From positions 1 to 28,940 of IMG/VR virus record IMGVR_UViG_3300022594_000268: DNA of 28,940 nt; one strand, given 5' to 3'. The stretch is from a virus. The position numbers were made by a program, and so were the translations under genes. The notes beneath the pieces are model-generated. The model did not search any database. It was not told where the DNA came from and worked only from the letters and a program-made list of their open reading frames with translations. Shown here one piece after another: positions 1-28,940 of the stretch (positions within the stretch are counted from its first letter, which is position 1; every line of letters begins with the position of its first letter).

Positions 1-63
1 CTCTAAGCGTGATTGCTGATTTGGTTGGAATAACTTTGTAAGTTGTTCGATTAGTTTTGTCAT
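1..63 (-). CDS. Partial hypothetical protein (N-terminus only)
   Basis: This is the only minus-strand gene that can be supported. Reading leftward from the ATG complement at 61-63 gives 21 codons (MTKLIEQLTK, then LFQPNQQSRLE), open to the window edge. A strong Shine-Dalgarno (AAGGAG, plus-strand 71-76) sits at good spacing, which makes the start convincing. The fragment is too short to identify. It is divergent from the 225 gene, with both promoters in the 64-224 gap. Confidence 0.6.
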   Translation of the reverse strand, partial: MTKLIEQLTKLFQPNQQSRLE

Positions 64-124
64 TTTGTGACTCCTTTTAGTGTGTATGTAAACTAGTAGT
101 AACCTTATCATGGTTTCTACTGAG

Positions 125-162
125 TATTTATCAAGTATACACGGCATCGCAACAAAACTCAA
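125..162 (-). promoter_or_regulatory. Minus-strand promoters: sigma70-like and T4-late-like
   Basis: On the minus strand TTGAGT (157-162) and TATACT (134-139) are separated by 17 bases, a sigma70-like pair. Directly downstream is GATAAATA (125-132) followed by C, which matches the T4 late box TATAAATA at 7 of 8 positions. Both point at the gene starting at 63. The rest of 64-224 holds no gene. Confidence 0.45.
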
Positions 163-199
163 CCTATTTGATTTTACTAAAAGATTACTGTACAATAAC

Positions 200-207
200 T
201 ATAAATA
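200..207 (+). promoter_or_regulatory. T4-late-like promoter box TATAAATA
   Basis: The box is an exact match to the T4 late -10 consensus TATAAATA, followed by C. It lies 18 bases before the ATG at 225, with a weak AAAGAG ribosome site between. It is the plus-strand partner of the divergent control region. Confidence 0.55.
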
Positions 208-224
208 CATCAAAGAGAACTCGT

Positions 225-476
225 ATGCGTAAGAGCACAAGATCCATATTACAAGAATTAAGCGACATTGGCGTAAGCCGTGACACCGATCTGGTTATTG
301 AAAGCCGTGGTAGCAATCTAATCCAAAGTGCTATTAATTTGCTGTCTTTAATCAAAGAAAACTACGATGTTGAAACAGCCGCAGAGCTTGAGCGCCGCTT
401 TATTAATAGTATCAAAAGTGGTGATGGTACTAAATTCAAACGTGGCATTAAACGTATCCAGGAAGGTAAAGAATGA
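225..476 (+). CDS. Small conserved-type phage protein, function unknown
   Basis: This encodes an 83-residue protein. The frame is open upstream to a TTG at 168, but the ATG at 225 is preferred because the late box at 200-207 would put a transcript start inside the longer version, and because CAAAGAGAA sits just before it. The protein is charged and helical (ELERRFINSIKSGDG near the C-terminus), with no signal peptide, membrane segment or catalytic motif. Its stop overlaps the next start by four bases (ATGA), so translation of the two is probably coupled. I do not recognise a function. Confidence 0.7.
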   Translation: MRKSTRSILQELSDIGVSRDTDLVIESRGSNLIQSAINLLSLIKENYDVETAAELERRFINSIKSGDGTKFKRGIKRIQEGKE

Positions 477-1315
477 GCGGTAATGCCCTAAAGAAACTGG
501 GTATTGATGTACCAGATGCTAATCCTACAAACGGAGTACTTGTACGCCTAACACCTAAACAGTTCTTAGAAGTTAAACACGGGTTACAACCAGTACTTGA
601 TGCTGTCGGCGATACTGGATTTTGGCGAGCTGGCGGAGCAGGATCCTTTGACCCTGAGCATCGTTACGCACACAAGGGCACTACTAAAATTGACAGTGGT
701 GACGTAGATGTGTTCTTAGACACAGCAAAGATTAAGCAAAAGTTAGGACTAGATCCGCAAATGGATGATGGTGCTGTACGCAAAGTATTAGCACAGCATA
801 TGGCTAAACATTATCCTACACTACAAATAGGTAAGAATGTACACATTGGATTTCCAATGGGTGCTGAGATTAACGGCTTGCCAGCATACTTCCAAATTGA
901 CCTAATGACTATGGAACACGCACATGAAATAGGACAACATCATGAGCATGACTACTCTGTTAAAGACAGCCCATACGGTGGGCAAGATCAACAGTTTGCC
1001 TTGTCAAGTCTAGTTAATACTATTCCAGGCGCACCACCTAAGACTTATCAATATAACGGATTCGGCGGCGCACTACAAGATCGTGCTACAGGTAAAGTTA
1101 TTACTCGTGATATCAATAAAGTAGCAGAAATCGTGTTAGGCAAAGGCGCAACAGCTGAAATGCTGGGCAACGTAGAATCTATGATCGATGCTGTGGGCGG
1201 TATTGATAGCCCTAGACTAGCACAGTTCCGCGATGACATGGCTAAAAAGTACCCGCATTTAAAAGAAGGTACTATAGACTGGTTCAAGGCTATCCGTCAA
1301 AAATTAGCCATATAA
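473..1315 (+). CDS. Putative nucleotidyltransferase-fold protein
   Basis: This is a 280-residue protein. Residues 54-58 (GGAGS) and 75-83 (SGDVDVFLD), followed by QIDLM at 141-145, resemble the G-S...DxD...D pattern of the polymerase-beta-type nucleotidyltransferase fold, with D77, D79 and D143 as candidate metal ligands. T4-like marine phages carry proteins of this kind among their late genes; their substrate is not established. The start overlaps the upstream stop by four bases. A second protein with a comparable motif is encoded at 2762. The fold is a motif-level inference. Confidence 0.6.
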   Translation: MSGNALKKLGIDVPDANPTNGVLVRLTPKQFLEVKHGLQPVLDAVGDTGFWRAGGAGSFDPEHRYAHKGTTKIDSGDVDVFLDTAKIKQKLGLDPQMDDGAVRKVLAQHMAKHYPTLQIGKNVHIGFPMGAEINGLPAYFQIDLMTMEHAHEIGQHHEHDYSVKDSPYGGQDQQFALSSLVNTIPGAPPKTYQYNGFGGALQDRATGKVITRDINKVAEIVLGKGATAEMLGNVESMIDAVGGIDSPRLAQFRDDMAKKYPHLKEGTIDWFKAIRQKLAI

Positions 1316-1335
1316 GCCCGTTTTTTATTCACAGT

Positions 1336-1343
1336 ACTAAATA
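1336..1343 (+). promoter_or_regulatory. Late-like box ACTAAATA
   Basis: A TAAATAC core lies in the 82-base gap before the strongly translated 1398 gene. It matches TATAAATA less well than the box at 200, but sits 54 bases before the start in an otherwise empty gap. Confidence 0.35.
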
Positions 1344-1397
1344 CATATACAAAGCTCACAGAGTAGTGAGTTAAAAGCATATCGAGGAGAATATATT

Positions 1398-1742
1398 ATG
1401 CCAGATTTAACAAGTACAACAGTTGCGGCCAACTATAACCAGCCAAAAACAGTTAACGGCCTAGGCCCAAAAACTACAATCGTTCAAGCTGACAAGACAA
1501 ACATGTCTACAGCTGACCTACACGCTTTGATCACAACAATCACAGCTGGTGGTACAAAAGGTGTTAACGATGCGTTCACAGTTGCTGGCGTTGCTACAGC
1601 TGACGGTACAGCATTTAGCTCAGGTGTTACAGATACAGTATTCATTGCACTACAAGGTACTGGTGTGTTCACAGCTGGTTCTAACTGGTCAAGCACTGGT
1701 TTTACTACTGCTATCACTTCAATCTTTGTTAACCCATTCTAA
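1398..1742 (+). CDS. Small Thr/Ala/Gly-rich protein, probable abundant virion protein
   Basis: This 114-residue protein is rich in Thr, Ala, Val and Gly and has a beta-strand-like composition, with no signal peptide or long hydrophobic helix. It has one of the best Shine-Dalgarno sequences here (GAGGAGA at 1384-1390, followed by ATATATT and ATG), its own late-like box upstream and a strong intrinsic terminator 40 bases after the stop, so it looks like a single-gene, highly expressed unit. This would suit a decoration or other abundant structural protein. That role is inferred from expression signals and composition only. Confidence 0.65.
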   Translation: MPDLTSTTVAANYNQPKTVNGLGPKTTIVQADKTNMSTADLHALITTITAGGTKGVNDAFTVAGVATADGTAFSSGVTDTVFIALQGTGVFTAGSNWSSTGFTTAITSIFVNPF

Positions 1743-1781
1743 TCATTAGAATAAGTTAAATTTCTCAGGGATGGGAAGACT

Positions 1782-1808
1782 AAGCCTACTTTAATAGTAG
1801 GCTTTTTT
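1782..1808 (+). terminator. Rho-independent terminator
   Basis: A perfect 9-base-pair stem AAGCCTACT / AGTAGGCTT with loop TTAAT is followed by a run of T to 1808. It ends the 1398 transcript and isolates it from the 1827 gene. Confidence 0.85.
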
Positions 1809-1814
1809 ACGACT

Positions 1815-1822
1815 GTTAAATA
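1815..1822 (+). promoter_or_regulatory. Late-like box GTTAAATA
   Basis: A TAAATAC core lies between the 1782-1808 terminator and the ATG at 1827. The box ends only 5 bases before that ATG, so the message would be leaderless, or the second in-frame ATG (1836) would be used. Confidence 0.4.
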
Positions 1823-1826
1823 CAGC

Positions 1827-2231
1827 ATGGATTACATGCTCTACACTACAGTTGATATAACAAACACAGGACAGTATAGACACGAGCCTGGTAAAGAAAC
1901 TGATCGATGGAAGGAACAAAACTTCCAGACATTGTTACAAACGATTGGCCTTAGAACAAACATCACCTATCGTCGAGCTCCTGATATGGTACAGGTTAGT
2001 GGTACACAAATTGGACTTGAAACTGATAATCTTGTACGAGCATGGCGTTTTGATTTTAGTGCCGAACGTGACGGCTTCTTTGAAAAACATAACAATCCAG
2101 TAGGCGGATTAGTTGAAGACTTTGATGGTGTTCCATACATTGCCGGTCTTGATGAAAGCATGGAACAAAACTACGCAGTATTTGTTACCGAAGGCCCTGC
2201 ACGTAATATCGTTTTTACCCAAAAACAATAA
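1827..2231 (+). CDS. Conserved-type T4-like phage hypothetical protein
   Basis: This is a 134-residue soluble protein beginning MDYMLYTTVDITNTGQYR. No ribosome site precedes either the ATG at 1827 or that at 1836, and the late-like box ends at 1822, so the start is uncertain by three codons. The sequence contains a WRFDFSAERDGFF stretch and a Gly-poor, mixed alpha/beta composition. I associate this type of protein with T4-like marine phages, where it is annotated hypothetical; a virion or assembly role is inferred from its late-gene neighbours. Confidence 0.7.
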   Translation: MDYMLYTTVDITNTGQYRHEPGKETDRWKEQNFQTLLQTIGLRTNITYRRAPDMVQVSGTQIGLETDNLVRAWRFDFSAERDGFFEKHNNPVGGLVEDFDGVPYIAGLDESMEQNYAVFVTEGPARNIVFTQKQ

Positions 2232-2234
2232 ATA
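2227..2234 (+). promoter_or_regulatory. Late-like box AATAAATA
   Basis: An AATAAATAC sequence spans the stop of the upstream gene and opens a 111-base leader before 2343. The leader contains three TAGGCA copies and a short hairpin (GCTCG-GAG-CGAGC, 2299-2311), then an AGAG-type ribosome site. Confidence 0.4.
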
Positions 2235-2342
2235 CTATTAGTATAATCAACAACATACTATAGGCACACTAGGCATTCAATCATACATTAGGCACATGGC
2301 TCGGAGCGAGCACTTGACTTATCACATTGGAGAGCCCACAGA

Positions 2343-2744
2343 ATGGCCACGAAAGTTGCACAAGCACAACTAGCAGAACTACCAGAACGAGTAGGTATCC
2401 TTGAGACCAAAGTAGAATTCATTGGCGAAAAGGTCACTGAAGTTAAAGACGACATTAAAGAAATGCACGATTGTCTTGATCGTACTCGTGATAGTGTCAT
2501 GGACAAACTTGGTGAAATGACTGACGAGTATCGTACAAATGCTCAAAAGTATTACGATCATGCAAACAAACTAAACGCACAACAATCTGCACAGCATAAT
2601 GAACTAGCTGGTAAGATTAAAGAGTTAGAAAAGATTAAAAGCAAGTGGACTATGTATGCCATGGCTGGTATGGCATTTTTAGCAGGCGCAGGCATAATGG
2701 GCCATCAAAGCCTTCCTGGAATATTTAAGTTCCTCGGTCTGTAA
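2343..2744 (+). CDS. Coiled-coil protein with C-terminal membrane anchor (XhlA-like layout)
   Basis: This is a 133-residue protein. Residues 8-100 are strongly charged and heptad-like (VGILETKVEFIGEKVTEVKDDIKEM), and residues 103-120 form a single hydrophobic segment rich in Ala, Gly and Met, followed by a short tail. This layout, a long N-terminal coiled coil and one C-terminal membrane helix, resembles XhlA-type phage hemolysin/holin accessory proteins, but no decisive motif was seen. It could equally be a structural or superinfection-related membrane protein. Confidence 0.65.
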   Translation: MATKVAQAQLAELPERVGILETKVEFIGEKVTEVKDDIKEMHDCLDRTRDSVMDKLGEMTDEYRTNAQKYYDHANKLNAQQSAQHNELAGKIKELEKIKSKWTMYAMAGMAFLAGAGIMGHQSLPGIFKFLGL

Positions 2745-2761
2745 TTGTTAAATAATGACAA

Positions 2762-3469
2762 ATGCAGATAATCGAATTTACAGAAGCAATTAAACCAGTA
2801 GTCTACCACGACACGCTAAATCCTCTACTATGGAAAAAGAACGCATTAGATATTGAAGTGCGTTACAAACTAATGGCAATTGCCATGCACTTTGCCAAGT
2901 TCCTAAATGTACCCAAATTAAACCTACGCGATATTACAGTCAGCGGCAGCAATGCAAGTTATGGCTATGCTGAAAGCTCGGACTTAGATCTACATCTAGT
3001 TGTAGACATGCCCAAAGATCGCCCTGAACTAGCAGAGCTATATGCCGCTAAGAAAAACGAGTATAACTTTACTCATAATATAACAATCAAAGGTATTGAT
3101 GTAGAACTGTACGTACAAGATGTACAGCAACCACACAGATCTGCAGGTATCTATTCAGTACTTAACGACAAGTGGTTAAGCAAGCCAACACATCAACCTC
3201 CTACTATTAAAGACAAGGATGTTACTAATAAAGCACGTAATTATGCCGCACGTATAAACTCTGCTATGCGTTCAAATGACTTAAATACTTGCAAGGAAAC
3301 AATGTCTGAAATCCGTAAGCTAAGACAAGCAGGACTTGAGCAGGGTGGAGAACACTCAGTTGAGAATCTTGCGTTTAAGCTATTACGTGCTCGAGGCAAA
3401 ATAGACAAGTTTAGAAGTTATATTAACAAATTACAAAGTGCTGAATTAAGCCTTGGAGAACAACAATGA
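2762..3469 (+). CDS. Putative nucleotidyltransferase-fold protein with short leader
   Basis: This is a 235-residue protein. G62-S63 followed by SSDLDLHLVVD (D74, D76) and a third acidic residue in GIDVELYV (D113/E115) fit the minimal nucleotidyltransferase motif. The N-terminus MQIIEFTEA resembles the capsid-targeting/cleavage leaders of T4 internal head proteins. A GTTAAATA box (2747-2754) ends 8 bases before the ATG and no ribosome site is visible. The stop overlaps the next gene by four bases (ATGA). The substrate is unknown. Confidence 0.65.
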   Translation: MQIIEFTEAIKPVVYHDTLNPLLWKKNALDIEVRYKLMAIAMHFAKFLNVPKLNLRDITVSGSNASYGYAESSDLDLHLVVDMPKDRPELAELYAAKKNEYNFTHNITIKGIDVELYVQDVQQPHRSAGIYSVLNDKWLSKPTHQPPTIKDKDVTNKARNYAARINSAMRSNDLNTCKETMSEIRKLRQAGLEQGGEHSVENLAFKLLRARGKIDKFRSYINKLQSAELSLGEQQ

Positions 3470-4167
3470 AAGTTAACCAGATCGTAAGCGAACACAAAAA
3501 AGGCGTTCGCGCCATGAAGTACACTAAAAAAACTAAAAGTACAGTACCAGTATATGGCCCTGATGCTAACAATGCAAAACTAAAGCCAGTTAAACCAACA
3601 GGTACTGTTAGCGAATCTGAAGTCACACTAAAGCCAATGCCAGGCGCACAAGAAGTAGATATTGACGGTAAAGCTGTTGGCACTGCTACTACTCCAGCCG
3701 CCGCTACTGCTATTGCTGATCTAGCTAAGAAAGGCGAGTTTACTCCAGCAGGCGACGGTTCTACTACACAACCAACAATGGAAACAGGTGACGACGAAGA
3801 AGATCACCCAAGCAAACATCACTTTCATGATTGGCTAAACAGCGAACATGCCCCACATGATGATGAAGCTGGCGATGATCGAGCAGTTGTAGCTAAAGCA
3901 ATACAATACTTGCATGGTCGTGTACATCCAGACGATATGGAACATCACGCACATCAGTTAGCTCACATGTACCACGGCGGCGAGTTTGACGAAGCACAAA
4001 GTCCGTTCCCAAGTCGTAATGCTGGAACTCCTGCTGCCGCTGATGCTGCCGCACAAGCTGCCGCTCCTGCTAAACCAGTACAATCAGCAGTTTACCCAAG
4101 CCGCAATACTGTACAAGAAGACAACGCATTACTAGAAAAAATGCGTACTATCGCCGGACTAAGATGA
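3466..4167 (+). CDS. Acidic, low-complexity phage protein, probable virion/assembly component
   Basis: This is a 233-residue protein starting MKVNQIVSE. It has a basic N-terminal stretch (KKGVRAMKYTKKTKS, about residues 11-25), an acidic and His-rich middle (around 105-175, including DDEEDHPSKHHFHDW and HHAHQLAHMYHGG), an Ala/Pro-rich linker, and a helical C-terminus (NALLEKMRTIAGLR). The composition suggests an internal, scaffold-like or connector protein rather than an enzyme. It is translationally coupled at both ends through ATGA overlaps. No function is recognised. Confidence 0.65.
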   Translation: MKVNQIVSEHKKGVRAMKYTKKTKSTVPVYGPDANNAKLKPVKPTGTVSESEVTLKPMPGAQEVDIDGKAVGTATTPAAATAIADLAKKGEFTPAGDGSTTQPTMETGDDEEDHPSKHHFHDWLNSEHAPHDDEAGDDRAVVAKAIQYLHGRVHPDDMEHHAHQLAHMYHGGEFDEAQSPFPSRNAGTPAAADAAAQAAAPAKPVQSAVYPSRNTVQEDNALLEKMRTIAGLR

Positions 4168-4382
4168 AAATAAACGAACTTATTGATAGCTTTGAAATTT
4201 GGACAACAAATGAAGAAAAGCAGTTGCTCAAGAAGCTTGAAACTCCAACCAAGTTAAAAGCTCTTGACGAACAGGATCAATATAAAGTACAATCGCTTAT
4301 ACGTAAAAGCCTTGTAAAGAAAACAGGGTTTAACGATAATCCCACGCTAGTCAGCAGAAGTTCAGAGAATGAAAAAATATAA
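4164..4382 (+). CDS. Small conserved-type phage hypothetical protein
   Basis: This is a 72-residue helical, charged protein beginning MKINELIDSFEIWTTNEEK, one of several products in this block with an M-K-I/V-x-E/Q N-terminus. It overlaps the upstream gene by four bases and the downstream gene by fourteen, so it belongs to a tightly coupled late cassette. Its function is unknown; the N-terminal pattern hints at a head-associated protein. Confidence 0.65.
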   Translation: MKINELIDSFEIWTTNEEKQLLKKLETPTKLKALDEQDQYKVQSLIRKSLVKKTGFNDNPTLVSRSSENEKI

Positions 4383-4827
4383 TAAGAAGTACAAGCAACA
4401 AAAAGCAGTTAAAGAACTAGCCGAACAGTTTACTATTGAGTTAGACAAACAGTTGCCCTTAACTGTGCTACCCGACGGTAGTGTAGTTTATAAGGACTTT
4501 TTAGTTAAACAAATGACCAATGCTAATTGGGGAATTTATCATGTCACAAGTAAATCCCTAGTTGAACAATATTTTCTTAAAAGCTGTGCGCTAATGGCCG
4601 CCAAAGCATACCACAAGACGGATATGTTTAAGTTTTCTGAAATTAAACAATTAGACAATCGCTATTGGGCTAGTTATTGTGATAACTTGGTCTACAAGAA
4701 AAACATTAAAACTGCAAAAGATTTTGAGAGGTTTTTAGTTTTGTTAAATAAACTAGAAGACAGCGAACAGAAAGCACAACACTACAAGGAAGAAATTTCC
4801 AGTATGTTTAAGTGGAGTTTTGTATAA
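4369..4827 (+). CDS. Phage hypothetical protein
   Basis: This is a 152-residue, lysine-rich soluble protein with no signal peptide or membrane segment. The start at 4369 lies 14 bases inside the previous gene, preceded by a CAGAGA weak ribosome site. The stop TAA (4825-4827) is embedded in the TATAAATA late box that serves the next gene. No catalytic motif is seen. Its position in a late cassette suggests a head or assembly accessory role. Confidence 0.65.
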   Translation: MKKYNKKYKQQKAVKELAEQFTIELDKQLPLTVLPDGSVVYKDFLVKQMTNANWGIYHVTSKSLVEQYFLKSCALMAAKAYHKTDMFKFSEIKQLDNRYWASYCDNLVYKKNIKTAKDFERFLVLLNKLEDSEQKAQHYKEEISSMFKWSFV

Positions 4828-4830
4828 ATA
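4823..4830 (+). promoter_or_regulatory. T4-late-like promoter box TATAAATA
   Basis: An exact TATAAATA followed by C lies 27 bases before the ATG at 4857 and overlaps the upstream stop. A GGAAT ribosome site follows at normal distance. Confidence 0.55.
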
Positions 4831-4856
4831 CATAATAAGAATTCTAGGAATAGATC

Positions 4857-5843
4857 ATGCAAATTAGAGAAATCAACAAACCAGTAACTGCCGCGGCACT
4901 CAACGAGAGCCTAGCAAAGAAGTTTGGTTATAAAATGAACTTTGAAAAGTTTACAAACGAGCAACTAGAAGATGCTCGTAACAAGCTACGCACAAAGATT
5001 AGTCAATTTGAAGTTAACGAAAGCTTCGACTCTGTGCTAGAAAGTCCAGAATATCAAAAAACACGTTTGATGTTAGATTGCTTGAATCAAGAAATCCTAG
5101 AAAGAGAAGAGCAAGTTGAAGAAGGTGTTTGCCCAGATTGCGGTGAAAGCCCATGTGAATGCGAACACGAGCATGAGGACAAAGAAGAACGTGCTGACGA
5201 GAGCCGTAGCTATGTAAACTTTATCCGTAATCGTGCTTCACGTTTCTCAGTTCCAGAAAGCTGGATTAACTCAGCTATTAACAGAATTCAATTAGGCGAA
5301 AGCGATCGCGAAGAACTTAAGGCAGAACTACAATTACGTTACGATTTAAATGAATCACAAGCTAGCTGGATGTTATTAGAAGGCGAAGAAGATAAGGCCG
5401 AAATCATCATGGCAACTAAAGATATGGTTGACCGTGTTACAGGTTGGTTAGAAGACGTGGCCGCTATGAAGGCAGAACAGTTATTAGAACTAGTAGATTC
5501 CATAGGAAAGCAACAAGGCAGCGATGTAGCTCAACAGTACAATGATGCTGTTAAGCCAGCATTGGAGGCCATTTATACAGCATTAGAGACATCACGTCAA
5601 GGACTACAAGGCGCATTGTCTATTGTGTCAGGCGGAGAGGCTCCAGTTATGGGCGCACCAGCAGGTGGAGCTCCAGCAATTGGTGGTGCAGACATGGGTG
5701 CTCCAGCAGATGCAGGTCTTCCTCCAATGGGTTCCGATGAAGAAGGTATGACACCTCCTGCACCGGAAGCAGGCCGTGAGAAGCGTGAAAGTGTAGATTA
5801 TTCACGTCGCTTAGGCATCCTTTTAAACTCAAAAAAAAAGTAA
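4857..5843 (+). CDS. Probable virion protein with Cys motif and Gly/Ala/Pro/Met linker; possible -1 frameshift at its end
   Basis: This is a 328-residue protein. The N-terminus MQIREINKP matches the leader-like pattern of its neighbours, and LNES (15-18) and LLEG (about 172-175) resemble T4 prohead-protease sites (L/I-x-E before a small residue). C92, C95, C100 and C102 form a CxxC-x4-CxC zinc-ribbon-like knuckle inside a very acidic region. Residues about 185-260 are helical, and 262-312 are a Gly/Ala/Pro/Met-rich linker. The reading ends TCA AAA AAA AAG TAA TAA; a -1 slip on A AAA AAG would run straight into the 5870 frame and give a 433-residue fusion. A structural role is inferred. Confidence 0.7.
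   Translation: MQIREINKPVTAAALNESLAKKFGYKMNFEKFTNEQLEDARNKLRTKISQFEVNESFDSVLESPEYQKTRLMLDCLNQEILEREEQVEEGVCPDCGESPCECEHEHEDKEERADESRSYVNFIRNRASRFSVPESWINSAINRIQLGESDREELKAELQLRYDLNESQASWMLLEGEEDKAEIIMATKDMVDRVTGWLEDVAAMKAEQLLELVDSIGKQQGSDVAQQYNDAVKPALEAIYTALETSRQGLQGALSIVSGGEAPVMGAPAGGAPAIGGADMGAPADAGLPPMGSDEEGMTPPAPEAGREKRESVDYSRRLGILLNSKKK
5829..5840 (+). other. Candidate -1 ribosomal slippery site (TC-A9-G)
   Basis: The zero-frame codons are TCA AAA AAA AAG immediately before TAATAA. The heptamer A AAA AAG is the E. coli dnaX slip sequence. The -1 frame is open from 5840 through the whole 5870 gene. The same 12-base string occurs at 18638-18649. A homopolymer sequencing error is the alternative. 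Confidence 0.45.
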
Positions 5844-5857
5844 TAAGTGAAAACATA

Positions 5858-5885
5858 GACCCCTTAGTTATGACACTAAGGAGTC
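5858..5885 (+). promoter_or_regulatory. Hairpin with the 5870 start codon in its loop
   Basis: The arms GAC-C-CCTTAGT and ACTAAGG-A-GTC pair over 10 base pairs with one C/A mismatch, around the 6-base loop TATGAC, which contains the ATG at 5870. It lies 17 bases downstream of the slippery site. It could hide the start codon, stimulate frameshifting, or both; the spacer is longer than the usual 5-9 bases. Confidence 0.5.
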
Positions 5886-6157
5886 TTCAATCAGCCGCAA
5901 ACAATCAAGGCTCACAAGCGCCAATGACATGGAAGGCACTCAACAATGCCGCAGCCAGTCTTGGCGCTCCTGATATTGACTACGATCGCTTTGCCGCACG
6001 TTGGGAAACAGATCCTGTACTAAAACAGTTAGTAGACCGCTTTGACGGATCAGGACTTGTAATCAAAACCAATAACAAAGAACAACCAGAAAAGAGATCC
6101 AAAGGTGGAGAAAGCGAAGTTAGCAAAATGGCTAAACACGCTATGCATCACCGTTGA
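5870..6157 (+). CDS. Phage hypothetical protein, possibly made as a -1 frameshift extension
   Basis: This is a 95-residue soluble protein (central part about residues 22-68, with WKALNNAAASLGAPDIDYD; basic C-terminal tail). The ATG at 5870 has no ribosome site before it and lies in the loop of a 10-base-pair hairpin, so independent initiation looks poor. The frame is continuous upstream to the slip site at 5840, which would add VISENIDPLV before the Met and join it to the 4857 product. The stop TGA is shared with the TTGACA box of the next promoter. Function unknown. Confidence 0.6.
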   Translation: MTLRSLQSAANNQGSQAPMTWKALNNAAASLGAPDIDYDRFAARWETDPVLKQLVDRFDGSGLVIKTNNKEQPEKRSKGGESEVSKMAKHAMHHR

Positions 6158-6188
6158 CATTAAGCGCAAGTTAGTGTATACTTGCGCT
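6154..6188 (+). promoter_or_regulatory. Sigma70-type promoter overlapped by a 9-base inverted repeat
   Basis: TTGACA (6154-6159) and TATACT (6177-6182) are 17 bases apart. AGCGCAAGT (6163-6171) and ACTTGCGCT (6180-6188) form a perfect inverted repeat that covers the spacer and -10, the arrangement of a repressor operator. The predicted transcript start (about 6189-6191) coincides with the ATG at 6191. Confidence 0.7.
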
Positions 6189-6190
6189 AT

Positions 6191-6910
6191 ATGACTCTAC
6201 TAACAGAAAGATACGACTACACTCCCTTAAACACGGAGTCAGTAGAAGGTACGCGTTTATCCGCTACTCCAGACGGTAACAAACTACCTTCCGTCACAAC
6301 AATCCTAGACAAGACTAAACCATTTGAAAAGGTACAGGCTCTGCTCAATTGGAAGAAAGCTGTAGGTGAAGCAAAGGCACAGGAGATTGTTACAGAAGCG
6401 GCATCACGTGGTACACGTATGCACAAGTACATTGAAGATTACATTACTTCGGGTGTGCTTAACGACCCAGGTACTAACCCATATTCAGTACAAAGCCACA
6501 AGATGGCTAAACATATTATTGAAAACGGACTTAAAAATGTTAATGAAGTGTGGGGTGTTGAAGTAGGACTTTATTATCCAGGATTATATGCAGGATCAAC
6601 CGACTGTGTAGGATTACACTTAAACGATCCGGCTATCATGGATCATAAGCAAACAAACAAACCTAAGAAAGAAGAGTGGATCGAGGACTATTACCTGCAA
6701 ATGGTAGCCTACGCTCTAGCACACAATAAAGTACATGGAACTAACATTCAAAAGGGTGTTGTGTTTATGTGCGTAAAACCCCCAGAAATTGGTAAAACAC
6801 TAACTTGGGGAGAACCTGCTTATCAGGAGTTTATTCTAAAACCAGAAGATTTTAGCTACTGGGAAAACCGCTGGTGGGATAGAGTGGAAGAATACTACGG
6901 CAAGAACTGA
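6191..6910 (+). CDS. PD-(D/E)XK exonuclease (RecB/MGME1-like)
   Basis: This is a 239-residue protein. SRGTRMHKYIEDYI is the typical helical motif of RecB-like nucleases, GSTDCVG supplies the metal-binding Asp, IMDHKQTNKPK is the (D/E)xK motif with D-H-K, and DYYLQMVAYA is the RecB-family Q motif. Such phage nucleases act on single-stranded or end-processed DNA during replication and recombination. The frame is open upstream to a TTG at 6182, but that is inside the -10 box; the ATG at 6191 sits at the predicted transcript start, so the message should be leaderless. The inverted repeat over the promoter suggests repression. Confidence 0.82.
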   Translation: MTLLTERYDYTPLNTESVEGTRLSATPDGNKLPSVTTILDKTKPFEKVQALLNWKKAVGEAKAQEIVTEAASRGTRMHKYIEDYITSGVLNDPGTNPYSVQSHKMAKHIIENGLKNVNEVWGVEVGLYYPGLYAGSTDCVGLHLNDPAIMDHKQTNKPKKEEWIEDYYLQMVAYALAHNKVHGTNIQKGVVFMCVKPPEIGKTLTWGEPAYQEFILKPEDFSYWENRWWDRVEEYYGKN

Positions 6911-6916
6911 TAAATA
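6909..6916 (+). promoter_or_regulatory. Late-like box GATAAATA
   Basis: The box overlaps the stop of the nuclease gene and ends 21 bases before the tail-fibre ATG, with AAGAGGA between. It matches the T4 late box at 7 of 8 positions. Confidence 0.5.
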
Positions 6917-6936
6917 TCTCATAAGAGGATATTTAC

Positions 6937-8907
6937 ATGGCTGTCGTACAGATCTCGAGAATACAGATCCGCAGGGGTCAAAAGCAAGTAACAGGTATGC
7001 CCCAACTTGCGGGCGGTGAATTAGCATGGGCTGTTGATACTCAGGAACTGTACATTGGTAACGGTAGTGTTGCTGAAGGTAGCCCAGGAGTTGGCAATAC
7101 TAAGATCTTAACACAAAACGATCTAAATGCCCAAGGTAATTTACTAAACTTATTACAATATGTTTACAAAGTTAATGATGGCTCCACTATGCAAACTGGA
7201 CCTAGCATTAATAGTCCAGTTAGTCGAACAGTACAACAGCGTCTTGACGACTATGTAAATGTTTATGATTTTGGTGCAGGTGGTGATGGAACTACAGATG
7301 ATACTGCGGCTATTCAACGTGCAATCAATCAACTATTTTTAAATTCAGCTAGCAAAGCTAGCAATAGTACTCCATCCGGTGTACAAGCTCGCAAAGTATT
7401 ATTATTCCCAGCCGGCACATATCTAGTATCGAGTACATTGTATGTTCCTAGCTATGCAAACATTGTAGGTGCAGGCGCCGACAAAACAGTTATTCAAACT
7501 TCAGTTGCTGGAAGCGGCATTGTATTTGTAAATGATACTGCCACTGCTAGTGTTCACCCTGCAATTTCAACAACTACATATAATAATCAACCTCGCGGAA
7601 TTTTACTTAAAGGATTAACTGTCCAATTAACTGCGCTTGGTCAGACTTGTTTACAATTGAACTGTGTAAGAAATAGTGTGTTTGAAGATTTAGGAGTTAT
7701 TGGTAACTGGGGCGGAACATTTAATGCTGACAGTAAAGGTATATCATTAAATGCATTTTCATCAGTAGTGACTACAGAAGAAAATACTTTTAATAGAGTA
7801 TACGTTTCTGGTTTTACCTATAATGTATTTTCTAAGCAGGACATTTTAAATAACAAGTTTACTAACTGTATTTTTAAAGATGCTAATCAAGGATTTAGTT
7901 TAGGTACAGGTGCCGCTGGCGGATCGCTAATTACTCTTAACACACTTGCTAATTCTAGTACAGGCAATAACATCAGTGTAACCTCAAGTACTAACATGGC
8001 TCCTAATATGCGAGTTGTGTTTACAAACAATCTTGGCAACAATATTGTTGCTGGCGTTACATATTATATTTTAACTGCGGTTAGCAATGTTATCACTATC
8101 GCCGCTACTCCAAATGGTACTCCTATCACCGCAGGCACAACAGTAAACCAAGCTAATCCAATTACAGTTACTAATGCAACTGGTGAACAGTACGGTCCAA
8201 GAAAAACAACTATTTCCAATTGCCAATTTAACACTATTAAACAACAGGCGGTGTATGTTGAACTAGGTACTCAAAATACAGTAACTAGTTGCCGTATGAA
8301 TATTGTTGGTAATAATGGCGGTGGAGCAAGTGCTATCGTATTTCCAGAAATTTACTTTAAGACTTTTGGTAACGCCGCTGATTCTAACAGCAGTGAAAGA
8401 CAAGCTACCTATGCTAGCGGAAATTATAGCTACCCATATATTCCAGAAGTTGCCGGACATATTAATTACAAGTCATACACACTAAACAGAATTGGACTAA
8501 GTCAAATTACTAGTACCACAGGTGCCAAAGCATTTAGATTACCAGTGTCTGTTGATGCAAGTGGAAATCCAATTGCTAGTATCAATTATTCAATTGACTA
8601 TACATATCAAAGCTCAGACGGATTTACACGCACTGGTACATTAACCATTGCCGCTGACATTGATAATAGATTAATACAACTTAGCGATGAGTACAACTAT
8701 GCAGGTGGTACTGATCCTTCTGGACTATCTGCTAGTAATTTAGCATTTTCGGCAAGGTATCTTGATCGCCAGGGAAATGAAATTGTATCAACAGGCAACG
8801 GAGCCGCAACGCCTTACTCTTTGGCTATTAAATACACTAACGCATCCGCAGACAGCGGCTATATGACATATAGTTACACAACTATTATGTCACGCTCACA
8901 ATTATAA
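6937..8907 (+). CDS. Tail fibre/tailspike with pectate-lyase-type beta-helix
   Basis: This is a 656-residue protein. Residues about 5-50 (ISRIQIRRGQKQ, then GGELAWAVDTQELYIGNG) form the small phage-fibre N-terminal module that attaches to the virion. Residues 85-120 (VYDFGAGGDGTTDDTAAI) are the signature opening of the Pectate_lyase_3 beta-helix family, followed by long Asn/Thr/Ser-rich helix rungs to about 450 and a C-terminal beta-rich region that probably binds receptor. Such proteins recognise and may cleave surface polysaccharide; depolymerase activity cannot be read from the sequence. It has a good ribosome site and late box. Confidence 0.85.
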   Translation: MAVVQISRIQIRRGQKQVTGMPQLAGGELAWAVDTQELYIGNGSVAEGSPGVGNTKILTQNDLNAQGNLLNLLQYVYKVNDGSTMQTGPSINSPVSRTVQQRLDDYVNVYDFGAGGDGTTDDTAAIQRAINQLFLNSASKASNSTPSGVQARKVLLFPAGTYLVSSTLYVPSYANIVGAGADKTVIQTSVAGSGIVFVNDTATASVHPAISTTTYNNQPRGILLKGLTVQLTALGQTCLQLNCVRNSVFEDLGVIGNWGGTFNADSKGISLNAFSSVVTTEENTFNRVYVSGFTYNVFSKQDILNNKFTNCIFKDANQGFSLGTGAAGGSLITLNTLANSSTGNNISVTSSTNMAPNMRVVFTNNLGNNIVAGVTYYILTAVSNVITIAATPNGTPITAGTTVNQANPITVTNATGEQYGPRKTTISNCQFNTIKQQAVYVELGTQNTVTSCRMNIVGNNGGGASAIVFPEIYFKTFGNAADSNSSERQATYASGNYSYPYIPEVAGHINYKSYTLNRIGLSQITSTTGAKAFRLPVSVDASGNPIASINYSIDYTYQSSDGFTRTGTLTIAADIDNRLIQLSDEYNYAGGTDPSGLSASNLAFSARYLDRQGNEIVSTGNGAATPYSLAIKYTNASADSGYMTYSYTTIMSRSQL

Positions 8908-8918
8908 TAGCCATCTTA

Positions 8919-8948
8919 TTTGACAACGTCAAAATATACTACTATAAT
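8919..8948 (+). promoter_or_regulatory. Sigma70-type promoter for the nrd cluster with palindrome at -35
   Basis: TTGACA (8920-8925) and TATAAT (8943-8948), with 17 bases between, are both perfect. TTTGAC-AAC-GTCAAA (8919-8933) is an inverted repeat over the -35. It directs transcription into the 9119 gene through a leader of about 165 bases. Confidence 0.75.
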
Positions 8949-9118
8949 TTGATGTGTTGTCATGATAAGAAAATTCTCACCATTTAGCCTCTTCAAAATC
9001 GCCGTATATCGGCGTCTAAACTGTTGACTACAAAAGATTTTTGTAGATGCTATTGGCATCACTAAATACTTCCTAAACTTGATAAAATAATAATACCCAA
9101 TAACAAAAAGCGATAGAC
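8949..9118 (+). promoter_or_regulatory. Structured nrdA leader with three hairpins and a possible short peptide
   Basis: Three perfect short inverted repeats follow each other: CGCCG/CGGCG (9000-9014), CTACAAAA/TTTTGTAG (9028-9046) and GATGC/GCATC (9046-9060). An ATG at 8962 opens a 21-codon frame ending at TGA 9025-9027, before the second hairpin. A late-like ACTAAATA box lies at 9061-9068. No NrdR-type box is seen. The arrangement would suit attenuation-like or RNA-level control of RNR. Confidence 0.4.
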
Positions 9119-11449
9119 ATGACAAAGATTACAGTAATAAAAAGAGACGGAACAAAAGAGCCACTAACAATTGAAAAGTGGCAAGCGCAAGTAGCAAAAG
9201 TATGTAAGGGTATAGCTGACGTTAGTCAATCAATGATTGAGATTAAGGCTCAGCCGCACTTCTATGATGGCATTACTACAGAAGAGATTGATGGCATTAC
9301 ATTACGTGCTATTGTTGATCTTATTGACGTAGAGCATAATCCAGACGTAGGACATACCAATTATCAATATGTAGCAGGTAAGCAACGATTGTCAATGCTA
9401 CGCAAAGATGTATATGGGGATTATCAAGTTCCACACCTATACACTATTGTTAAGAAAAATGTAGAAATAGGATTATATACCCCAGAGCTTCTGGAGTGGT
9501 ACACAGAAGACGACTGGAACCGCATGAATGATATGTTGGATCACGAAAAGGACGAAACATATTCATATGCGGCAATTGAACAATTGATTGAAAAATATCT
9601 TGTTAAGAATCGTGCCACAAAGGAAACGTATGAAACCCCGCAAATTAGGTACATGGTGGCAGCGGCGACAGTATTTCACAAAGAAGAGCCGAATAGCGCA
9701 AGAATGCGTTACATTAAAGAATACTATACAGCGGCATCCGATGGCTTGTTTACTCTTGCTACACCTGTCTTGGCTGGTCTTGGCACTCCGACTAAACAGT
9801 TTTCTAGTTGTGTGCTTATCCGCAGTGACGACGATTTGGATAGCATATTTGCTTCTGGAGAAATGATGGCCAAGTATGCGAGCAAACGTGCTGGCATTGG
9901 TTTGGAAATAGGACGTCTACGTCCACTCGGTAGTCCCATCAGAGGTGGAGAGATCATGCACACAGGCATGATTCCTTTCTTAAAGAAATGGTTCGGTGAC
10001 TTACGTTCATGCTCACAAGGAGGTATCCGTAATGCTTCAGCCACAGTTTTTTATCCTATTTGGCATCATCAGTTTGACGATCTTATCGTTCTTAAGAATA
10101 ATCAAGGAACTGAAGAGACTCGAGTCCGACACATGGACTACGGAGTCGTCTTATCAGCCTTCTTCTGGAGACGATTCAAAAATAAAGAAAACATAACATT
10201 CTTTGATCCAAATGAAGTGCCAGACTTGTATGAAGCCTTTTACAAAAACACTGAGTTGTTTGAAGAGCTCTATGTAAAATATGAAAAGCGTAAAGACCTA
10301 CGCAAGAAAACAATGAATGCCGAAGATGTATTCAAAGGTGGCATACTAAAAGAACGTACTGATACAGGACGTATCTATCTTGTGTTTATTGACAATGTCA
10401 TGAACCAAGGCCCGTTTGATCCTGAGTACCACACAATTTATCAAAGTAATTTATGCTGTGAAATCCTATTACCTACTAAACCTTTTAAGCGTCTTGATGA
10501 TGTGGACGGCCGCATTGCTCTTTGCACACTCGGCTCGATTAACTGGGGAGCATTCCGTAATCCAGAAGATATGCGACGTGCTTGCCGTATTCTACAGCGT
10601 AGTCTATGCAACATACTTGATTACCAAGATTTCTTATCCATTCAATCTAAGTTAAGCAATGATGAAATACAACCATTAGGCATTGGTATTACTAACTTAG
10701 CCTACTGGCACGCCAAGCGTGGACTCAAGTACGGCGAGAAAGATGCACTGCAAGATGTTAAGACTTGGATGGAACATCAAGCATTTTATCTAACTGAAGC
10801 AACCGTTGAGTTAGCAAAAGAACGCGGGGCATGTACACATAGCCAACATACACGTTATGGTAAAGGTATATTCCCTTGGGAATTACGTGCTAAAGGTGTT
10901 AATGATTTAACAGACTTTGCACCGGAACTTGACTGGGAAACACTCCGTGCTAATATGAAGCAGTACGGTGTACGCAATGGCACACTAATGGCAGTTGCAC
11001 CAGTCGAAAGCAGTAGTGTTGTTATAAACAGCACGAATGGTATTGAAATGCCAATGAGCTTAATCTCAGTTAAGGAATCAAAGGCAGGATCATTTGTACA
11101 GGTTGTACCAGAGTATCATAAGCTCAAGCACAAGTATCAAATGATGTGGGAACAAAAAGACTGTGATGGCTACTTGAAGACAGCGGCGGTTATTGCAGCC
11201 TATGTTGATCAAAGTATTTCAACTAACACATTCTACAATCCAGCTCATTGGACAGATCGTAAAGTTCCAACTACTTTGATTGCTAAAAACTTGATGCAAA
11301 GTCATTATTGGGGATTGAAGACTTTTTATTATAGTCTAATTAATAAAGCAGGCAGTAAAGCTATTGCCGAACCTACTCCAGAGATGAGTACCTTCCAGCG
11401 TGTTGAAGTAGATATGTTAGAAGATGATTGTGAGGCATGTAAGTTATAA
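9119..11449 (+). CDS. nrdA: Ribonucleotide reductase class Ia, large subunit
   Basis: This is a 776-residue protein that reduces ribonucleoside diphosphates to deoxy forms with NrdB as the radical source. An ATP-cone-like N-terminus (VIKRDGTKE) is present. C231 in FSSCVLI and C469 in IALCTLGS are the active-site dithiol, N444-C446-E448 in SNLCCEI the thiyl-radical centre, KTFYYS near 735 the radical-transfer tyrosines, and C771/C774 in CEACKL the C-terminal shuttle cysteines. All key residues are present. It has a weak ribosome site, a long structured leader, and a TAATG one-base overlap with the aldolase gene. Confidence 0.95.
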   Translation: MTKITVIKRDGTKEPLTIEKWQAQVAKVCKGIADVSQSMIEIKAQPHFYDGITTEEIDGITLRAIVDLIDVEHNPDVGHTNYQYVAGKQRLSMLRKDVYGDYQVPHLYTIVKKNVEIGLYTPELLEWYTEDDWNRMNDMLDHEKDETYSYAAIEQLIEKYLVKNRATKETYETPQIRYMVAAATVFHKEEPNSARMRYIKEYYTAASDGLFTLATPVLAGLGTPTKQFSSCVLIRSDDDLDSIFASGEMMAKYASKRAGIGLEIGRLRPLGSPIRGGEIMHTGMIPFLKKWFGDLRSCSQGGIRNASATVFYPIWHHQFDDLIVLKNNQGTEETRVRHMDYGVVLSAFFWRRFKNKENITFFDPNEVPDLYEAFYKNTELFEELYVKYEKRKDLRKKTMNAEDVFKGGILKERTDTGRIYLVFIDNVMNQGPFDPEYHTIYQSNLCCEILLPTKPFKRLDDVDGRIALCTLGSINWGAFRNPEDMRRACRILQRSLCNILDYQDFLSIQSKLSNDEIQPLGIGITNLAYWHAKRGLKYGEKDALQDVKTWMEHQAFYLTEATVELAKERGACTHSQHTRYGKGIFPWELRAKGVNDLTDFAPELDWETLRANMKQYGVRNGTLMAVAPVESSSVVINSTNGIEMPMSLISVKESKAGSFVQVVPEYHKLKHKYQMMWEQKDCDGYLKTAAVIAAYVDQSISTNTFYNPAHWTDRKVPTTLIAKNLMQSHYWGLKTFYYSLINKAGSKAIAEPTPEMSTFQRVEVDMLEDDCEACKL

Positions 11450-12105
11450 TGTTAGAAACAATTTGTGATATTTTAGTCGACGCATACAAGCGTAATTGGA
11501 TTACAAGCCGTGATGGTAATGTAAGCATACGTCATCACGACCGTGACCACTTTTACATTACACCTAGTGGTGTACGTAAACAAACCCTACAGCCAGATCA
11601 GTTTAAAAAGATACAGATTGGTAAGTGGATCAATAGTGGCAATGGTACAGGAGTATTTGGTTATAATTGGCAAGAGTTAGAATATACTGACATTAGTGCT
11701 AATCTAAAACCTAGTGGAGAAATTCCATTACACTTTGGCTTACAAAAAGAAATGGGACAACATACAGATGAAGTGCGTGTAGTTGTACACGTTCATCCTA
11801 CTTATTGTATTGCCGCTATGCATGCCGGTATTGACCTTAGTACTATTAGCAATGCATTTCCAGAACTTAACCGATACACTAAGGTAGCACCAAATGTACC
11901 AGATGTTCCTCCTATTAGTCAAGAACTAGCAGATCAATGTTTTGATAAGTTAGGATTAGATAGCATGGGCAATATTGCCTATGACATTGTTGGTATTAAG
12001 GGACATGGAGTAGTTGCTATTGACACAAGTCCGTGGCGTGCCTATGAACACATTGAACGATTAGAACATATTTGCAAGATAGTACTTGCATCAGGAAAAT
12101 ATTAA
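11449..12105 (+). CDS. Class II aldolase/adducin family protein inserted between nrdA and nrdB
   Basis: This is a 218-residue protein. SRDGNVSIR (20-28), ITPSGV (37-42), PSGEIPLH with E91 as the candidate catalytic acid, HVHP with H114/H116 as zinc ligands, and GHG with H186 as the third zinc ligand define the family of L-fuculose-phosphate aldolase, ribulose-phosphate epimerase and methylthioribulose-phosphate dehydratase. The substrate cannot be told apart from sequence. It overlaps nrdA by one base and is one base from nrdB, so it is co-translated with the RNR. It may act on sugar phosphates or methionine salvage. Confidence 0.85.
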   Translation: MLETICDILVDAYKRNWITSRDGNVSIRHHDRDHFYITPSGVRKQTLQPDQFKKIQIGKWINSGNGTGVFGYNWQELEYTDISANLKPSGEIPLHFGLQKEMGQHTDEVRVVVHVHPTYCIAAMHAGIDLSTISNAFPELNRYTKVAPNVPDVPPISQELADQCFDKLGLDSMGNIAYDIVGIKGHGVVAIDTSPWRAYEHIERLEHICKIVLASGKY

Positions 12106-12106
12106 T

Positions 12107-13207
12107 ATGAGCCAAGCACAATATAATTTAAACACAAAGACAGACTATCTCACTCGTAAGATGTTCTTGGATCCAGCTGGTCCAGTTACTATCCAACGCT
12201 TTGAAGAAGTTAAGTACAAAAAGATTGCAGACTATGACCAAACTGCACAAGGGTTCTTTTGGCGTCCAGAAGAGATTAGCCTAAGCAAAGATGCTAACGA
12301 CTTTAAGGATGCATCAGATGCAGTCAAACATATCTTTACTAGTAACCTATTACGTCAAACAGCCTTAGATAGTTTACAAGGACGTGGGCCCGCCCAAGTG
12401 TTCACACCAGTAGTATCATTGCCGGAACTTGAAGCACTAATGTACAACTGGAGCTTCTTTGAAACAAATATTCACAGTCGTTCATACAGCCACATCATCC
12501 GTAACATCTACAATGTGCCTAAAGAAGTGTTCAATACTATTCATGACACTAAAGAGATTGTTGGTATGGCAGCGAGCGTGGGCTTATATTACGATAAGTT
12601 GCATCTAATCAATTGCCTTAAAGAAACAGGCGAAAAGATCGATGAACATATTCACATCAAAGCAATATGGTTAGCTCTTAACGCATCATACGCATTAGAA
12701 GCATTCCGCTTTATGGTTAGCTTTGCTACAAGTTTGGCAATGGTTGAGAATAAGATCTTCATCGGCAATGGCAACATTATCAGTTTGATCTTACAAGACG
12801 AATTGCTACACAAAGGTTGGACAGCCTACTTGATCAATCAAGTGGTCAAGGAAGATCCACGCTTTGCTCAAGCTAAACAAGAATGTGAACAAGAAGTGTA
12901 CGATTTGTATATGGATGTTATCCGCGAAGAAAAGCAATGGGCCGACTACTTGTTTATGAAAGGTCCAGTTATTGGTTTGAACGCTGGCATTCTAAAAGAC
13001 TTTGTAGACTATACAGCAGTGGGCGCACTAAAAGACATTGGTATTAAGTATCAACAGATTGCGCCTAAGTCTACTCCTATTCCTTGGTTCAACAAGCATA
13101 GCGATACAAGTAAGAAACAAACAGCACTACAGGAAAATGAATCGACCAATTATGTTATCGGTGTGATGTCCGATGCGATTGATTACGATGCATTGCCTGC
13201 GTTATAA
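12107..13207 (+). CDS. nrdB: Ribonucleotide reductase class Ia, small subunit
   Basis: This is a 366-residue protein that makes the tyrosyl radical/diiron cofactor for NrdA. D88 in LDSLQGR, H123 and Y127 in IHSRSY, E214 in MVEN, and E232/H235 in DELLH correspond to the E. coli ligands and radical Tyr. The first Glu (E119) precedes H123 by four residues (FFETNIH) instead of the usual ExxH three. A longer reading from TTG 12086 exists, but the ATG at 12107 has AGGAAAA before it. The C-terminus (DYDALPAL) is the NrdA-docking tail. Confidence 0.93.
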   Translation: MSQAQYNLNTKTDYLTRKMFLDPAGPVTIQRFEEVKYKKIADYDQTAQGFFWRPEEISLSKDANDFKDASDAVKHIFTSNLLRQTALDSLQGRGPAQVFTPVVSLPELEALMYNWSFFETNIHSRSYSHIIRNIYNVPKEVFNTIHDTKEIVGMAASVGLYYDKLHLINCLKETGEKIDEHIHIKAIWLALNASYALEAFRFMVSFATSLAMVENKIFIGNGNIISLILQDELLHKGWTAYLINQVVKEDPRFAQAKQECEQEVYDLYMDVIREEKQWADYLFMKGPVIGLNAGILKDFVDYTAVGALKDIGIKYQQIAPKSTPIPWFNKHSDTSKKQTALQENESTNYVIGVMSDAIDYDALPAL

Positions 13208-13225
13208 TAGTAAAAAGGATTTAAG

Positions 13226-13453
13226 ATGAAAGCGATAGTATGGAGTAAAGATGCTTGTCCGTTTTGCGTACAAGCCAAAGCCTTGTTAGAAATGAAGGGC
13301 ATCGAATTTGAAGAAAGAAATGTCCAGCATGAATGGACTAAAGAACAGTTGTTAGAAGCTGTGCCAACAGCCAGAACTTTGCCACAAATATTCTTAGACG
13401 ATAATTATATTGGCGGGTTTACAGAACTCAAGAAACATTTCGAAAAGGTATAA
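13226..13453 (+). CDS. Glutaredoxin
   Basis: This is a 75-residue thioredoxin-fold protein with the CPFC dithiol at C11-C14, the cis-Pro segment TLPQIFLDD and the GGFTEL glutathione-site motif. The position right after nrdB indicates that it reduces the C-terminal cysteines of the phage RNR. It has a clear ribosome site (AAAAGGA). Confidence 0.92.
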   Translation: MKAIVWSKDACPFCVQAKALLEMKGIEFEERNVQHEWTKEQLLEAVPTARTLPQIFLDDNYIGGFTELKKHFEKV

Positions 13454-13454
13454 T

Positions 13455-13745
13455 ATGTTAATAGACAAAGGCGTTACAGAAGGTGAAGTAATCACTTTAA
13501 AACTTACATCAGGCGAAGAAATTGTTGCTAAACTTGTAGAAGACGGTGCGTCATACTACAAACTAAGCAAGCCAATGGTCATCGGTATGGGACAAAAAGG
13601 CCCAGGCCTAATGCCATATTTGTTTACAGTACACCCAGACAAGGCAGTTAAGTTGTCCAAGTCAACTGTAACTGTAGCAGAAGCAACAGACGAAACGTTT
13701 GCCAAGCAGTTCCTTGAATCTACTTCAGGTATTGCTCTAGCCTAA
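13455..13745 (+). CDS. Small Sm-like beta-barrel protein (tentative)
   Basis: This is a 96-residue protein. The ATG at 13455 is chosen over an upstream in-frame GTG-type start because AAAAGG precedes it and because the longer version would overlap glutaredoxin by 44 bases. EVITLKLTSGEEIVAKLVEDGASYYKLSKPMVI has the strand pattern of Sm/LSm-like folds found as small phage proteins; the LSm assignment is by pattern only. It is coupled to the next gene by a TAATG overlap. Confidence 0.65.
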   Translation: MLIDKGVTEGEVITLKLTSGEEIVAKLVEDGASYYKLSKPMVIGMGQKGPGLMPYLFTVHPDKAVKLSKSTVTVAEATDETFAKQFLESTSGIALA

Positions 13746-14212
13746 TGTTAGATGTAACTGCCGCTACTGTAGTATTTGGTGATACATTTACACAAGTCAT
13801 CAATGTAGTTCCAGATACTCCGCCTGATACTGGCGGAGGCAGTGGTGGCGATAGTGGCGGAGGGTCTTCACCCCCTCCTGCTCCACCCCAGACAATTCCA
13901 GTAGTAACTGCTAGCTATACTGACTCCGGTGTCACTATAACAGCAGAGCTTGCTAAGGTCACTATATCAGGTAAGTACACTACAATTATTAAAACTCATT
14001 GGGAATGGCTAGATCTAACGGGAGCACCGCAGTCAGGGTCTTCAGCGCCGCCCACTGGTACATTTAAAAAGATAACCAAAGTAGATAGTCCTGTAAATTT
14101 AAAAGAAACTTGCATATATACTATTGACGGAGCAACGTTTACTCATACAGTAGATTTAGTTAGCTACGATAAAATTGGCAATCTATTAAAAAGTTTATTA
14201 GCGACAGTATAA
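13745..14212 (+). CDS. Baseplate/tail-associated protein with Gly-Ser-Pro linker (tentative)
   Basis: This is a 155-residue protein with a short N-terminal beta stretch, a Gly/Ser/Asp/Pro linker at about 24-49, and a C-terminal beta-rich domain (WEWLDLTGAPQSG, TIDGATFTHTVDL). It has no signal peptide. The one-base overlap with the upstream gene and the 1-base gap to PAAR suggest that it is made together with the spike tip and may bridge or decorate the baseplate. Function is not recognised. Confidence 0.6.
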   Translation: MLDVTAATVVFGDTFTQVINVVPDTPPDTGGGSGGDSGGGSSPPPAPPQTIPVVTASYTDSGVTITAELAKVTISGKYTTIIKTHWEWLDLTGAPQSGSSAPPTGTFKKITKVDSPVNLKETCIYTIDGATFTHTVDLVSYDKIGNLLKSLLATV

Positions 14213-14213
14213 T

Positions 14214-14513
14214 ATGGGTTCAAAACCAGTAACACGATTAGGCGACAAAACAACGGGACACGGCCCATACAAGCCACGTCCTAGTACAGGCGCCAGCGGA
14301 GATGTCAAAGTAAATGGCATTGGTGTTGTTAGAGTAGGTGATACTTGGGCTCCGCATGGCCCTCCCCCAAACGATAGGCACGTAAGCGAAGTTGGAATTG
14401 GGTCTTCAGGATCTGGCACTGTCAGAGTCAATAATAAGCCAGTTGCAAGAATTGGTGATGCAGTAGAAGCAGATACAATTGCCGCCGGCAGTTCGAACGT
14501 ATTCGCCGGTTGA
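14214..14513 (+). CDS. PAAR-domain spike-tip protein
   Basis: This is a 99-residue protein made almost wholly of PAAR-type repeats: VTRLGDKTTGHGP, VNGIGVVRVGDTWAPHG and VNNKPVARIGDAV, with histidines (including H16, H43 and H53 region) suited to bind the tip metal. PAAR proteins cap the gp5/VgrG-type spike and help pierce the outer membrane; T4 gp5.4 is the counterpart. The stop TGA lies inside the TTGACA of the next promoter. Confidence 0.88.
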   Translation: MGSKPVTRLGDKTTGHGPYKPRPSTGASGDVKVNGIGVVRVGDTWAPHGPPPNDRHVSEVGIGSSGSGTVRVNNKPVARIGDAVEADTIAAGSSNVFAG

Positions 14514-14537
14514 CAAATTAAAAATCCCTGTTATAAT
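14510..14537 (+). promoter_or_regulatory. Sigma70-type promoter giving a leaderless message
   Basis: TTGACA (14510-14515) and TATAAT (14532-14537) are perfect boxes 16 bases apart. The -10 ends 7 bases before the ATG at 14544, so the A of ATG is the expected +1. The PAAR stop codon is embedded in the -35 box. Confidence 0.75.
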
Positions 14538-14543
14538 TAACGC

Positions 14544-15047
14544 ATGATTATATATTTAGATATGGACGACGTAGTCGCCGATTGGATGCCCGCCGCCCGG
14601 GCAATCGTAAACCGTAACTGGAACTATGGCGAACGTATTCCAGAAAGTGATTGGGCAAAAGTAAAAGCTAAGGAACGTTTCTATCGTGACTTGCCTTTGA
14701 AGCCCGGAGCACATGAGTTAGTTCAATACTGTCGTGACCTACTGGCAAATGGCACTATTGAAGATTTACGTTTCCTAACAGCACTACCGCATGATTACTC
14801 AGTTCCGTTTGCCGTATACGATAAAGTACAATGGGCAGATAGACACTTCCCTGGAATACCAATGCTTATCGGCCCATTCAGTCATGACAAGTGGCGTCAT
14901 TGCCAACCAGGTGATATCTTAATTGATGATCGAACAAGCAACTGCGAAGAATGGGCACGTGAAGGCGGCCATTCACACATTTACCGAAATTGGCCAGATT
15001 GTAAAGTTTGGCTAGAATCAGTATTACAGGCGCCTGTAAGCGTCTAG
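14544..15047 (+). CDS. HAD-family 5'(3')-deoxyribonucleotidase
   Basis: This is a 167-residue protein. DMDDVVADW (D6, D8) is the HAD nucleophile motif in the form typical of NT5C deoxyribonucleotidases, T79 in FLTALP is motif II, K116 in HDKW is motif III and D128/D129 in ILIDDR is motif IV. It would remove phosphate from deoxyribonucleotides, balancing the dNTP pool set by the phage RNR. No ribosome site is present; the promoter predicts a leaderless transcript. Confidence 0.85.
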   Translation: MIIYLDMDDVVADWMPAARAIVNRNWNYGERIPESDWAKVKAKERFYRDLPLKPGAHELVQYCRDLLANGTIEDLRFLTALPHDYSVPFAVYDKVQWADRHFPGIPMLIGPFSHDKWRHCQPGDILIDDRTSNCEEWAREGGHSHIYRNWPDCKVWLESVLQAPVSV

Positions 15048-15073
15048 ACTAATTATTAAACAAGGAGACAACT

Positions 15074-15271
15074 ATGTCAAACAAATATTCAGAATTCACA
15101 GCAATCGTAGAAGCAATGGAAGGCGACTTCGAAAAGTTTTACGATAAAGAAGTAGGTGCCGCTGGTACTCGTGTACGCAAGCATTTACAAGAATTGGCTA
15201 AACTCTGCAAAGAAACACGTAACGATGTGACAGCAGTTAAAAACGCTCGTAAAGAAGCATCAGCTAAGTAA
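15074..15271 (+). CDS. Histone H1-like (Hc1-type) DNA-binding protein
   Basis: This is a 65-residue protein, helical, with AAGTRVRKHLQELAKLCKE matching the core of the small bacterial/chlamydial histone H1-like Hc1 family and a lysine-rich C-terminus. It is shorter than Hc1 because it lacks the long basic tail. It has a strong ribosome site (AAGGAGA). It probably binds DNA non-specifically, in phage genome compaction or host nucleoid remodelling. The family assignment is from the motif; the role is inferred. Confidence 0.72.
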   Translation: MSNKYSEFTAIVEAMEGDFEKFYDKEVGAAGTRVRKHLQELAKLCKETRNDVTAVKNARKEASAK

Positions 15272-15282
15272 ACCAAATACTG

Positions 15283-15311
15283 TTGACATTGTATCAAATA
15301 TACTGTATAAT
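15283..15311 (+). promoter_or_regulatory. Sigma70-type promoter
   Basis: TTGACA (15283-15288) and TATAAT (15306-15311) are perfect, 17 bases apart. The expected +1 (15318) is the A of an ATG that opens a nine-codon frame whose TGA (15345-15347) overlaps an ATG of the next gene. Confidence 0.75.
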
Positions 15312-15317
15312 AGCAGT

Positions 15318-15347
15318 ATGTTAAACAATTTGGTGCAATGTCAATGA
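15318..15347 (+). CDS. Possible leaderless leader peptide (9 codons)
   Basis: ATG at the predicted +1 reads MLNNLVQCQ and stops at TGA 15345-15347, sharing the ATGA overlap with the ATG at 15344 in the downstream gene. This would allow a ribosome loaded on a leaderless start to re-initiate on the main frame. It is too short for coding evidence; the case rests on geometry. Confidence 0.35.
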   Translation: MLNNLVQCQ

Positions 15348-15742
15348 GTATGCATTTGGAAGGCCCTTGGTTATCTACTACAGGTAAAAAGAAGGGTAAG
15401 AAAAAATGGGCTTCAGCAGAAGCCAAGCGTAAAGCAGAAGCTCTAGACGAGTCATGGAAAGAGATTCTGAAACGCCAAGGTGTTGAGCAAGAAAATAAAA
15501 AACGTGCTCGAGCCATGTCTGCTCCTAGTTTGAGTAGTTCATACAAATTAAGTATTCCCGAAGGCCGTAACACGACTGCTCATATTAAGAGTCGTGATAC
15601 TGGCGGCGGATCGGCAACACTTGCCGCACCAAAAGTGTATACCGGAACCAAAGTAAAAGGTATCGCAACCATGCATAAAAGCAATGCAGTACCGGTTTTC
15701 AGCGATGAAGAAGCTATCGATATCAGTAAAATGCGTAGATAA
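15338..15742 (+). CDS. Conserved phage hypothetical (GPWLSTTGKKKGK type)
   Basis: This is a 134-residue basic protein. The N-terminal HLEGPWLSTTGKKKGKKKW and the C-terminal KGIATMHKSNAVPVFSDEEA then ISKMRR are hallmarks of a widespread phage protein family without known function. The middle is Lys/Arg/Ala-rich and the whole looks disordered or nucleic-acid-binding. Three ATGs (15338, 15344, 15350) are possible; 15344 overlaps the leader-peptide stop. It has a dedicated promoter. Confidence 0.8.
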   Translation: MSMSMHLEGPWLSTTGKKKGKKKWASAEAKRKAEALDESWKEILKRQGVEQENKKRARAMSAPSLSSSYKLSIPEGRNTTAHIKSRDTGGGSATLAAPKVYTGTKVKGIATMHKSNAVPVFSDEEAIDISKMRR

Positions 15743-15908
15743 CTTAACTAATACTTTTTCTGGGGCAGTTTTATGGATAACTATATATTGTACCTCAAAG
15801 GTTTGGGGTGCCGTGCAGTGAGGCTTTTAACGCATAAGGAGATGTATCAGAGCCATATTAACAATGACGGAACTAGCGATTCCTGATCCAGCGTAAAGGA
15901 GAAATAAC
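15743..15908 (+). other. 166-base gap with two short open frames, no clear gene
   Basis: A 37-codon frame (15773-15886) and a 10-codon frame (15864-15896) exist, neither with a convincing ribosome site for its own start. An AAGGAG at 15837-15842 is not spaced for an ATG. The end of the gap carries the good AAAGGAG of the endolysin gene. No tRNA-like fold or terminator was seen. Confidence 0.4.
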
Positions 15909-16439
15909 ATGATACGCATCATTAAATTAGTAGTATTTGCTTTGGCAATTTCAGTTGTCGGAGTAATAGGGTACAAAGCAGTTAACTATAAGTTAGACAC
16001 CCTAAAAAATGCTCGCATGAATGTGAGCCCAGTTACAGCAGAAATGAGACAGAAACAACTAGACTGTCTAGCTCGTAACATCTACCATGAAGCCGGCTAT
16101 GAGCCCTTCGAAGGCAAGGTAGCAGTTGCCCAAGTAACAATCAACAGAGCAGAAAGTGGACAGTTCCCATCTGACATCTGCCAAGTTGTATATCAAAAGA
16201 ACATTGTATATGAAAAAGTACTGTGCCAATTTAGCTGGTACTGCGATAGTGCTTCTCTAAAGAAGCCAATGAATGGCCCCGTGTATATTGAATCTATGGA
16301 AGTAGCAAAGAAAGTGCTATTGGAGGGATTCAGGATTGACAGCGTGAAGAAAGCCCTGTATTATCATGCTGACTACGTTAATCCGCAATGGGGCAGAGAA
16401 AAAGTAGCAAAAGTCGGTCGGCACATCTTTTACAAATAA
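15909..16439 (+). CDS. SleB-type cell-wall hydrolase (endolysin) with signal anchor
   Basis: This is a 176-residue protein. Residues 5-24 are a hydrophobic N-terminal anchor without an obvious cleavage site, suggesting a signal-anchor-release endolysin. LARNIYHEAGYEP contains the catalytic Glu (E61) of the Hydrolase_2/SleB family; FSWYCD (108-113) and YHADYVNPQW (152-161) are further family motifs. Cysteines C53, C91, C106 and C112 could form disulphides in the periplasm. It cuts peptidoglycan for lysis. Strong AAAGGAG site; followed closely by a holin-like gene. Confidence 0.87.
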   Translation: MIRIIKLVVFALAISVVGVIGYKAVNYKLDTLKNARMNVSPVTAEMRQKQLDCLARNIYHEAGYEPFEGKVAVAQVTINRAESGQFPSDICQVVYQKNIVYEKVLCQFSWYCDSASLKKPMNGPVYIESMEVAKKVLLEGFRIDSVKKALYYHADYVNPQWGREKVAKVGRHIFYK

Positions 16440-16447
16440 GGACTAAA

Positions 16448-16783
16448 ATGAATACTCAACAAGTAAAACAATTTACACAGGATTTATTTAATTTAGATCT
16501 TTGGGTTAAAAACATTAAAGAACACGCACCGCATATTTCAGCAGAAACAGCAGGTTGGGTAGCAGTAGTCCTCCTACATTTGGCTACTATCCCAACTATG
16601 ATTGCTGTAATGACAGGACTAACTGAGAAAATGCCACCTGTAGATATGGTGTTGTTTAGTTGGTTAGGATTATTCTTGTTTTTTATTAAAGCAACCATCC
16701 AAAAAGATTTACTTAATATTGTAACAATTGGATTAGGCTTTTTTGTGCAGGCCGCCTTGTTAGCATTAATAGTGTTCAAGTAA
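16448..16783 (+). CDS. Three-segment membrane protein, candidate holin
   Basis: This is a 111-residue protein starting at ATG 16448 (AAGGA before it); an upstream in-frame extension inside the endolysin gene is not credible. After an amphipathic N-terminus it has three hydrophobic helices at about 36-58, 66-84 and 90-110. Size, topology and position 8 bases after the endolysin fit a class I holin, but no holin family motif was recognised. Confidence 0.65.
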   Translation: MNTQQVKQFTQDLFNLDLWVKNIKEHAPHISAETAGWVAVVLLHLATIPTMIAVMTGLTEKMPPVDMVLFSWLGLFLFFIKATIQKDLLNIVTIGLGFFVQAALLALIVFK

Positions 16784-16789
16784 AATAAC

Positions 16790-16797
16790 GATAAATA
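16790..16797 (+). promoter_or_regulatory. Late-like box GATAAATA
   Basis: The box lies in the 38-base gap before 16822, ending 25 bases before the ATG, with AAGGAG between. Confidence 0.5.
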
Positions 16798-16821
16798 TTA
16801 GATATATTAAGGAGCATTAGA

Positions 16822-17430
16822 ATGCCATCAGGATTTCAACAAGATACTAATCAATTAAGCCCAAACTTTTACCGTGTTCAGATTGACATGGCAAATACCA
16901 CGTATTTCCCAACTGCCAACACTAATAGTGATAATGGCGGATGTACACCAAATGGATGGGACTATTTCTCAGCGGCCAACGCACCAACTACACAGGTTAA
17001 AGCAGATGCCCGTGCAAGAGGTGTTTTACGCTTTAAGAACATAGTTCGCGAATTAACAAACTTGGCCGATTGCCAATTGTTAGATATTACTATTACTGAA
17101 GCTAACGCAGATGCACAAGCAACATCATTAACATTTACTGTTAAGTATGAGCGTGATGCAGGTATTCCGTTAACTGGACAATATCAAGGTACTACAGTAG
17201 TAGGAAATGATGCCGCTGGTAATGCAATGGATACTAAAGCCAAAGCCATTGCTAACGCTATTGCTTTTGGTCTGTACACCGGCCGCACTGAATCTGTCCG
17301 TAACTATAATGTAGCTACTGCTGAAGGTAGTCAAGTTAGCATTACAGCTAATGCCGCCGCAACATTGGCACAAATACTTGGTAAAGTAACAGTCACTTTA
17401 ATTGACACAACCACTATTGTTAATGCATAA
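16822..17430 (+). CDS. Probable virion structural protein
   Basis: This is a 202-residue soluble protein beginning MPSGFQQDTNQLSPNFYRV, with a beta-rich, Thr/Ala/Asn-rich composition and strands such as LDITITEANADAQATSLTF. I associate this N-terminus with a conserved structural protein of T4-like marine phages. The late box and strong ribosome site fit an abundant virion component. Exact role unknown. Confidence 0.65.
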   Translation: MPSGFQQDTNQLSPNFYRVQIDMANTTYFPTANTNSDNGGCTPNGWDYFSAANAPTTQVKADARARGVLRFKNIVRELTNLADCQLLDITITEANADAQATSLTFTVKYERDAGIPLTGQYQGTTVVGNDAAGNAMDTKAKAIANAIAFGLYTGRTESVRNYNVATAEGSQVSITANAAATLAQILGKVTVTLIDTTTIVNA

Positions 17431-17437
17431 TTAACAC

Positions 17438-18703
17438 ATGATTTTAGCCTGGCTCTTACTCCTTACTGGTCTTACAATTTCAGCTGTCGCAATCTACTAC
17501 TCCGTAGTAGGTTTGGCAGCTATCTTCTCGGCCGCTGTCGTTCCCATTATTGTTATGGGCTCTGCATTAGAAGTGGCCAAGCTAGTATGTGCCAGCTGGC
17601 TTAAAGCTAATTGGAGTAAGGCTCCACGATTGATGAAGATATACATGACTACTGCGGTAGCTGTGTTGATGCTTATCACTTCAATGGGTATTTTTGGATT
17701 CCTTTCCAAAGCACACTCAGACCAAAGTTTAGTGTCCGGTGACGTTACAAGTAAGATTGCCATCTATGATGAAAAAATCAAAACCGAGAAAGAGAATATT
17801 GAAGCAAACCGTAAGGCACTTAAACAGATGGATGAGGGAGTGGACCAAGTACTGGGTCGCTCAACAGATGAAAAAGGTGCCGACAAAGCTGTGGCTATGC
17901 GTCGCTCCCAGCAGAAAGAACGTAGTCGCTTACAAGCTGAAATATCACAGTCGCAAAAGTCTATCGCGGAACTTAACGATGCCCGTGCGCCTATTGCCGC
18001 CGAAGTACGTAAGGTTGAAGCAGAAGTTGGACCTTTAAAATACATTGCGGCGTTTGTATATGGTGCAACAGATGAATCAGTGCTAGAACGTGCTGTTACT
18101 TGGGTTATCATTACAATTATTGTAGTGTTCGATCCATTAGCAGTTATTATGTTGCTAGCCGCACAAATGACATTTGGGTGGAAGAAGGAAGAGGAAGAAG
18201 TTCCGCTATTACATAATACTGTACCAGTGCATGTAACTGAAGTAACTCAACCCAAACCGCAAAACGATCCAACTTATGAACAAGATGACGGTCCTTTAAC
18301 TGACGAGCAAATTAATCAGCTTAAAGAGTCAGTACAGCGATTTAATGATGCCGGCGAACATCCGCAGGACACATTTGAACATGAACACACAGAGGAAGAA
18401 GTTCCAACCGAAACACAGCCGACTGCACTAGGAGGTGATATAACAGCGTCTGAGGAAACAGTAGAAGGTAATTCTATTGACCAATGGAACAAGATGATCG
18501 AAGAAGCTGAAAAAGCTGTACAAGAAGAAGCTGTTGACATCCAGGGAGAAGCTAAGAAATATAGCATTATTCCTGAGCTTCAAGAAGAGTTAGATAGAAT
18601 CAAACCTGACTTAACAGAAGTGATCGAACCCGAAGAATCAAAAAAAAAGACTTACATGACAAAGGACAATCAGGGGAAAATCCAAGTCAAGGAGACCAAG
18701 TAG
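17438..18703 (+). CDS. Membrane/coiled-coil phage protein with a -1 frameshift site
   Basis: This is a 421-residue zero-frame product. Hydrophobic segments lie at about 2-20, 24-50, 67-90 and 219-243, with a charged coiled coil (about 105-205) between the third and fourth and a long acidic C-terminal tail. FDPLAVIMLLAAQ in the last segment is a recurring feature of this phage protein type. The run TCA AAA AAA AAG at 18638-18649 is 18 codons before the stop; a -1 slip there replaces KTYMTKDNQG... by 112 other residues and gives a 516-residue protein. Its function is unknown; a host inner-membrane role is inferred. Confidence 0.72.
   Translation: MILAWLLLLTGLTISAVAIYYSVVGLAAIFSAAVVPIIVMGSALEVAKLVCASWLKANWSKAPRLMKIYMTTAVAVLMLITSMGIFGFLSKAHSDQSLVSGDVTSKIAIYDEKIKTEKENIEANRKALKQMDEGVDQVLGRSTDEKGADKAVAMRRSQQKERSRLQAEISQSQKSIAELNDARAPIAAEVRKVEAEVGPLKYIAAFVYGATDESVLERAVTWVIITIIVVFDPLAVIMLLAAQMTFGWKKEEEEVPLLHNTVPVHVTEVTQPKPQNDPTYEQDDGPLTDEQINQLKESVQRFNDAGEHPQDTFEHEHTEEEVPTETQPTALGGDITASEETVEGNSIDQWNKMIEEAEKAVQEEAVDIQGEAKKYSIIPELQEELDRIKPDLTEVIEPEESKKKTYMTKDNQGKIQVKETK
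18638..18649 (+). other. Candidate -1 ribosomal slippery site (TC-A9-G)
   Basis: The zero frame reads TCA AAA AAA AAG; the heptamer A AAA AAG (18643-18649) is the dnaX-type slip sequence. It is the same 12-base string as at 5829-5840. No convincing stimulatory hairpin was seen just downstream. A homopolymer sequencing error is the alternative. Confidence 0.6.
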
Positions 18704-18987
18704 GATACGTACAAAACGCTGAACAAGGCGCAAGTACACTTTGGGCAAGAATACAAACAAGAACTTCTGACGATATATTCAAACCTATAGACCGACTCTA
18801 TGTAGAATTTAATAAGGATCGGTTTTCAGGAATAGATGCATCCAACGAGTTAGAGGTACAAAAATTTATTAACGATATCCAATCTGGAGAACATAAATTT
18901 GACGACTATTCTGCAGAAGATATCGAATACTTTGCAAAGAGAATATATGAACTTAGGGAAAATAACAGTAATAACACCGCCGGATAA
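18649..18987 (+). CDS. -1 frame extension of the 17438 protein (no start codon of its own)
   Basis: From 18649 the -1 frame runs 112 codons to TAA 18985-18987. The frame is open back only to TGA 18607 and contains no ATG, GTG or TTG anywhere, so normal initiation cannot explain it. The sequence looks like genuine protein: DIFKPIDRLYVEFNKDRFSG and later FDDYSAEDIEYFAKRIYELR. It fills a 240-base stretch that would otherwise be empty and overlaps the 18947 start. Product: join of 17438-18649 and 18649-18987. Function unknown. Confidence 0.65.
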   Translation, partial: DLHDKGQSGENPSQGDQVGYVQNAEQGASTLWARIQTRTSDDIFKPIDRLYVEFNKDRFSGIDASNELEVQKFINDIQSGEHKFDDYSAEDIEYFAKRIYELRENNSNNTAG

Positions 18988-19363
18988 ACTATTCAATTTA
19001 ACTCTAAGTTACTTGTTAGTATGCCCTAGCAATCATGTAAATGAACAATTTCAAACCATACTAAGCCATAGCATTGATGACTTAAATGTGTTCATTTATG
19101 GTAATCAAGAAGATGATGTTAGTTGGCTATTAAGTGTTGCTCAACAGGTCGATTGTGTAATTATTGACGTAGACAACTGCGATATAACAACCAAACAGTT
19201 TGTCACATTTATGTTAGCACAGCCTAACGTACACTATATAACTAACGACGAAATTACTCCATATAATTTGATAAGTAAAAATCGTATATACGATTTGGAT
19301 TGGATAGTCGACCAAATCAAAGAACAAGAAGACGAAGAGGATAGTGATGAATCAGAAGAGTAG
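18947..19363 (+). CDS. Phage hypothetical protein
   Basis: This is a 138-residue protein. The ATG at 18947 (AAAGAGAA before it) is preferred over the TTG at 18899. It has alternating hydrophobic strands (KITVITPPDKLFNLTL, VDCVIIDVDNCDI) like a small Rossmann-type fold and ends in a strongly acidic tail (EQEDEEDSDESEE). The start overlaps the frameshift extension by 41 bases and the end overlaps bS21 by 17. No catalytic motif is recognised. Confidence 0.65.
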   Translation: MNLGKITVITPPDKLFNLTLSYLLVCPSNHVNEQFQTILSHSIDDLNVFIYGNQEDDVSWLLSVAQQVDCVIIDVDNCDITTKQFVTFMLAQPNVHYITNDEITPYNLISKNRIYDLDWIVDQIKEQEDEEDSDESEE

Positions 19364-19577
19364 AGGAACGGGTATTACCGTCCGTGACGGTGAGAATATT
19401 AACCAAAGTTTACGCCGATTTAAACGTAAAATGGAAGAAGCTGGAACTTTGGATACACTCCGTGCTAAAGAGTTCTATGAGAAACCAACTACCGAACGCA
19501 AGCGTAAGAAAGGTGCCGCAAAAGCACGTTGGCGCAAGAAACTACAAAAAGAAAGCCTACCACCCAAATTGTATTGA
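19347..19577 (+). CDS. rpsU: Ribosomal protein bS21 homologue
   Basis: This is a 76-residue protein. NINQSLRRFKRKMEEAGTLD followed by the Arg/Lys-rich helix (YEKPTTERKRKKGAAKARWRKK) is the bS21 family signature at full length. bS21 sits at the 30S platform near the anti-Shine-Dalgarno and affects initiation; phage versions are known in some aquatic phages and are thought to exchange into host ribosomes. The ATG at 19347 or GTG at 19344 may be used; GAGG lies before both. It overlaps the preceding gene; its TGA stop is inside the next promoter's -35. Confidence 0.9.
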   Translation: MNQKSRGTGITVRDGENINQSLRRFKRKMEEAGTLDTLRAKEFYEKPTTERKRKKGAAKARWRKKLQKESLPPKLY

Positions 19578-19623
19578 CATTAGTATATAGGCCAGTTAAA
19601 ATACGCATATGATTAACTGGCCT
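19574..19623 (+). promoter_or_regulatory. Sigma70-type promoter with an 11-base inverted repeat across the start codon
   Basis: TTGACA (19574-19579) and TAAAAT (19597-19602) are 17 bases apart; the -10 ends 7 bases before ATG 19609, so the message is predicted leaderless. AGGCCAGTTAA (19589-19599) and TTAACTGGCCT (19613-19623) form a perfect inverted repeat around the -10 and ATG, usable as an operator, or as an RNA hairpin in read-through transcripts. Confidence 0.7.
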
Positions 19624-20985
19624 GATTATATAAAACTAAAAGAAAACAAATATAGTAAGTGGTACACTGACCTTATAGAAAAAGCCCAGTCTAGAGTATT
19701 ACCTAAAGACGTTTATACTGAGAAACACCACATAATTCCCAAAGCCTGGGGCGGTATAGATAAAAAGATTAACCTTGTTCGATTAACTGCTAGAGAGCAC
19801 TACATGGCTCATGCTTTCTTGTGGAAAATGAGTGTTGGAGAAGGGTTTCATAATAAGATGGTTCATGCATTCAATGCCATGAGTATCATGAAAGACGGAT
19901 CCTATAACAAACCTGGTTATAAAATAAACAGCAGACTATTCCAATCTGTAAGATTAGAAAGAATTGCTCATCTAAGAACACTTAAAGGTCCCTTGAGCCC
20001 AGCATACGGAAAGAAACAGAATGTTTCTGAAGAGGGAAAACTTAATAGGAAAAAAGCGCAAGAAGAATTTTGGAATGATCCCGAACGTGTAGCACGTAGA
20101 AACGAAAATTTACGTAAAGCACAACAAACTCCCGAAGCTATTGCCAAACGCAAAGCATTAGCTGATTCAAAGCGAGGGATTAGACGCGATCCTGCCATTA
20201 TAGAAAAGAGCGCATCTAAACGTCGAGGCAAACCGGTCTCTCAACAAGCATTAGAAAATATACGACAGGGAAATAAGAATAGAATTTATTCTCCTGAAGC
20301 TAAAGAAAAAATGAGAGAAGTTGCTCGAATGAACGGAAGCAGACCAAAGTCTGAGGAACATAAAAGAAGAATAGCCGAAAGTAATAAAAAAGTAGATAGA
20401 TGGTGGACCAGAGGAGAGAATAATCACAATTACGGTAAAACAATGTTGCCGCATGTAAAAGAAAAATTAAAAGAAGCCAATCAGAACAAGTACAAAGAAC
20501 GAAAATCTAAAATGTTTGTTGGGCCTATTAAACCAACAAACACATTTACATTCAGGGGAGTTGTTTATAGAGGTGTTTGCCAGGCATCAAGGCAAACTGG
20601 TTTTTCTCAAAGTCAAATAAAAACACAAGTTAAATATTGGGGAGAAAATCCTGATCAAGAGACAATTAGAAAAATCGATAATAGAGAATTAGAATACCCT
20701 AGAGTAGCACCAAATAAAGGTATTCCTATGAGTGAGGAACAGAAACGTTCTATAAAGGAAACAAAACGTATTAAGTTTGAAAAACTTAGAGAAGCGGGCC
20801 TTCCTAATCCAAACACAGGAAGAAAAGCATCTGAAGAAACTAGAAAAAAAATAGCTGAAAAAGCTAAAGGCAGAAAAGCATCTGAAGAAACTAGAAAAAT
20901 TTTATCACAAGCAAGTAAGGGAAAACCAAAGTCTCCAGCGCATATAGAAGCTATAAGATTAGCCAAACTAGCCAAAAAAAGTTAA
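19609..20985 (+). CDS. HNH homing endonuclease with NUMOD3 repeats
   Basis: This is a 458-residue protein. EKHHIIPKAWGG (about 40-51) and the following N/H residues (TAREHYMAH) form the HNH nuclease site. The rest is a string of helical DNA-binding modules of NUMOD3 type (SEEHKRRIAESNK, MSEEQKRSIKETKR, and GRKASEETRKK twice) and a FRGVVYRGVCQASRQTGFS segment typical of homing-endonuclease DNA-binding ends. It is free-standing, with its own promoter, between rpsU and the exonuclease. Arg is often AGA, unlike the CGT-preferring neighbours, in line with recent transfer. Confidence 0.9.
   Translation: MINWPDYIKLKENKYSKWYTDLIEKAQSRVLPKDVYTEKHHIIPKAWGGIDKKINLVRLTAREHYMAHAFLWKMSVGEGFHNKMVHAFNAMSIMKDGSYNKPGYKINSRLFQSVRLERIAHLRTLKGPLSPAYGKKQNVSEEGKLNRKKAQEEFWNDPERVARRNENLRKAQQTPEAIAKRKALADSKRGIRRDPAIIEKSASKRRGKPVSQQALENIRQGNKNRIYSPEAKEKMREVARMNGSRPKSEEHKRRIAESNKKVDRWWTRGENNHNYGKTMLPHVKEKLKEANQNKYKERKSKMFVGPIKPTNTFTFRGVVYRGVCQASRQTGFSQSQIKTQVKYWGENPDQETIRKIDNRELEYPRVAPNKGIPMSEEQKRSIKETKRIKFEKLREAGLPNPNTGRKASEETRKKIAEKAKGRKASEETRKILSQASKGKPKSPAHIEAIRLAKLAKKS
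20821..20899 (+). repeat. Direct repeat, 28 identical bases at 51-base period
   Basis: Copies at 20821-20848 and 20872-20899 are identical and each encodes RKASEETRK of a NUMOD3 module. This is a recent internal duplication inside the homing endonuclease gene. Confidence 0.85.
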
Positions 20986-20992
20986 AACTCCG

Positions 20993-21021
20993 TTGACATA
21001 GACTTATAAATCTGTTATAAT
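20993..21021 (+). promoter_or_regulatory. Sigma70-type promoter giving a leaderless message
   Basis: TTGACA (20993-20998) and TATAAT (21016-21021), both perfect, are 17 bases apart; the -10 ends 7 bases before ATG 21028. Confidence 0.75.
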
Positions 21022-21027
21022 ATTATT

Positions 21028-21609
21028 ATGAATACTGACATTATGATAGATTTGGAGACTCTAAATACAACTCCCGACGCTACTATCCTTACAATCGGTG
21101 CTGTAAAGTTTGATCCGTTTGGATCAGAGATCAAAGAGCCTAAAATGGATAGTTTCTATGTCAAAGTAGATATAGATAGTTGTGACAGAATTGGACTCAC
21201 CACCAGTGACGACACTATTGCGTGGTGGGCTAATCAAAGCAAGGAAGCACAAGAAGCTGCCTTTGACCCAGAAGGTCGAATCCAAATTGAAGATGCATTT
21301 CAACAACTATATAAATTTTGTTGGGGTGCTAAACGTGTGTGGTCAAATGGTTCATGTTTTGACATTGTCATTTGCGAACATGTTTTCCGTAACATAGGTC
21401 GCGCTATTCCTTGGAAATTCTGGGAAGTACGTGATGTACGTACAGCATTTGATTTAGGTATCAACCCACAACGACCACCAGTAACGGCCCACCATGCTTT
21501 AGAGGATGCGTGGAACCAGGCAGTAGGCATTCAAAATGTCTATAACACACTACGCACTAGCACAACTAGTGGCGGAACATATATTACACCATTTGTAAAA
21601 GAAAGATAA
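21028..21609 (+). CDS. dexA: DnaQ-like 3'-5' exonuclease (DexA type)
   Basis: This is a 193-residue protein. D8-x-E10 in MIDLET is Exo I, D112 in SCFDIVICE is Exo II, and HHALEDAWNQA with H155 and D160 is Exo III of the DEDDh fold, in the arrangement of T4 DexA. It would trim DNA 3' ends during replication and recombination or host DNA breakdown. A leaderless transcript is predicted. The MazG gene follows after one base. Confidence 0.85.
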   Translation: MNTDIMIDLETLNTTPDATILTIGAVKFDPFGSEIKEPKMDSFYVKVDIDSCDRIGLTTSDDTIAWWANQSKEAQEAAFDPEGRIQIEDAFQQLYKFCWGAKRVWSNGSCFDIVICEHVFRNIGRAIPWKFWEVRDVRTAFDLGINPQRPPVTAHHALEDAWNQAVGIQNVYNTLRTSTTSGGTYITPFVKER

Positions 21610-21610
21610 A

Positions 21611-21895
21611 ATGTCAGAAGAATATAAAGAAGTAATGAGCATTCTTCAAGAAGAGTGTGCAGAAGTTATACAAGCGGTAAGTAAAATTAATCGCTTTGGT
21701 ATTGATAACTACAAGCCCGGCAAACCAAAAACTAACAGAGAACACCTAGAAGAAGAAATGGGTGATGTGTTAGCTATGATTTGTATTTTAGAAAAGATGG
21801 GTGTTGTGCATCAAGCAGGCTTAGAAGCCGCTACTAAAGCTAAAATAGAAAAACTCAAGAAATGGTCTAATATTAAGAATCTTGAGAATATCTGA
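21611..21895 (+). CDS. MazG-like nucleotide pyrophosphohydrolase
   Basis: This is a 94-residue single-domain protein. EECAEVIQA (E14, E15, E18) and EEMGDVLAM (E49, D52) make the EExxE...ExxD magnesium site of the all-alpha NTP pyrophosphatase family. It would hydrolyse (d)NTPs to monophosphates; phage MazG proteins have been linked to nucleotide or alarmone control. It lies directly after dexA and is probably co-transcribed. Confidence 0.82.
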   Translation: MSEEYKEVMSILQEECAEVIQAVSKINRFGIDNYKPGKPKTNREHLEEEMGDVLAMICILEKMGVVHQAGLEAATKAKIEKLKKWSNIKNLENI

Positions 21896-21903
21896 GATAA
21901 ATA
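21896..21903 (+). promoter_or_regulatory. Late-like box GATAAATA
   Basis: The box overlaps the 5' edge of the dnaK leader hairpin. If it is used, the transcript would start inside the first hairpin arm, so an upstream start (read-through from dexA/mazG) is needed for the full leader structure. Confidence 0.35.
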
Positions 21904-21957
21904 AAAATGTAGAACGCCGTAAGGGTTTTACATTTTTCTTGCTTAATTAAAGGAGAA
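21903..21957 (+). promoter_or_regulatory. ROSE-like RNA thermometer candidate in the dnaK leader
   Basis: The first hairpin (21903-21937) has AAAAATGTA/TACATTTTT, a G-U pair, AAC/GTT, a bulged G (21916), CC/GG and a GTAA loop. The second (21936-21957) pairs TTCTT-G-CTT with AAGGAGAA, with U-G next to bulged G21941 and loop AATTA, burying the Shine-Dalgarno. The TTGCT motif opposite AGGA and the bulged G are the ROSE signature. The same element precedes hsp20. Confidence 0.75.
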
Positions 21958-21963
21958 CATATT

Positions 21964-23865
21964 ATGAGCAAAATCATCGGTATCGATTTAGGTACAACAA
22001 ATAGCTGTGTAGCAATCCTAGAAAACGGAGTTGCTAAAGTAATCGAAAACAGCGAAGGTGCTAGAACAACACCATCAATCATTGCATATACAAAGGACGA
22101 GATCCTAGTTGGTGCAACAGCAAAACGACAAGCAGTCACAAACCCAAAGAATACAATTTACGCCGCAAAGCGTTTGATCGGACGTAAGTTTGAAGAAAAA
22201 GAAGTCCAAAAGGACATCGATCTAATGCCTTATGCTATTGTTAAGGCAGACAATGGTGACGCTTGGATCGAAGCAAACAATGAAAAACTAGCACCACAAC
22301 AAGTGTCAGCTGAAGTGCTACGTAAAATGAAAAAGACAGCTGAAGACTATTTGGGTACAACCGTTACACAAGCAGTTATTACTGTTCCGGCTTACTTCAA
22401 CGACAGTCAACGTCAAGCTACTAAGGACGCAGGTAAGATTGCAGGCCTAGAAGTTCTACGTATTATCAATGAGCCAACAGCGGCCGCACTAGCATATGGT
22501 GTAGACAAGCAGGACAAGAAGGATCGCAAGGTTGCCGTTTATGACTTAGGTGGTGGTACATTTGACGTAAGCATTATTGAAATCGCCAACATCGACGGCG
22601 ACAAGCAAATTGAAGTGTTGTCAACAAACGGCGACACATTCTTGGGCGGTGAAGACTTTGACCAAGCTATCATGGATCACTTGGTAGACGAGTTTAAGAA
22701 AGACAATGGAATTGATCTTAAGACAGACGTACTAGCACTACAACGTTTGAAAGAAGCCGCAGAAAAAGCTAAGATTGAACTGTCAAGCAGTCAATCAACA
22801 AGTGTTAACTTGCCATATATCACAGCAGATGCAAATGGTCCAAAGCACATGAACGTGACTATCAGCCGTTCTAAGTTTGAACAAATGGTTGAAAAGTTAA
22901 TCCAACGTTCAATCGAGCCTTGTAAGACAGCAATGGCAGATGCTAAAGTAACTGCTGAAGACATTGACGAAGTTATCTTAGTTGGCGGTCAAACACGTAT
23001 GCCTAAGGTACAAGAAGCAGTTGAAAAATTGTTTGGTAAAACTCCACGTAAGGATGTCAACCCAGACGAAGCAGTTGCCGCAGGTGCCGCAATCCAAGGC
23101 GCTGTTCTAGCAGGCGATAAGACAGACGTATTGTTATTGGACGTAACTCCATTAACTCTAGGTATTGAAACAATGGGCGGTGTGTTTACCAAGTTGATTA
23201 GCAAAAACACAACTATCCCAACCAAGCACTCACAAGTATTCTCAACAGCAGAAGACAACCAACCAGCGGTTACTATTAAAGTAGCACAAGGTGAACGTGA
23301 TATTTTCAAATATAATAAATTGCTTGGCGAGTTTAACTTAGAAGGTATTGCACCAGCAATGCGTGGCATGCCACAAATCGAAGTTACTCTAGACATTGAT
23401 GCTAACGGTATCTTGAATGTAAGTGCTAAAGATAAAAATACTGGCAAAGAAAACAAGATCACTATCAAGTCAGATAGCGGATTAACTGATGAAGAAATTC
23501 AACGTATGGTTCGCGAAGCAGAAGAAAATGCAGAAGCTGATAAGAAAACTAAAGAGTTAATTGAAGCTAAGAATCAAGCTGAAAGCACACGTCACTCATT
23601 GAATAAAGACTTTGAGGAATTCAAAGAGCAATTATCTGATGATGAAAAGACAGCTTATGAAACAGCCAAAGCAGATTTGGACACAGCAATGACCGGCGAT
23701 GATAAGGAAAAGATCAATGAGGCTTTAACCAAATTGTTTGAAACATCAGCACCGATCACTGCTAAGAGACAAGCCGCTGAACAAGCTAAACAAGCCCAAC
23801 CAACCGAGGGCGAACAAACCGTTAATGCGGAGTTCAAAGAGGTTGATGACACAGACACAAAGTAA
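21964..23865 (+). CDS. dnaK: Hsp70 chaperone DnaK, full length
   Basis: This is a 633-residue protein with all parts of a bacterial Dna[15 protein letters not shown] phosphate loop, [12 protein letters not shown] and [10 protein letters not shown] of the ATPase domain, [26 protein letters not shown] at the linker, NTTIPTK and [11 protein letters not shown] of the substrate domain, a helical lid and a Glu/Asp-rich C-terminus ([11 protein letters not shown]). ATP-driven folding needs DnaJ and GrpE, neither of which is encoded here, so host partners are presumed. It has strong ribosome binding under the thermometer-like leader. hsp20 follows. Confidence 0.95.
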
Positions 23866-23878
23866 TATAATGTAAACA

Positions 23879-23929
23879 TGTAGGGCGCCTATGGTAGGGC
23901 CCTACAAAGTTCTTGCTTAATAAAGGAGA
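23879..23929 (+). promoter_or_regulatory. ROSE-like RNA thermometer candidate in the hsp20 leader
   Basis: The first hairpin (23879-23906) pairs TGTAGGGC with GCCCTACA, with a bulged G (23887) and CCTA/TAGG around TGG. Compared with dnaK, three pairs differ by changes that keep pairing (G-U to G-C, A-U to G-C twice). Three bases later TTCTT-G-CTT (23910-23918) pairs with AAGGAGA, again with a bulged G (23915). Confidence 0.75.
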
Positions 23930-23935
23930 TCTAAA

Positions 23936-24355
23936 ATGACACAACTAAGAACTATTGATGCGGCAGCTCTTGCCGGACTAAACAGAGCACTTGTAGGTTT
24001 TGACCGTTACTTTGCTAACCAATCAGTTAACAGCAACTATCCTCCACATAACATTGTGAAGTATGCCGATAACCAATATGGGATTGAAGTAGCAGTAGCA
24101 GGATTTTCTAAAGAGGAAATCACTGTCGAAGTTGACCAAGACCAACTAACAATCACAGGTGTTAAATCACTTGATGTAGGCGATTCAAAAGAATACTTGC
24201 ATCGTGGGTTAGCGGCCCGTGACTTTGAACAAACATTTACTCTTGCCGAGTATATGGAAGTCAAAGGCGCAGAGGTTAAGGATGGTATGCTCAAGATTCA
24301 AATCGAGCGTATTGTTCCTGATGCACTCAAACCTCGCCAGATTGAAATTAAATAA
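23936..24355 (+). CDS. Small heat-shock protein (IbpA/Hsp20 type)
   Basis: This is a 139-residue protein. YPPHNIVKYADNQYGIEVAVAGFS and the following KEEITVEV open the alpha-crystallin domain (about 36-125), with GLAARDFEQTFTLAEY and DGMLKIQIE as conserved later strands. It binds unfolding proteins without ATP and hands them to DnaK, which is the adjacent gene. The leader carries the same thermometer-like element as dnaK. Length is typical of the class A IbpA group. Confidence 0.93.
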   Translation: MTQLRTIDAAALAGLNRALVGFDRYFANQSVNSNYPPHNIVKYADNQYGIEVAVAGFSKEEITVEVDQDQLTITGVKSLDVGDSKEYLHRGLAARDFEQTFTLAEYMEVKGAEVKDGMLKIQIERIVPDALKPRQIEIK

Positions 24356-24369
24356 TTGTAAATAAACCC

Positions 24370-24387
24370 GGGGGAGGCAACTCCCCC
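24370..24387 (+). promoter_or_regulatory. Stable hairpin with GCAA tetraloop between hsp20 and clpS
   Basis: A perfect 7-base-pair stem GGGGGAG/CTCCCCC is closed by the GNRA loop GCAA. There is no T-run, so it is unlikely to terminate; it could stabilise the 3' end of the hsp20 message or mark processing. Confidence 0.65.
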
Positions 24388-24407
24388 ACTTTAGAAAAGA
24401 GATAACA

Positions 24408-24710
24408 ATGCCTAGCACCGATATTCAGTTAGATGAAAAGATTAAGATTAAAGTTTCCGAACCAAAGAACTGGAAAGTAATCTTATTGAATGACGACACT
24501 ACTCCTATGGAATTTGTAATTGCAGTTCTTATGGAGATTTTTAAACATAGTCATAATAGTGCTACTGATGTTACTATGCAAGTACACGAAACTGGTAGCG
24601 GCATTGCTGGTGTGTATAGTTTTGAAATTGCAGAAGCTAAAGCAGTTGAAGCAACACAGACTGCACGTACAAACGGTCATCCGTTACAAATTAAATTGGA
24701 AGAAGAATGA
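24408..24710 (+). CDS. clpS: ClpS N-degron adaptor
   Basis: This is a 100-residue protein. WKVILLNDDTTPMEFVIAVL is the ClpS core with the N-D-D substrate pocket; VHETGSGIAGVYSFEIAEAK is the second conserved block. ClpS delivers proteins with N-end-rule residues to ClpAP; no ClpA or ClpP is encoded here, so the phage copy would redirect the host protease. Its stop overlaps the heme oxygenase start (ATGA), so the two are translationally coupled. Confidence 0.93.
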   Translation: MPSTDIQLDEKIKIKVSEPKNWKVILLNDDTTPMEFVIAVLMEIFKHSHNSATDVTMQVHETGSGIAGVYSFEIAEAKAVEATQTARTNGHPLQIKLEEE

Positions 24711-25264
24711 GCAATTTACGTGAACTAACCAAAGAAGCACACACAAACGCAGAACGTCAAGAGTTTGTAAAGATTCTATTTTCAGGTTCTATCAATCCAC
24801 AGTTATACGCAACATTTTTAAAAAATCAACATCCGCAGTATGAAATTCTAGAAGTATGTGCAATGCCACATGCATTATTAACTGGTCTCCCGGATATCCG
24901 CAGAGCACCAGCAATCTTATCAGATTTCCTCGAACTATGGGGAAATGATAATACCGAACAGCCGCAGATCCTTCCTGTGGTTAATGATTACATTCAACAC
25001 ATCCTTAGCATTAAGGACGATCCTAAAAAACTAATGGCTCACTTGTATGTACGCCATATGGGCGACCTAGCTGGCGGACAAATGATTGCTAAGAAAGTAC
25101 CCGGCTCAGGTAAGCTATACAAGTTTGAAGATCCAGAAGCACTTAAAGTTGCTATCCGTGAACGCCTAAGCGATGACATGGCAGATGAAGCTAAAATTTG
25201 TTTTGGCTTTGCTACTCGCATGTTTAAAGAGATGATGGAACTAGTAGAGTATAAAGATGAGTAA
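24707..25264 (+). CDS. Heme oxygenase
   Basis: This is a 185-residue all-helical protein. ELTKEAHTNAER places the proximal heme ligand His at H12; YVRHMGDLAGGQMI (114-127) is the distal-helix signature with the flexible GG. It opens heme to biliverdin, CO and Fe(II) using reduced ferredoxin. The next gene, overlapping by eight bases, is a bilin reductase, so biliverdin is probably passed on. The upstream overlap is with clpS. Confidence 0.88.
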   Translation: MSNLRELTKEAHTNAERQEFVKILFSGSINPQLYATFLKNQHPQYEILEVCAMPHALLTGLPDIRRAPAILSDFLELWGNDNTEQPQILPVVNDYIQHILSIKDDPKKLMAHLYVRHMGDLAGGQMIAKKVPGSGKLYKFEDPEALKVAIRERLSDDMADEAKICFGFATRMFKEMMELVEYKDE

Positions 25265-25937
25265 AGTTTGGGACACCCTGATAGGCATTCAACAATACTT
25301 TGAACAACAATTTTATGCAACAGGCAGTATTATACATGAACCCGGAATGGATCGTTTTAATCAGCCAGGTTGGGTTAACAAAGTTTGGGCAAGTAGCGTT
25401 TATCGTAGAGCGCACATTGATGTAGTAGATGCCCGTGAAACTAAGGGCTTGTGGATGATGCATTGTTGCATTTTTCCGCACTTACATAATCCCGCTCCTA
25501 TCTTTGGGTTTGACGTTATTGCCGGCAAGAATAAAATTACAGGTTGTTTCTACGATTACAGTCCTAGTGCTGATCGTGAACATCCTATGTTAGATTGGTT
25601 TGCCGATGAAGCACAGCTACTACAGTGGAACAAGACTCGTAAACTACCTGACTGGGCAGAACGTATTTTTAGTGGTAGTATGGTTGCCGCTGGCAATGTT
25701 AGCGAAGAAGAGGAACTAGCACAGATCTTTGCTATTGCTAAAAAAGGCATACATCATTATTTAGATACGGTAGGTGAAACTAATAAAACTGCCGTTAGTT
25801 GTCTAGACGCACAAAATTATTACTGTCAAAATCAGAAGCAAAACCCGCACACACCTAAAGTTATGGTAAGTTTAGGGCTATCTGAGGAAGATGTACAAGT
25901 GTTTATCCAGGATTGTTTGTTCCCAGAAGTTCGATAA
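25257..25937 (+). CDS. Ferredoxin-dependent bilin reductase (PcyX/PebS-like)
   Basis: This is a 226-residue protein of the FDBR family. PAPIFGFDVIAGKNK (D86) followed by ITGCFYDYSP is the conserved active-site block, and YYCQNQKQNPHTP with the C-terminal LFPEVR is the family's ending. It would reduce biliverdin from the neighbouring heme oxygenase to a phycobilin with ferredoxin electrons. Marine phages carry both PebS and PcyX types; with no photosynthesis genes in view, PcyX-like is my preference, but product specificity is not readable from the motif. Confidence 0.82.
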   Translation: MSKVWDTLIGIQQYFEQQFYATGSIIHEPGMDRFNQPGWVNKVWASSVYRRAHIDVVDARETKGLWMMHCCIFPHLHNPAPIFGFDVIAGKNKITGCFYDYSPSADREHPMLDWFADEAQLLQWNKTRKLPDWAERIFSGSMVAAGNVSEEEELAQIFAIAKKGIHHYLDTVGETNKTAVSCLDAQNYYCQNQKQNPHTPKVMVSLGLSEEDVQVFIQDCLFPEVR

Positions 25938-25940
25938 ATA
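25933..25940 (+). promoter_or_regulatory. Late-like box GATAAATA
   Basis: The box is followed by C, overlaps the FDBR stop and ends 8 bases before ATG 25948. No ribosome site lies between, so the message would start almost at the ATG. Confidence 0.5.
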
Positions 25941-25947
25941 CTTTACT

Positions 25948-27609
25948 ATGCGATTTTCCCAGATCAAAGAAGCTTCAGTCTTTAAAAAAGTAAAAAACCA
26001 GTACGTTGTTGGCTATAGAATGTCTATCAGCACCAAAGCTGGCGGGAAAGCTGTGGACGCAATTCAACAAGTTGTCAGCGATTTTGACCCATCCGAAGTA
26101 CTAGCAGTTGCTCCAGAAGATGCTACGCCTACACACGTTATTAATCTTTCAAAGAAACAGCCTGCTAAGTATAATCTTGCTAGAGCAAACGGCGAAATTA
26201 TTCAATTAGCTGGAACTGAATCAGAAATTGAAAGTTCACTAAATGGTATTGGTCCAGCAATTGATCCTAATGCCGCCCCGGGCGCAGTCAAAATGCCTAA
26301 CAAGGGCGACACAGCCGAAGCATTGTTAGGTGGCGCAATGTTTGCTAAATTGCTAAATCGTCATCACGGATCAATTGGTGAAATTGATACTGATCAAGTA
26401 TGGAACATTTTTGATAATCTAAAACCAGTTAGTGGTGATGATTATATGGTTCACAGCAAGGATCTAGGTGGTGCAACTGATACTGTATGGTTTAGATTAA
26501 AAGTAAAGAATACAGTCAAGACAGCATTAAAAGATCCAACAATGCGTAAGAAATTAACATTGTGGTTACAAAGTCCAGTTAACTATGTTAACAGCCCTGC
26601 TGGAACAGAGTACGCAGAAGAATTTTATAAGAATGGTACTCCTGATGAATTAGGGGTTATCAGTGATGGATTATCAGCACAGGGCGATAAAAAGACTGAT
26701 GTATATACCGCAGTTAAAGATCCCAAAACAAACACAGTAAAAAAAGAACTGTTGCCCACTAGCCTTAAAGCAGGTGCAGAACAGTTTGCACAGCATTCTG
26801 GTGGTAAATGGTCTGCTATGACTGATATGTTTACACACTTAGGCGTTACATTCCCAGTGACTAAAGGCAATGATATTGCTAAAGACTATGAAGGATTACA
26901 AGGCAAAGGTAAACAAGTTGAAGCGGCTGCTCGTGTTTATGAAAAAGCTGCCAAGATGATCAACGCACAATTTAAAGCTCCAGCAGATGAAGCTAAGTTT
27001 GTTAGAACAGTAGCACATGCACTACGTTATTGGGCAACTAATGATGACGATAATGTACAAGTTGTTAGCTTTGGTAGCCGCGGCGCCTACGATGTGTTAC
27101 AGTTTAAAATTGATAAACTAATCCCTGTTATGAAGCGTTTGCAACTAAGAGCAGAAGCAGTGACATCTGGCGATAATCCTAAATTAATCATTAAAGATGA
27201 AAAAACAGGCGGAGTATTATTCCATCTAAGAACGTACTTACAAACTAAGAAAGACGGTACTAAGTATCAACGCAACATTATTGAAAAAGGTCCGTTATTG
27301 GCTATGGTAGCAGATTCTACTGGTAAGTATGCCAAACCACCAGAGTTAGCTAAACAAGCACCTGCGGCAGCACCCAAGGCCGCTAAGCCAGCAGTACAGG
27401 CAGCAACACCAGTAGTTGCACCTGCTCCGGCAGTACCTGCACCAGTACAAGCACCTGCTCCGGCACCAACAACATTTGATGCTACTGCACCTGCTCCAGA
27501 AGTACCAGAAGAAGAACCAGTAGCTGAAGAACAAGGCAAGTGGATTTGGCCAACTCCAGATGCTGTTGAAGATCTTAAACATCGAGTAGCAACCCTACTA
27601 AAACGCTAG
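25948..27609 (+). CDS. Large late protein with capsid-targeting-like leader; possible restriction-fold nuclease
   Basis: This is a 553-residue protein from ATG 25948; a longer version from 25891 would overlap FDBR and lie upstream of the late box. The N-terminus MRFSQIKEAS has an I-K-E/A site like the T4 leader MKTYQEFIAE/A. The KGDTAEALLGGAMFAK helix, GDKKTDVYTAV strand and LLPTSLKAGAEQFAQ recall PD-(D/E)XK restriction folds (E, D and SxK), a weak match. A long Ala/Pro/Val linker lies at about 471-533, ending in an acidic then helical tail. Probable internal or ejected virion protein. Confidence 0.65.
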   Translation: MRFSQIKEASVFKKVKNQYVVGYRMSISTKAGGKAVDAIQQVVSDFDPSEVLAVAPEDATPTHVINLSKKQPAKYNLARANGEIIQLAGTESEIESSLNGIGPAIDPNAAPGAVKMPNKGDTAEALLGGAMFAKLLNRHHGSIGEIDTDQVWNIFDNLKPVSGDDYMVHSKDLGGATDTVWFRLKVKNTVKTALKDPTMRKKLTLWLQSPVNYVNSPAGTEYAEEFYKNGTPDELGVISDGLSAQGDKKTDVYTAVKDPKTNTVKKELLPTSLKAGAEQFAQHSGGKWSAMTDMFTHLGVTFPVTKGNDIAKDYEGLQGKGKQVEAAARVYEKAAKMINAQFKAPADEAKFVRTVAHALRYWATNDDDNVQVVSFGSRGAYDVLQFKIDKLIPVMKRLQLRAEAVTSGDNPKLIIKDEKTGGVLFHLRTYLQTKKDGTKYQRNIIEKGPLLAMVADSTGKYAKPPELAKQAPAAAPKAAKPAVQAATPVVAPAPAVPAPVQAPAPAPTTFDATAPAPEVPEEEPVAEEQGKWIWPTPDAVEDLKHRVATLLKR

Positions 27610-27643
27610 TTTTTAATCTAGATTAAACTCAGCGTTTAATTTT
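27601..27643 (+). terminator. Probable terminator hairpin
   Basis: AAACGCT/AGCGTTT (27601-27607, 27631-27637) enclose the palindrome TTTAATCTAGATTAAA, extending the stem, followed by TAATTTT. It includes the stop codon of the 25948 gene. The T-run is short, so strength is uncertain. Confidence 0.5.
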
Positions 27644-27655
27644 CGCCACCAAAAC

Positions 27656-27663
27656 TGTAAATA
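27656..27663 (+). promoter_or_regulatory. Late-like box TGTAAATA
   Basis: A TAAATAC core lies 28 bases before the csgF start, followed by GGGAG as ribosome site. Confidence 0.45.
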
Positions 27664-27690
27664 CTGTACGGTACACCGGGAGCGAATTCG

Positions 27691-28140
27691 ATGACCAAAT
27701 CAAGGGCAATATGTTTGTTAGCATTACTGCCACTTTACGTAGTGGCTGCTCCTCTTGCCGACTATACCTTTAAAAGCCCAAGTTTTAATGGTGTAGGCTA
27801 CAGCAGTCACGTTTTAACTATTGAAAATCAAGAGTTTACCCGTAAGGCGCAAATACAAAAAGATATACAAGCCGCTCTTGATAAAGCAAAGGCCGATGCG
27901 GCCAATACAAATATTAACAAGTTTTTAAACAACTTGGAATCACGCATTTACGCACAAATTAGTCAAAATTTAGCTACAGCTATGTTTGCTAATGGCGGCA
28001 GTAATTCAGGTACATTAAATTTTGAAGGCAACACTATATTCTGGAGTAAAGACGGAACTAGTGTTACAATGACTGTTACTGATGTTACTGGCAATCAAAC
28101 AACAGTAGTAATTCCACTAAGCCAGTTCCAGTTCCAATAA
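27691..28140 (+). CDS. csgF: CsgF-like curli secretion accessory protein
   Basis: This is a 149-residue protein with a Sec signal peptide (hydrophobic LLALLPLYVVAAP; cleavage near A20). DYTFKSPSFNG matches the CsgF N-terminus that plugs into the CsgG pore (E. coli FQFRNPNFGGNP). The middle is charged and helical, and the end (VTMTVTDVTGNQTT, VVIPLSQFQF) matches the CsgF beta tail. One base separates it from csgG. No curlin (CsgA/B) is seen, so the pair may serve as a pore rather than for fibres. Confidence 0.87.
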   Translation: MTKSRAICLLALLPLYVVAAPLADYTFKSPSFNGVGYSSHVLTIENQEFTRKAQIQKDIQAALDKAKADAANTNINKFLNNLESRIYAQISQNLATAMFANGGSNSGTLNFEGNTIFWSKDGTSVTMTVTDVTGNQTTVVIPLSQFQFQ

Positions 28141-28141
28141 A

Positions 28142-28940
28142 ATGAAAAAGACTTTACTAACACTTACACTAGTTACTATGTTAAGTGGATGTGCAGTCAT
28201 CCAAAGCACTGGGTTGACTGAAATAGATCCTACTCTTACGGAACAACGCAGGGGTGTTAAAAAAGAGTTTGATACAATACCAGCTCCAGCAGTAGGCAAA
28301 CCTATAACTGTAGCAGTATACGGATTTACAGATAAAACAGGACAGCGCCGTCCACAACCAAACGTAGCAAGCCTAAGCACAGCAGTTACGCAAGGTGCTG
28401 AAACATTTTTAATTCAAGCACTACAAAATGTCGGACATAGTAAATGGTTTGATGTAGTAGAACGTGTAGGTATTGATAACCTGACTAAAGAACGTACTAT
28501 TATTAAACAAATGCGCGAAGCATATGAAGGCCCAAATGCTAAACCATTAATGCCAATGCAGTTTGCTGGTATTATTATGGAAGGTGGTATTGTAGGTTAT
28601 GATGCTACCACTACTAGCGGTGGAGCTGGCATGCGTATTTTTGGCATTGGCAAGCAAACACAATGGTCAACTGATACTGTAACAGTTAGTTTAAGAGCAG
28701 TTAGTGTTAACACAGGTAAAGTATTAGCGGTGGTTACTGTACAGAAAACGATATTAAGTACGGCAGACTCTGCAACAGCATTAAAGTTTTTTGATCAAGG
28801 TACACAGGCATTTGAAGCAGAAGCAGGGTTAACAATCAATGAACCAGGCACGTATGCTGTCAAGGCAGCTACAGAAATGGCAGTAGTTGAATTGATTAAA
28901 GAAGGACAGCGCAAAGGTATTTGGGAATACAAACTAGAGC
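28142..28940 (+). CDS. csgG: CsgG-like outer-membrane lipoprotein pore (3' end cut by window)
   Basis: 266 codons are open to the window edge. A lipoprotein signal (LVTMLSGC, Cys as lipidated residue) is followed by the family's GKPITVAVYGFTDKTGQ, FDVVERVGIDNLTKER and GGIVGYDATTTSGG motifs, then SVNTGKVLAVVTV and TILST. E. coli CsgG forms a nonameric outer-membrane channel gated by CsgF. The length so far is close to the full family length, so only the last residues are missing. In a phage it may permeabilise or remodel the host envelope. Confidence 0.9.
   Translation, partial: MKKTLLTLTLVTMLSGCAVIQSTGLTEIDPTLTEQRRGVKKEFDTIPAPAVGKPITVAVYGFTDKTGQRRPQPNVASLSTAVTQGAETFLIQALQNVGHSKWFDVVERVGIDNLTKERTIIKQMREAYEGPNAKPLMPMQFAGIIMEGGIVGYDATTTSGGAGMRIFGIGKQTQWSTDTVTVSLRAVSVNTGKVLAVVTVQKTILSTADSATALKFFDQGTQAFEAEAGLTINEPGTYAVKAATEMAVVELIKEGQRKGIWEYKLE

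Follow-up and report, generated by a model that had tools for sequence, protein, structure and literature searches.

Does a run of nine adenines at the end of a phage gene serve to join its product to the protein encoded in the frame behind it and, if so, does the shift occur on the ribosome or in the RNA polymerase? The question arises from IMG/VR virus record IMGVR_UViG_3300022594_000268, of which positions 1 to 28,940 were analyzed here (the window, 28,940 nt in all). A preliminary description of this DNA had noted that the same 12-base string ends the gene at 4857 and recurs elsewhere, and had proposed that it fuses two neighboring virion-region genes. The features of the first site are as follows.

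4857..5843, + strand: 0-frame gene; 328 residues, mostly helical, C-terminal LLNSKKK, stop TAA at 5841-5843
5829..5840, + strand: slippery site TC-A9-G, with the A run at 5831-5839
5840..6157, + strand: -1 frame C-terminal extension; 105 residues, VISENIDPLV..., stop TGA at 6155-6157
5857..5886, + strand: predicted RNA hairpin; lower stem 5857-5860/5883-5886, upper stem 5862-5868/5875-5881, with ATG5870 in the loop
5870..5872, + strand: ATG5870, the gene-finder start for a separate 95-residue gene; start codon not conserved

Two exact copies of TCAAAAAAAAAG occur in the window, both on the + strand (5829-5840 and 18638-18649) and, as had been described, in the same frame relation; 0.01 copies are expected from dinucleotide shuffles. 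The A9 tract alone is expected 2.28 times from base composition and hence is not rare, so the case rests on conservation. The 0 frame of the 4857 gene ends in TCA AAA AAA AAG TAA TAA (TCA to the first TAA, 5829-5843), and two in-phase heptamers overlap within the slip string, A_AAA_AAA (5831-5837) and A_AAA_AAG (5834-5840). In the -1 frame, reading continues as GTA ATA AGT GAA AAC ATA GAC CCC TTA GTT ATG ... and stays open for 105 codons (5840-6154), which bears out the claim of a stop-free path from the end of the 4857 gene into the 5870 frame and predicts, by translation, a fusion of 328 + 105 = 433 residues. Stop readthrough was considered and rejected: three stops, TAA TAA followed by TAG, fall within six codons of the 0 frame. 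The T4-type late promoter TATAAATA, present at 4823, occurs in the window at chance frequency (2 found, 2.8 expected).

Relatives were gathered in tblastn-confirmed searches using the -1 frame protein (30 viral contigs) and the 0-frame protein (89 loci, 80 kept) as queries, and in a profile search with the extension (103 relatives, 80 kept); E-values of the locus searches apply to candidate stretches only. Dropping extensions at least 90% identical left 63 representatives, which are not phylogenetically independent. C-A9 and the 0-frame TAA are invariant in 63 of these 63, and every relative of the window's clade has 100-122 open codons in the -1 frame, which encodes one protein family (consensus ExxDPLVxTLRxLQS...DYDxFAARW...LVxRFDGxG...MAKRAT). 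The codon before the A run is TCA or CCA; other conserved Ser columns of the 0-frame gene have mixed codons, with a modal fraction of 0.51-0.92. The third Lys-position codon is AAG in 56 relatives, AAC in five and AAA in two, so that a slippery X_XXY_YYZ heptamer stands in the correct phase in 63/63 (A_AAA_AAG in 56, A_AAA_AAA or the AAC form in the rest). Although these genes encode Lys more often by AAA than by AAG, 56 of the 58 Lys at this position are AAG. A second, more distant clade, found with L246, has A9 or A10 in 76 of 77 junctions, preceded in nearly all by Ser TCA, Pro CCA or Gly GGA. The remaining junction, in L309, has eight A's only (L309:3895-3915), while L313 has kept nine A's in another codon phase (AAT AAA AAA AAA GTT TAA; L313:3900-3925). 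In most marine members the stop lies one codon further on (AAG GCT TAA). The tract, the stop, the -1 frame protein and the conservation of the hairpins described below are all direct readings of these sequences. In one relative, L105, the 0-frame homologue has an apparent in-contig frame break near codon 44 that may reflect misassembly; the slip junction of L105 is intact.

This depth of conservation bears on an artifact that the preliminary description wished to see excluded, namely that an assembly or sequencing error in the homopolymer has split a true single frame. Indel errors do occur at homopolymers, and the same motif appears here twice, as a shared error mode might produce. More than 100 separately assembled contigs from many samples agree on the same frame break, however, and the A10, A8 and AAC variants retain the frame relation. 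Such an error would also not yield conserved hairpins or an invariant TAA, and we consider it excluded for practical purposes, its probability being negligible.

The preliminary description spoke of two genes, which raises the alternative that the 5870 frame is translated from its own ATG, or by ribosomes that reinitiate past the stop, with the A run being incidental. In its favor, the distance from the 0-frame stop to ATG5870 is 27 nt, and in the cultured relatives GAP32 and RaK2 each of the two genes does have its own start. Against this, no Shine-Dalgarno sequence was found upstream of ATG5870 in the window, and the codon lies in the loop of the predicted hairpin, both as had been observed. 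Among the 63 relatives, 43 have no ATG in the first 20 codons of the -1 frame, other codons taking its place, and 31 have no ATG, GTG or TTG there. Pairwise differences over -1 frame codons 4-10, which lie upstream of ATG5870, are 0.23/0.20/0.52, an excess at third positions indicating that the codons before ATG5870 are under selection and translated in the -1 frame. Two separate genes would, moreover, not keep the A run invariant. Because start codons are missing and selection extends ahead of the ATG, a separate start at 5870 is not credible for this family, and from these comparisons 5870 is not an independent gene in it; the reading with separate starts is very improbable. The slip would thus join both frames, as proposed, but the downstream frame, having no start codon in most relatives, does not really make a second gene.

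Since the A run, the 0-frame stop and the protein read in the -1 frame are all deeply conserved, which supports the original slip-and-fuse reading, -1 recoding of some kind at A9 is very probably real. To the more specific reading, that programmed -1 recoding, mainly by the ribosome, yields a C-terminally extended minor virion protein, we assign a probability of about 0.6. Most synthesis would stop at TAA 5841 and give the 328-residue virion-type protein, and a minority would shift to the -1 frame (SKKK-VISENIDPLV...) and give a 433-residue isoform, adding a winged-helix-like domain and a basic tail at the C-terminus. On the ribosome, tRNA-Lys would re-pair from AAA AAG (or AAA AAA) to the -1 codons AAA AAA, with help, in most lineages, from the hairpin that follows and perhaps also from the neighboring stop. 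RNA polymerase slippage on the same A9 may contribute, and both may act together. The outcome would be a set ratio of short versus extended subunits in the virion. The slippage itself, its route, its efficiency and the role of the long form are what we infer here.

Downstream structure was compared between the clades. In the window's clade, recoding the same protein with synonymous codons gives less stable structures than the actual hairpin (mean z -3.3, vs -0.2 in a control region). Covariation is in register, with 69% of cells paired vs 31-45% for slid versions and 62 double-changed cells vs 28 in shuffles. It starts a median of 12.5 nt past the slip (range 1-30; 16 nt in the window itself), and about a fifth of the lineages have no significant hairpin. 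Members of the second clade form a stem of 8-12 bp from unrelated sequence (GATGCGGAT-loop-ATCCGCATC type), which begins at a median of 5 nt past the slip. No hairpin was found downstream of the slip in most marine lineages. Since stimulators of -1 frameshifting usually begin 5-8 nt downstream of the slip (PMC4066793), the spacing in the second clade counts for the ribosomal route, and the presence of two unrelated hairpins at the same place favors a role in ribosomal frameshifting. The median of 12.5 nt in the window's clade and the hairpin-free lineages count against that route. Within 45 nt 5' of the slip there is no invariant AGG-type motif that could act as an upstream Shine-Dalgarno-like stimulator.

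The second copy of the slip string lies in a different gene.

17438..18703, + strand: second recoded gene; 0-frame product of 421 residues with hydrophobic N-terminal segments and weak DUF4407/tetraspanin-like matches
18638..18649, + strand: second slip site TC-A9-G, identical to the 5829 site and in the same phase
18649..18987, + strand: second -1 extension; 112 codons, DLHDKGQ...GYVQNAEQ...TLWARI...

Here, too, the heptamer is in phase. Among 45 distinct relatives, 40 have TCA-A9-G, four have TCT-A8-G (TCT AAA AAA AAG) and one has A11. Past the slip, the 0 frame runs for about 20 more conserved residues and the -1 frame encodes GYVQNxEQ...LWxRI, often plus a further stretch. In L120, L121, L172, L181, L182, L190 and others, the second-site module occurs in a single uninterrupted frame without a slip site, which indicates that the fused product exists naturally. 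No hairpin was detected downstream of the 18638 site (mean z -0.36), which likewise counts against the ribosomal route.

Are such A runs otherwise tolerated in these genomes? Seven related contigs (G001-G007; 1.49 Mb, both strands) served as a background sample. Runs of at least nine A's are far rarer in them than composition suggests: 16 were found, of which 12 are the recoding sites (seven at site 1, five at site 2). Of the four that remain, one (in L261) falls within a long coding frame, and the others look intergenic, gene-terminal or terminator-like. The earlier suggestion of a shared strategy rather than chance is strengthened, as both sites are conserved and runs of this length are otherwise nearly absent. 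Relative to synonymous shuffles, ORFs contain runs of at least eight A's at an observed/expected ratio of 1.51 in the slip phase, mostly owing to the retained recoding sites, and at ratios of 0.14 and 0.12 in the other two. For exact A6 runs the ratio is 0.51 in the slip phase vs 1.24 and 0.80 in the other phases. These ratios are descriptive, as the ORFs counted include relatives of one another. The pattern suggests that slippage of both the polymerase type and the ribosome type matters in these hosts.

The strongest alternative to a ribosomal shift is transcriptional slippage, in which RNA polymerase inserts an extra A on the A9 tract (or skips two) and normal reading of the altered transcript gives the same 433-residue protein. 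Efficient slippage of bacterial polymerase in vivo is documented for runs of nine A or T (PMC5009743), and about 20% is reached on the A11 run of tssM1 (PMC4256274). The run is conserved in length, being A9-A10 in nearly all site-1 relatives and A8 only in L309, with A8 in 4/45 at site 2. Length nine is kept even at the synonymous A of TCA, CCA and GGA; this invariant first A also counts against the ribosomal route, as does L313, which changed phase at length nine. The AAC variants drop A_AAA_AAG yet retain A9, and 12 of the 16 long runs in the 1.49 Mb background are the two sites. Depletion of A>=8 in both other phases (0.14, 0.12) is what polymerase slippage predicts, and counts against a purely ribosomal explanation; lineages without a hairpin also fit the polymerase. 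What polymerase slippage leaves unexplained are the conserved downstream hairpins at frameshift spacing, the A8 runs of four second-site lineages and of L309, and the AAG preference (56/58 Lys) where AAA is the commoner codon. Counted for the ribosome, in turn, are the A runs at both sites in the phase needed for A_AAA_AAG slippage and the avoidance elsewhere of exact A6 runs in the slip phase (0.51). We therefore favor the ribosomal route, because of the phase, the AAG preference, the hairpins and the A8 variants, and regard slippage by the polymerase as the main route as possible but distinctly less probable.

What, then, would the recoding join? The 0-frame protein has a partial match of 77 residues to PHROG 14154 (virion structural protein, head and packaging; E 6.7e-8), and phrog_14154 is also matched by 39 of its 42 homologues. 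The extension gave nothing significant when compared with Pfam and with the sequences of solved structures. In its AlphaFold model, a small alpha/beta domain made of helices plus a small beta hairpin (pLDDT about 80-90 for residues 11-80) is followed by a low-confidence basic tail (MAKRAT-type motif). Winged-helix domains make up most of the top fold matches, which are weak (Z 5.1, rmsd 3.0, 69 aligned; best Foldseek E 0.25), so that the extension is a predicted winged-helix-like domain with a basic tail. Large relatives are contigs of 141-356 kb, three of five carrying a T4-type major capsid gene. The slip gene of the window is neighbored by an exonuclease, a tail-fibre-like gene and nrdA/B. 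The virion region that had been claimed is thus not visible in the window itself, and draws its support from PHROG 14154 and from cultured relatives.

In the cultured jumbo phages GAP32, RaK2 and CBB, which share the exonuclease next door, a pair of adjacent genes occupies the same place before this gene; each has a start of its own, and there is no A9 slip site.

CBB: CBB_298 and CBB_299, two adjacent genes
GAP32: GAP32_293 and GAP32_294, two adjacent genes
RaK2: ORF135 and ORF136, two adjacent genes

The upstream gene of the pair is homologous to the 0-frame protein (hhalign E 6.7e-7, probability 92). For the downstream gene, homology to the extension is probable (E 4e-4, probability 35): the two are collinear and have similar tails, although the assignment relies on gene position. 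By mass spectrometry of CBB virions, CBB_298 was detected with 10 unique peptides and CBB_299 with two (PMC5259590, Table 4); the locus tags were checked. The domain attached by frameshift in the uncultured clade is thus probably a free virion protein in its cultured cousins. Homologues with the two genes far apart had been named beforehand as a possible refutation; those of the cultured phages are separate and have their own ribosome sites, yet are adjacent, and the slip in this clade is not refuted by them. Searches of an isolated-phage collection (tblastn, several family members) found no relatives with the slip site, the only match being the distant Atu_ph07 (28.7%) over the N part, and hhalign of the extension against the downstream gene of Atu_ph07 found nothing. 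No earlier report of this site was found in the literature searched, coverage of which was partial.

Several other features of the window were noted. The genes at 2762, 3466, 4164, 4857 and 25948 have similar short starts (MQIIEF, MKVNQI, MKINEL, MQIREI and MRFSQI, respectively), and a similar motif begins GAP32_294 and RaK2 ORF136; it might act as a signal for capsid targeting or as a propeptide, in the manner of the T4 internal proteins. At 24707-25937, a heme-oxygenase-like gene (by eye) is followed by a ferredoxin oxidoreductase / bilin-reductase-like gene (phrog_7278), and this pair adjoins DnaK-like, Hsp20 and ClpS-like genes. The frame at 27691-28140 encodes a secreted protein that resembles the curli factor CsgF by eye (PHROG 35372, function not known).

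Among known systems, E. coli dnaX (tau/gamma) shares the A_AAA_AAG heptamer, a downstream stem-loop (at a median of 5 nt in our second clade) and two products differing in C-terminal length. It differs in that the long product here comes from the frameshift and the 0-frame stop immediately follows the slip, as has been described for a small number of bacterial dnaX genes (PMC5009743). In addition, the tract here is A9 rather than A6, no conserved upstream Shine-Dalgarno stimulator was seen and the spacing in the window is about 16 nt. Runs of at least nine A or T are shared with the transcriptional slippage sites of Thermus dnaX, Shigella spa13 and Citrobacter tssM1; spa13 gains a 112-residue C-terminal extension and tssM1 a C-terminal domain (PMC5009743, PMC4256274). 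What sets the present case apart from those genes is the slip phase together with conserved downstream hairpins, both of which favor the ribosome. A minor, C-terminally extended virion protein made by a shift near the stop also occurs in T7/T3 gene 10, Lactobacillus A2 and Listeria PSA, A118 and A500, but the extension here is not an Ig-like beta-sandwich (predicted helical, winged-helix-like), the 4857 protein is not a major capsid or tail protein, and the site is A9. The lambda G/GT tail assembly chaperone likewise involves a -1 shift, close to where a late gene ends. Lambda G/GT lies between the genes for the major tail protein and the tape measure protein, a position not matched here, where the neighbors in the window and the cultured relatives are the exonuclease, nrdA and nrdB; the protein and the slip site also differ. 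At the same place before the exonuclease lie the gene pairs of CBB, GAP32 and RaK2, homologous in the N part and probably in the C part, but as separate genes with no A9.

Tentatively, and at a likelihood well below even, these observations would fit a giant-phage lineage that purged long A runs except at two genes, where an A9 cassette usable by polymerase and ribosome sets the short/long ratio of two proteins. The long form of one would add a DNA-binding-type domain to a virion protein, which cultured relatives supply separately, and splitting and frameshifting would be interchangeable. For uncultured T4-like jumbo phages, two deeply conserved recoding events are added, one of them in a virion-type gene, at sites that gene-finding software would call as separate or truncated genes. 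The frameshift-fused and split versions of one virion component offer a natural comparison. The lineages with AAG, AAC, AAA, A8 or phase-shifted A9, with and without hairpins, make a test case for ribosome versus polymerase slippage, in which L313 and L309 are natural variants useful for telling the two apart.

Follow-up and report, generated by a model that had tools for sequence, protein, structure and literature searches.

Slippage on a conserved A-run probably gives a membrane protein of uncultured phages two C-termini

Does a single phage membrane protein gene give rise to two proteins with different C-termini, and if so, is it the ribosome or the RNA polymerase that slips? The window, a 28.9-kb phage fragment from IMG/VR (28,940 nucleotides), contains an ORF, here called gene M (17438..18703, + strand, as are all features below), which encodes a zero-frame product of 421 aa and has 80 or more homologues. 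The product consists of N-terminal transmembrane helices, a long coiled coil, a further transmembrane stretch, a low-complexity C-terminal part and a short ending, TYMTKDNQGKIQVKETK. Near the end of the gene, TCAAAAAAAAAG is located at 18638-18649 in frame with the ORF, which reads ...ESKKK, then TYMTKDNQGKIQVKETK and the stop. Its A9 run (18640..18648, phased TCA AAA AAA AAG) includes the heptamer A_AAA_AAG at 18643-18649. The short ending comprises 17 zero-frame codons past the AAG and a stop (18650..18703; TAG at 18701-18703). From G18649 the -1 frame stays open up to a TAA at 18985-18987, a tail of 112 codons plus stop (18649..18987), and from the upstream -1 stop (18607) to 18987 this frame has no ATG, GTG or TTG. 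The fused product would have 516 aa and include LYVEFNK. An earlier note had proposed a programmed -1 ribosomal frameshift here; its codon counts around the run, the open -1 frame free of these start codons and the 516-residue form with LYVEFNK were all confirmed from the sequence.

The tail consists of a linker, a YVQN.EQ....LW motif and a predicted three-helix domain. The YVQNAEQ motif is at 18706..18726, and its Y, Q, N, E and Q were invariant in the alignment of 62 tail sequences. The next gene (18947..19363, 138 aa, beginning MNLGKITVITPPD), assigned from its sequence and found in 41 of 47 fully flanked loci, overlaps the final 41 bases of the tail, and conservation of the last tail residues is in part due to this overlap. 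The centre of the tail is free of recognised + strand gene overlap.

To compare the locus with its relatives, IMG/VR was searched with gene M (best 80 of 444) and with a tail profile (best 80 of 205), and four further searches, each scanning the best 80 loci, widened the set. The evidence is thus a comparison of metagenome assemblies, and since the sequences share ancestry, a count of contexts does not equal a number of independent events. One contig from another IMG/VR data set is identical to the window over 11,200 bases, A9 run included, and may share its source site. Among the matches listed, 169 distinct contexts carried a YVQN-type tail, and in 98 of them an A-run of 8-11 A preceded the tail, which was in the -1 frame (89 A9, 7 A8, 1 A10 and 1 A11). 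The short frame ended 16-18 codons past the run in nearly all of these -1 contexts, with a conserved peptide ([TS]Y[MI].K...G.IQ.K.RE before the stop) and a coding-like codon-position pattern (entropy 0.80/0.83/1.36 at the first, second and third positions). The tail opened with ..GYVQN.EQ....LW.RI and then either ended about 20 codons on (short tails) or entered a domain of about 60 residues. Over the 75 codons past the YVQN motif, the -1 frame was open in 70 of 71 long-tail loci, with one stop in total, and the other two frames were open in none (328 and 712 stops). Variation of the tail was greatest at third codon positions. These results indicate that the tail is evolving as a protein in the -1 frame, as the earlier note had judged from its appearance, and by comparison both endings of gene M are conserved and selected. 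The alignment of homologues that the note had called for revealed the slip run and the -1 frame in all 98 contexts. In one relative (L079, near 6280-6310), a zero-frame stop directly follows the run (KKKN and stop) and the short ending is gone; the YVQN tail is still in -1.

Homopolymers are prone to sequencing and assembly errors, and two ordinary overlapping genes, the second with its own start codon, would look similar. A GTG or TTG was indeed present in frame between the run and the YVQN motif in 2 of the 98 -1 contexts. However, ATG, GTG and TTG were all absent from this interval in the other 96, no conserved start of a separate tail gene was found among the homologous contexts, the same arrangement recurred in dozens of data sets at a tail identity of about 40-70%, and the zero-frame ending was conserved in its own right. 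An artefact or a pair of independent genes is therefore very improbable.

We further examined how these phages treat A-runs elsewhere. In their other ORFs, runs of 7, 8 and 9 A occurred at 0.41, 0.38 and 0.14 of the expectation from synonymous shuffles, A9 runs being seen once against 7.1 expected, and in-frame A_AAA_AAG was seen 15 times against 34.8. Selection against slippage-prone runs in bacteria is commonly evident at nine nucleotides (PMC1088944). In eight large contigs (1.87 Mb combined), A9G occurred ten times, and nine of these were the gene M site and the second slip site described below, three of them assigned by position only. The remaining A9G (L250; G004 42164) lies close to where another ORF begins (MSTEKKRILIA...).

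Which machinery reads across the run? A programmed -1 ribosomal frameshift on A_AAA_AAG, the dnaX heptamer, would involve a tandem slip of P- and A-site Lys-tRNAs aided by the long A run, and the 516-residue form would arise from an mRNA that always carries A9. For the class to which the window belongs, this is a strong rival. The heptamer was correctly phased in 96 of the 98 -1 contexts, the seven A8-only contexts among them, and this in-frame X_XXY_YYZ heptamer is followed by an open, conserved -1 frame. The avoidance of in-frame A_AAA_AAG in other ORFs points the same way, and in E. coli it is the shiftiest of the A heptamers (PMC5009743). The gene M site, however, had no signal of a nested (pseudoknot-free) stimulatory RNA structure in 64 loci (60-nt windows; mean z -0.12 at +0 and -0.17 at +15), nor was a Shine-Dalgarno-like stimulator detected upstream of the run, the mean anti-SD duplex energy being at best -1.5 kcal/mol. 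Some known frameshift sites also have no Shine-Dalgarno stimulator.

A second class of relatives bears on this question. In 22 distinct contexts, the A9 run is phased AAA AAA AAA G, so that the tail is in frame and the short ending (motif TW.E..G.QQIKK in a reversed-class phage) is intact in the +1 frame. The entropy of the short frame in this reversed class was 0.80/0.80/1.20 by codon position, the third being the most variable (bootstrap P 0.003, a value that overstates independence because the sequences are related). In both classes the second position of the short frame, which is the third position of the long frame, was conserved. These patterns indicate that the short ending is under selection in the reversed class, although it cannot be reached by standard decoding or by a -1 shift. 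Since a -1 shift cannot yield a short ending in +1, the reversed class is the main argument against a ribosomal -1 slip. We therefore consider a -1 ribosomal slip possible but doubtful as the general explanation.

We infer that slippage at the run connects the two endings, and no workable alternative was found. The best explanation of the comparisons is that A-run slippage, most likely by RNA polymerase, yields both C-termini, to which we assign a probability of a little under 60%. RNA polymerase would slip on the run and produce mRNAs with 8, 9, 10 and more A, and as a result both proteins would be made whichever frame the genome encodes. In the window, the unslipped message would give the 421-residue short form, and an extra A, in the message or in its reading, would lead to the 516-residue form, which bears both the YVQN/LW motif and a small helical domain. 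One gene would thus produce two membrane proteins with about 404 residues in common and different C-termini. Slippage in both directions, with gain or loss of an A, would explain the -1 and the reversed classes alike, and the codon-position results, in which both frames are kept whichever one the genome encodes, support the polymerase. Pairs of +1 and -1 arrangements within one transposase family have likewise been read as transcriptional realignment (PMC3711429). A ribosomal -1 slip on A_AAA_AAG may contribute in the class of the window.

Several observations argue against the polymerase. Seven distinct -1 contexts have A8 (TCT AAA AAA AAG), are scattered over the tree and keep A_AAA_AAG intact, and polymerase slippage at A8 should be weak. 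A G follows the run in 96 of the 98 -1 contexts, which fits the E. coli ribosomal heptamer; the D/E residue of the -1 frame also requires this G. The codon phase is identical at the two slip sites, and slippage of the E. coli RNA polymerase is inefficient on A runs (PMC6260861). Since ribosome sliding on poly-A can lose the frame and movement is allowed both ways (PMC4363877), the ribosome may, by analogy, be the slipping agent even in the reversed class. Of the earlier proposal, then, the conserved -1 C-terminus fused to a membrane protein stands in 98 distinct contexts, and the ribosome as the agent is made less secure by the missing stimulators and the +1 short ending of the reversed class.

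Relatives in which the tail is fused in frame are also present. The fused and -1 states were interspersed in the tree, with 17 changes in the fused character, at least nine of them forced by well-supported branches. Runs of at least 9 A were found in 91 of the 98 -1 contexts and in 27 fused contexts with two frames. In fused relatives with just 7-8 A, the linker peptide was mostly in the same frame, and no slip is needed. Fusions by an A10 run, which the earlier note had named as a sign of a simple fused gene, were found in relatives (L151, L163, L327 and L007/L008) and not in the window contig. Differences in A count of this kind among relatives (A9 or A10, both frames being intact, and A10 or A11 in the L288/L290 group) are what a contingency locus would leave behind, in which the number of A in the genome changes by replication slippage and any one phage produces chiefly a single form. 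Yet the A count matches the phase in most lineages across deep divergence (89 A9 in the -1 class and 22 A9 in the reversed class) with both frames selected, and the A8 lineages persist, which makes phase variation an improbable explanation. A different -1 tail (VATDEED...LIDRLPWQVDEL) was found behind GAA AAA AAA AAG TAG in the gene M relatives L269, L288, L296 and L312; in their sisters L290, L295, L311 and L313, this tail is an in-frame fusion, the runs being 9, 10 or 11 A long. In L270, L294, L274 and L330, the short-ending peptide (TYMVKEGDQQV or TSWIE...QQIKK) is in one frame with the YVQN tail, and this layout is perhaps the ancestral single-frame gene.

The window contains a second slip site, 12.8 kb upstream of the gene M run. 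A gene at 4857..5843, with a zero-frame product of 328 aa that ends in ...SKKK, is closed by TCA AAA AAA AAG TAA at 5829-5843; it probably encodes a virion protein (weak match to phrog_14154, virion structural protein, E=6.7e-08), and no match to it was obtained among isolates. Its A9 run is at 5831..5839, and the -1 frame behind it is a tail of 105 codons plus stop (5840..6157; V..E..DPLV.TLR.LQ...), recognised by comparison with relatives. The run had at least 9 A in 53 of 54 distinct relatives and was followed by G, C or T; in 53 of the 54, 9 A and then G or C, or else 10 A, were followed immediately by the zero-frame stop. In 53 distinct relatives, the -1 frame was open over about 100-120 codons and encoded a conserved protein. 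A possible start ahead of the DP motif was present in 13 of these 53, and the ATG at 5870 in the window is not conserved. The same cassette would thus serve a second, probably virion, gene. A run never below 9 A among these 53, with a free base after it, fits slippage by the polymerase. A predicted hairpin 17 bases past the run (5858..5885, arms 5858-5868 and 5875-5885) speaks for the ribosome, its covariation being 0.233 by direct pair counting against 0.145 ± 0.010 in shuffled and at most 0.114 in slid alignments; RNAalifold gave a consensus without pairs at this site. However, the base after the run varies, and the distance from run to hairpin also varies, from about 17 to 29 bases, instead of a fixed 5-9.

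To understand the possible role of gene M, we examined its neighbourhood and structure models. In 38-39 of 47 fully flanked loci, gene M follows a cell-wall hydrolase with a hydrophobic N-terminus (Hydrolase_2, Pfam PF07486, E=2.8e-25; 15909..16439; 39 of 47) and a small multi-span membrane protein (16388..16783; 38 of 47), which is holin-like by position only and had no PHROG match; DnaK, Hsp20 and ClpS genes are located downstream. These DnaK, Hsp20 and ClpS-like genes cluster at 21964-24710 of the window, and their order is conserved among relatives. A probable homing endonuclease (19609-20985), between the next gene and an exonuclease-like gene, was confined to 3 of 47 relatives. In an AlphaFold model of a fused relative (L163, mean pLDDT 70), the N-terminus was helical, a long helical hairpin was present and the C-terminal part was disordered for the most part; the tail-only model (pLDDT 64 overall) had a disordered arm and three helices (46-57, 68-79 and 89-106) with block pLDDT of about 81-87. 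Foldseek gave no significant match for either model, and Pfam and PHROGs gave nothing consistent for the tail. The transmembrane and coiled-coil part showed weak profile similarity to the DUF4407 and tetraspanin Pfam models, below both curated cut-offs; for DUF4407 (PF14362) the score was 20.9 against 31.3 bits, and membership was rejected. A phage tail assembly chaperone of the G/GT type was also rejected, as there was no PHROG match and the neighbours are the hydrolase, the small membrane protein, DnaK, Hsp20 and ClpS. By analogy, gene M may encode a coiled-coil protein anchored in the membrane, with a cytoplasmic docking arm (YVQN...LW plus the helical domain) that a set fraction of the molecules would bear.

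Both slip mechanisms are known from dnaX, which is read by a ribosomal -1 slip on A_AAA_AAG in E. coli and through polymerase slippage on an A9 run in Thermus thermophilus. Gene M resembles dnaX in its identical heptamer or run and in having two products with a common N-terminus; unlike the gene M site, E. coli dnaX has a Shine-Dalgarno sequence and a stem-loop as stimulators, and the products are unrelated. By analogy, the closest parallel to gene M is TssM: TssM1/TssM3 of Citrobacter rodentium and Yersinia pseudotuberculosis occur as length variants through poly-A transcriptional slippage (PMC4256274). TssM, too, is an inner-membrane protein that a poly-A run supplies with C-termini of two lengths, and the two species differ in whether recoding yields the longer or the shorter form, comparable to the two classes of gene M. 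That system requires both forms in a set ratio, and the same is envisaged for gene M. Unlike gene M, the C. rodentium tssM run is A11 and just two such tssM genes have been identified; here a phage family has runs of A8-A11, both endings are conserved peptides, and two genes per genome are affected. Recoding in tailed phages, as in the lambda G/GT tail chaperone and the coat and tail extensions of T3, A118 and PSA (PMC5009743), similarly places a shift near the gene end and gives an extended product, but, unlike lambda G/GT, gene M encodes a membrane protein beside an endolysin-like gene and its tail is without a database match. In IS elements, orfA-orfB fusions occur on A-runs (PMC1088944, PMC3711429); there too, an A8-A10 run joins two frames, with +1 and -1 pairs in one family, but the products are transposases, and in gene M the unslipped product has its own conserved ending as well.

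The phages that carry these runs are a large, uncultured group, which we read as freshwater from mostly lake-like data sets. Among isolated phages, the membrane domain of gene M was found in 13 records, for example Pelagibacter phage Mosig and Xanthomonas phage XacN1; the YVQN tail was absent from the six of these records examined, and no isolate in the collections searched carried it. GTDB contigs gave nine relatives of gene M, none with a recognisable -1 tail. Relatives on contigs filed as bacterial MAGs (L415-L423; Pelagibacter, Porticoccaceae, WOR-3 and others) are probably binned contigs of phage origin.

Most known examples of conserved recoding in tailed phages concern coat or tail-chaperone genes; for conserved transcriptional slippage, the known cases come mainly from secretion genes, dnaX and IS elements. 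We see an even chance that a widespread tailed-phage group makes standing use of two-way polymerase slippage on a conserved A-run in two or more genes of each genome, a membrane protein by lysis-type genes and a virion protein, with the gene M run yielding two conserved C-termini and both products being retained through repeated switches of the encoded frame. Such genes would be split or truncated by standard gene callers, and the 516-residue protein and the extension of the virion protein are therefore probably missing from annotations. The frame-swapped natural relatives amount to an evolutionary experiment that helps to tell ribosome from polymerase slippage, and for two of its genes this large group of uncultured phages appears to rely on A-runs.
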